Position numbers and translations under genes: made by a program
DNA from: Gemmatimonadota bacterium
Lineage (GTDB): Bacteria; Gemmatimonadota; Gemmatimonadetes; Longimicrobiales; Gaopeijiaceae
DNA: 48,538 nt
Direction: 5' to 3'
Assembly: GCA_007121775.1 (NCBI GenBank)
Contig: SKJY01000002.1
Coordinates: forward strand, 1-48,538
The notes under the pieces: generated by a model
Told to the model about the DNA's origin: nothing
What the model saw: only the letters and a program-made list of their open reading frames with translations
Database searches by the model: none
In this document: positions 1-48,538 of the stretch, in pieces
Position numbering within the stretch: the stretch's first letter is position 1
Layout: each line of letters opens with the position of its first letter

Positions 1-2
1 AC

Positions 3-1322
3 CGCATCTACCGGGTGCCCGCCTCCGGCGGTGAGCCCCGACGGGTCGTGGACGGGGAGGGCGGGTTCGCGGCACCGGCCATCTCCCCCGACGGCCGCCG
101 GATGGCCTTCCTCCACACCCCCAGCTGGTACGACGCAACGGAGCTCATGGTGGTGGACCTGGGTGCCGACGGCCTCGCGTCCGGTGAGCTCCGGAACCTC
201 ACGGCAGACTGGATCTACGATCCGGGCTCGCCGATCTGGTCCGTCGATGGAAGCCAGGTGCGTTTCGTGACCGGGGTCCGCGGCAACACCCACCTCTTCC
301 AGGTGGCCGCGGACGGGGGGGTGGTGGAAGCGGTGACCCAGGGGGAGCGGACGCTGGGCTCCCTCTCCATGACCGCCGATGACCGCTTCATTGCGTACGT
401 GTCCCAGGATCCCACGAGCCCCGGCGAGGCCCACGTGGCCCGAGCCGACGGGAGCACCGAGGTCCGGGTCAGCGCCTTCAACGATGGGTGGCTTTCAGAG
501 GTGGCCATCCAGCCGGCTCGGCGGATCTCATGGACGGTGGCCGACGGGACCGAAGTGGACGGCTGGGTCATCCCACCCATGAATCAGGGCGAGGAGGGGA
601 ACCACCCCATGATCCTGAGCATCCATGGCGGACCCCACTCAGCCTACCGCACCACCTTCTCCGGGCTCTTCCAGGTCCTGTCAGGGAGCGGATTCTACGT
701 CTTCTATCCGAACCCCCGCGGTTCCACCACCTACGGAAACGACTTCAAGCAGGCCATCCATGCCGGGTGGGGCAAGATTGACGAGGAGGACTTCATCACC
801 GGGGTGCAGGCGGTGCTGGAGGCCTACCCGGACATCGACCCCACCCGCCTCGGCGTCACCGGCGGAAGCTACGGCGGGTACATGACCAACTGGCTCACCG
901 CCCGAACCGATCTCTTTGCCGCGGCGGTGACGCGGGCCTCCATCTCCCAGTGGGAAAGCCTGGCCAAGACCACCGACTCCAACCTCCCCCACCTCCCCTT
1001 CGGCGGGGCGTCGTTCGAGCAGCGGGAGCTCTTCCGGGCCCTCTCGCCCATCAGCTACGTGGAGAACGTCACCGCCCCTACCCTGGTGATCCACGGGGAG
1101 GAGGACTACCGGACCCCGCTGGGCGAGGGTGAGCAGTGGTACGGGGCCCTGCAGAAGCTGGGTGTGCCCTCGGAGTTCGTCCTCTATCCCAGGAGCGCCC
1201 ACGGCATTCGGGAGCCATGGCTGGCGGCGGACAGCCAGGAGCGGACCCGGAGCTGGTTCGAGCACTGGCTGCTGGAGCGACCGGCGGCGGCCCAGGATGA
1301 CGGGGAGGGGAGCGACCGATAA
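3..1322 (+). CDS. S9 family (prolyl oligopeptidase-like) peptidase, 5'-truncated by window edge
   Basis: Open frame from the window start; WD40-like TolB-type N-terminal propeller, then alpha/beta hydrolase with GGSYGGYMTNW nucleophile motif and HGEEDYRTPLGEGEQWY / SAHGI C-terminal motifs. Confidence 0.93.
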   Translation, partial: RIYRVPASGGEPRRVVDGEGGFAAPAISPDGRRMAFLHTPSWYDATELMVVDLGADGLASGELRNLTADWIYDPGSPIWSVDGSQVRFVTGVRGNTHLFQVAADGGVVEAVTQGERTLGSLSMTADDRFIAYVSQDPTSPGEAHVARADGSTEVRVSAFNDGWLSEVAIQPARRISWTVADGTEVDGWVIPPMNQGEEGNHPMILSIHGGPHSAYRTTFSGLFQVLSGSGFYVFYPNPRGSTTYGNDFKQAIHAGWGKIDEEDFITGVQAVLEAYPDIDPTRLGVTGGSYGGYMTNWLTARTDLFAAAVTRASISQWESLAKTTDSNLPHLPFGGASFEQRELFRALSPISYVENVTAPTLVIHGEEDYRTPLGEGEQWYGALQKLGVPSEFVLYPRSAHGIREPWLAADSQERTRSWFEHWLLERPAAAQDDGEGSDR

Positions 1323-1510
1323 GGCTGAGGAGAGGCTGAGAGAGATTCCCGAAGAGATTCTCGAATAGAGCGCGGTGGGTCCGGGGTGCGGTCGGCTCGC
1401 TCCCCGGGCCCGCCGCGATTTCCTTGAGGGGAGATGGGCTGGCCGGGAGACATGGGCCCCTGCGGACCTGTCGGAGAGGTGCGGCGTGACCGGCGCTCCG
1501 CCACGCCCTC

Positions 1511-1810
1511 CTAACGGCCCCTTCCGGCGTCGTCTTCCGGGAGGGGGCGATGGAGGACCAGTGTCCGACCGATGACCTGGACCACCTCCACCCCTTCCAC
1601 CCCGGCGCCTACGGCATCCGCCGCTTCACGGGGGGTGAGGTCCGAGGTATCCAGGACCTTCACCTTCAGAAGCTCCCGGGTATTGAAAGCCTCCTCCAGT
1701 GAGGTGGTGAAGGCGTCGCTCACCCCCTCCGAGCCCACCTGCAGGATAGGCTTGAGGGGATGGGCCTGGGAGCGAAGTCGGGCCCGCTCCTTCGAGGTGA
1801 GTCGACTCAT
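1511..1810 (-). CDS. yhbY: YhbY/CRM-domain RNA-binding protein
   Basis: 99 aa; LTSKERARLRSQAHPLKPILQVGSEGVSDAF and ELLKVKVLD match the YhbY family. Confidence 0.93.
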   Translation of the reverse strand: MSRLTSKERARLRSQAHPLKPILQVGSEGVSDAFTTSLEEAFNTRELLKVKVLDTSDLTPREAADAVGAGVEGVEVVQVIGRTLVLHRPLPEDDAGRGR

Positions 1811-2283
1811 GGCTGATCCGGATTCAGTCGCCAGATGGTGTAGGTGAGGAAGGCGGCAAAGCCCACCCAGAGGACGTACGGAAGCACCAAGAGCCCCGCC
1901 AGTGTCCGGACGTCCCAGAATGCCACGGTCATGGCGAAGACGGCAGCGAAGAGGAGAAGGGCCTCCCAGAAGGCGGCCTTCAGGTTCTCCCGTCCGAAGA
2001 AGAGGTAGGACCAGAGGGCGTTGAGGCCAAGCTGCAGCACAAAGAGGCCCAGGGGCAGGAGTCCACCGATCACACCGGTCTCACGCCAGACCAGCCAGGC
2101 CGCCACCGACATCATGATATAGAGGAGGGTCCAGACAGGGGGGAAAAGCCACGAGGGTGGGTTCCAGGACGGCTTCCGGATCTTTTCGTAGTACCACTCC
2201 CCGGGCCGGAAGAAGGCGCCTGAAGCGCTGGCCAGAAAGCTGAGGGTGACGAAGACGGCCAACGCTACCAGCGATTCGATCAT
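1807..2283 (-). CDS. tspO: TspO/MBR family membrane protein
   Basis: Hydrophobic 5-TM pattern with KPSWNPPSWLFPPVWTLLYIMM and NALWSYLFFGREN. Start set at MIESLVAL (2283), overlapping the upstream stop (ATGA). Confidence 0.92.
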   Translation of the reverse strand: MIESLVALAVFVTLSFLASASGAFFRPGEWYYEKIRKPSWNPPSWLFPPVWTLLYIMMSVAAWLVWRETGVIGGLLPLGLFVLQLGLNALWSYLFFGRENLKAAFWEALLLFAAVFAMTVAFWDVRTLAGLLVLPYVLWVGFAAFLTYTIWRLNPDQP

Positions 2284-3062
2284 CTCGGATCCAGTTGAAT
2301 GACCCCATGGAACTCTACCGCGACTCGTCCGCGGGCATCCTCGGTCCCCACAACCCACACCAGCATCCCGGTCTGGATCCCAGTGCTGGGCATGCCCATG
2401 AGGACCAACTCCTCGTCGGTACTCCGCTCCCGGAGGATCCAGTCACCTGAAGCTCCTGCCTCCAGGACGCCGACCCGAGGCTCTCGGCCCTCGATCTCCA
2501 GGAGTCGGTAGTCCATCACCTCCATGCCGGGGCCCACCGGGCTGGCGGCCCGGCGCCCCCAGACCTTCACGGTACCACCGGCCAGGGAGCGTAGCTGTTG
2601 AGCGAGAACTCCGGTCAAGCCCACTTCCTCCTCACCCTCTGGAAGGAGAACAGCGGTGGGAACCGTCCCGGTCCCCGTCACCCCCACCACTCCCCGCAAC
2701 GTATCGATCTGAAAGTCGAGAGTATCGGTGGCCAGGGGAATCTCGGGTCTCTCCCGGGCAGGGAGCTCCCTGTGGGCGGATTCCTCAGGCTCCATGGACG
2801 GTGCAAACGGGAGAGTGTCTACGGTGTCGGCAGTTGGGGGGACCCCGCGGGGCTCCCGGGGTTCCAGCACTACGCCGGAGGCACCCCGGGGTGCATCAGG
2901 GGCCACCGCCTCCACTCCGGCATCCTCAGGGGCATCGCCTGTATCAGCGCCGCATCCCGTGAAGATGAGCGCGGTCGCCATGAGGACCGGGACGGCGGCG
3001 GCCCTGCGTGCGAGATCCCATGGACGGAGGCTGGGACAGGTGATGTCGCCGACGGGAGTCAT
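2280..3062 (-). CDS. Hypothetical lipoprotein
   Basis: ORF with lipobox-like ALIFTGCGAD; 4-bp overlaps with both neighbours. Confidence 0.7.
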   Translation of the reverse strand: MTPVGDITCPSLRPWDLARRAAAVPVLMATALIFTGCGADTGDAPEDAGVEAVAPDAPRGASGVVLEPREPRGVPPTADTVDTLPFAPSMEPEESAHRELPARERPEIPLATDTLDFQIDTLRGVVGVTGTGTVPTAVLLPEGEEEVGLTGVLAQQLRSLAGGTVKVWGRRAASPVGPGMEVMDYRLLEIEGREPRVGVLEAGASGDWILRERSTDEELVLMGMPSTGIQTGMLVWVVGTEDARGRVAVEFHGVIQLDPR

Positions 3063-5530
3063 CGGATACGCACCACCCAGAACTGCATGAAGCCGGGGAG
3101 GTTGCCGTCAGAGCCGCTCCGGGCGGTGATGGCGAAGGGTTCATGGCCCGAGAAGCTACCGACCAGGTGGTAGAGGTTCGAACCTGCGGCTACCGTGGTC
3201 TCCCGCTCGAACGACGTGAAGTTGCTCCGAGGTGGATTAAGGCGGGCTTCCTCGATGAGCCGCTCCTCCACCCCGCGAAGATCCCACGAGGGGAACTGGA
3301 GCAGCGGATCTCCCCCGGAGACCCGCCCATCGGTGTAGAGACTCGCCGCCCAGTAGGCCATGAGGGGGCGTACTTCCCGCCCCAGCGCCTCCTGGAGGGT
3401 GAGGAAGCCGGATCGCGGCGACTGGATGATCCGGCGCTGGAACTCCTGGGGACCACCCACCTCGTGGGAGAAGTGGTCGGAAAGCCACCGCAGGAACGAC
3501 CAGGACACCCCGTACGCGATGCGGCCGGAGATGCAGGGGTCCGGGTTGTCCACGGCCAGCCAGCCGCACCCCTCAGGTGCGCCCGGTCGCTGCGGGAGTG
3601 GATTCCCACCGGCCTCGTTCCCCTCCCGGCCTGCGAACCCGTAGAACACCGCCAGGTCAACGAAGCCGTTCAGGTACCAGGCATTGCTGGTAGGCGAGGC
3701 ATCGCTACGGAGCGCCACGGCGCCGCTGAGGTTGCGACGAGGAGCGTTCCCCGTGTAACTGTGCCCCACCACCTCCTCCGCCAGGGTGGCCTGACCTTCC
3801 AGGAGCCAGATGGCCTGGGATCCCTGGGCGTTGCCCAGTTGGAACCGTCGACCGAACTGGATGATGTGTGTGGTCTCATGGGCCAGGAGGACCGGCGCAT
3901 CCCGACGGGCGGTCTCCCGGGTGTACACCCGCGTCTCGCCGGCATTGTCCTCGATCTCGCCTTGGGGATCGGGGGCCTTGGCGTAGTAGAATTCTCCACC
4001 GTTGGCACCGGGGCACTGATCCGGGAAGAAGTCCGATGAGACCACAAAGCCCAGGGTATTCCTGGACATCTCATTGACCTTCCGGCTCACCACAATGACG
4101 ATCCGTCCGTTCCCGTCGATGTCGGTAGGGGCGCCGAAGTGGTCCTGGAGTTCCGCGTAGATCCGGTTGTCGAACTCGTCGGAGAGGCGGTCGAAGTCCG
4201 CGGAAATGAAGCCGTCGGCCGGGTTGTTCACATCCTCTACCCAGATGGAGCGCTGCCCCACCCGCCGCACCACAGCCCGTATGTCAAAGCCGTTCTGGCA
4301 GACGTTGCGGTTGATATCGGGGACCTTGAGGGAGACGGTGTCCCCCACCTGACGGCTGGCGGACACCCGGGCCACCGTGTTGGCGCCCTGGGTCGTGGCG
4401 GCAAAGCGACTCAGGACATCTGAGGCACCCCCGGTGGCTGCCAGCACTGGCTCCATGGAACGGGCCTCCACCTCCCGGAGCCCGGGCTTGGTGGCCCGAT
4501 GCAGCCGCCAGCGCTCCGCATCTGCCGCCGAGGTGGGGCCATGATCGTGATGGTGGTGGTCGTGGATGAGGTGTTCACGCTCCCCCCGAGCCGGCGGGAG
4601 TCCCGAACTGCCACTCAGGTGAGCCGTAGCCTGGGACCGGAAGGAGGCGGCCATCGTGACGGGGGCGGCACCGGCGAGGGAGTGCCCTGCGCCGCCGGCA
4701 AGTGCGTCGGCTGGCGCGGCGCCACCTCGGAACCCCTGGAGTCGCACGGTGGTGCGGGTGGCCGCAGTCCCGGTCGTGGACTGTACCCCTACCAGATACT
4801 CGGCGCCGGAACTGCTCCCATCCAGGATCAGACAGAAGTCGGCCGGGGAGGTGACCAGCCTCAATTCACCCCGGGTCATGGTGTCTGTGCGGCCAGGCTC
4901 GAAGGGGTGAGGGAAGGGGAGGCTCTCCTCCCGGCTCGCCTGCACAGTGACGGGCGCCGTCCCGGCGGGGCGGCAGACGACGTCGGGAAGGCGGATCCGG
5001 AGTTGTAGCGGGGATGCCTCGAGAACCTGGACGGGTACGCCGTGGATCCGGACCGTATTTCCCGCCGGGTTTGGGGCGAAGTTCTCCCCGGTGATGACCG
5101 CCTCCTGCCCGGGCTCGAGCACCTCCGGTGTGATGGAGGTGATAACGGCGGACTCCACCACAGTGAGAGTGATTTCGCCGGAAGCCCCACCGGCTTCGGC
5201 CATGATCCGGGCCTGCCCCAGTGCCATCCCTTCCACCTCGCCGGTGTCCGTGACGCTGACTACGGTGGGATCGGAGCTGGACCAGTTGATCTGGACCCCC
5301 GAAAGCGTCTCTCCCGCCGCATCCCGCAACCTGGCCTGGAGTTGAATTCGCTCCCCCACCCGGATCCGGTCTGCCTCCGCTGAAACCTCCACTGTGGTGA
5401 CCTGGGGTCCCGTGGGGCTGTCGCTGCAGCCGGCCACTCCCAACATGAGGCCCATGAGAGGGAGGAGGCCCCAGAGGAGGATCCGCAAGCGATGGTTTGC
5501 CCCGAAGGAAGGGGCACGGGAGGAGATCAT
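3059..5530 (-). CDS. Putative secreted zinc metalloprotease (M30/hyicolysin-like) with BIG2-type Ig and IPT/TIG domains
   Basis: Lipobox GVAGCSD; Ig-like segment VEVSAEADRIRVGERIQLQARLRD; IPT segment SITPEVLEPGQEAVITGENF; LLAHETTHIIQF...WLLEGQATLAEE (HExxH plus downstream Glu); DIDGNGRIVIVVSRKVN. Start set at MISSRAPSF (5530). Confidence 0.75.
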   Translation of the reverse strand: MISSRAPSFGANHRLRILLWGLLPLMGLMLGVAGCSDSPTGPQVTTVEVSAEADRIRVGERIQLQARLRDAAGETLSGVQINWSSSDPTVVSVTDTGEVEGMALGQARIMAEAGGASGEITLTVVESAVITSITPEVLEPGQEAVITGENFAPNPAGNTVRIHGVPVQVLEASPLQLRIRLPDVVCRPAGTAPVTVQASREESLPFPHPFEPGRTDTMTRGELRLVTSPADFCLILDGSSSGAEYLVGVQSTTGTAATRTTVRLQGFRGGAAPADALAGGAGHSLAGAAPVTMAASFRSQATAHLSGSSGLPPARGEREHLIHDHHHHDHGPTSAADAERWRLHRATKPGLREVEARSMEPVLAATGGASDVLSRFAATTQGANTVARVSASRQVGDTVSLKVPDINRNVCQNGFDIRAVVRRVGQRSIWVEDVNNPADGFISADFDRLSDEFDNRIYAELQDHFGAPTDIDGNGRIVIVVSRKVNEMSRNTLGFVVSSDFFPDQCPGANGGEFYYAKAPDPQGEIEDNAGETRVYTRETARRDAPVLLAHETTHIIQFGRRFQLGNAQGSQAIWLLEGQATLAEEVVGHSYTGNAPRRNLSGAVALRSDASPTSNAWYLNGFVDLAVFYGFAGREGNEAGGNPLPQRPGAPEGCGWLAVDNPDPCISGRIAYGVSWSFLRWLSDHFSHEVGGPQEFQRRIIQSPRSGFLTLQEALGREVRPLMAYWAASLYTDGRVSGGDPLLQFPSWDLRGVEERLIEEARLNPPRSNFTSFERETTVAAGSNLYHLVGSFSGHEPFAITARSGSDGNLPGFMQFWVVRIR

Positions 5531-5687
5531 GTAGGACACATGGTGATACGACGTGAAACGACACCGGCGGTGGCGGAGAGGGGCCGAATTGCCACCTCCG
5601 GAGCTATTACCGCACATTCCGGGGAGGGATCCACCAGACCCCGGCGTTTACTGGACCTTGCGCCCCTCTACCTTCCACCATCTGCCC

Positions 5688-6194
5688 ATGCCCCCTGAAC
5701 ACCCCGACGGGCCCACCGGGTCGTCCCGGGACTCGACTCCGCCCGGGAATCCATCCGCCAATGCCCCCGGTCTGATCCCGGTGGTGGCGGCTGTCGCCCG
5801 ACGCCACGAGCGAGTCCTGGTGGCGCTGAGAAGCCCGGACCGGCGGCACGGCGGGCTGTGGGAGTTTCCTGGTGGGAAGGTCCTGGAGGGAGAAGGATTC
5901 GAGCAGGCCGTACGCCGGGAACTGGCGGAGGAGCTGGGCGTGGGCGCAAGTCTTGTAGGCGAGCCCATCTTCCGAGCCCGGGATCCGGGGTCTCCCTTTG
6001 TCATCCTCTTCATTCCGGTGACGTTGGACGGTGAGCCCCGTCCGCTGGAGCACGCCCAACTGGCGTGGCGATTGGCCGAGGAGTTGCCGGATCTCCCACT
6101 GGCCCCATCCGACGCGCGCTTCGTCCGGGAATGCCTCCTGGCGGAGCCCGATGCCCCGGACCCTCAGAACGACTCGACCCGCCGGAGCTCGTAG
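5688..6194 (+). CDS. NUDIX hydrolase (MutT-like)
   Basis: NUDIX box GGKVLEGEGFEQAVRRELAEELGV; start chosen at MPPEHPDGP. Confidence 0.9.
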   Translation: MPPEHPDGPTGSSRDSTPPGNPSANAPGLIPVVAAVARRHERVLVALRSPDRRHGGLWEFPGGKVLEGEGFEQAVRRELAEELGVGASLVGEPIFRARDPGSPFVILFIPVTLDGEPRPLEHAQLAWRLAEELPDLPLAPSDARFVRECLLAEPDAPDPQNDSTRRSS

Positions 6195-6814
6195 GGAAGG
6201 TCGGAATGGATCCAGCGCCCCTCCAGGTCCAGCATCCGGAGGGTTTCCCGGTCGACGCGGGCCAGGTACGCCCGGGGCGGCCCATCCGGTTGGCCGTCCA
6301 GACGCAGGACGGCGGCGGTGGGGAGCTCTTCCAGTACCCCGGGCTCCTCGCCCCAGCGGCCCACCGTCGTCAGGGTGCCCTCCCGGTCCAGGTACGTCTC
6401 CCTCAGCACATAGACCCGGGGGCCTGGCAGGAGGGTGAGCTTGGTCCGAATCCCCGGACAGTCGGCGCAGGGGAGCTGGCCCTGGAAGAAGAGGGCATCC
6501 TGGTGGACGCCCTGCTCGATTTCGGCGAATACCGCCTCCGCATCCACCTCCAGGTAGTTCCGGGTGCCGGGATCCCCAGGACCGGGCATGTCTCCGAGGC
6601 CCAGCGCCGTCTCCCGATCAGGTGCCACGATGTCCGGCACCCCGGGTCCGTCGGTGGGCGGGGGCCCATCCTCGGGGAGAACGGCTGGGACGGGCGGCGG
6701 TGGGTCATCGGTTCCGCACCCGGCCACCAGGAGCATCCCGGCCAGAAGGACGGGAGCGAGGAGCGCGTGGGTTGTCCGTGGACGCAGGGTGGAGGGCCGC
6801 ATGGGATACCTCAC
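6164..6814 (-). CDS. NlpE-like (copper resistance N-terminal) lipoprotein
   Basis: Lipobox LLVAGCG; FFQGQLPCADCPGIRTKLTLLPG...YVLRETYLDREG matches the NlpE N-terminal motif. Confidence 0.75.
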   Translation of the reverse strand: MRYPMRPSTLRPRTTHALLAPVLLAGMLLVAGCGTDDPPPPVPAVLPEDGPPPTDGPGVPDIVAPDRETALGLGDMPGPGDPGTRNYLEVDAEAVFAEIEQGVHQDALFFQGQLPCADCPGIRTKLTLLPGPRVYVLRETYLDREGTLTTVGRWGEEPGVLEELPTAAVLRLDGQPDGPPRAYLARVDRETLRMLDLEGRWIHSDLPYELRRVESF

Positions 6815-6882
6815 TCAAGGCGAAGGGAGGGGAGCGACCCCGACACGACGCCGGAGTCGCACTCGTGCCCCAATAGAGGTGA

Positions 6883-8622
6883 TCAGAGGACCATGATCAA
6901 CATGATCCCGGCAGCGGTGGCCAGGAGAAAGACCATCATGACCGTCATGGAGACGCGAAGGGTCGTGGAAGCCGTTTCCCCGGGGGCCCCCACCTCCGGC
7001 CCTGGCCGACCGAGGATGGTGCGGGTCCAGGTGACGGGATCGAATCCCCGACGGGCGATCTTGCGGGTGGTGTCCCACGAGAAGTCTTCCCACCACTTGA
7101 AGAAGCGCTCCACCGGGACCACGGTGGTTCGCCACGCCAACTGGGCAGAGGTGCGGTAGAACCAGTCGGTGTCGAGCTGGATCTTCTGCTTTGGCTTCAG
7201 ATAGCTGGTGATGGCGAAGAAGACCAGTGCGGTGAACAGGAGCAGCTGGAAGCCCTTGGTGAGGGAGGCCACCGTGTAGGGATCGTAGTCCGGCGCACCC
7301 CCGGGGAGCATGTTGTAGAGGGGCTCCGGCCAGACGCCCAGGAGCACGTTGAGCCCCACCGCCAACCACATGGCCACATACATGTTGGTGGGGACCCGCG
7401 CCGGCTTGATGGGCTTCTTGGGCTCGCCCCCGAACCAGACGAAATAGGGTACCTTCAGGCCCACGGAGAGGAAGGTTCCCACCGAGACCAGGTGCAGAAG
7501 GAGCACCACGCCCAGGAGTCCCGCGTACTCTGCGGCGTAGATGGTGATGGGCTTCGAGATGAATCCCGCCAGGAAGGGCGCTGAGGCGATGGCGAGCCCA
7601 GCCACCACATAGATCCAGAAGACGGCGGGGAGCTGCCGGTAGAGACCGCCGAGCTGGCTCATCCGGCTCTCGCCGGTTGAGTAGATGACGGCGCCGGCCG
7701 CCATGAATAGAAGCCCCTTGTAGAGGATATTGGTGATGGCCAGGGCCACGGCCCCTTGGATCGCCAGGGTTGAGCCGATCCCAATGGCCGCAACCATGAA
7801 CCCGAGCTGGCTCACGATGTGGTACGACAGCACCCGGCGGATGTCATTACACAGGATCGCGTAGATGACCCCGTAGACCGCCATGAGGCAGCCGGCCCAG
7901 ATGAGGATGTCCCAGCCGGCGAAGCCCCGCGCCAGCGTGTACACCGCCAACTTGGTGGTGAGGGCCGACATGAAGATGGTCCCGGTCACCGTGGCCCGGG
8001 GGTAGGCATCGGCAATCCAGGCGTGGAAGGGGATCACCGCTGCGTTCACGGCGAACCCGCCCAGGATGAGCCAGGCAGCGATGCCTCCCTCGAAGGCATC
8101 GAAGGCGATGGAGCCGGTCTCGGCGATGTGCCACAGAGCTCCACCCAGGAGGAGGCTTCCGCCGAAAAGGTGAACGAAGAGGTACCGCATGGCGGAGCCG
8201 TACGCCTCCTTCGTTCCCCGGGCCCAGACCAGGTAGGCGGAGGCGAAGGCCATGATCTCCCAGAAGAAGATCAGGGTGAAGAGGTCACCGGCGAAGGTGG
8301 CTCCAAGGGTACTTCCGGCATAGAGGAGCGCCGCCACCTGCTGGCCCGTATCCCGGTTGTGGAGGGCGTAGATCCCCGCCACGAGCGTCGCCAGCGCAAA
8401 TACCCAGCCGAAAACCAGGGAGAGGCCGTCGACCCGGAGGAGTTCGAGCTGGTAGGTGGCGAAGCTCCAACCCAGGTGCTCCCCGTGCTCCAGCCCGGCA
8501 ATGACCGCCACAGCCAGAGCGGGGAAGAGGAGGAAGACCCATCCTCTCGCCCTGGCGGGCACCAGTGGGATGAGGATGGCTCCCAGGATCAGGATCAGGC
8601 CCGGGGGGATGGATTGCAGCAC
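6883..8622 (-). CDS. Mrp/complex I-like antiporter subunit (ND4/ND5-type), third D-like paralogue
   Basis: Proton_antipo_M-type motifs (FFWEIMAFASAYLVW, HAWIADAYPRATVTGTIFMSALTTKLAVYTLARGF, LSYHIVSQLGFM); long C-terminal extension. Confidence 0.9.
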   Translation of the reverse strand: MLQSIPPGLILILGAILIPLVPARARGWVFLLFPALAVAVIAGLEHGEHLGWSFATYQLELLRVDGLSLVFGWVFALATLVAGIYALHNRDTGQQVAALLYAGSTLGATFAGDLFTLIFFWEIMAFASAYLVWARGTKEAYGSAMRYLFVHLFGGSLLLGGALWHIAETGSIAFDAFEGGIAAWLILGGFAVNAAVIPFHAWIADAYPRATVTGTIFMSALTTKLAVYTLARGFAGWDILIWAGCLMAVYGVIYAILCNDIRRVLSYHIVSQLGFMVAAIGIGSTLAIQGAVALAITNILYKGLLFMAAGAVIYSTGESRMSQLGGLYRQLPAVFWIYVVAGLAIASAPFLAGFISKPITIYAAEYAGLLGVVLLLHLVSVGTFLSVGLKVPYFVWFGGEPKKPIKPARVPTNMYVAMWLAVGLNVLLGVWPEPLYNMLPGGAPDYDPYTVASLTKGFQLLLFTALVFFAITSYLKPKQKIQLDTDWFYRTSAQLAWRTTVVPVERFFKWWEDFSWDTTRKIARRGFDPVTWTRTILGRPGPEVGAPGETASTTLRVSMTVMMVFLLATAAGIMLIMVL

Positions 8623-8625
8623 GGC

Positions 8626-8913
8626 TCAGCCCTCCTTCCCGTTGGGGGTTGCAGGGCTGGCCGCTGCCGGGCTCTCGGTACTCCAGTCCGGGTCCTTCTC
8701 CGTCTCGTCGTAGTAGTCCTCCCGGCGGTCCAGGAGAGGGCTGACCAGCCCCTTGGCCACCCACGACAGGAAGAGGCACCCCAGAAGCCCGGTGAGGGCG
8801 AAGAAGAAGGGGAAATCCCAGAGGTAGACCCACTCGCCCCGTTGCATCAACCCGAGAACCAGGGAGCCTACCAGGGCGAATCCGAAGAGAAGCTGCCAGA
8901 TGTTCAGCTGCAT
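8626..8913 (-). CDS. Small membrane protein in the Mrp operon (2 predicted TM, acidic tail)
   Basis: 95 aa ORF packed between two D-like genes (3 nt from the downstream gene and sharing 1 nt with the upstream gene's end); hydrophobic helices then DRREDYYDETEKDPDW. Confidence 0.75.
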   Translation of the reverse strand: MQLNIWQLLFGFALVGSLVLGLMQRGEWVYLWDFPFFFALTGLLGCLFLSWVAKGLVSPLLDRREDYYDETEKDPDWSTESPAAASPATPNGKEG

Positions 8914-10415
8914 CAGATACCTCCCGTAAAGGTCACCCCGGTCACCGATGCCACGATGGCTTCCGCCAGGGAGAAGAAGCGGAAGACTCCGTCCGGGTGG
9001 ATCCCCAGGAGGAGGGCGAAGAGCATGGTGATGGCAATGGGGACCACCATCAGGGGTGAAGCCTCGTTGAAGCGGGTGTGGTCCGGCGAACTCCGGAGGA
9101 AGGCCCGGGTCACGATGGGAACCAGGTAGGCCGCGTTCAGAAGACCGCTAAGGAGGAATACCCAGAGGTAGATGGAGAGCCCGGCATCCAGCGCACCCAC
9201 TCCCAGGTACCACTTGGAGACGAAGCCGCCCACCAGGGGGACCCCGGCGAGACCCACGGCTCCCACGCCAAAGGCGGCCATGGTAAGGGGCATCTGCCTG
9301 CCGATCCCGTCGAGCTGACTCACCTTTGTCTTCTTGGTGTGCACATAGATCGCCCCGGCGCAGAAGAAGAGGGTGATCTTCATGGCGGCGTGGGTGATCA
9401 TGTGGAAGGCCGCCCCCAGCATGGCCTGGGGTGCCAGGATGGCGATCCCCAGGACGATGTAGGAGAGGTGCCCCACGGTGGAATAGGCGAGGCGTGCCTT
9501 CAGGTCATCCTTGGTAATGGCGATGAGGGAGGCCACCAGGATGGTCACCGCCGCGAAGATGGCCAGGACGGTGGCCGCCCCGATCTCGGCGAAGAGTTCG
9601 GGACCGAACATGTAGCCCACCAGACGGACGAAGCCGAACACGCCGGCCTTCACCACCGCCACGGCGTGGAGGAGGGCCGATACCGGCGTCGGCGCGATCA
9701 TGGCGTTGGGGAGCCACGACTGGAGCGGGATCACGCCCGCCTTCATCCCGAAGCCGATGGCGAAGAGGATGAAGACCAACCAGAGGAATCCCGTCCCCAT
9801 CTCGGCGTCCAGGAAGCCGCCGGGCTGGAACTCAAGGGTGCCGGTGACGGCGTAGATGGCCGTCAGTCCGGCCACCAGCGACATCCCGGCGCCCAGCGCA
9901 TAGATGAGGTACTGCCGACCGATCTCGTAGGCCTTCTTGGAACCTGAGTGGATGACCAGTGGGTAGGTGGCCACCGACAGGATTTCATAGAAGAGCACGA
10001 AGGTGAGGATGTTCCCGGAGAAGCACAGCCCGATGGTGGCCGATAGACAGACGGCCAGCATGGAGAAGAACCGGCTCTGCTTCGCCTCCTTGGCGCCCCG
10101 CATGTACCCGAAGGCGTAGAAGGAGGTGAGGATCCAGAGGAACGAGGCGGAGGTGGCGAAGAGCAGGCCCGCCGGATCCACCCGGAAGGACAGCCCGATC
10201 CCGGGCGCGATCTCCAGGAGATCCATCCCGTAGCGCTCGCCGGCCAGGACCCCGGGGATCATCATGGCGATGAGGCTGAACTTCACCACTGCCGCGATGA
10301 TCGTCCACGTCTCGCGGAGGTTCCGCCGCTTCTCTCCCGTCAGCGGTACGACCACCGCCGCCACGGCGGAGGCCAGGATGGCCAGGATGGGGGCGAGATC
10401 AAGGAAGCCGTCCAT
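8913..10415 (-). CDS. mrpD: Monovalent cation/H+ antiporter subunit D family
   Basis: LFYEILSVATYPLVIHSGSKKAY, LQSWLPNAMIAPTPVSALLHAVAVVKAGVFGFVR, LAYSTVGHLSYIVLG. Confidence 0.9.
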   Translation of the reverse strand: MDGFLDLAPILAILASAVAAVVVPLTGEKRRNLRETWTIIAAVVKFSLIAMMIPGVLAGERYGMDLLEIAPGIGLSFRVDPAGLLFATSASFLWILTSFYAFGYMRGAKEAKQSRFFSMLAVCLSATIGLCFSGNILTFVLFYEILSVATYPLVIHSGSKKAYEIGRQYLIYALGAGMSLVAGLTAIYAVTGTLEFQPGGFLDAEMGTGFLWLVFILFAIGFGMKAGVIPLQSWLPNAMIAPTPVSALLHAVAVVKAGVFGFVRLVGYMFGPELFAEIGAATVLAIFAAVTILVASLIAITKDDLKARLAYSTVGHLSYIVLGIAILAPQAMLGAAFHMITHAAMKITLFFCAGAIYVHTKKTKVSQLDGIGRQMPLTMAAFGVGAVGLAGVPLVGGFVSKWYLGVGALDAGLSIYLWVFLLSGLLNAAYLVPIVTRAFLRSSPDHTRFNEASPLMVVPIAITMLFALLLGIHPDGVFRFFSLAEAIVASVTGVTFTGGI

Positions 10416-10418
10416 GAC

Positions 10419-11945
10419 TCAGCCTCCCACGAGCGGGGCCACGGCGGGCTCCAGGAGCGCCCGCACGATGAAGAAGTTGAATACGCCCACCAAGATCACC
10501 GCAGCCGAGAGGATGGCGATGGGGATGAACATGGAAGCCGGCACCTCACCGGCCACGGCACCCTCCAACTCCCGTGCGGTCACCCCTCCTGTGGCCGAGT
10601 CATCCGCGGCGGCGTTCTGCTCCTGCGCATCCTTGAAGACGTACTCCACCATACGGAAGAAGTAGATGCCGGAGAGGAGAGACGAGATGATGATCACGGC
10701 GAACCAGACCCAGGCATCCGCCTGTACCGCCCCGATCATGAGGTAAACCTTGGAGAAGAACCCGGCCGTGGGGGGGATTCCCACCATGGCCAGGACCGCG
10801 ATGACGAAGGCGTACATGGTCCAGGGCATCTTGCGTCCGAGCCCCAGCATGTCCGGGATTCGAACGAGCCCCGTCCGCCACCGGATGGCTCCACCGATGA
10901 GGAAGAGGAGCCCCTTCATGAGGGCGTGGTTGACCATGTGGAGGAGCCCACCGATGAGGCCGATGGGATTGGCCAAGCCGATCCCCAGCCCCACGTAGGC
11001 GATCTGTCCAACCGATGAGTACGCCAGCATGCGGCGATAGTCCTGCTGGCCGATGGCCAGGATGGACCCGAACAGGATTCCTGCCGCCGAGATCCAGCCA
11101 ATTGTAGCGGCGATGGGGATGGCCTCCGTGAAATATCCCGGCGGGAAGACGTCCAGCATGAGACGGACGATGGCGTAGGCCGACACCTTCGTCATGATGG
11201 GGGCGATCAGTCCAGCCGAGGAGGAGGGCGCATTGGTATAGACGTCCGGCATCCAGAAGTGCATGGGGAAGAGCCCCATCTTCAGAGCCAATCCCACCAC
11301 CATCAGCACTGCCCCCGACATGATCGACGGGCTCTCCACCAGGTCGGGGAGACGGACCGCCACGTCGGCCATATTGATCGACCCGACGGAGAAGTAGATG
11401 AACGCGACGCCCAGGAGGTAGAATCCACCACCGATGGCCCCGATGAGCAGGTACCGGAGGGTGGCGAAGGGGCCGGCGCGGTCACCGGTGGCCAGGAGAG
11501 CGTAGGCGGCCAGCGCCGCGATCTCCAGGAACACGTAGAGGTTGAAGAGGTCTCCCGTGACGCTCATACCGGCGAGGCCGGCGACCAGGAGCGCCATGGA
11601 CGGATAGGTGAACGTCGCCTTGCCGGGTGACTCGTGACGGATGGAGCGCGGGGCGTACATGAGCACCAGGACTCCAATCCCGGTGATCAGGGTGGCCATG
11701 TACGCAGCCAGATGATCCAGCACGAACTCGATCCCGATGGGAGGGACCCAGCCGCTGACGGCATACCGGATCGGCTGACCCGAAGTCGTGACCTCCCAGA
11801 TGCCCAGGACACTGGCCACGAAAGCGGCGAAGGTGCCCGCCAGGGCGACGAGGTACCCCCCGCGCAGACTCCTGAGCCCCACCAGGAGGCTGAGGAGAGC
11901 GGCGAGGATTGGGAGGGTTGGGATGAGAGCGGGAAGCTGGCTCAC
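10419..11945 (-). CDS. mrpD: Monovalent cation/H+ antiporter subunit D
   Basis: LYVFLEIAALAAYALLATG, FPMHFWMPDVYTNAPSSSAGLIAPIMTKVSAYAIVRLM, LAYSSVGQIAYVGLG. Confidence 0.93.
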   Translation of the reverse strand: MSQLPALIPTLPILAALLSLLVGLRSLRGGYLVALAGTFAAFVASVLGIWEVTTSGQPIRYAVSGWVPPIGIEFVLDHLAAYMATLITGIGVLVLMYAPRSIRHESPGKATFTYPSMALLVAGLAGMSVTGDLFNLYVFLEIAALAAYALLATGDRAGPFATLRYLLIGAIGGGFYLLGVAFIYFSVGSINMADVAVRLPDLVESPSIMSGAVLMVVGLALKMGLFPMHFWMPDVYTNAPSSSAGLIAPIMTKVSAYAIVRLMLDVFPPGYFTEAIPIAATIGWISAAGILFGSILAIGQQDYRRMLAYSSVGQIAYVGLGIGLANPIGLIGGLLHMVNHALMKGLLFLIGGAIRWRTGLVRIPDMLGLGRKMPWTMYAFVIAVLAMVGIPPTAGFFSKVYLMIGAVQADAWVWFAVIIISSLLSGIYFFRMVEYVFKDAQEQNAAADDSATGGVTARELEGAVAGEVPASMFIPIAILSAAVILVGVFNFFIVRALLEPAVAPLVGG

Positions 11946-12319
11946 GCCGATTCCCTCATACGCTGGATGATGACCTCTTCGTCCAGGCTTCCGTACCGCT
12001 TGTATGTGAGGAGGAGGAGCGCAAGCGCGACTCCGGTCACCCCCACCCCCACCACGATGGCGGTGAGAACGATCACATGGGGGAGCGGATTCATGTAGTG
12101 GATCGCCTCAGCCCCCAGCTCCGGAGTGTAGACGGGAATCGTGGCTCCGTACTTGAAGGCCCCATGGATGAAGAAGAGATAGACCGCCGTGAGGAAGATC
12201 GTCATGCCGATGATCTTCTTCAGGAGATTGCGCTTCATGGTCATACCGTAGAGCCCAATGCCCAACAGCACGGCGATGAGGATGTACGGATAGCGACCGG
12301 CAAAGAATTCAATGGTCAC
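11942..12319 (-). CDS. mrpC: MrpC/MnhC (NuoK-like) antiporter subunit
   Basis: NuoK-like YILIAVLLGIGLYGMTMKRNLLKKIIGM and DPLPH-like NPLPHVIVLTAIVVGVGVTGVALALLL. Confidence 0.92.
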   Translation of the reverse strand: MTIEFFAGRYPYILIAVLLGIGLYGMTMKRNLLKKIIGMTIFLTAVYLFFIHGAFKYGATIPVYTPELGAEAIHYMNPLPHVIVLTAIVVGVGVTGVALALLLLTYKRYGSLDEEVIIQRMRESA

Positions 12320-12376
12320 GGAAGTCTACCTCCTGGCGGTGCACGCTAACTCCCTCCTGGTCACCCCGAATCTTCT

Positions 12377-12811
12377 TCACTCGTCCATGCCTCCAGTGGT
12401 CAACCCATCGTAGATGGCCACCAGGGAACCCCAAACCAGAAACCCAATGAGGACCTCGACGACGAAGATCCCCCAGTACCGGAGCGTCACTCCGTCAATC
12501 CCGGGGATGGCGTACCCGTGCTCCAGGAAGGTTCCGCCGAAGAGCATGGAGGAGAATCCCCAGAGGGCAATCCCCAGCGTGGCGAACCCCGCCAGATAGA
12601 GGCCGGCCGAAGGGGAGAAGCGTCGGTAGGACTCTTCTCCCTGGGAGATCCGCAACAGGATGGTGGAGGCCGCCAGCATCACACCCCCCTGAAAGCCGCC
12701 CCCGGGATCGTAGTGACCATGGGTCACCACGTAGAGGGCGAAGATCTGGATGAGCGGGACGATGGCCCGGGAGACGACATCCAGGAAGAGAGAATCGTAG
12801 CGGCTGGTCAC
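12377..12811 (-). CDS. mrpB: MnhB/MrpB-domain antiporter subunit
   Basis: IFALYVVTHGHYDPGGGFQGGVMLAASTILL, the MnhB signature. Confidence 0.93.
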   Translation of the reverse strand: MTSRYDSLFLDVVSRAIVPLIQIFALYVVTHGHYDPGGGFQGGVMLAASTILLRISQGEESYRRFSPSAGLYLAGFATLGIALWGFSSMLFGGTFLEHGYAIPGIDGVTLRYWGIFVVEVLIGFLVWGSLVAIYDGLTTGGMDE

Positions 12812-13194
12812 GAGTCACCTCCCAGCACGGGCCCTGAGGGAGGAGTGGTTCCCCCGCCGGGCTCCTTGCCTGCCTCGGGTCCCATCCCCTTGGCCACCGA
12901 ACGGTGATCCGGGACGTCTTCATCTTCCCGTCGACGGAGAAGGATGAGGAGCACAGAGAGGGCCGCGGCGACAACCACCACCGCTTCGCCGAAGGTATCG
13001 AAGACCCGGTAGTCGGCTAGCACGGCCGCCACCATGTTGTAGGTCTCCGAGTCGGCGAGGGCGTTCTCGATGTAGTAGACGGCCACGTGGGTGTGCGCTG
13101 GACCCTCGGGGTCGCCGCGCTCCGGAAGCCCGCCGGTTCCCCAGAGGAAGAATCCACAGACCAGGACGACGAGGAGAACTCCCATGGGCCTCAT
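12808..13194 (-). CDS. MbhE-like subunit (corresponds to part of the MrpA C-terminus)
   Basis: YYIENALADSETYNMVAAVLADYRVFDTFGEAVVVVAAALSVLLIL. Confidence 0.85.
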   Translation of the reverse strand: MRPMGVLLVVLVCGFFLWGTGGLPERGDPEGPAHTHVAVYYIENALADSETYNMVAAVLADYRVFDTFGEAVVVVAAALSVLLILLRRREDEDVPDHRSVAKGMGPEAGKEPGGGTTPPSGPVLGGDS

Positions 13195-13451
13195 GAATCT
13201 TCCTCCCCGTCAGAATCCTTGCGGCTCACGAAGCGGAGGGTCACCAGGAGGAAGATCCCCGTCAGCGCCGCGCCCAGTGCCGCTTCGGTCAAAGCCACGT
13301 CAGGAGCCCCGTATTCCGCGAACAGGAGTGCCATGAGAAAGCTGTAGCCGGTGAGGATCCCCACTGCCGCAAGAAGATCCTTCACCTCCAGGGCCAGGAT
13401 GGCGAACATGATCAGGATGATCATGAGCCAGAGATCGATCTCCCAGATCAC
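13191..13451 (-). CDS. DUF4040/MbhD-like subunit (corresponds to part of the MrpA C-terminus)
   Basis: LAAVGILTGYSFLMALLFAEYGAPDVALTEAALGAALTGIFLLVTL. Confidence 0.9.
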   Translation of the reverse strand: MIWEIDLWLMIILIMFAILALEVKDLLAAVGILTGYSFLMALLFAEYGAPDVALTEAALGAALTGIFLLVTLRFVSRKDSDGEEDS

Positions 13452-13858
13452 CGTGCGTCTCCCGTGTCGGATATCCCTTCCTCGGACGAGGCACCCGCCT
13501 CGGCACCCTGCGGTTCGTTGATCTCATCCCCGGCCCGGACCCGCATCCCCCGGTCCCGCGGGTGGACCCAGATGTCCACACCGGCCCGGAGGGCGGCCCG
13601 ACTCAACGCATGGATCCCCGTGGGATTGGTGACCGCCACGAAGATCACCACAAGTAGGAGCTGCCCACTTTCCAGGGCGAAGCCGTGATGGAGCATCAGC
13701 CCGATGAGGATCAGTAGGGAACCCAGCGTTTCCGATTTCCCCACGGCGTGGGCACGTGAGAAGAAGTCGGGGAGACGGATCAGCCCCACCGCACTTACGA
13801 ACAGGAAGAAGGCCCCTCCCACGATGAAGGGGAGGGCAAGCCAGTCCATGAGGGTCAT
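13448..13858 (-). CDS. mrpG: MrpG/MnhG antiporter subunit
   Basis: GGAFFLFVSAVGLIRLPDFFSRAHAVGKSETLGSLLILIGL. Confidence 0.93.
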   Translation of the reverse strand: MTLMDWLALPFIVGGAFFLFVSAVGLIRLPDFFSRAHAVGKSETLGSLLILIGLMLHHGFALESGQLLLVVIFVAVTNPTGIHALSRAALRAGVDIWVHPRDRGMRVRAGDEINEPQGAEAGASSEEGISDTGDAR

Positions 13859-14151
13859 TCTTTCGACCCTCCTGCCGGCTCGGAGGAGTCCCGGGAATCC
13901 AGATCCAGGAACTTCGCGATGGCCACGACCCCGACGAAGTTCAGGATCGCGTAGGTGATGGCCAGATCCAGAAATCCCGAGGGCCGCTCGTAGATGAACC
14001 CGATTAGGGCCAGGAGAAGGACCGAGAATGTCCCAATGGCTCCCACGCCCAGGAGTCGATCATAGAGGGTAGGGCCCACCAGCACCCGGTAGAAGGTGAC
14101 GGCGATCAGGATGGAGATGAAGGCCGCCAGTCCGGTCAGGACCTCAATCAT
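13855..14151 (-). CDS. mrpF: MrpF/MnhF antiporter subunit
   Basis: YRVLVGPTLYDRLLGVGAIGTFSVLLLALIGF...FLDLAITYAILNFVGVVAIAKFL; start set at MIEVLTG. Confidence 0.93.
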   Translation of the reverse strand: MIEVLTGLAAFISILIAVTFYRVLVGPTLYDRLLGVGAIGTFSVLLLALIGFIYERPSGFLDLAITYAILNFVGVVAIAKFLDLDSRDSSEPAGGSKE

Positions 14152-14750
14152 TGGTCCTCCGGACGATCCAGGGGGATGTCCTGATATGAGCTGTACCACT
14201 TCACCTTTGGCGGGGCTTCCCGATCCTCATGGAACATGGGACCCACCGCGTTCTGCAGGTGGGCCTCCGTAACCGCGCCGGCGGAGACGGGGTGGAGGGA
14301 ATGGACCAGAAAACGATCATCCTTCAAGTCCACCGTGATGGTCCCGGGAGTGAGGGTCATGGAGTTGGCCACCACCACCCGAGCCACATCGCTCTTCATG
14401 GGAGACCGGAAGATCATGAGCTGCGGACGGATGGGCATCCGGGGGTGGAGGATCCGGGCCGCAACCTCGATGTTGGCCTTGAGGATGTTCCAGAGAAGCC
14501 ACACCAGATAGCGGAAGAAGTGGCCCGCCGAAGCCAACCGCTCCCCGATGCCCCGGGACGGGGCGAAAGGACGGTCCGGGTTGGTGGACACCACAATGGC
14601 GATGGCGGCCGCCATGAAGATGAAGTACTGAAGGCCGATCTTCCCCGAGAGAATCAGCCAGAACAGGGACAGGATCACGATCAGCACCAGGGTGCGGCGA
14701 ATGCGCCGCGACCCGTTGGTCGCTGCCTTACCGTTCCTGGACTCCGCCAT
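14148..14750 (-). CDS. mrpE: MrpE/MnhE antiporter subunit
   Basis: RYLVWLLWNILKANIEVAARIL...VANSMTLTPGTITVDL; start set at MAESRNGK. Confidence 0.92.
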   Translation of the reverse strand: MAESRNGKAATNGSRRIRRTLVLIVILSLFWLILSGKIGLQYFIFMAAAIAIVVSTNPDRPFAPSRGIGERLASAGHFFRYLVWLLWNILKANIEVAARILHPRMPIRPQLMIFRSPMKSDVARVVVANSMTLTPGTITVDLKDDRFLVHSLHPVSAGAVTEAHLQNAVGPMFHEDREAPPKVKWYSSYQDIPLDRPEDQ

Positions 14751-14842
14751 GGCCACCGCCTGGAGAAGAGGGTTGTCCGAGATCAGGGCGCGCACGTTAC
14801 CAGACCGACCCACGGGCGCCTCGGGTTCCGCGCATGAATCGG

Positions 14843-14872
14843 CCAGAGGTCATGAAATCTCAGGACCCCTGG
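14843..14872 (-). other. Stem-loop in the Mrp operon leader
   Basis: CCAGGGGUC-12 nt-GACCUCUGG, 9 bp including one GU on the minus strand. Confidence 0.5.
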
Positions 14873-14919
14873 AAATTGGAAAAGTTGAATCTGCAACCGG
14901 CGTTGGATCCTGGCAAGGC

Positions 14920-15023
14920 ACAGGCCCGCCCGGGAGATGGAATCCCGGACGGGCCTGTCTAACCCGACGGATATGAACGGGTTCCCCGACCCAGGGCCCC
15001 GGTTTTCACCGGGGGGTTGGGTC
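14920..15023 (-). terminator. Three consecutive stem-loops downstream of tkt (probable 3'-end structure)
   Basis: Hairpins 14920-14958 (16 bp with one GU on the minus strand), about 14961-14983 (AACCCG/CGGGTT) and 14988-15023 (GACCCA..CCCCGG-TTTTCA-CCGGGG..TGGGTC). No U-tract. Confidence 0.6.
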
Positions 15024-15026
15024 CGC

Positions 15027-17090
15027 CTACCGGGGCTCGTCCAGCAGGCTTCTGACCCGCTCCACCACGGCTTCCGCCGTGATCCCGTACTCCTGGAAGA
15101 GCCGGCCCGCCGGGGCCGAGGCGCCGAACCGATCGATGCCCACCACGGAACCACCGTCCCCGACCCAGCGCTCCCACCCCATGGGCGACGCTGCCTCAAT
15201 GGCGACCCGGGCTCGGATTCTCCGAGGAAGGACTTCCTCCCGGTAGACCGGGTCCTGCCCGCCGAAGAGGTGCCATGAGATAAGGCTCACCACCCGGGTC
15301 GGGAGTCCGTCGGCCTCCAGCGTGTCCGCCGCAGCCACCGCCAGATGCAGCTCCGAGCCCGAGGCCAGGATGATGGCCTGGGGCTCGCCGCCCCCGGCCT
15401 CCCGGAATATGTAGCCCCCGCGCCGGACGTTCTCCGGATCGGGAGAGCGGCTTCGGTCCAGAGGCGGTACCCCCTGGCGGGTGAGGGAGAGGAAGGCCGG
15501 ACCGTCGGTGCGCTCCATGGCCAGCGCCCACGCCTCCGTCGTCTCTGCCGCATCGCCGGGGCGTAGATCCATGAGGTTGGGGATGGCCCGGAGCGCCGGC
15601 AGATGCTCCACCGGCTGATGGGTGGGGCCGTCTTCCCCAAGACCGATGGAGTCGTGGGTGAAGACGTAGGTGACCGGGAGCCCCATGAGGGCCGCCAGTC
15701 GGATGGAGGGGCGCATGTAGTCGGAGAATATGAGGAAGGTGCCGCCGTAGCTTCGGATGCCCCCATGGAGGGCCAGCCCGTTCAGGATCCCTCCCATGGC
15801 GTGCTCCCGGACCCCGAAGTGGAGATTCCGGCCTCCAGGGGTGGCCGGAAGGAGGGAGTCGGCCCCCTCGATTTCCGTCTTGTTGGAGGGACCCAGGTCG
15901 GCGGAGCCACCGATGAGGTTCGGGACGGCCCCGGCCAGCGCCTGGATCACCTTCCCGGAGGTGGCCCGGGTTGCGGCGCCCTTCTCAGCTCCTGAGAAGT
16001 CGGGGAGGGCGTCGCGCCACCCCTGGGGAAGCTCACCGGCAAGCCACGTCTCGAAGTCCCTGGCCAGCTCGGGGTGGGCCTCCCGGTAAGCCTGGAAGCG
16101 GGCGTTCCACTCCTCCTCCAACTCCCGGCCCCGGCCGATGGAGCGACCCCACTCCTCCCTGGCTTCCGTTGGCACGAAGAAGGGTTCCTGGCTCGGGTAG
16201 CCCAGGTTCTCCTTGGTGAGGCGAATCTCCTCCTCCCCCAGAGGCGCGCCGTGGGTGTCGGCGGAGCCCGCCTTGTTGGGGCTGCCCCAGCCGATCACCG
16301 TGCGGAGAGCGATGAGGGAAGGGCGCTCCGTCTCGGTCCGGGCAGCCCGGAGCGCAGCGTCCAGCGCCTCCAGGTCGTTGCCTCCCTCCACCTGCTGTAC
16401 GTGCCACCCGTACCCCTCGAAGCGCTGGAGCTGCCGGGTGGAGGAGGCCAGATCGGTGGAGCCCTCAATGGTGATCTCGTTGTCGTCGAAGACCCAGATG
16501 AGCTTGCCCAGCCGCTGGTGGCCCGCCAGCTCCGCCGCCTCGTGGGAGACCCCCTCCATGAGGTCGCCGTCGGAGCAGAAGGCATAGGTATAGTGGTCCA
16601 CCACCGTGTGCCCCGGCCGGTTGAAGTGGTGGGCCAGCCAGCGCTCGGCCAGCGCCATCCCCACCGAGTTGGCCACGCCCTGGCCCAGGGGCCCGGTGGT
16701 GGTCTCGATCCCCTCGGCATGTCCATACTCCGGGTGTCCGGCGGTGGGACTCCCCCACTGGCGGAAGTTCCGGAGATCGTCCAGGGTCAGCTCGTACCCC
16801 GAGAGGTGCAGGAGCGAATAGAGGAGCATGGATGCGTGCCCCACCGAGAGGACGAACCGGTCCCGATCGACCCACCGGGGGTTCTCCGGGTTGTGGCGCA
16901 GGTGGTGCCTCCAGAGGAGGTATCCGGCGGGGGCCAGCGCCATGGGCGTCCCCGGGTGTCCCGAGTTGGCCTTCTGGACGGCGTCCATGGAGAGGACGCG
17001 GACCGCATCCACCGCCAGGCGGAGGGTGTCGGGGTCCGGGAGGTCCAGCGTCTCCGGGAGGGTCAGGGGAGAATCGGCGTTTTGGGACAT
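15027..17090 (-). CDS. tkt: Transketolase
   Basis: [111 protein letters not shown]. Confidence 0.98.
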
Positions 17091-17150
17091 GACCTCAGGG
17101 GGTTGGATTACAAAGGGGGAGGGCGGCGCACCGGATCCGCGCTGGTTCGC

Positions 17151-19667
17151 TCACCCCACCACCAGGTTCAGGAGTCGATTGGGGACGTAGATGACCCGGC
17201 GGAGCTCCACGCCTTCCAGGTGCCGGGAGACGTTCTCCTCGGCCCGTGCCAGCGCCAGGGCTTCATCCTGGGAAGCGCCGGGAGCCAGTTCAACGGTTCC
17301 ACGGAGCTTCCCGTTTACCTGCACCGCCAGGGTGACCTGTTCCTCCTTGGCCTTTTCCGGATCGAATCCGGGCCAGTTGGCGCCGTCGAAGACGCTGCCC
17401 TCGTGCCCGAGCCGGGCCCAGAGTTCCTCGGCCATGTGGGGGCAGAAGGGGGCTACCATAACCACCAGGGGCTCGACCTCGGCCCGAACCGCCTTCCGAC
17501 CGCCGGCCCTCACCGTATTCAGGTACTCCATCATGGCGGCGATGGAGGTGTTGTAGCCCAGCTCAGGGAGCTGCCGGGTCACCTGTCGAATGGTCTGGTG
17601 CAGCTTCCGTTCCACCTCCGGATCCGGCTCTTCGTCACCGAGTGCCTCCACCGGGACCACCGTCTCCCAGAGCCGCTTGAGGAAGCCGAAGGGCCCCTGG
17701 ATCCCCGAGTCCCGGTAGTCCCCCCCCTCTTCAAAGGGCCCCAGGAACATGAGGTAGAGGCGGAAGGTGTCGGCGCCGTACTCCTCGATGATGGGATCCG
17801 GGACGATCACATTGCCTCGGGACTTGGACATTTTGGCCCCTTCCCGGACGATGAGTCCGTGGGCCCGGAAGCGGGTGAAGGGCTCCTCGAAGTCGATGTG
17901 GCCCAGATCGTGGAGGGCCATGGTGACGAAGCGCGAGTAGAGGAGGTGGAGCACGGCGTGCTCGTTCCCGCCGATGTAGGCGTCCACCGGGAGCCAGCGG
18001 CGGGTGATGGCCGGGTCGAAGGGGACATCGTCCCGGTCCGTGGAGGGGTAGCGGAGGAAGTACCAGGCCGAATCCAGGAAGGTGTCCGAGACGTCGGTTT
18101 CCCTCCGGGCCGGGCTCCCACACTCGGGGCAATCGGTCTCGTACCACTCCCGGACCCGGGCCAGGGGGCTCACGCCCGAGTCGTCGGGCTTGAAGTCTTC
18201 CACCCGGGGTAGGATCACCGGGAGTTCCTCCTCCGGCACGGGCACCGCGCCGCAGCGGTCGCAGTGGACGATGGGGATGGGCGGGCCCCAGTAGCGCTGC
18301 CGGGAGATGCACCAGTCGTGGAGACGGTAGTTCACCCGGAGCTGGGCCAGACCCTGCTCCTCCAGCCGGCGGGTGATGGCCTCTTTCGCCCTCTCCACCT
18401 CCAGGCCGTCGAACTCCCCGGAGTTCACCAGCGTCCCCGGACCCGTGTAGGCCTCCTCCAGGGGGGTGTCGGCACCCTGGTCGGGACCTGCTACCACCCG
18501 GGGGATGGGGAGGTGGAAGCTCCGGGCGAACTCGAAGTCCCGCTCATCATGCCCCGGCACCGCCATGATGGCGCCGGTGCCGTACTCCATGAGGACGTAG
18601 TCGGCGACCCAGACCGGGACCGGCTCGCCGGTGGCGGGGTTCCGGCAGTAGCCTCCGGTGAACACCCCGGTCTTCTCCTTCTCCACCTTCTTCCGGGCCA
18701 CCACATCCATGCGGCCTACCCGCTCCCGGTAGGCGGCCACCGCCTCCTGCTGCTCCGGGGTGGTGAGGGCGTCCACCAGGGGGTGCTCCGGCGCCAGAAC
18801 CATGTAGGTGGCGCCGAAGACGGTGTCGGGCCGGGTGGTAAAGACCTCCAGGAGGAGATCCCGGTCCCGGGCCCCCTCCTCCACCTCGCCGGAGTCGGTG
18901 ACGCTGCGAATGAGCTCGTCGGTGGCCTCCACCCCCAGGACCGGGAAGCGGAGGATGGCCCCCTCGCTCCGGCCGATCCAGTTCTCCTGGGCCTTCCGGG
19001 TGGTGTCGGACCAGTCCAGCGTCTCCAGGTTGTCCAGGAGGCGCTGGGCGTAATCGGTGATCCGGAAGAACCACTGGGCGATGCGGCGCTGCTCCACAGC
19101 CGAGTCGCACCGCTCGCATAGCCCTGCCACCACCTGCTCATTGGCCAGCACCGTCATGCACGAGGGGCACCAGTTCACCGGCGCCTCCTTCCGCTCGGCG
19201 AGCCCCCCCTTGAAGAGCTGGAGGAAGAGCCACTGGGTCCACCGGTAGTAATCCGGCGCCGTGGTGTCCACGGTGTGGTCCCAATCGAACATCCCCCCGA
19301 TGCGCCGGAGCTGCCGGGTGAAGTTGGCCACATTGGCGGGGATCAGGTCCATGGGGTGGGTGCCCACCTTCAGGGCGAAGTTCTCCGAGTGGATCCCGAA
19401 GGCGTCGAAGCCGATGGGCTCGAAGACATCCTTCCCCTGAAGTCGGTGGAAGCGCCCGTGGACGTCGGCCCCGGTGAAGGCGTAGATGTTCCCCACATGG
19501 AGCCCCTCCGCCGAGGGGTAGGGGAACATCATAAGGTTGTAGAAGGGCTCCCGGGCCTCTTCCAGCTCTGCCCGGGTGAAGCGGTTCGTGCCCTCCTGAT
19601 CCCAGCGCGCCTGCCAGTGCTTCTCGATGCGGTCAGGGTCGTAGCGTTCGGGGGTCGAATCGGCCAT
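17151..19667 (-). CDS. leuS: Leucyl-tRNA synthetase
   Basis: FPYPSAEGLHVGN, GFDAFGIHSENFALK, DTFLDSAWYFLRYPS, KMSKSRGNVIVPD. Confidence 0.98.
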   Translation of the reverse strand: MADSTPERYDPDRIEKHWQARWDQEGTNRFTRAELEEAREPFYNLMMFPYPSAEGLHVGNIYAFTGADVHGRFHRLQGKDVFEPIGFDAFGIHSENFALKVGTHPMDLIPANVANFTRQLRRIGGMFDWDHTVDTTAPDYYRWTQWLFLQLFKGGLAERKEAPVNWCPSCMTVLANEQVVAGLCERCDSAVEQRRIAQWFFRITDYAQRLLDNLETLDWSDTTRKAQENWIGRSEGAILRFPVLGVEATDELIRSVTDSGEVEEGARDRDLLLEVFTTRPDTVFGATYMVLAPEHPLVDALTTPEQQEAVAAYRERVGRMDVVARKKVEKEKTGVFTGGYCRNPATGEPVPVWVADYVLMEYGTGAIMAVPGHDERDFEFARSFHLPIPRVVAGPDQGADTPLEEAYTGPGTLVNSGEFDGLEVERAKEAITRRLEEQGLAQLRVNYRLHDWCISRQRYWGPPIPIVHCDRCGAVPVPEEELPVILPRVEDFKPDDSGVSPLARVREWYETDCPECGSPARRETDVSDTFLDSAWYFLRYPSTDRDDVPFDPAITRRWLPVDAYIGGNEHAVLHLLYSRFVTMALHDLGHIDFEEPFTRFRAHGLIVREGAKMSKSRGNVIVPDPIIEEYGADTFRLYLMFLGPFEEGGDYRDSGIQGPFGFLKRLWETVVPVEALGDEEPDPEVERKLHQTIRQVTRQLPELGYNTSIAAMMEYLNTVRAGGRKAVRAEVEPLVVMVAPFCPHMAEELWARLGHEGSVFDGANWPGFDPEKAKEEQVTLAVQVNGKLRGTVELAPGASQDEALALARAEENVSRHLEGVELRRVIYVPNRLLNLVVG

Positions 19668-19804
19668 GGCGGGTCTCGGGTGGGGCGGTTGGGGGTAGAC
19701 GGGGAGAAGTGGTCAGATGGAGACGGTGGCGGTTCGGTATCGGGGGCGGGTCGCGGGAAGATCCGGTCTTCCACGGGTGAGCCACCCTTCCCCACACAGG
19801 AAGC

Positions 19805-20317
19805 TCAGGGGCCCGATAGGCCCTTGGGGAAGACTGGGAGGGCACCTTCCGGCAGCGAGACGCCCTCGGGGAAATTCTCGCCGTGTCCCTCGAAGTCCCC
19901 GGGGGTCGGCGGGCGGAAATTCAGGTCCACCGCCAGCCAGAGCGTCTTGGCGAAGGGGTAGAACAGGGCCGGCACCGGAAGGATGGCGGCCATGAGTCCC
20001 CACTTGAGCGCCTCCCAGGGGACGTCGGGCCAGGTCAGGATGATGGCCCCGAGCCCCAGGAAGAATACCACCAGCTCGGCGGCCACCAGGTTGATGGTGA
20101 AGCTCCCGATAAAGTAGTCGGCCTCGCCCCGATCCAGCCTCAGGTGACAGCGCGGACAGGTGTCCCGCATGAGGAGCCAGCGTCGGAAGAGGCCTCCCCC
20201 TCCGCAGTTGGGGCAGCGCCGGGTGGCGCCTCTCCCCAGCAGACGTGCGAGGCGACCCAGACGGAGCTCCTTCGGGTCCGCCGGGGTGATCTGAACGGGG
20301 GAGGATGGGCGTCTCAT
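19805..20317 (-). CDS. DUF983 family zinc-ribbon membrane protein
   Basis: RRCPNCGGGGLFRRWL...CPRCHLRLDRGEADYFIGSFTINLV. Confidence 0.85.
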   Translation of the reverse strand: MRRPSSPVQITPADPKELRLGRLARLLGRGATRRCPNCGGGGLFRRWLLMRDTCPRCHLRLDRGEADYFIGSFTINLVAAELVVFFLGLGAIILTWPDVPWEALKWGLMAAILPVPALFYPFAKTLWLAVDLNFRPPTPGDFEGHGENFPEGVSLPEGALPVFPKGLSGP

Positions 20318-20387
20318 GATTCCGCCAAGCTACCGGGAGAGGTGGACGGCTTCAACCGCAAGGACATCGGGGAGGCGCGCCACCGAC

Positions 20388-21467
20388 TCAAGCAGCCTCC
20401 GGGTCCAGCACCGAGAAGGGGTCCCGGCGCCTCGGCGCCTCCTCCCGGAGCCAGGCCATGAGGGCGGCCAGATCACCCCTCCAACCCTCGGTCCAGAGCC
20501 GGTGGAAGTCGTCCAACCGTTGGAAGTAGAGGGAGCGGGCCAGGAGGGTGGCGTTGTTCAGGGGTTCCGCGGCCAGTACGGCGTATCCGCCGGCGGCAAG
20601 CCCCGGTCGTACCTCGTCCCGGAAGGCCAGGAACGCCGCCTGGTACCGTTCGTCCCGGAGGCGGATCCGCTCGTCCCTCGGGAGGTCGTCCCTGGCGAAG
20701 ATGGCCCGGAGATCCGACTCCAGCTCCATCATGAAGCGGGAGACGGCGCGGGCGTCGTCCCACCGGTCCATGGCCCGGCGACACCACACCGTATCGGTGC
20801 CTCCCCCCTCCCGACCGCAGAAGAAGACGAGGGCCGCCGCGTGCCCGGCGAAGGTGGCGTAGGACTCGTTGAACCGCCCCTGGCCCGAGAGGAAGAGGTG
20901 ATTGTGGGCCAGTTCGTGGAAGATGGTCTCCACCACCGCCACCTCGTCCAGACGCAGGAGGGTGGAGTAGATGGGGTCGGCGAACCACCCCAGGGTGGAG
21001 AAGGCGGCGGTGGGGCGCACGAAGGCGTCGAACCCCCGGGCCTCCATCTCATCCCGGGCCGCCAGGGCGCGACGCTCCGAGAAATAGGCCCGGTACGGCA
21101 CCCGCCCCACCACCGGGAACCACCAGGTGTGGAGCTCCAATCGGTCCCGGGGGGCCGCGGTGAGGACGAGGGCGAGGGTGTCGGAAGGAAGGCGCGCCAG
21201 GGTGGTGTAGGCCTCCCCGGCGTTGCGGAACCCCAAGGAGTCCACGGCGAAGCGCCGGGCCTCCAGCGCCAGGCTCAGCTTCCCCCGCTCCCGGGGGTCG
21301 GTGGCGGGATCGGTGAGGACCTGGTGGAGGGGCTCCCGGGAGGCCAGGATCCCGGCCTGGGCCCACCCGGCCCGGGCCACGTAGAGGGGGTTGCAGGCAG
21401 TGAGGAGGGTGAGGCCGGCCAGGAAGAGGAGGATGGGAATGACCCGGCGGCCGGTACGGGGGGGCAT
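20388..21467 (-). CDS. Putative zinc aminopeptidase (Aminopep/PF10023-like) lipoprotein
   Basis: LLTACNPLYVARAGWAQAGIL; VVETIFHELAHNHLFLSGQGRFNESYATFAG (HExxH). Start set at MPPRTGRR (21467). Confidence 0.85.
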   Translation of the reverse strand: MPPRTGRRVIPILLFLAGLTLLTACNPLYVARAGWAQAGILASREPLHQVLTDPATDPRERGKLSLALEARRFAVDSLGFRNAGEAYTTLARLPSDTLALVLTAAPRDRLELHTWWFPVVGRVPYRAYFSERRALAARDEMEARGFDAFVRPTAAFSTLGWFADPIYSTLLRLDEVAVVETIFHELAHNHLFLSGQGRFNESYATFAGHAAALVFFCGREGGGTDTVWCRRAMDRWDDARAVSRFMMELESDLRAIFARDDLPRDERIRLRDERYQAAFLAFRDEVRPGLAAGGYAVLAAEPLNNATLLARSLYFQRLDDFHRLWTEGWRGDLAALMAWLREEAPRRRDPFSVLDPEAA

Positions 21468-21472
21468 GGGGG

Positions 21473-21664
21473 TCACTCCAGGTATTCCCGTCGATCCGGA
21501 TCCACCGCCGGGCGGATCTCCACCAGGTCGGCATCGCCAAGGACGTCTTCCGGGATCCCCCGTGGGAGGGCCTCCAGGAGTTCCGCCAGCGAGGTCGCCG
21601 GGAGGGTTGCCATGTGGTAACGGGGGCTCTTCCCCCCGTGGCGAATGGTGAGTTGGAACTCCAT
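21473..21664 (-). CDS. Small hypothetical protein (63 aa)
   Basis: MEFQLTIRHGGKSPRYHMATLPATSLAELLEALPRGIPEDVLGDADLVEIRPAVDPDRREYLE; stop lies 5 bp upstream of the aminopeptidase start. Confidence 0.55.
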   Translation of the reverse strand: MEFQLTIRHGGKSPRYHMATLPATSLAELLEALPRGIPEDVLGDADLVEIRPAVDPDRREYLE

Positions 21665-21770
21665 GGGGCGCGGCTCCTGGGGAGGCGATGGGACCGAGGC
21701 GGGCGATACGAGTACGGGACACGGGAGCCCCCACCGGGTTCCCACCGTCTCCCATGGGCCATCCACCGTC

Positions 21771-21850
21771 CTTTCTTCCCTGACGCCACCACCCTTTCTT
21801 CCCCGACGCCACCACCCTTCCGTGGTCCTTTTCTCCCCGACGCCACCGCC
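21771..21850. repeat. Three 23-bp direct repeats (CTTTCTTCCCYGACGCCACCACC and variants)
   Basis: Units at 21771-21793, 21794-21816 and 21828-21850 in the divergent intergenic region. Confidence 0.75.
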
Positions 21851-21934
21851 TTTCCGTTTCTCCACCTTCCGGCGGAGGGTGCCGAGGACTACCATGGGGG
21901 GGCGGAGAATCAAGTTCACCCAAGGGGAGGGACC

Positions 21935-22282
21935 ATGGCGGACGAGACGATGGCCGAGGCCGGCGAGATGACACCTGTGGAGCTCAAGGAGCGACTGGAC
22001 AACGAGCACCCCATCGTGCTGGTGGACGTCCGCCAGCCCCACGAGTGGTCCATCGCCGATCTGCCGGAGGTGGGACAGCTCCGGATCCCCCTGGACCAGT
22101 TCATGGATCGCATGTCGGAGCTGGATCCTGACGACAACATCGTCATCTACTGCCGATCCGGGGCCCGGAGCGGTCGGGCCGCGGAAGAACTGGCGGCCCG
22201 AGGGTACGGTCAGGTGTACAACCTGGTAGGCGGTCTCCTGCGGTGGCGGGAGGATGTGGATCCCTCGGTCCCGGAGTACTGA
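21935..22282 (+). CDS. Single-domain rhodanese-like protein
   Basis: VLVDVRQPHEWSIADLPEV...IVIYCRSGARSGRAAEELAARGYGQVYNLVGGLLRW; start MADETMAEAG. Confidence 0.93.
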   Translation: MADETMAEAGEMTPVELKERLDNEHPIVLVDVRQPHEWSIADLPEVGQLRIPLDQFMDRMSELDPDDNIVIYCRSGARSGRAAEELAARGYGQVYNLVGGLLRWREDVDPSVPEY

Positions 22283-22285
22283 TTC

Positions 22286-23788
22286 ATGAGGCGGTCACCC
22301 TTGAGGGCAGCACGGATGCCCTCCGCATTGCTGTCCCTGGCCTCGCTCGTTCTGGCGCTCTTGTTCCTGGTGGGCTGCGGGGAGGACTTGGGGGCAGGTG
22401 CCGGTGGCGGTGAGGCCGCCGCAGTCGCTGTCGGAACGGCCCATCCGGCCGGTGACGGACTCCGGTCAACCGCCCCGGGTGGGGAGCCCGGCCCCAGTGC
22501 GGCTACCGGCCAGCCCGGCCCAGCCACAATTGCGGACGAGCCTGGCTCGCCGGCGCTTGCTGGCGAATCCGACTCCGGCACAGCTGCCGGCGAGCCCGGT
22601 CTCCGGACCCGTACCGGGGAGTCTTCACGCCCCGATGCGGTCCGGGGCCTTTACCTCAACGCCTGGGTGTCCGGCTCCAGCCGCCGCGTCGATGAACTGC
22701 TGGGGATCGCCCGCCGCACCGAGATCAATACCTTCGTCATTGATGTGAAGGACGCCACCGGGTACGTCAGCTATCCCACCGAGGTGGCCTTCGCCCGGGA
22801 GGTGGGGGCCGACGGCCAACTCCGGATCCGGAACGTCAGGCGGCTTCTGGAACGGCTGGAGGAGGAGGGGATCCACCCCATCGCCCGCATCGTGGTCTTC
22901 AAGGATCACCTCCTGGCCGGCTCCCGGCCGGCGCACGCCATCCAGGACTCCACCGGCGCCTCGTGGGTAGACGGAAACGGCGAGGTCTGGGTCAATCCCT
23001 ACGACCGGGCGGTCTGGGCGTACAACGTGGCGCTGGCCCGGGAGGCGGTGGAGTTGGGCTTCCGGGAGATCCAGTGGGACTACGTGCGCTTCCCGGATCG
23101 GCCGCGCTCCGAGATGGAGGGTGTGGTCTTCCCCGGGCAGGAAGGGCGGACCCGGAGCGAGGCGATCCGGGAATTCCTGCTCTGGAGCCGGTCCGAACTG
23201 GCGGATCTTGGGGTTCCGGTGACCGCCGATGTCTTCGGCATGTCCACCTCAGCCCGCAATGACGTGGGGATCGGCCAGCGCTGGGAAGACATGATCGACG
23301 CGGTGGACATCATCCTCCCCATGATCTACCCCTCCCACTACTGGCGGGGGAGCTTCGGCATCGAGGCTCCCAACGCCCACCCCTATGAGGTCATCGGGAC
23401 CGCGCTTCGCCATGCCCTCCGTCGGACGGAAGGAGTGGAGAACCCAGCCCGCATCGTTCCCTGGCTCCAGGACTTCACCCTGGGTCAGCCCCGCTACGAG
23501 GCCGCCGAGGTTCGGGCCCAGATCCTGGCCACCCACGACGCCGGGATCGACGAGTGGATCCTCTGGAACGCCTCGGGCCGCTACACCGAGGAAGCTCTGG
23601 AGCCGGTGGGCGGGTGGCCGGGCGGACAGGAACCCTACATCCGACTGGCGGGAGTGGTGCGGCCTGCGGCCGAGCGTTTCCAGACCGCCGAGTCAGTCCC
23701 CGTGGATGAGCCGGTCGGCCTCCGGGAGACGCCAGGCCAGGATGGTCCCCAGGATGGCCATGAGCCCCAGGATCCCCAGGACCACTGA
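22286..23788 (+). CDS. Putative glycoside hydrolase (DUF4015 family) lipoprotein
   Basis: Lipobox LLFLVGCGED; RGLYLNAWVSGSSRRVDELLGIARRTEINTFVIDVKDATGYVSYPT; REIQWDYVRFPD; ADVFGMSTS. Confidence 0.88.
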   Translation: MRRSPLRAARMPSALLSLASLVLALLFLVGCGEDLGAGAGGGEAAAVAVGTAHPAGDGLRSTAPGGEPGPSAATGQPGPATIADEPGSPALAGESDSGTAAGEPGLRTRTGESSRPDAVRGLYLNAWVSGSSRRVDELLGIARRTEINTFVIDVKDATGYVSYPTEVAFAREVGADGQLRIRNVRRLLERLEEEGIHPIARIVVFKDHLLAGSRPAHAIQDSTGASWVDGNGEVWVNPYDRAVWAYNVALAREAVELGFREIQWDYVRFPDRPRSEMEGVVFPGQEGRTRSEAIREFLLWSRSELADLGVPVTADVFGMSTSARNDVGIGQRWEDMIDAVDIILPMIYPSHYWRGSFGIEAPNAHPYEVIGTALRHALRRTEGVENPARIVPWLQDFTLGQPRYEAAEVRAQILATHDAGIDEWILWNASGRYTEEALEPVGGWPGGQEPYIRLAGVVRPAAERFQTAESVPVDEPVGLRETPGQDGPQDGHEPQDPQDH

Positions 23789-25099
23789 TACCCCGAAGCG
23801 GTCTGCCACCAACCCCAGGAGCGCTGCCACTCCGTAGAGCACCCCCACGGCGGTGTTGGCCACTGCCACCATGAGGGGGCGATCCCGCTCGGGAGCTCCG
23901 TCCAGCAGGTAGGTCTTCCGCCCGAGCCGAACCCCGGCCACGGCGAACCCCGACGAGAGGAAGACCAGGCCGAAGAGGATGAGGCCCAGTTGGTTTTCCG
24001 GGAGGAGTTCCCCGCCCAGGGCAAGCGCCACCGTCCCGGCGGTCCAGATACCCCCGGCCATCATGACCCGCCGGGACGAGGCGTCGGAGAACCGCCCCCA
24101 GAATGGCGAAGAGAGCACCGCTCCCAGGCTGGAGGCCATGATCAGGATGACCAGGTTGCCGGCGTCGACCCCGACTGCCGCCTGGGCCTGAAGCGCATAG
24201 AAGGGACCGGCCAGTTGCGCCGCCAGGAGAAGTCCCCTGGCACCCACGAAGCCGGCGAAGGCGGGCTCGGCCCTTAGAAGGCGCATCCCGGCCCTCGCCT
24301 CTTCCAGGGCGTTTCGCCCCCCCTCGGTAGCGCCGTCGAACTCCCGGATTCCGGCGAAGAGAGCTGAAGCCAGGAGCCACAGCCCGGCGGCCGCCGCAAG
24401 GAGGATGAGGTAGGGCGTCAGGGAATCGTCTTCGGCCACCTGCGTGCGGAGGAGGGCGGCGGCGCCCAGGGCCAGGAGTCCGCCCACAGTGGCCCGGGTG
24501 CCCAGGAGCCGTCCCCGTCGACCTTTGGGGATGGTCTTGGCCATGACATCCTTGAAGGCCACCGAGCCCACCCCGCTGGCCACCGAGAAGACGGCCAGCG
24601 CCGCCACCACGGCGAGTCCCGCCGCCGTCGGTGGGAGGAGGAGCAGGGCCGGGATCATGGCCGCCAGGGCCGCCGCCTGTACCGCTCCCGCCCCCACCCA
24701 GTACCACTTCCGTCGGGCCCGGGCCCGGATCCGGCCGGCGATGGAGAGCTGAGGCAGGAGGGAGCCTCCCCGGCGAATGGGAACCAGGAGACCCACCAGC
24801 GCCGCCGGCGCCCCCACCGCCCCCAAAAGCCAGGGGAGGACGAGCCCCGGGGAGGCGAGCTGCTCGGCCAGTTTCGTGGCCGCTCCGTTCAGCGCATTGA
24901 GGAGGAAGTTTCCGGGGACCTGAACACAGGCTTTGTCGGGAATCGCATCACAGCTTCGCTCGTCCTCCTCCCCCGCAACCACCTGGTAGACCCGCTCGGC
25001 CAGGGCCTCGGTGGGACCCGGGTCTCCGGAGCCCCCCCGGTCCCCTCCCGTGGGGGTGTCGCCGCTGGAGCCCTCCCGGTCCCCTTCCATCGGGGTCAC
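23693..25099 (-). CDS. MFS transporter
   Basis: About 12 hydrophobic segments; AFKDVMAKTIPKGRRGRLLGTRATVGGLLALG. Confidence 0.85.
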   Translation of the reverse strand: MTPMEGDREGSSGDTPTGGDRGGSGDPGPTEALAERVYQVVAGEEDERSCDAIPDKACVQVPGNFLLNALNGAATKLAEQLASPGLVLPWLLGAVGAPAALVGLLVPIRRGGSLLPQLSIAGRIRARARRKWYWVGAGAVQAAALAAMIPALLLLPPTAAGLAVVAALAVFSVASGVGSVAFKDVMAKTIPKGRRGRLLGTRATVGGLLALGAAALLRTQVAEDDSLTPYLILLAAAAGLWLLASALFAGIREFDGATEGGRNALEEARAGMRLLRAEPAFAGFVGARGLLLAAQLAGPFYALQAQAAVGVDAGNLVILIMASSLGAVLSSPFWGRFSDASSRRVMMAGGIWTAGTVALALGGELLPENQLGLILFGLVFLSSGFAVAGVRLGRKTYLLDGAPERDRPLMVAVANTAVGVLYGVAALLGLVADRFGVSVVLGILGLMAILGTILAWRLPEADRLIHGD

Positions 25100-26907
25100 G
25101 CCGATGGGGCGGGGGCGAACTGGAGCTCGTGGAGGCGGGCGTAGAGGCCGCCGCGGGCCAGGAGCTGGTCGTGAGTGCCCTGTTCCCGGAGCTCACCGTG
25201 GTGCATCACCAGGATCCGGTTGGCTCCCTGGACGGTGGAGAGGCGGTGGGCGATGACGATGGAGGTCCGACCCCGCATGATCCGCTCGGTGGCGGCGTCG
25301 ATCCGCGCCTCGATCTCCGAGTCCACCGAGCTGGTGGCCTCGTCCAGGACCAGGATCTCCGGATCGAAGGCCAGGGCCCGGGCGAAGGAGATGAGCTGGC
25401 GCTCACCCACCGAGAGGGATGCGCCCCGCTCACCCAGGGGCTGATCGAACCCCCGCTCCAGCTTCTCGATGAAGGCCGTGGCTCCCACCTCCCGTGCCGC
25501 CGCCTGGATCCGCTCCTCCGGGATGTCGCGCCGCCCCATGCGGATGTTGTAGCGCACATCCTCGCTGAAGAGGAAGACGTCCTGGAGCACCAGGCCGATC
25601 CGGTCCCGGAGTTCGGCCTGTCGCAATCGGTGGACCGGGACGCCGTCCACCAGGATCTCACCCCTCTGCGGATCGTAGAAGCGCATGAGGAGGTTGATGA
25701 TGGTGGTCTTGCCGGCGCCGGTATGCCCCACCAACGCCACCTTCTCCCCAGGCCGCGCCCGGAAGCTCACCCCCTTCAGCACCCAGTCGGGCTCGCCGTC
25801 CCCCCGGGAGCCGTAGGCAAACCAGACGTCCCGGAATTCGATCTCGCCCTGGAGGCGCTCCGGAAGGTTCAGTGGATCTTCCGGATCCTGGATCGCCGAA
25901 TCCCGATCCACCAGGCGGAAGATCCGCTCGGACGACGCCATGGCCCCCTGGAGCACGTTGTACTTCTCCGAGAGGTCCTGGATAGGACGGAAGAACCGTC
26001 GGGCGTAGAGGAGGAAGGCAGTGACCACCCCCACCGAGGTGTTCTCCTGGATGATGGCGAAGCCGCCGTACCAGATGATGAGGGCCAGGGCGATGGCGGT
26101 GAAGAGCTCCACCACCGGGAAGAAGAGGGCGTAGTAGGTGATGGAGCGCAGGTGGGCCTGCAGATAGTGCTCATTCACCCGGTCCAGCTCCCGCCCCTCC
26201 GCCTCTTCCCGGTTGAAGAGCTGCACGACGCTCATCCCGGTGATCCGCTCCTGGAGGAAGGAGTTGATGCGGGCCAGACGCACCCGGATATCCCGGTAGG
26301 CCTGCCGGATCCGGCTTCGGAATACGGCGGCGGACCAGACCACCAGGGGGAGCACCGAGAAGGTCACCAGGGCCAGCTGCCAGTCCATGAGCAGCATGGC
26401 GGAGATGATGAACAGGAGGGTGAAGAGATCACCGAAGATGGCCACCACCCCGGAGCTGAACAGCTCGTTCAGCGACTCCACATCGGAGGTGATCCGGGTC
26501 ATGAGACGGCCCACCGGATTCGCGTCGTAGAACTGGAGGTCCAGCTCCTGGAGGCGCCGGAAGATCTCGGTGCGGAGGTCGTACATGACCTGCTGACCCA
26601 GCCAGGTGGTGACCAACGCCTGGGCATACTGGAATCCGAAGGTGCCGATGGTGGCCACCAGGTAGGCAATGGCCAGGGTGGCCAGGAGTTCGCCGTCCCC
26701 GGCCGGAACCGCGTCGTCCAGCGCCATCTGGATGAGCCAGGGGCCCAGGATCTGGAGACCGGCCGCCGAGACCAGGAGGAATACGGCCAGGACCACCTTC
26801 CACTTGTACGGTGCAAGGTAGGTGAGGAGGCGCCGCATGAGGCGGCCGTCGTAGGCCTTCCCCAGGGCCTCCTCTTCCTGGATGGGTCCGGAGGGAGAAC
26901 TTGGCAT
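25096..26907 (-). CDS. ABC transporter, fused permease/ATPase (exporter type)
   Basis: Walker A GHTGAGKTT; ABC signature LSVGERQLISFARAL; Walker B ILVLDEATSSVD; six-TM N-terminal domain. Confidence 0.96.
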   Translation of the reverse strand: MPSSPSGPIQEEEALGKAYDGRLMRRLLTYLAPYKWKVVLAVFLLVSAAGLQILGPWLIQMALDDAVPAGDGELLATLAIAYLVATIGTFGFQYAQALVTTWLGQQVMYDLRTEIFRRLQELDLQFYDANPVGRLMTRITSDVESLNELFSSGVVAIFGDLFTLLFIISAMLLMDWQLALVTFSVLPLVVWSAAVFRSRIRQAYRDIRVRLARINSFLQERITGMSVVQLFNREEAEGRELDRVNEHYLQAHLRSITYYALFFPVVELFTAIALALIIWYGGFAIIQENTSVGVVTAFLLYARRFFRPIQDLSEKYNVLQGAMASSERIFRLVDRDSAIQDPEDPLNLPERLQGEIEFRDVWFAYGSRGDGEPDWVLKGVSFRARPGEKVALVGHTGAGKTTIINLLMRFYDPQRGEILVDGVPVHRLRQAELRDRIGLVLQDVFLFSEDVRYNIRMGRRDIPEERIQAAAREVGATAFIEKLERGFDQPLGERGASLSVGERQLISFARALAFDPEILVLDEATSSVDSEIEARIDAATERIMRGRTSIVIAHRLSTVQGANRILVMHHGELREQGTHDQLLARGGLYARLHELQFAPAPSA

Positions 26908-26945
26908 GGGGGAGTGCTACCCCGATCGTTGCATCGGTTCCTGCA

Positions 26946-27650
26946 CTATCGCCGCCGGGCCCGGAGCCGGGCCTCTACATCACCCCACCCGGCACCGCCG
27001 GCCAGGAGCGCCACCATGAGGTGGTAGATGAGGTCCGCCGCCTCGTCCGGTGCCGTGCCGTCTCCCCGGAGAAGGGCGGTCACCACCTCCACCGTCTCTT
27101 CCCCCAGCTTCTTCAGGCGGAGGTTCTCATCGTCCAGGAGGCGGGTGGTATAGCTCCCCTCGGGCCGCTCCCGGGCCCGAGCCTCCAGAAGGGCCCAGAG
27201 TTCCGGGAGGACGGACGGTTCCAGTGACGTCCCTCCCCCGTTCCCGGCGTTGTCCGGCAGATCGGCCACCTGGCCCGAGGTGGGCTCTGCGGTCCCGGCC
27301 GTTGCCGCGCCGGTGAGCCTGCCGAAGCAGGTGCCTTCCCCGGTGTGGCAGGCGGGGCCGGTCATCCGGACCCGGGCCAGGACGGTGTCGGCGTCGCAAT
27401 CGGCGTGGAGAGAGACCACCTCCTGGATGTTTCCGGAGGTCTCTCCCTTCTTCCAGAGCTTCTTGCGGGAGCGGGACCAGTAGTGCATGAGCCCGGTCTG
27501 GAGGGTGCGCTCCAGCGCCTCCCGATTCGCCCAGGCCACCATGAGGACCCGGCCGTCTCCGGCGTCCTGGGCCACCACCGGGAGGAGCCCTCCGTCGTTC
27601 CAACGCAGGGCGTCCAGGTCACCGGGGGCGGAGAGGGTGCGGTCCGTCAC
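26946..27650 (-). CDS. hisIE: Bifunctional phosphoribosyl-AMP cyclohydrolase / phosphoribosyl-ATP pyrophosphatase
   Basis: [40 protein letters not shown]...DCDADTVL (HisI); [20 protein letters not shown]...[14 protein letters not shown] (HisE). Start GTG 27650 overlaps the hisF stop. Confidence 0.95.
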
Positions 27651-28444
27651 CGGGATCCCCCCCCGGCCTGGGCGCCGGGGCGCACCGGAATTCCCCACCC
27701 CTCAAGGGCCCCCTTGAGCTCCGTCACGGTGGTGAGACCGTCGTGGAGGATCCCCGCCAGGAGGACGGCGTCGGCGTTGCCCTGGGTGAAGCCGTCCCGG
27801 AGGTGGGACGCTTCCCCGGCGCCACCGGAGGCGATGACAGGGATGTCCACGGCGTCGGCCACGGCGGCGGTGAGCTCAAGGTCGTAGCCGGTCCGGACCC
27901 CGTCCCGGTCCATGGAGGTGAGGAGGATCTCCCCGGCGCCCCGGCGGGCGCACTCCCGGGCCCACTCCACCACCTCCAGGTCGGTGGGGCGGCGCCCACC
28001 GTGGGTATGATGGTACCATCCGGGCCCTCCGGGGCCTTCGTCCATCCACCGGGCGTCGATGGATGCCACCACACACTGACTTCCAAAGAGGCGGGCACCC
28101 CGGGTCAGGACATCCGGATCCCGAACGGCGCCGGAGTTCACGCTCACCTTGTCGGCTCCAGCCCGGAGGAGGGCGTTCATGTCGTCCTCACTGCGAACGC
28201 CTCCGCCGACAGTGAGGGGTATGAAGAGCACCTCCGCGGTGCGGCGCACCGTATCCAGGAGAGTACCCCGCCCTTCATGGGAAGCGGAGATATCCAGGAA
28301 CACAACCTCGTCGGCGCCCTCCTCCTCATAGCGGCGAGCCAGCTCCACCGGGTCGCCCACGTCCCGGAGCTCCACGAAGTTGGTGCCCTTGACGACCCGG
28401 CCGTCCTGGACGTCCAGGCAGACGATGATACGGGGTCTCAGCAC
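27647..28444 (-). CDS. hisF: Imidazole glycerol phosphate synthase cyclase subunit
   Basis: [66 protein letters not shown]. Confidence 0.97.
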
Positions 28445-28446
28445 AG

Positions 28447-29139
28447 TCAGGCCTCCCCGTTCCCGGTGTCTGAGGGGCGGGTGTCGGTGCTGCCGGTCTC
28501 GGTGCGGCCTGCGTCGATCTGACCGGAAGTTCCCCCCGATCCAGGCGGAGTGCCGGGGGGGAGGGAGCCCGCGGTCTCAGGCGGGTCGGTGGGCGTCCCC
28601 TCCGCTTCCACCTCCAGCGCCACCGCTCCCTTGGTGCTGAAGACGCCTTCGCCCTCACGGAGGGCCTGGCGAAGGGCCAGCCCCACCGCCTTCACCGCCG
28701 ACTCCACCACGTGGTGCCGATCCCGCCCTCGCCGGACCTCCACATGAAGGGTGGCGCGCATGTTCAGCGCCATGGATTCCAGGAAGTGGCGGTAGAGGTC
28801 CGAGGGGAGCTCCCCCACGAAGTAGGGTCGCCCGCCCACATCCACCGCCGCCTCCACCAGAGCTTCGTCCATGGGGACCAGGGCCCACCCGTATCGCTCG
28901 GCACGTTCCGGGACCTCCATGGCAAGCGCCAATCCCAGGGTGATGCCCACATCTTCGATGAGGTGGTGGCGCAGGTCACCCCCGGCCTCAACCTGGAGGC
29001 CCAACCCGGCGTAGCGGGCCAGGGTCACCAGCATGTGGTCGAGGAAGGTGTCACCCGTATCCACCTGGATCTCCCCGTCGCCCCTCCGGACCTCCAGGGT
29101 GATCCAGGTCTCTCTCGTCTCCCGCTTCAGTCTGGCCAT
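28447..29139 (-). CDS. hisB: Imidazoleglycerol-phosphate dehydratase (divergent, monofunctional)
   Basis: [66 protein letters not shown]; about 50-aa low-complexity C-terminal tail. Confidence 0.92.
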
Positions 29140-29894
29140 CCGCCGAACTCCTCCGCCACCTGTTTCTCGTCCAGCGCTCCCGTATAGAGCGCCATCCCCA
29201 GTACCGCGCCTGCCGCCTTCCGCCGCTTCAGGAATCGCAGATCATCGAGCGAAGAGACCCCACCGGAGATCCAGACCGGATGGGGGGAGTGGGTGAGCAC
29301 CCGGGCCACCTCTTCCCTGTCCATACCCTCGAGCCGCCCCTCCCTGCCCACATCGGTGCAGAGGATCCCGGCCAGGGGCAGGTCGGCGAGGCCTTCCACG
29401 AAGCTCACCACCGCCAGCTCCGAGCTGCGGGTCCGCCCGCGGCGAAGCACGATCCCGTCCCGGACATCGGCGGCCACCACAACGGCGCCCGGGTGTCGCC
29501 GGGCCAGGGCGGTGAGCCATTCCGGGTCTTCCACCGCCCGGGTCCCCACGATGATCCGGTCGACCCCCGCCGCCAGCAGGGCATCGGCCCGAGCGTCATC
29601 CCGGATTCCTCCCCCAACCTGGACGACGGCGTCGGTGACATCCACCACCTGAGCCACCAGATCGGCGTTGTCACCGGTTCCCAGGGCGGCGTCCAGATCC
29701 ACCACGTGGAGGGTGCGGTATCCCAGGTCGCCCCACCGCCGGGCCACGGCCAGGGGATCGGGGAGGGAGACCTTCTCCTCTTCCGGACGCCCGCCGACGA
29801 GCTGGACGCAGCGGCCTCCCTTCAGGTCCACGGCGGGGATGGCCTGGAAGGGATTCTTCGCCGGGCCGGCTCCATTCGTCTGGCCCTCACTCAT
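29127..29894 (-). CDS. hisA: Phosphoribosylformimino-5-aminoimidazole carboxamide ribotide isomerase
   Basis: AIPAVDLKGGRCVQLVGG, LHVVDLDAALG, VQVGGGIRDD, GTRAVEDPEWL, WISGGVSSLDDL. Confidence 0.96.
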   Translation of the reverse strand: MSEGQTNGAGPAKNPFQAIPAVDLKGGRCVQLVGGRPEEEKVSLPDPLAVARRWGDLGYRTLHVVDLDAALGTGDNADLVAQVVDVTDAVVQVGGGIRDDARADALLAAGVDRIIVGTRAVEDPEWLTALARRHPGAVVVAADVRDGIVLRRGRTRSSELAVVSFVEGLADLPLAGILCTDVGREGRLEGMDREEVARVLTHSPHPVWISGGVSSLDDLRFLKRRKAAGAVLGMALYTGALDEKQVAEEFGGWPD

Positions 29895-30522
29895 GGGCCA
29901 TACCCTCCACCTCGTCCAGGAAGTTCTCCAGAAGCCGGAGGCCCGGCGCCGAACTCTTCTCCGGGTGGAACTGAACGCCCCAGCACCGTCCCCGGCGCAC
30001 CGCCGCGGCGAAGCGGTCGTGCCCGTAGGTGGAGGTAGCCAGGGTGTAGGCTGCGTCAGTGGGTTCGCAGACGAAGGAGTTGGCGTAGTAAGCGGTCATC
30101 TGGGGGAGTCCCCGGAAGAGGGGGTCATCCATCTCACCGGCCTCCACGTCGTTCCACCCCATCTGGGGCACCGTCCGGGCCCGGATGCGACGCACCTGCC
30201 CGGGGATGAACCCGATGCCTTCCCCTTCCGACTCCTCGGAGGTGTCGAAGAGGAGCTGCATCCCCAGGCAGATGCCCAGGCAGGGGAGCCCTTCTTCCAG
30301 CGCGTCCCGGACCCGGGCCTCTTCCCCCGCCAGCGCCCCCACCGCCGCCCCGAAGGAGCCCACTCCCGGAAGAACCAGCGCCTCCCGGGCCAGTGCCTCA
30401 TCCCAGCGGGTGGTGACGGTGACCCGTGCGCCTCCCGCCTCGAGTCCCTTGGCCAGGGAGTGGAGGTTTCCGGCCCCGTAATCGAAGAGGGCCACATCTA
30501 TCGGTCTGCTTCGCTCGCTCAT
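29887..30522 (-). CDS. hisH: Imidazole glycerol phosphate synthase glutamine amidotransferase subunit
   Basis: VALFDYGAGNLHSLAKGLEAGG, LPGVGSFGAAV, LPCLGICLGMQLLFDTSEES, QFHPEKSS; start set at MSERSRPID (30522). Confidence 0.96.
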   Translation of the reverse strand: MSERSRPIDVALFDYGAGNLHSLAKGLEAGGARVTVTTRWDEALAREALVLPGVGSFGAAVGALAGEEARVRDALEEGLPCLGICLGMQLLFDTSEESEGEGIGFIPGQVRRIRARTVPQMGWNDVEAGEMDDPLFRGLPQMTAYYANSFVCEPTDAAYTLATSTYGHDRFAAAVRRGRCWGVQFHPEKSSAPGLRLLENFLDEVEGMAHE

Positions 30523-31634
30523 GCCCGTATTCCGTCCAGTGCGTTCAGGAACCGATCCATCTCTTCCCGGGGGCCGATGCTCACCCGGATGGCGTCGCCG
30601 ATGCCGGGAAGATCGGGGAAGGGGCGCACCGCCACCTCCCGGTCCCGGAGCGCCGCCGTCACCGCCGCCGCCGTGGGCTCCACCGTGAGGGATGCGCCGG
30701 TCAGGGGGACGCAGAGGAAGTTGGCACCGGAGGGGAGGGGCGTCAGCCCCCGCCGGACCAGCTCGTGGGCCAGACGGGTCCGTTCGACCTGCACCGCCTC
30801 CAGGATTCCGGGGATCCATCCGGGCGCGTCGCGCACCGCCGCCACCCCCGCGGCCTCCGCCATCCGGTTCACCTTGTAAGGTCCCCTGGACTTCTCAAGC
30901 TCCCGGATCACCTCCGGCGCTCCCACCGCGAATCCCACCCGGAGTCCGGCGAGTCCGTACACCTTGGATAGGGTCCGGAGCACCACCAGACGCCGGGAGC
31001 CGGCGGCGGCCCGCAGAAGGCTGTCCGGGTCTTCCACCTGCGGATCCAGGAAGTCGGCGTACGCCTCGTCCACGGCCACCACCGTGCCCCTGGCCTCCGC
31101 CTCCCGAATCACCTCGTCAACCCAAAGCCGGGGCTGCACCTCTCCCGTGGGGTTGTTGGGGCGACAGAGATAGACCAGCGCCGGGCTCCCCTCAAAGAGC
31201 TTGACAGGCTCAGGGAGCGCGCCGAAGGGAGCCTCGGGCCCTGCCCCGCCGTCCCGCTCCAGGGGCATGGCCCGGAGCCCGTTCATCGTGGCGAAGATCT
31301 CGATCATGGAGAAGGTGGGGGGGAGGTAGCGCACTCCCTCCCCCTGGATTCCCGCCGCCCGGAAAAGGGAGTCCAGGAGATCATCGGAGCCGCAGCCGGT
31401 GCTCACCGCCTCCATGGGAACTCCGAAGCGCTCGGCCACCGCTCGGCGCAGATGGTCGGCGTAGACCGGCGGGTAGCGGAGGAAGTCCTCCGCCGAGGCG
31501 GCCTGGACAGCGACCACGGCGTCGGGGTGGACGCCCCAGCGATTCGTATTGTCGGACAGGTCCACGGCAATGGGACGCCGGTCTGGTGCGTAGGGCTCCA
31601 GGGGCGCGTAGTCGGGACGGGGGAAGGGTGTCAC
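30519..31634 (-). CDS. hisC: Histidinol-phosphate aminotransferase
   Basis: LSDNTNRWGVHP, CRPNNPTGEV, VDEAYADFL, RTLSKVYGLAGLRVGFAVG. Confidence 0.95.
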   Translation of the reverse strand: MTPFPRPDYAPLEPYAPDRRPIAVDLSDNTNRWGVHPDAVVAVQAASAEDFLRYPPVYADHLRRAVAERFGVPMEAVSTGCGSDDLLDSLFRAAGIQGEGVRYLPPTFSMIEIFATMNGLRAMPLERDGGAGPEAPFGALPEPVKLFEGSPALVYLCRPNNPTGEVQPRLWVDEVIREAEARGTVVAVDEAYADFLDPQVEDPDSLLRAAAGSRRLVVLRTLSKVYGLAGLRVGFAVGAPEVIRELEKSRGPYKVNRMAEAAGVAAVRDAPGWIPGILEAVQVERTRLAHELVRRGLTPLPSGANFLCVPLTGASLTVEPTAAAVTAALRDREVAVRPFPDLPGIGDAIRVSIGPREEMDRFLNALDGIRA

Positions 31635-33082
31635 GGGGTCTCCTCTGCTGTGTCGGTGCCGTCCGCGCCTGACCCCGGGAGGGTCTCCCCTGCCCCGGCG
31701 TCCCGTCGTGCTTCCGACCCTGTTCCGGCGTCCCGTCGTGCCTCCGACCCCTCTCCGCGGGCCCGGGCTGCTGCGGCGTGTCCGGGGAGCCCCTCGGCGT
31801 CGGCCAGGAGCCCCACATCCTCCGCCATGCTCCGGGCGCCCTCCTGGCTCAGCTTCTGCCAGGTGAAGAAGCGGAGGAAGTCCAGCACCGAGAGTCCAGA
31901 GAAGGAGCGGGACCGGGCCGAGGTGGGCAGGACATGGTTGGCCCCGGTGATGTAATCGCCGAAGGCCACGGTGGAGGCCTCCCCCAGGAAGACCGTGCCC
32001 GCCGTGGTCTGCTCTTCCAGGTCGGCCTGCGGGTCCCGGGTGAAGATGGCCAGGTGCTCGGCGGCGTACTCCCGAGCGAAGGCCATGGCCTGGGCCCGGT
32101 CAGCCGCCAGGATCAGGGCACCCCGGTCCGCCAACGCAGTCCGTACCACCTCCCGCCGGGGCGCCACCTCAACCTGGCGAGCGAGTGCCTCCCTGATCCT
32201 GTCCAGGAGTTCAGGAGACCACGTCACCGCCACCACCGCCGCTTCCGGATCGTGCTCGGCCTGGGCAACCAACTCCATGGCAACCCGCACCGGATCGGCC
32301 TCTCCGTCGGCCAGGACCAGAACCTCGGACGGGCCGGCGGGAGAGTCGATGCGGAGCTCTCCCGCCACCTGCCGCTTCGCCTCGGTGACCCACTGATTTC
32401 CGGGGCCCACGATGGCCTCCACCCGGGGCACCGATGCGGTTCCATAGGCCATGGCTCCCACCGCACCGGCCCCGCCCAGGGCGAAGAGGCGGGTCGCGCC
32501 GGCCAGGGCGCAGGCGGCCATCACCTCCGCCGGGGGCTCACCGGAGGGCCCGGGCGGGGAGCAGACCACGATCTCCGGCACCCCGGCTGCACGGGCCGGA
32601 ACCACACCCATGAGAACGGAGGACGGGTACGCGGCGCGTCCACCTGGGGCGTAGACTCCCACCGCCGGGAGGGGGGTGCTCCGGCGACCCAGGCGTACGC
32701 CGGGCTCTGTCTCCACCTCCACATCGGCGGGGATCTGAGCCCGGTGGAAGGTGTCGATGTTCCGGACCGCCCGCTCCAGTGCCAGACGCAGCCCCTGGGG
32801 GAGTGTGTGGAGGGCGTGGAGCCACCGCTCCCGGGGGATCTCCAGGCCGGGGAGGTCCACGCCGTCGAACTCCCGGGCCATGGCCATGAGGGCCTGGTCC
32901 CCGTCACGACGGACCCGGAGGAGGAGACCCCGGACCTTGTCCCGGAGGGTGTCTTCATCCAAGGGGCGGCGGTCCACCAGGCGGCGGCGGGTGGCCCCAT
33001 CCATCCCGTCCAGGGCACCGTCGAAGGCCAGGGTGGGGGGTGAGGCCGGGGTCTCGGGAGTCACGGGGGGCTCGGGAGTCAC
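31631..33082 (-). CDS. hisD: Histidinol dehydrogenase
   Basis: GVYAPGGRAAYPSSVLM, IVGPGNQWVTEAKRQVAGELRIDSPAGPSEVLVLAD, AEHDPEAAVVAVT, YAAEHLAIFT; low-complexity C-terminal tail. Confidence 0.97.
   Translation of the reverse strand: MTPEPPVTPETPASPPTLAFDGALDGMDGATRRRLVDRRPLDEDTLRDKVRGLLLRVRRDGDQALMAMAREFDGVDLPGLEIPRERWLHALHTLPQGLRLALERAVRNIDTFHRAQIPADVEVETEPGVRLGRRSTPLPAVGVYAPGGRAAYPSSVLMGVVPARAAGVPEIVVCSPPGPSGEPPAEVMAACALAGATRLFALGGAGAVGAMAYGTASVPRVEAIVGPGNQWVTEAKRQVAGELRIDSPAGPSEVLVLADGEADPVRVAMELVAQAEHDPEAAVVAVTWSPELLDRIREALARQVEVAPRREVVRTALADRGALILAADRAQAMAFAREYAAEHLAIFTRDPQADLEEQTTAGTVFLGEASTVAFGDYITGANHVLPTSARSRSFSGLSVLDFLRFFTWQKLSQEGARSMAEDVGLLADAEGLPGHAAAARARGEGSEARRDAGTGSEARRDAGAGETLPGSGADGTDTAEETP
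31695..31754. repeat. 30-bp tandem duplication in the hisD 3' end
   Basis: CCGGCGTCCCGTCGTGCYTCCGACCCYKYT twice (31695-31724, 31725-31754), encoding SEARRDAGTG / SEARRDAGAG. Confidence 0.8.
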
Positions 33083-33942
33083 GGCAGAAGCCTCTCGATG
33101 CGGGTGACCAGGATGCCCTCGGCGCCGAGGGCCTTGAGGCGGGCGATGGTGTCGTAGAGTTCGTCCTCATCCACCACCGCGTGGGCGGCGACCCAGCGAC
33201 CCTGGTCCAGCACATCAACGATGGTGGGGCCGCTGATCCCGGGAAGGACCCTCCTCACCTCATCCAGGCGGTCCCGGGGGACGTTGGACATGAGGTACCG
33301 CTTCCGCCGTGCCCGAAGGACCGATTCCAGCGCCGTGGTCAGGTCGGATGCGACCCGCCGGGCATCGTCGACCTCCAGCGCCTTGGTGTTGGCCACCAGG
33401 CGGGCGCTGGAGTCCAGAATGGTTCCCACCTCCCTCAGTCCGTTCACCCGAAGGGTGGACCCGGTAGAGGTGAGGTCGACGATCACATCCGCCACGCCCA
33501 GGTGCGGAGCGATCTCCGCGGCGCCGGAGACGGGGACGACGCGGATCGCGGTGCCCAGCGAGGCGAAGTAGCGCTTCGCCAGCCCTGGAAAGGAGGTCGC
33601 CACTCGCGTCCCCTCCGGGAGCTCCGCCGGGGACTGGACCGGGCTCTCATCCCGGACCGCCACGATGAGGCGGCACTGGCCGAAGCCCAGATCCAGGAGT
33701 TCCTCCACCTCGGGGCGTGCATTCTCCTGCACAAGATCCGCCCCGGTGATGCCGAATTCGGCGGCACCGTCGGCGACGAACTCAGGGATATCCTGGGCCC
33801 GCACGAAGATGGCCTGGAAATGGCTTCCCAGTCGGGCCACCAGCGCCCGGTCAGCACGGAACTGGGCCCTCAGTCCCGCCTTTTCGAAAAGCTTGAGGGA
33901 TTCCTCCGAGAGACGGCCCTTATTGGGTATGGCGATTCTCAT
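33079..33942 (-). CDS. hisG: ATP phosphoribosyltransferase, long (HisZ-independent) form
   Basis: MRIAIPNKGRLSEESLKLFEKAGL, GITGADLVQE, DLTSTGSTLRVNGL, C-terminal regulatory-type domain (MSNVPRDRLDEVRRVLPGISGPTI). Start set at 33942, downstream of the attenuator; the 34011 start in the ORF track lies upstream of the terminator. Confidence 0.95.
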   Translation of the reverse strand: MRIAIPNKGRLSEESLKLFEKAGLRAQFRADRALVARLGSHFQAIFVRAQDIPEFVADGAAEFGITGADLVQENARPEVEELLDLGFGQCRLIVAVRDESPVQSPAELPEGTRVATSFPGLAKRYFASLGTAIRVVPVSGAAEIAPHLGVADVIVDLTSTGSTLRVNGLREVGTILDSSARLVANTKALEVDDARRVASDLTTALESVLRARRKRYLMSNVPRDRLDEVRRVLPGISGPTIVDVLDQGRWVAAHAVVDEDELYDTIARLKALGAEGILVTRIERLLP

Positions 33943-33967
33943 CACGGCTGACGCTATATCTGATGGC

Positions 33968-34005
33968 AAAAAAACGCGGCCCGTCCGGTCAGGGGACGGG
34001 CCGCG
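33968..34005 (-). terminator. his operon attenuator (intrinsic terminator upstream of hisG)
   Basis: Minus strand CGCGGCCCGTCC-CCTGACC-GGACGGGCCGCG-TTTTTTT: perfect 12-bp stem, 7-nt loop, U7, ending 25 nt before the hisG ATG. Confidence 0.93.
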
Positions 34006-34068
34006 GGGCATCCGGACCTTACGCGTGGCTGTTCTCGCTCAGCCGCACACCCCGCCCCGCACCCGCCC
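33994..34068 (-). promoter_or_regulatory. his antiterminator pairing (segments 2:3)
   Basis: GGGCGGG-U-GCGGGGC (34068-34054) pairs with GCCCCGC-GG-CCCGUCC (34009-33994): 7+7 bp with one GU and a 1x2 internal loop; overlaps the whole 5' arm of the terminator. Confidence 0.8.
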
Positions 34069-34122
34069 GCCATGGGGCGCGTGACGACGATGATGGACGG
34101 GGTGGAGCGATGCCTGACGCAT
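34039..34122 (-). CDS. hisL: his leader peptide, 27 aa with 5 His
   Basis: Read directly: ATG CGT CAG GCA TCG CTC CAC CCC GTC CAT CAT CGT CGT CAC GCG CCC CAT GGC GGG CGG GTG CGG GGC GGG GTG TGC GGC TGA = MRQASLHPVHHRRHAPHGGRVRGGVCG. Not in the supplied ORF track because it is short. Confidence 0.88.
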   Translation of the reverse strand: MRQASLHPVHHRRHAPHGGRVRGGVCG

Positions 34123-34128
34123 GGGGCA

Positions 34129-34157
34129 AAGCTAGACGGGGCGCCGGGACCGGTCAA
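34129..34157 (-). promoter_or_regulatory. his operon promoter
   Basis: Minus strand -35 TTGACC (34157-34152), 17-nt spacer, -10 TAGCTT (34134-34129); the 7th nt after the -10 is the A of the leader ATG (34122). Confidence 0.75.
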
Positions 34158-34290
34158 CTCCAGGCGTCCTCTCGGGAGGTCCCGGGTAAGCTGGTTGGAA
34201 CCGGGTCCCACAGGAGCGCCGCCTTCCGGCGGTACGGACCGACCCGTCTGACCGTCTGAGCCCCACCACCCTGCGCGGTGCTTGGGCCGA

Positions 34291-34340
34291 TGAAATTCTC
34301 AATCGGGACGCATCGGGAAACCACGCGATTGAGATTTTCA
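34291..34340. repeat. AT-rich 15-bp inverted repeat (one mismatch) with 20-nt spacer
   Basis: TGAAATTCTCAATCG (34291-34305) and CGATTGAGATTTTCA (34326-34340). Confidence 0.85.
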
Positions 34341-34418
34341 CCGCCTGCCCCTGGAACTCCCCTTCCCCGGACGGCCCCCACCTGGGGCAGGCCCAGGCTC
34401 AGGGATCTGGGTCCCCGA

Positions 34419-35441
34419 TCACCTCGTCACCAGATCATACTGGTGGAGGGCCGGGAGACCGGAGGCCTGGGTGATGTAGAAGCGCTGGCCGTCCGTGCGC
34501 CAGGTGATTCCTCTCGGGTTGTCGTGCTGGCCGGCCACCGACAGGGCCTGGACGAAGCGGGCGGAGGCAATCTCCCATGGCGTATCCAGATGGTACTCCA
34601 GGATGTCCCTCCGGGCCGTGTCCATAAGGAACATGCGGGTGCCGTCGGGCTTGAACTCGATGCCCCGTACCTCCTCTTCCTGATCCGAGATATCCAGGGT
34701 GTACTCCAGAGTCGCCGTGGTGATGTCCCACGCCTCGGCCAGGGCAAACTGGAAGACGGCCTGGGAATTCCGGTCGTCCACGTAAAGCACAAGCCCGTCG
34801 GGGCGGAAGTCGATGTCGTGCCCGCGGAGCACCGTGCCCGCGAAGCTCCGATTCCCCGTGGGTCGGGCCGATGAGACGCGCCATGGCTCGTCCAGGGTGT
34901 ATTCCAGGATCTCCGTTCGATTCCATACCCACATCAACCCGCCGTCATCCTTTCGGATGAACAAGCCGTGGGCTACCGACTCCGGGTGGTCCCGGGCGCC
35001 GAGAACAGGCGAGAGATCCAGGCTGTCCACGGCCACGCCCGTGGTCACATCCCAGGGGGTGGACAGCTCGTAGGTAACCACATTCTCCGTATCCCGACCC
35101 ACGACGAAGAGGAGGGTCCCATCCGGGTGGAAGTCCACGGAGCGGGTGTTGGCGGTTTCCCCGGAGAGGTCCAGGAAGCTGCCGGAATAGACCACCTCGT
35201 CGAGGAACCACCCGGTGGCGGGCTCGGCGGAGCGCAGCGCTGCACCAGCATCGGTGGCCGGCATGGCCCGTAGGACGACGGGTTGAGACGGCCCGAGGTG
35301 GCCGGCGACTGGTGCAGTCCCAGCCGTGGAACACCCGGAAATGGTGAGTACCGCCAGGAGCAGACCCAGGGCGCTTCGGCGCAAGGTCCGGAAGCCACTC
35401 GGAGCCTGGAGTAGAGCGTCGCCGCGACGGGCAGTTGACAT
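34419..35441 (-). CDS. Beta-propeller repeat lipoprotein
   Basis: Lipobox LTISGCSTAG; repeated FxPDGxxLFVV...VxxYxLSTPWDVTTA-type units; start set at MSTARRG (35441). Confidence 0.75.
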   Translation of the reverse strand: MSTARRGDALLQAPSGFRTLRRSALGLLLAVLTISGCSTAGTAPVAGHLGPSQPVVLRAMPATDAGAALRSAEPATGWFLDEVVYSGSFLDLSGETANTRSVDFHPDGTLLFVVGRDTENVVTYELSTPWDVTTGVAVDSLDLSPVLGARDHPESVAHGLFIRKDDGGLMWVWNRTEILEYTLDEPWRVSSARPTGNRSFAGTVLRGHDIDFRPDGLVLYVDDRNSQAVFQFALAEAWDITTATLEYTLDISDQEEEVRGIEFKPDGTRMFLMDTARRDILEYHLDTPWEIASARFVQALSVAGQHDNPRGITWRTDGQRFYITQASGLPALHQYDLVTR

Positions 35442-35606
35442 GATTCGCGTTTGGAGGGGTGGTGAAGTGGGGCAGGCACCCGCGGCGGAAGAGCGGAGGG
35501 CCTCTGCTTGGGGATCATGCGCCACGCCCCCCCGTGGCATTCTCGGCGAACCGTGGCGAGAGGGCAGAGTGGCCCCCGTGTTCCGTCAGGGCAACCCCTC
35601 CGCAGG

Positions 35607-36239
35607 CTACCCGTCCTCCAACAAACGCTCCGCCGCCCTCCGGATGGTTCCGGGGCCCGAGGCCCCAACGATCCGGTGGTGGATGACTCCGTCCGCACCC
35701 ACAATGAAGGTGGTGGGAATTCCAGGAATACCCCCGAAGGCCTCCCGGGCCCCAGCGGCGGCCATGGCCATGGGAACGGTGAAGCCCCTTCGCTCCCGGT
35801 ATTCGAGCACCACTCCGGGCCCACCCTGGTCGATGGACAGGGCCAGCACCTCCACCCCCCGGTGGGCCAGGTCATCGTAGACGCGCTGCAGGACGGGGAG
35901 TTCCCAACTACAGACCCTGCACCAGGTGGCCCAGAAGGTAATTACCCGCACGCTCTCCCCCGCCGCCTCGACCCGGTCCGCGGGAAGGGCGAAGCCGTCC
36001 AGACCCACCGCCGGGGGTAGGGCAGCCTCCAGCCGCTCCACCGGCGCGAAGGATGGACCGATCCCCGTCCACGCCGTGATGCGGGGCCCGAGGCGCTCCG
36101 CCAGGAAGATGAGGAGGGCGATGAAGAGGATCCGCTCACCCCAGCGAAGGGCCGTGCGCCAACGCCGGGGGCGCGCACGGGTGGTGGATTCGGTCTCGGG
36201 GACACCGCCATCGGTTGCACCGTCCTTGTGATCGGTCAC
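35607..36239 (-). CDS. TlpA-like membrane-anchored thioredoxin-fold protein
   Basis: N-terminal TM segment; VITFWATWCRVCSWELPVLQRVYDD; GIPGIPTTFIVGADGVI. Confidence 0.88.
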   Translation of the reverse strand: MTDHKDGATDGGVPETESTTRARPRRWRTALRWGERILFIALLIFLAERLGPRITAWTGIGPSFAPVERLEAALPPAVGLDGFALPADRVEAAGESVRVITFWATWCRVCSWELPVLQRVYDDLAHRGVEVLALSIDQGGPGVVLEYRERRGFTVPMAMAAAGAREAFGGIPGIPTTFIVGADGVIHHRIVGASGPGTIRRAAERLLEDG

Positions 36240-36361
36240 GCCCTTGCTCGGTTGGGTAGAAGGAAAGGGGGGAAGCCCCTGGGCTCGGCCGGGGCGTCGC
36301 TGAGGAGGCAGGCGCCGGTCACACCTTTGTCACCACCGCAAGCCAGAGGGAACCTGCAGCC

Positions 36362-36389
36362 TTGACACATAGTATTCTACTATTAAGTT
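36362..36389 (+). promoter_or_regulatory. Promoter of the sulfur module with embedded palindromic operator
   Basis: TTGACA (36362-36367), palindrome ATAGTA-TTC-TACTAT (36369-36383), weak -10 TAAGTT (36384-36389, 16-nt spacer). Confidence 0.6.
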
Positions 36390-37044
36390 GGATAGCAAGG
36401 TAGTGAGGCGGGCCGGAATCGCCGGATTCGCCTGGATCAGCACCTTCGACGGATGGATTGAGCGCCCTATGTTTGAGAGCCTCGCCGGTCCCTGGCCCTG
36501 GTACGTGGCCGGACCCCTCATCGGCCTGGTGGTCCCATTCCTCCTCCTGCTAGGAGGCAAGGTCTTCGGGATCTCCGCCAATCTGCGGCACATGTGTGCC
36601 GCGACTCCTACCCCGGAACGCTGGAAGCCCTCCTTCCTCAAGTACGACTGGAAGAAGTCCGGGGTGTGGAACCTCACCTTCATCCTGGGAATCTTCCTGG
36701 GGGGGTTCCTGGCCGTGCAACTCATTGGCATGCCCGATGCCGGCCAGCACATCAGTGAGGCTACCCGAGCGGACCTGCAGGCGCTGGGAATCCAGGATTT
36801 CTCCGGAATCCTACCCACGGAACTCTTCTCCTGGGAAACCCTGCTCTCGCCGGTTGGTCTTTTCCTCATCGTGGGGGGCGGCTTCCTGGTGGGCTTCGGG
36901 GCGAGATACGCCGGTGGCTGCACCAGCGGTCACGCCATCTCGGGGCTCGCGGACCTGCAGCTCCCCTCGCTGGTGGCCGTCCTGGGCTTCTTCGCCGGTG
37001 GACTCCTGGTCACCTTCGGGGTCCTCCCCCTCATCCTCGGCTGA
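36388..37044 (+). CDS. YeeE/YedE family membrane protein (sulfur-compound transport), subunit 1
   Basis: [32 protein letters not shown] signature. Start uncertain (TTG 36388, GTG 36403 or ATG 36469). Confidence 0.85.
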
Positions 37045-37056
37045 CGGAGACGAATC

Positions 37057-37575
37057 ATGGCGAATCAGACGACGACGAGAGGACGGGCGGGAACGGGGAC
37101 GCAGGGAGCCACCGCCACGGCTCAGGCCGGACCGGTGGTTTCGCCCCTGGCGCTGATGGGGTACCTCCTCATCGGGATGTACCTGGGGGTGATCTTCGTC
37201 CAGAGCGAGGTGGTCTCGTGGTTCCGGATCCAGGAGATGTTCCGCTTCCAGAGCTTCCACATGTACGGAATCATCGGGATGGCCGTGGCCGTTGGCGCAA
37301 TCTCGGTGCAGATCATCAAGCGAATGGGCATCACCTCGGCCACCGGCGAGCCCATCAAACTCAGTCCCAAGCAGTGGGGTGACAGCCGCATCCCCGGTGC
37401 CCGCTACTGGATCGGTGGAACCCTGTTCGGGATCGGCTGGGCTCTCCTGGGCGCCTGCCCCGGACCCATCTTCGCCCTCCTGGGCGGAGGAGTCTCGGTC
37501 CTGGTCATGGCACTCCTGGGAGCGCTGGCCGGCACCTGGGCCTACTCGGCCATGCGGAGCAAGCTTCCCCACTGA
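37057..37575 (+). CDS. YeeE/YedE family (DUF6691-like) membrane protein, subunit 2
   Basis: IGGTLFGIGWALLGACPGPIFALLGGG signature. Confidence 0.88.
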   Translation: MANQTTTRGRAGTGTQGATATAQAGPVVSPLALMGYLLIGMYLGVIFVQSEVVSWFRIQEMFRFQSFHMYGIIGMAVAVGAISVQIIKRMGITSATGEPIKLSPKQWGDSRIPGARYWIGGTLFGIGWALLGACPGPIFALLGGGVSVLVMALLGALAGTWAYSAMRSKLPH

Positions 37576-37599
37576 CGGCTGTTCCGGATCCGACGCCCG

Positions 37600-37643
37600 G
37601 ACGACAACCAAGCTCACGAAGGACGACTACCAAGCACACGAAG
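37600..37643. repeat. 22-bp tandem repeat (2 copies, 2 mismatches)
   Basis: GACGACAACCAAGCTCACGAAG followed by GACGACTACCAAGCACACGAAG, between the second YeeE and the MBL-rhodanese gene. Confidence 0.85.
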
Positions 37644-37709
37644 GAACGCGGGAGGGGCCGGATCCCCGGCGCCACCACCGCCACACCGAATCGACAAAGG
37701 AGCAACACC

Positions 37710-39185
37710 ATGCTATTCCGCCAGTTCTTCGACCCCAAGCTCGCCCAGTATGCCTACCTGGTGGGATGCCAGCAGACCGGAGAGGCCGTCATCATCGACC
37801 CGGAGCGGGATATCGACCGCTACGTGGAGGCCGCCGAGTCCGAGGGGCTCAGGATTGTCGCCGTGGCCGAGACCCATATCCACGCCGACTTCCTCTCCGG
37901 CGCCCGGGAGTTTGCCCACCAGTACGGCACCCGCACCTACCTCTCCGATGAGGGTGGCTCGGAGTGGGCCAGTGATTGGGCTCGCACCGGTGAGTACGAT
38001 GTGACCTTCCTGAAGGACGGGGACTCATTCCACATCGGCGGGATCGAGATCCAGGCGCTCCACACCCCCGGCCACACACCCGAGCATATCAGCTTCGTTC
38101 TCATCGATCGGGGCGGCGGTGCGTCCACGCCAATCGGGGTGGCCACCGGCGACTTCGTCTTCGTGGGTGATCTGGGACGTCCCGACCTCCTGGAGCAGGC
38201 GGCGGGGATGCACGGGGTCCAGGAGCCGTCGGCCCGGCAGCTCTTCGCTTCCCTGCCCCGCTTCACCGAGTTGCAGGACTACGTGCAGGTCTGGCCGGCC
38301 CACGGCGCCGGGTCCACCTGCGGGAAGGACCTGGGCGCCGTTCCCCAGACCACCGTCGGGTACGAGAAGCTCTACAACGCCTCCCTCTCGGCGGCGGGTC
38401 AGGGCGAGGACGCCTTCGTGGACGCCATCCTGGCCGGACAGCCCGAGCCCCAGACCTACTTCGCCCGGATGAAGCGGGACAACAACAAGGGTGTGCCGAT
38501 CCTGGGGCAGCTTCCGAGCCCCCGGCGCCTCACGGTGGCCGAGCTCCAGCGGCGGGTCGAGGCCGACGAGACCCTCTTCCTGGACACGCGCCTGGATCGG
38601 TCCGGCTTCATGGCCAAGCACATCCCCGGCGCCCTCTACACGCCCATGAACCGGGCCTTCAACACGGCGGTGGGGTCGCTGGTGGAAGATGAGACCCAGG
38701 CCATCGTCCTCATCATCGAGGAGAGCGCGGTGGAAGAGGCGGTCCGGGACCTGGTCCGGATCGGCTACGACAACATCGTGGGCTTCGTGACCCCCGAGAC
38801 GCTGACCCGGTACTTCGACAAGGGTGGCGAGGCCCGGAAGGTGGAAGAGGTGGGCTTCGAGGCCATCGCCGAGGCGAAGCTACAGGAGAACGCGCAGGTG
38901 GTGGACGCCCGCTTCGCGGCGGAGTACGCCGGGGCCCACATCCCCGGCGCCATCAGCGCCTCCTACACTCGGCTCCCCTCCCTGGCGCCGGAGCGGCTTC
39001 CGAAGGATCGGCCGCTCCTGGTCCACTGCGGCACGGGTGCGCGGGCGGCGGCGGCCACTGCCTTCCTGGTTCGGGAAGGGTACGACGCCCGGTTGGTGAA
39101 CGGCTCCTTCGACGCCTACAAGGAGACGGGAGAGATCGAAACTGGGGCCTACAAGGCCGAGCCGTGGGCACCGGCGGCGGTCTGA
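37710..39185 (+). CDS. MBL-fold (ETHE1/persulfide dioxygenase-like) protein with two C-terminal rhodanese domains
   Basis: AETHIHADFLSGAREFA, HTPGHTPEHISFVL, GDFVFVGDLGRPDLL; second rhodanese has LLVHCGTGARAAAATAFL. Confidence 0.93.
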   Translation: MLFRQFFDPKLAQYAYLVGCQQTGEAVIIDPERDIDRYVEAAESEGLRIVAVAETHIHADFLSGAREFAHQYGTRTYLSDEGGSEWASDWARTGEYDVTFLKDGDSFHIGGIEIQALHTPGHTPEHISFVLIDRGGGASTPIGVATGDFVFVGDLGRPDLLEQAAGMHGVQEPSARQLFASLPRFTELQDYVQVWPAHGAGSTCGKDLGAVPQTTVGYEKLYNASLSAAGQGEDAFVDAILAGQPEPQTYFARMKRDNNKGVPILGQLPSPRRLTVAELQRRVEADETLFLDTRLDRSGFMAKHIPGALYTPMNRAFNTAVGSLVEDETQAIVLIIEESAVEEAVRDLVRIGYDNIVGFVTPETLTRYFDKGGEARKVEEVGFEAIAEAKLQENAQVVDARFAAEYAGAHIPGAISASYTRLPSLAPERLPKDRPLLVHCGTGARAAAATAFLVREGYDARLVNGSFDAYKETGEIETGAYKAEPWAPAAV

Positions 39186-39226
39186 CGCCCACCGACCTTC
39201 ACGCATCACATCACGGTTGAAGCGGC

Positions 39227-40915
39227 GTGAGCGCCATTCGTCGCTTTCTTCCCCTGGCGGAGCAGCTCGGAGGGTACAATACCCTCCGAGCTCGCTCCGA
39301 CCTCTCCGCCGGGCTCACGGTGGGGGTCATGCTCATCCCGCAAGGGATGGCGTACGCCCTCATCGCGGGCCTTCCGCCCATCTACGGGCTCTACGCCTCC
39401 CTTGTCCCCCTGGTGGTCTACGCGCTCATGGGGAGTTCCCGGCAGCTCGCTGTCGGGCCCGTGGCCATCGTCTCCATCCTGGTGGCTTCCGGGGTGGCCC
39501 CCCTCGCCGACGGCGACGGCGAACGCTACATCCGCCTTTCGCTGCTCCTCGCCCTCATGGTGGGGGTGTTTCAATTGGGGATGGGGATCCTGCGCTTCGG
39601 CTTTCTGACCAACTTCCTCTCCCATCCGGTGCTGGCCGGGTTCACCAGCGCGGCGGCGCTAATCATCGGAGCGAGCCAACTGAAGCATCTGGTTGGGATG
39701 GATCTTCCCGGTGGGCACGCCGTCCACGAGATCGCCCTGGCCCTCATTGGGAACCTGGGCGATGTCCACCTCCCCACTCTGGGGCTGGGGCTCGGCGGCA
39801 TCATCCTTCTTCTGGGTCTCAAGCGCCTTGGGCCGAACATCCCGGGAGCGCTGGTGCTGGTGGTGGTGGGGATCGGTCTCTCCTGGCTCCTGGGGTTCGG
39901 TGAGGCCGGGATCCGCATCGTCGGGGACGTACCCCGCGGGCTCCCGGCGCCCATGCTCCCGGCCCTCGAGTGGGAGGCGGCCCGGGCCCTCCTCCCTGTG
40001 GCTCTCACCATCGCCTTGGTGGGCTTCATGGAGTCCATCGCCATCGCCAAGGTCTACGCAACACAGCAGGGCTATGACCTACGGCCGAACCAGGAGTTGG
40101 CCGCCCTGGGGACAGCCAACCTGGCAGGCGCATTCTTCCGGGCCTACCCAGTGACCGGCGGCCTATCCCGGACCGCGGTAAACGCCCGCGCCGGCTCCAC
40201 ATCGGGGGTGTCGGGGCTGGTGGCCGCTGCGGTGGTGGCGCTCACCCTCCTCTTCCTCACCGACCTCTTCCAGCACCTCCCCAACGCCATCCTGGCGTCC
40301 CTGGTCATGGTTGCCGTGGCCGGGCTTGTGGACTGGAAGGAGGCGGTGCATCTCTGGCGGATCGATCGCCAGGACCTCTCCATGATGCTGCTGACCTTCG
40401 CCGCCACCCTGGCCCTGGGTATCGAAGCCGGCATCCTGGTGGGGGTACTGGCCTCCCTGGGTCTACTGGTCTATCGCATGTCCCGTCCCCATGTGGCGGA
40501 GATGGGCCGGCTCCCCGGCACCCGGAGCTTCCGGAACCTGGCCCGGCATCCGGAGGCGGTGCGTCCACCCGGTGTGGTGGTGCTCCGCATCGACGCCTCC
40601 CTAACCTTCGCCAACGCCCAGGTACTCCGGGACCGGGTCCGGGGCCTCCTCCACCCCCCGTCCGGCGAGTCCAGACCGGATACGGTGGTGCTGGACTTCC
40701 ACCCGGTGAACGGGATGGACTCCACATCCCTCCACGAGCTGAGTGACCTGATGGACACCCTCACTTCAGCCGGCGTGGACCTCCGTATCGCCGGGATCCA
40801 CGGCCCCGTCCTGGATCGGCTGGAGCGGGCAGGCGTGGCGGAGCGCCTGGGCCAGGAGCGGTTCCACCTGGAGGTGGCGGACGCCGTGGATGAAGCGTCC
40901 CGACGGCCTCACTGA
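39227..40915 (+). CDS. SulP family anion transporter with STAS domain
   Basis: DLSAGLTVGVMLIPQGMAYALIAGLPPIYGLYASLVPLVVYALMGSSRQLAVGPVAI; C-terminal STAS (TVVLDFHPVNGMDSTSLHEL). GTG start. Confidence 0.95.
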   Translation: MSAIRRFLPLAEQLGGYNTLRARSDLSAGLTVGVMLIPQGMAYALIAGLPPIYGLYASLVPLVVYALMGSSRQLAVGPVAIVSILVASGVAPLADGDGERYIRLSLLLALMVGVFQLGMGILRFGFLTNFLSHPVLAGFTSAAALIIGASQLKHLVGMDLPGGHAVHEIALALIGNLGDVHLPTLGLGLGGIILLLGLKRLGPNIPGALVLVVVGIGLSWLLGFGEAGIRIVGDVPRGLPAPMLPALEWEAARALLPVALTIALVGFMESIAIAKVYATQQGYDLRPNQELAALGTANLAGAFFRAYPVTGGLSRTAVNARAGSTSGVSGLVAAAVVALTLLFLTDLFQHLPNAILASLVMVAVAGLVDWKEAVHLWRIDRQDLSMMLLTFAATLALGIEAGILVGVLASLGLLVYRMSRPHVAEMGRLPGTRSFRNLARHPEAVRPPGVVVLRIDASLTFANAQVLRDRVRGLLHPPSGESRPDTVVLDFHPVNGMDSTSLHELSDLMDTLTSAGVDLRIAGIHGPVLDRLERAGVAERLGQERFHLEVADAVDEASRRPH

Positions 40916-40955
40916 CGGAAAGAGAGGTGGCGCGAGGCCGCCGGGATTCCGGACG

Positions 40956-41594
40956 TCAGCGGCGATACCCCACCTGGAAGCGGTAGAAGGGTTCGTCGTC
41001 GAAGGAGTCGACCCCCACCTCGGCCCGGAAGTGGACGTCGTCCAGCGCCAGGGTGGCTCCTGCGATGGCAAAGACGGAGTTCTCGGTCTGGGTCGTATCG
41101 AACCCGTCTCCGGAGAACCGCCAGTGGGCGAAGCCGGCCCGGGCCGACGGCACCAGTCGGATCCCATCGCCCGCGTCGATCCGGCCACCGATGGAGAGGG
41201 CCAGGGGGATCCGGAGTTCGTTCTGGGAGAGGGAGTCCTGAGTGCGCCGGCTGAAGTCGGCCCCCCCCACCGGGCAGATGTTTATCCCGGGACCCGAGCG
41301 GATGTCGTAGGAAAGGCGGCCTTCGAATCGCGTGCGACGATCATCATCGTCAAAATCATCCACAGACACCCCTGCCCGAGCTCCCAGGGGACCAGGGAAG
41401 TTCGCCTCAACACCCAACCCGAAATCATTGGACCCACTGGTTATGTTGGCGTCGGCGGTGATGGAGTACTGGCCGGGTCCATTCGGGCTCCCGAGGCAAA
41501 CCTGCCCGAATAGCGCCAGGGGCGCGAACACCCCCACAGCCAGTCCCGCCACCATTCCGCCCCAACGGATCGACGAACCCTTCCCCTCTGTCAT
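40956..41594 (-). CDS. Hypothetical outer-membrane beta-barrel-like protein
   Basis: Signal peptide-like MTEGKGSSIRWGGMVAGLAVGVFAPLALFGQ; alternating-strand C-terminus ending FYRFQVGYRR. Confidence 0.6.
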   Translation of the reverse strand: MTEGKGSSIRWGGMVAGLAVGVFAPLALFGQVCLGSPNGPGQYSITADANITSGSNDFGLGVEANFPGPLGARAGVSVDDFDDDDRRTRFEGRLSYDIRSGPGINICPVGGADFSRRTQDSLSQNELRIPLALSIGGRIDAGDGIRLVPSARAGFAHWRFSGDGFDTTQTENSVFAIAGATLALDDVHFRAEVGVDSFDDEPFYRFQVGYRR

Positions 41595-41886
41595 CTCGAT
41601 ACCCTCCGGCATCTTCAAAGAAATGAATCGGCGCCACACGCCGCGGACCCGCACGGTCCCAGGATCGGCAGAGGACCTTCGGAACACAAGGAAGGCGCCA
41701 ATTGGTAGCTGGTGCGCATTGGGGGCGCCGGCCCTGCTCCGCCCCGGCGGCCAGAACCGGTGACGATCCGACAACGGCTGAACGCGCCCCCCGTTCTTGG
41801 TTACAATGGGTGCAGTGTGTGTCGTTCTGGGGTACGTCTCCACGACGTTCCCCTTCCCACAATCCTGAGTTGGAGCCTGAACTGCC

Positions 41887-43407
41887 ATGAACCGACGGGA
41901 ACTCCTGAAGACTGGTGCCCTGGCGGGCGCCGCCGCCGCCGCGGCCCACCTGCCGGGGCTCGGTGCACTCCGGGCCGCCCGTGCCTCCACCTCCGGCTAC
42001 CCCTTCTCCAGTCGTCTCAGTGAGGGCCGGAACCTCATCTTCCTGGTCCTGGACGGGACCGGGTATGAGGATATGGCTGCCGCCTCCTACTTCTCCAGGC
42101 GGGTGCTGGGACGCCCCCTTCTCCTGGAGCGGGTCCTGGGCGCCGGTCAGTATGGGAGCATGGACGTGCAGAGCCTCACTGCGGTGGTGACGGACTCCGC
42201 CGCCGCCACCTCGGCGTGGGCCACCGGTCGGCGGGTGGTGAACGGAGCCCTCTCCCAGCTTCCCGACGGTCGGGATCTGACTCCCATCATGCATGTGGCC
42301 CGGGAGCAGGGACGGGCCACCGGTCTCGTGACCACCACCCGGATGACCCACGCCACCCCGGCGGGGTGGGTGGCCCGGGTGGCCTCTCGCGGGAGGGAGG
42401 AGGAGATCGCCGAGCAGTACCTGGCCTTTCAGCCCGACATCCTGCTGGGCGGGGGGCGCGGTCCCTTCGAGGTTTCCACCCGAAGCGATGGGAGGGATCT
42501 GCTGGCAGAGTTCCGGGAAGCTGGATACCAGGTCGTCCACGAGGCTGGTGAGTTGGAGGAAGCCACAGGAGACCGACTCCTGGGACTCTTCACCGAGAGT
42601 GACCTACACCTCCCCTACGAGGCGGACCGTCGCTTCCAGAATGTCCCCTCGCCCTCCCTCGCCGCCATGACCCGCAAGGCGCTCCAGCACCTGGGCGACC
42701 GGGACGGAGGTTTCGTGCTGCAGGTGGAGGCCGGCCGCATCGACCACGCCAATCACAGGAGCGACATGGGAGCCGTGCTCTGGGACTGGATGGCGGCGGA
42801 CGAGGCGCTGGATGAGATCCTCACCTTCATGGAGACCCAGAACGATACGCTCCTCATCGTCGCCGCCGACCATGACACCGGTGGAGGAGCCGTATACGGG
42901 TTCGGTTCCGGCTACCGTGCCTCCACCCAGGCCTTCGAGACCCTGGCCGGCGTTCGGGCCTCCCACGAGTGGCTCTTCAGGGAGGTCATCGTCCCGGGCC
43001 TAACCCCCGGCGAGATCCAGGACGCGGTGCGGGAGTACCTGGGGGTCCATGTGCCCGACGCCAACGCCGAAATCATGGCTCGGGTGGTGGCCGGGGAGCG
43101 GGGGAACCGGGAGGTCCAGCGGGGTCATCCCAACGCCCACGCCTCCCAGCCGGGGAACACCCTGGCCAAGCTCATGAGCATCAGCCCCGACGGGAGTCCC
43201 GACCGGCCCAACGTCTCCTTCAGCACGAGCCATCACACCGCAGGGCTCGTCCCGGTCTCGATCCTGGGACCCGCAGTGGCCCCGGGCGCCCTGGGCTTCG
43301 TGGAAAACACCGAACTCTTCCACATCATGTGCGCCGCCCTGGGCACCCGCTTTGAGAATCCGGGGATGACGGAAGCCGAAGCGCTGGAGGCACTCCGAAT
43401 GGGGTAG
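41887..43407 (+). CDS. Alkaline phosphatase (Tat-exported)
   Basis: Twin-arginine MNRRELLKTGALAGAAAAAA; VVTDSAAATSAWATGRRVVNGAL; EAGRIDHANH; VAADHDTGG; SHHTAGLVP. Confidence 0.95.
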   Translation: MNRRELLKTGALAGAAAAAAHLPGLGALRAARASTSGYPFSSRLSEGRNLIFLVLDGTGYEDMAAASYFSRRVLGRPLLLERVLGAGQYGSMDVQSLTAVVTDSAAATSAWATGRRVVNGALSQLPDGRDLTPIMHVAREQGRATGLVTTTRMTHATPAGWVARVASRGREEEIAEQYLAFQPDILLGGGRGPFEVSTRSDGRDLLAEFREAGYQVVHEAGELEEATGDRLLGLFTESDLHLPYEADRRFQNVPSPSLAAMTRKALQHLGDRDGGFVLQVEAGRIDHANHRSDMGAVLWDWMAADEALDEILTFMETQNDTLLIVAADHDTGGGAVYGFGSGYRASTQAFETLAGVRASHEWLFREVIVPGLTPGEIQDAVREYLGVHVPDANAEIMARVVAGERGNREVQRGHPNAHASQPGNTLAKLMSISPDGSPDRPNVSFSTSHHTAGLVPVSILGPAVAPGALGFVENTELFHIMCAALGTRFENPGMTEAEALEALRMG

Positions 43408-43411
43408 GCCC

Positions 43412-44674
43412 CTACCCGTCTTCTTCCGCCGCTTGCGCCTCTTCTTCCGCCGCCTGCTCCAGGATCAGCTTGTGGGCCCGGAGGCGGAGCGAGCTGATGC
43501 GGATGAAGCCCCAGGCGTCGGATTGGTCGTATCCACCGGCCCGGTCCATGGATGACAGCTCCTGGTTGTAGAGGAGCGAGGAGGAGGTCCTTCCCTGGGG
43601 GATGACGTTCCCCTTGAAGAGGTCCACCCGGACACGTCCGTCGATGAGCTGCTCCGACTGGCGGAAGGCCGCCTGGATGAAGTCCATCTCCGGCGAGAAC
43701 CAGAATCCGTTGTAGATGATCTCGGCGAAGCGGGGCGACAGCATGTCCCGGAGGCGGAGCACCTCCCGATCCATGGCCACACCCTCCAGATCCCGGAGCG
43801 CGTGGTGGAGCACGGTCCCGCCGGGGGTCTCATAGATCCCCCGGGACTTGATCCCCACAAAGCGGTTCTCCACCATGTCGATCCGACCGATCCCGTGGAG
43901 CCCTCCCACCTCGTTCAGGTAGTTGAAGAGGGCCACCGGATCCGAGTGGATGATCCCGTCGTCCAGATTCTCGACCCGAACCGGCATGGCGTCCTTGAAC
44001 TCGATGGCCAGGCGGACGGGCTCATCCGGAGCCTCCATCACCGAGCGGGTGAGCTTGAACATGTCCGCCGGCGGGGCCGTCTCCGGATCCTCCAGGATGC
44101 CGGCCTCATAGGACCGGTGCATGAGGTTCTCGTCGCTGGAGTAGGGCTTCTCCGCCGTGGCCTCCACCGGGATGTCATGCTCCCGGGCAAAGGCCAGCAG
44201 ATCGGGGCGGCCCTGGAAGCGGGCCAGGAACTCCGGGTCCTTCCACGGAGCAATGACCTGGAGCTGGGGAGCCAGGGCGGCGAAGGCCAGCTCGAAGCGA
44301 ACCTGGTCGTTCCCCTTCCCGGTGGCCCCGTGGGCCACGGCCCCGGCCCCCTCCCGAAGCGCGATCTCCACCTGGCGGCGAGCGATCACAGGCCGGGCCA
44401 GCGCCGTCCCCAGGAGGTAACGATTCTCGTAGACGGCGTTGCCGGCGATGGCGGGAAAGATGAACTCCCGGACGAAATCCTCCCTCAGGTCCTCCACGAA
44501 CACCTTGGAGGCGCCGGTGCGGAGAGCCCGCTCCGCCACATCGTCGAAATCCTCCTTCTGGCCCACATCGGCCACATAGGCGATGACCTCATACCCCTGC
44601 TGCTCCAGGACCTTGAGGATGCAGGCGGTATCCAGACCGCCACTGTATGCCAGGACCACCTTCCTTTCGTTCAC
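43412..44674 (-). CDS. argG: Argininosuccinate synthase
   Basis: [55 protein letters not shown]; start GTG 44674 (the 725-aa track ORF is over-extended). Confidence 0.97.
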
Positions 44675-44869
44675 CGCCACCCCCGGAGAAGGATTTCTGT
44701 TGCATCGGGAAGAGCCCGAAATGAAGGTAGAAGGGTCTGGATCAGCAAGGGGGGGCGGGCGTGACGCCCGCAAACCCGAGATGCTTCCGCCCCGTTCGCC
44801 GCCTGGGGTCGACCACGCACCAACCACCCTGCCGACGCCCCTCGTCCTCGCCACTCCAGGAGTACTGCC

Positions 44870-47233
44870 ATGCTGGCCCGCCACGTCATCCCCCTTCCGG
44901 AGCACATCTACCCGGCCGATGAATGGCGCATCGTCGAGTCCCGTTTCGACCCCAGCCACATGGCCAGGGCTGAGACCATCTTCGCCCAGTCCAACGGTTT
45001 CGTGGGGCTCCGCGCAACTCCGGAGGAAGGTCGCCCTTCCCTCTCCCCGGGAACCTTCGTCAATGGCTTCCACGAGACCTGGCCCATCAAGCATGCGGAG
45101 GAAGCTTACGGGCTCGCCCGGACAGGGCAGACCATCGTCAACGTACCGGATGTGAGCGTCTTCAAGCTCTATGTGGACGATGAGCCCCTGGTCCTCTCCT
45201 TCGCCCATCTGTGGGACTACCGGAGAGTGTTGGACATGCGGGCCGGCACTCTCACCCGGGAGCTGATCTGGTCCACTCCCGGTGGCAAGAAGGTCCAGGT
45301 GCGCACGACCCGCATGGTTTCGTTTCGGGACCGGCACCTGGTTCTCATGGACTATGAGGTCAGCCTGCTGGAGGGGAGCGCGCCTGTCACCATCGTCTCC
45401 AAGGTCCTGAACCGGCAGGACACGGTTCCCGACGACGAACCGGCCCCCTCCTTCGCCGATCCACGGCTCGCCCGGCAGTTCCCCGAACGGGTCCTCCACT
45501 GCAAGGTCGCCCAGGCCAGGGACCACCGGATCCTCCTGGGCTACCGGACTGGACGAAGCGGGATGACGCTGGGTGTGGGGGTGGACCACGTCATCGATAC
45601 CCGTGCCTCACACACGGTGGAGGTGGAGGCGGACGGGGATCTCTCGCGCCTCGTCCTCACCGCCGAGGTGGGCCCCGGTGAAGCCATCCGGATGACCAAG
45701 TACGCCGCATACCAGACCTCCAGCGTGGTGCCGGCGGCGGAGTTGGCCGACCGCTGTGCCCGGACGCTGGACCGGGCAGTGCGGCAGGGGGTGGAGCACC
45801 ACCTGACGGCGCAACGCGGCGAACTGGACCGATTCTGGGACCGAGCCGATGTCCGGATCTCCAACGGCCCCGAGACCGCCCGCACCCGCCAGGCAATCCG
45901 GTGGAACCTCTTCCAGTTGGCACAGGCCACCTGGCGGGCCGAGGGGACGGGCGTCCCGGCCAAGGGGCTCACCGGGCAGGCCTACGAGGGCCATTTCTTC
46001 TGGGACACGGAAATCTACGTTCTCCCCTTCCTGGCCTTCACCCACCCCCGCATCGCCCGGAATCTCCTCCGCCTTCGTCACTCCATGCTGGGTCGGGCCC
46101 GGGCCCGGGCTCGGGAGCTCAGGCAGAGGGGTGCCCTCTTCCCCTGGCGCACCATCAACGGGGATGAGGCCTCGGCCTACTACCAGGCCGGAACCGCGCA
46201 ATACCACATCAATGCGGACATCGCCTACGCCGTCCTCAGGTACGTGGAGATCCGGGGGGATACCGACTTCATGGATCGGTGGGGCGCGGAGCTTCTGGTG
46301 GAGACGGCGAGGATGTGGGCCGATCTGGGGTTCTATGGGGACGACGGTCGCTTCCACATCCACGGGGTCACCGGACCGGATGAATACACCACGGTGGTGA
46401 ACGACAACGCCTTCACGAACCTCATGGCTCGCCTCAACCTCTTCACTGCGGCGGGTGTGGTCCGGGAGATGGCCAAGCGGAATCCGGAGGGGTTCCATGC
46501 CCTGGCCGACGCCACCGACCTCCTTCTGGATGAAGCCCAGGTGTGGGAAGAGGCGGCCCGGGCCATGTACATCCCCTACGACCAGGAGCGAGGAATCCTC
46601 CCACAGGACGCAGCCTTTCTGGAGCGGGAACGATGGGATCTGCGCGCCACCCCCCGGGAGTGCTTCCCCCTACTCCTCCACTTCCACCCCCTCACCATCT
46701 ATCGGCACCAGGTCATCAAGCAAGCCGATGTGGTGTTGGCCTTATTCCTCCTGGATGATGAATTCGGCCTGGACGAGAAACGCAGGAACTTCCGGTACTA
46801 CGATCCCCTCACCACCGGCGATTCGTCCCTTTCGGCCGCCGTGCAGAGTATCGTGGCGGCGGAGATCGGCGATGAGGAGAAGGCTCTTGAGTACTTCGAC
46901 TACGCCCTGATGATGGATCTGGGCGATGTGGCGGGAAATGTCTCCGACGGCGTCCACGTCGCCTCCACCGGTGGAGTCTGGCAGGCTCTGGTTTTCGGTT
47001 TCGGTGGGGTCCGGGACCGGGCAGGGCGGCTCGAAGTGAATCCGGCGCTCCCCTCCCAGTGGGACTCACTCGCGTTCTCTCTGCGGTACCGGGATCGGCA
47101 GGTCCGGATCCACCTGGAACAGGCCGGGGGACGAATCTCCCTGGAAGAAGGGGAACCCCTGCAGATCCGGGTCCGGGGGGAAGACCATACACTGGAGCCA
47201 GGGGAGACGCTCCGGTTGCCGCCCGCCTCCTGA
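44870..47233 (+). CDS. GH65 family disaccharide phosphorylase/hydrolase
   Basis: [73 protein letters not shown]. Confidence 0.94.
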
Positions 47234-47508
47234 GCGAGCCTTGGAGTCAGGCGGTGCTCCGGCACCTGGTCCGCAAACCCGTCCAACTCGTTGGAGTTTG
47301 GTGGTGAAAGACGTTGGACCCCTTCCCGCGAGGGGATGGAACCCCCACCGCCCCGGGTCTATCTTTTTCGGTGTCGGGAGCGGCCGCGGTTCGCGATTCC
47401 GGAGCCCTCCGGGATCATCATCCGCCCTCGACGCTTCCCGTTTCCGGCCCGCCCCCTGTGCGGTGGACGCCGGTCCAGAGCGACCCTTCCGGAAGGAGTT
47501 GGCCGCCC

Positions 47509-48538
47509 ATGCGAGCTTTCCTGTCTGCCCTCCCCCTCCTGCTCCTCTTCTCCTGGATCTCTCCTGCCCCGGTCCAGGCCCAGACCCTGGCCACCGATGA
47601 CCCGGTGCTACAGGGAATCTGGGAACGAGCCATGCACCACTCCCAGGTGGAAGACCTGGCCCAGATACTTACTGACTCCATTGGTCCTCGCCTGGTGGGG
47701 ACCCCAGGTATCGACCGTGCACATGACTGGGTCGTACGCCAGTTCAACGAGTGGGGGGTCGAGGCCGAGAACCGGCAATACGGTACCTGGCAGGGATGGC
47801 GCCGGGGGATCAGCCACATCGACATGCTGGAGCCTTGGGTCCGCTCCCTCGAGGGAATCAATCTGGCGTGGAGCGCCGCCACCGATGGTCCCGTCACCGG
47901 CGATGTGGTGGTCCTACCCGAGTTCGAGAGCGCCGAGGCCTTCGAGGCCTGGCTCCCCTCAGTGGCTGGCCGCTTTGTCATGATCTCCCTGGCTCCCTTC
48001 TCGTGCCGACCGGAGAGCAACTGGGAAGAGCACGCCACCCCCGAATCACTGGAGCGGTACCGGGAGCGCCGGGCAGAGGAGATGCAGGCGTGGAATGCCC
48101 GGATCCAGGCTACGGGCGCCGGAGCCCAGAACCTCCCCCTCCGATTGGAGGCGGCGGGGGCCGCAGGGATCGTAACCATCAACTGGGCAGGTGGATGGGG
48201 GACGAACCGGATCTTCAGCTCCCGCACCCGGGAGATCCCTACCTTCGAGCTCTCCTGCGAGGACTATGGGATGCTCTTCCGGCTGGCCTCCCGGGGCCAG
48301 GGACCGGTATTGCGGGTGAACTTCGAAGCCGAGTTCCTGGGTGAGGTTCCCGTCTTCAACACCATCGCCACCATCCCTGGAACGGAACTCCCCGAAGAGT
48401 ACGTAGTGCTTTCGGCACACATCGACACCTGGGACGGCGCCCCGGGCGGAACGGACAACACCACCGGCGTCTCCCTCATGATGGAGGCCGTCCGGATCCT
48501 GCGGGAGGTGTACCCCGAGCCGAAGCGCACCATCATCG
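47509..48538 (+). CDS. M28 family zinc peptidase, 3'-truncated by window edge
   Basis: Signal peptide MRAFLSALPLLLLFSWISPAPVQA; PA-like insert; YVVLSAHIDTWDGAPGGTDNTTGVSLMMEAVRIL metal-binding motif; no stop before the window end. Confidence 0.92.
   Translation, partial: MRAFLSALPLLLLFSWISPAPVQAQTLATDDPVLQGIWERAMHHSQVEDLAQILTDSIGPRLVGTPGIDRAHDWVVRQFNEWGVEAENRQYGTWQGWRRGISHIDMLEPWVRSLEGINLAWSAATDGPVTGDVVVLPEFESAEAFEAWLPSVAGRFVMISLAPFSCRPESNWEEHATPESLERYRERRAEEMQAWNARIQATGAGAQNLPLRLEAAGAAGIVTINWAGGWGTNRIFSSRTREIPTFELSCEDYGMLFRLASRGQGPVLRVNFEAEFLGEVPVFNTIATIPGTELPEEYVVLSAHIDTWDGAPGGTDNTTGVSLMMEAVRILREVYPEPKRTII

Follow-up and report, generated by a model that had tools for sequence, protein, structure and literature searches.

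Whether the histidine biosynthesis operon of a Gemmatimonadota bacterium is controlled by ribosome-mediated transcription attenuation is the question raised by the DNA upstream of hisG on contig SKJY01000002.1. The window (the whole stretch of 48,538 nucleotides that was analyzed) carries on its minus strand hisG, encoding ATP phosphoribosyltransferase (33082 to 33942; TIGR00070 [2.2e-64], TIGR03455, and PF01634), as the first gene of the operon, followed by hisD (31631 to 33082; TIGR00069) and hisC (30519 to 31634). The last was assigned with the help of its context, its best match (TIGR01141, 1.1e-68) lying below the curated cutoff. The closest named relatives of this hisG were found in Gemmatimonadota metagenome-assembled genomes, the nearest at 93% identity.

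Upstream of hisG, on the same strand, a sigma-70-like promoter (34129 to 34157) was read from the sequence, with a −35 element TTGACC (34157 to 34152), a 17-nt spacer, and a −10 element TAGCTT (34134 to 34129). An open reading frame (ORF) of 27 codons (34039 to 34122) follows, from an ATG at 34122 to a TGA at 34041 to 34039. Its predicted peptide, MRQASLHPVHHRRHAPHGGRVRGGVCG, has His at positions 7, 10, 11, 14, and 17, and its assignment as a leader draws on sequence and conservation. The antiterminator would be formed by segment 2 (GGGCGGG-U-GCGGGGC, 34068 to 34054), which lies within the leader ORF, and segment 3 (GCCCCGC-GG-CCCGUCC, 34009 to 33994), with 14 bp. An intrinsic terminator (33968 to 34005) consists of a perfect 12-bp stem (34005 to 33994 with 33986 to 33975) and seven U residues (33974 to 33968). 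Segment 3 overlaps the 5′ arm of this stem (34005 to 33994) and is common to both structures, which makes antiterminator and terminator mutually exclusive in the window. The initial annotation had described the promoter, the 27-codon ORF with its five His codons, the pairing of segments 2 and 3, and the terminator with its U-run, and each of these was found in place. A search of the window's genome with a terminator-core pattern matched the his leader site only. A generic promoter scan of the window did not report the his leader promoter, which is attributable to the weak −10 hexamer (three of six consensus positions). In the interval that separates the his promoter from the upstream gene, an imperfect 15-bp inverted repeat (TGAAAATCTCAATCG and CGATTGAGAATTTCA; 34340 to 34291) with one mismatch and no T-run was also seen; it is possibly a terminator or an operator.

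Taken alone, the signal in the window was moderately unusual at most. The leader fold had a z score of −1.92 (shuffle mean, −78.6 kcal/mol), the duplex of segments 2 and 3 had a P value of 0.085 against dinucleotide shuffles, and the switch score (stalled minus free) was equaled by 6% of synonymous recodings. These modest statistics reflect the GC-rich composition of the leader region, and the case for an attenuator therefore depends on comparison. For this, hisG relatives were gathered by name and from 125 genomes of the same family, and duplicates were removed; the resulting set spans three phyla, represented by Gemmatimonadota, Myxococcaceae, and two “Candidatus Eisenbacteria” genomes. Upstream sequence was long enough at 81 distinct hisG loci, and every one of them had a leader ORF with His codons and a terminator, in agreement with the conservation of His codons that the initial annotation had proposed to look for. 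At 80 of these loci, at least three His codons in a short ORF were followed by a terminator-like hairpin, with weak U-runs in two (L003 and L013), and the remaining locus (L034) has a leader with two His codons only, plus a terminator. A fixed rule for His-rich short ORFs returned 88, of which 79 were leaders and 9 were others, in 954 kb of both-strand sequence that was drawn from related loci and not from a whole genome.

Relatives without a His-rich ORF and terminator upstream of hisG had been named beforehand as evidence that would count against attenuation. This was contradicted at the 81 loci; the leader was absent, however, from two genomes with the usual HisG (G006 of genus g2 and G058 of genus g15), in which the upstream context of hisG differs. 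In two genomes of the group with a distant HisG (G037 and G038), a terminator-like T-run was present and no His ORF was found by the fixed rule, and no leader was found at the second, distant hisG copy of G055. Two loci carry labels at odds with their his regions, probably through mislabeling or contamination: L068 (Comamonas sp. KCTC 72670) is of the Myxococcus type, and L017 (Gammaproteobacteria Ww582) is of the Gemmatimonadota type.

Consensus folding by RNAalifold (18 and 37 leaders) recovered, besides the terminator, a short local hairpin linking the last His codons with segment 2. Among 37 Gemmatimonadota leaders, and with shuffle nulls that ignore relatedness, the terminator was 96% paired with 15 double changes (shuffle mean, 2.8) and the local protector was 91% paired with 26 double changes (shuffle mean, 10.1). 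Pairing in both helices dropped to 0.38 to 0.62 when the helices were slid. The antiterminator core was 85% paired in the same leaders, with 8 double changes versus 3.4 in shuffles, so that any covariation of segments 2 and 3 above shuffles appears weak. In the window and its sister locus L002, segment 2 is offset by three bases relative to most other loci; in L002, its second half keeps all seven pairs through one double change and three single changes or fewer. A test for covariation in the three helices had been proposed in the initial annotation; compensatory changes were seen in the terminator and local protector, with weak covariation in the antiterminator.

The protector itself differs from the one originally described. 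Within the window, the protector region (34048 to 34104) contains an outer helix of 10 bp with one G-U pair, CACCCCGUCC (34104 to 34095) with GGGCGGGGUG (34057 to 34048), and an inner local hairpin (34083 to 34075 with 34068 to 34060). The outer helix, which was the one first proposed, is present and forms in the minimum free energy fold of the window, but it is absent from the family consensus. Judged from these alignments, the conserved protector is not the outer helix but the local hairpin that involves the last His codons.

These pairings bear on a rival explanation in which the leader is translated and the main control lies in an arrest peptide, in Rho-dependent termination, or in a peptide acting in trans. 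The leaderless leader peptide peTrpL of Sinorhizobium meliloti has such a trans function (PMC7298713), and the C-terminal T-G-R-V is conserved here at both the peptide and RNA levels. Against this stand the strong, covarying intrinsic terminator with its U-run and the fact that the C-terminal conservation tracks RNA pairing. Protector columns 58 and 69 take six standard pair types and are paired in 35 of 37 sequences; they join a first codon position with the wobble position of a glycine codon, which points to selection at the RNA level. Control mainly by the peptide or by Rho was accordingly considered quite unlikely.

The energetics of ribosome-mediated attenuation were examined in an equilibrium model in which the nascent RNA ends before segment 4 and the bases covered by a ribosome are masked. 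For the window, the modeled probability that segment 3 pairs with the ORF was 0.03 with no ribosome, 0.78 to 0.91 with a ribosome stalled at His codons, and 0.08 with one positioned at the stop codon. The His-stall mask freed segment 2, and in the full leader the probability of the terminator was 0.99. Means over 80 loci were 0.31 for free RNA, 0.75 to 0.76 for ribosomes stalled at the first or middle His codon, and 0.52 for the stop codon, and the z score of the antiterminator duplex averaged −1.75. In L059, the antiterminator was highly probable even with no ribosome in the model. Discrimination between states by the equilibrium model thus fails in many relatives; the stop-codon value of the family is too high for a clean equilibrium switch, and kinetics would therefore need to matter. 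Synonymous recodings of 12 leaders often matched the stalled value, usually with a higher free value, which suggests that in these models the leader sequences have been selected for a terminated default state.

The position of the promoter bears on how the leader would be translated. Of 79 loci, 74 have TTGAC at 34 to 41 nt upstream of the leader start, a count that may be somewhat inflated by the preference given to promoter spacing when start codons were picked. Elsewhere in the scanned upstream stretches, TTGAC occurred only five times. A −10 element of the form TAnnnT follows after a 17-nt spacer in the relatives. In the window, 6 nt separate the −10 element from the leader ATG, and transcription would therefore be expected to start at the A of this codon (34122). 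Based on this conserved spacing across loci, the leader mRNA looks leaderless, with a start site predicted at or near the start codon. Leaderless leader peptides have been described for trpL of S. meliloti (PMC7298713) and ilvBNC of Corynebacterium glutamicum (PMC11857589), and mycobacterial poly-Cys upstream ORFs are leaderless according to Canestrari 2020, as cited in PMC13236596. In all three, an amino-acid-sensing leader ORF lies at the 5′ end of the mRNA, as is predicted for the leaders described here; unlike the present leaders, they involve other amino acids and other lineages.

A covariance model (R1) was built from 63 leaders and searched against wider sets of genomes, a check that the initial annotation had suggested; training sequences match by construction. 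The leader proved widespread in Gemmatimonadota, with R1 matching 163 of 300 genomes at an E value of ≤1e-3 (128 at 1e-6, as counted from the table). At 1e-5, R1 matches were obtained in 51 of 144 genomes belonging to the same phylum as L038 (Pyxidicoccus) and in 7 of 47 belonging to that of L045 (Eisenbacteria). The his leader site was matched at 1.3e-20 in the window's genome, where the second-best match (2.6e-4, 72 nt) was regarded as noise.

Second R1 matches in Gemmatimonadota revealed leaders of identical layout with other regulatory codons. These included Phe leaders before prephenate dehydratase (pheA; L148 and L149, both from the window's genus, and L150), Tyr or Phe-plus-Tyr leaders before DAHP synthase (L152, L157, L160, and L161), Tyr leaders before phenylalanine 4-monooxygenase (phenylalanine hydroxylase; L154, L155, L156, and L159), and Thr leaders before homoserine kinase (L151) and aspartate kinase (L162). 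A second His leader was located before hisC (L146; G086:C210:21788-21937). Downstream genes were identified by profile for L148, L152, L154, L162, L146, and L151 and by reading-frame resemblance for the rest. Most of the Phe, Tyr, and Thr leaders have TTGAC about 36 nt upstream of the start codon, and several of the leaders found as second matches share the T-G-R stretch and the GCGGCCCGU terminator. The bases of the two arms differ in step, with GGACGGG/CCCGUCC for His versus CCACGGG/CCCGUGG for several aromatic leaders. In L151, TTGAC is missing and the terminator differs in sequence, so that this leader may be of separate origin. By the fixed rule, no Phe leader was found in the stretch fetched around pheA of the window's own genome. 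The contig that carries L146 also has a hisG leader, 9 kb distant, and the two are so alike that the cassette may have been duplicated. Another R1 match, L153 (G316:C27), has a leader, MLSSMLCHLKQLNPAAPRGGG, with no obvious run of regulatory codons, and the gene that follows resembles, by eye only, a ROK-type regulator.

A single leaderless Gemmatimonadota cassette, interchangeable between operons and derived from an ancestral switch whose specificity was altered by codon swaps, is a tentative reading of these leaders, at slightly less than even odds. The same tentative reading holds that the cassette has a 5′-terminal leader ORF whose His, Phe, Tyr, or Thr codons match the pathway and a segment 2 that encodes T-G-R (ACGGG core) and pairs with the GCGGCCCGU of a common terminator.

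The change of regulatory codons to Phe, Tyr, and Thr along with the downstream pathway also speaks against a T-box or riboswitch that senses tRNA or a metabolite and controls the terminator, with the ORF left untranslated. In Firmicutes and Actinobacteria, his operons are indeed under T-box control (PMC9413887); Rfam searches at the gathering score, however, matched no family, including His_leader and T-box, in the window and 13 related loci, and no relevant family was found in the window region at E values up to 10. Such an RNA was regarded as highly improbable here.

Among the genomes checked whose HisG, a short and seemingly unrelated form, is only about 33% identical to the query, most still have the His ORF, the TTGAC promoter, and a terminator, and the terminator sequence of these distant leaders (L111 to L117, L120 to L122, and L130) differs, being of a GCCGGC type. 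The idea that the terminator just ends transcription of the upstream gene, with a His-rich ORF arising by chance in GC-rich DNA, can be discarded: a same-strand upstream ORF does end at about 34419 and GC-rich sequence folds readily (shuffle mean, −78.6 kcal/mol), but the promoter separates that gene from the terminator, and the comparison of loci refutes the idea, with the His ORF, promoter spacing, and terminator conserved jointly before hisG at 81 distinct loci and kept also with nonhomologous or very distant hisG.

The reading best supported by the anatomy, the conservation, the covariation of terminator and protector, and the energetic feasibility is that the his operon is controlled by a classic ribosome-mediated transcription attenuator on a leaderless leader mRNA, and it was assigned a probability of roughly 0.92 from these sequence comparisons. 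Conservation at 81 loci and compensatory changes in the helices uphold the attenuation first proposed for this site; the transcription start, leader translation, ribosome stalling, and readthrough are predicted parts of the model. Transcription would begin at or beside the leader AUG, and a ribosome would load on the 5′ end with no Shine-Dalgarno site. With sufficient charged His-tRNA, the ribosome would reach the stop codon and the protector formed by segments 1 and 2 would re-form behind it, which would leave segment 3 available for the terminator, and RNA polymerase would halt at the seven U residues before hisG. With scarce His-tRNA, the ribosome would stall on the His codons (approximately codons 10 to 14) and cover protector arm 1, segment 2 would pair with segment 3 before segment 4 is synthesized, and the terminator would be prevented, so that hisG-hisD-hisC would be transcribed.

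The mechanism of his attenuation itself is known and classic. Like enterobacterial hisL (Rfam His_leader), the leader described here has a short His-rich ORF and a competing protector, antiterminator, and terminator, with the intrinsic terminator preceding the first his gene in both. The his leader peptide of Escherichia coli and Salmonella has 7 consecutive His in 18 residues (PMC3896937), whereas the His codons here are interspersed. In further contrast to hisL, the antiterminator arm is part of the leader coding sequence (codons for R-T-G-R in most relatives), the mRNA is predicted to be leaderless, and there is no Rfam match. A survey from 2010 held that leader peptide systems had been shown in Proteobacteria and Actinobacteria only, barring an atypical ermC leader, and itself reported a Firmicutes His leader (PMC2965389). 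Within Firmicutes, his attenuators have since been predicted for the Bacillus cereus group, Peptostreptococcaceae, and Erysipelotrichales (PMC9413887, 2022); like the present leaders, these precede his operons and combine a His leader peptide with hairpins for termination and antitermination. They differ in lineage and are likened to the present leaders by layout rather than sequence. No published his attenuator for Gemmatimonadota or Eisenbacteria was found in the literature covered, which was mostly nonsubscription, consistent with the novelty for this lineage that the initial annotation had thought possible. The lineage, the leaderless form, and the shared cassette appear to be new.

Amino acid attenuation, described mostly in Proteobacteria and Actinobacteria and in some Firmicutes, is thereby extended to Gemmatimonadota, Myxococcaceae, and Eisenbacteria, and R1 supplies a covariance model for a leader family missing from Rfam. 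The predicted leaderless his leader would be a clean system in which to test attenuation that needs no Shine-Dalgarno site. Its retention with very distant HisG, together with the leaders that carry other codons, would allow study of how specificity evolves.
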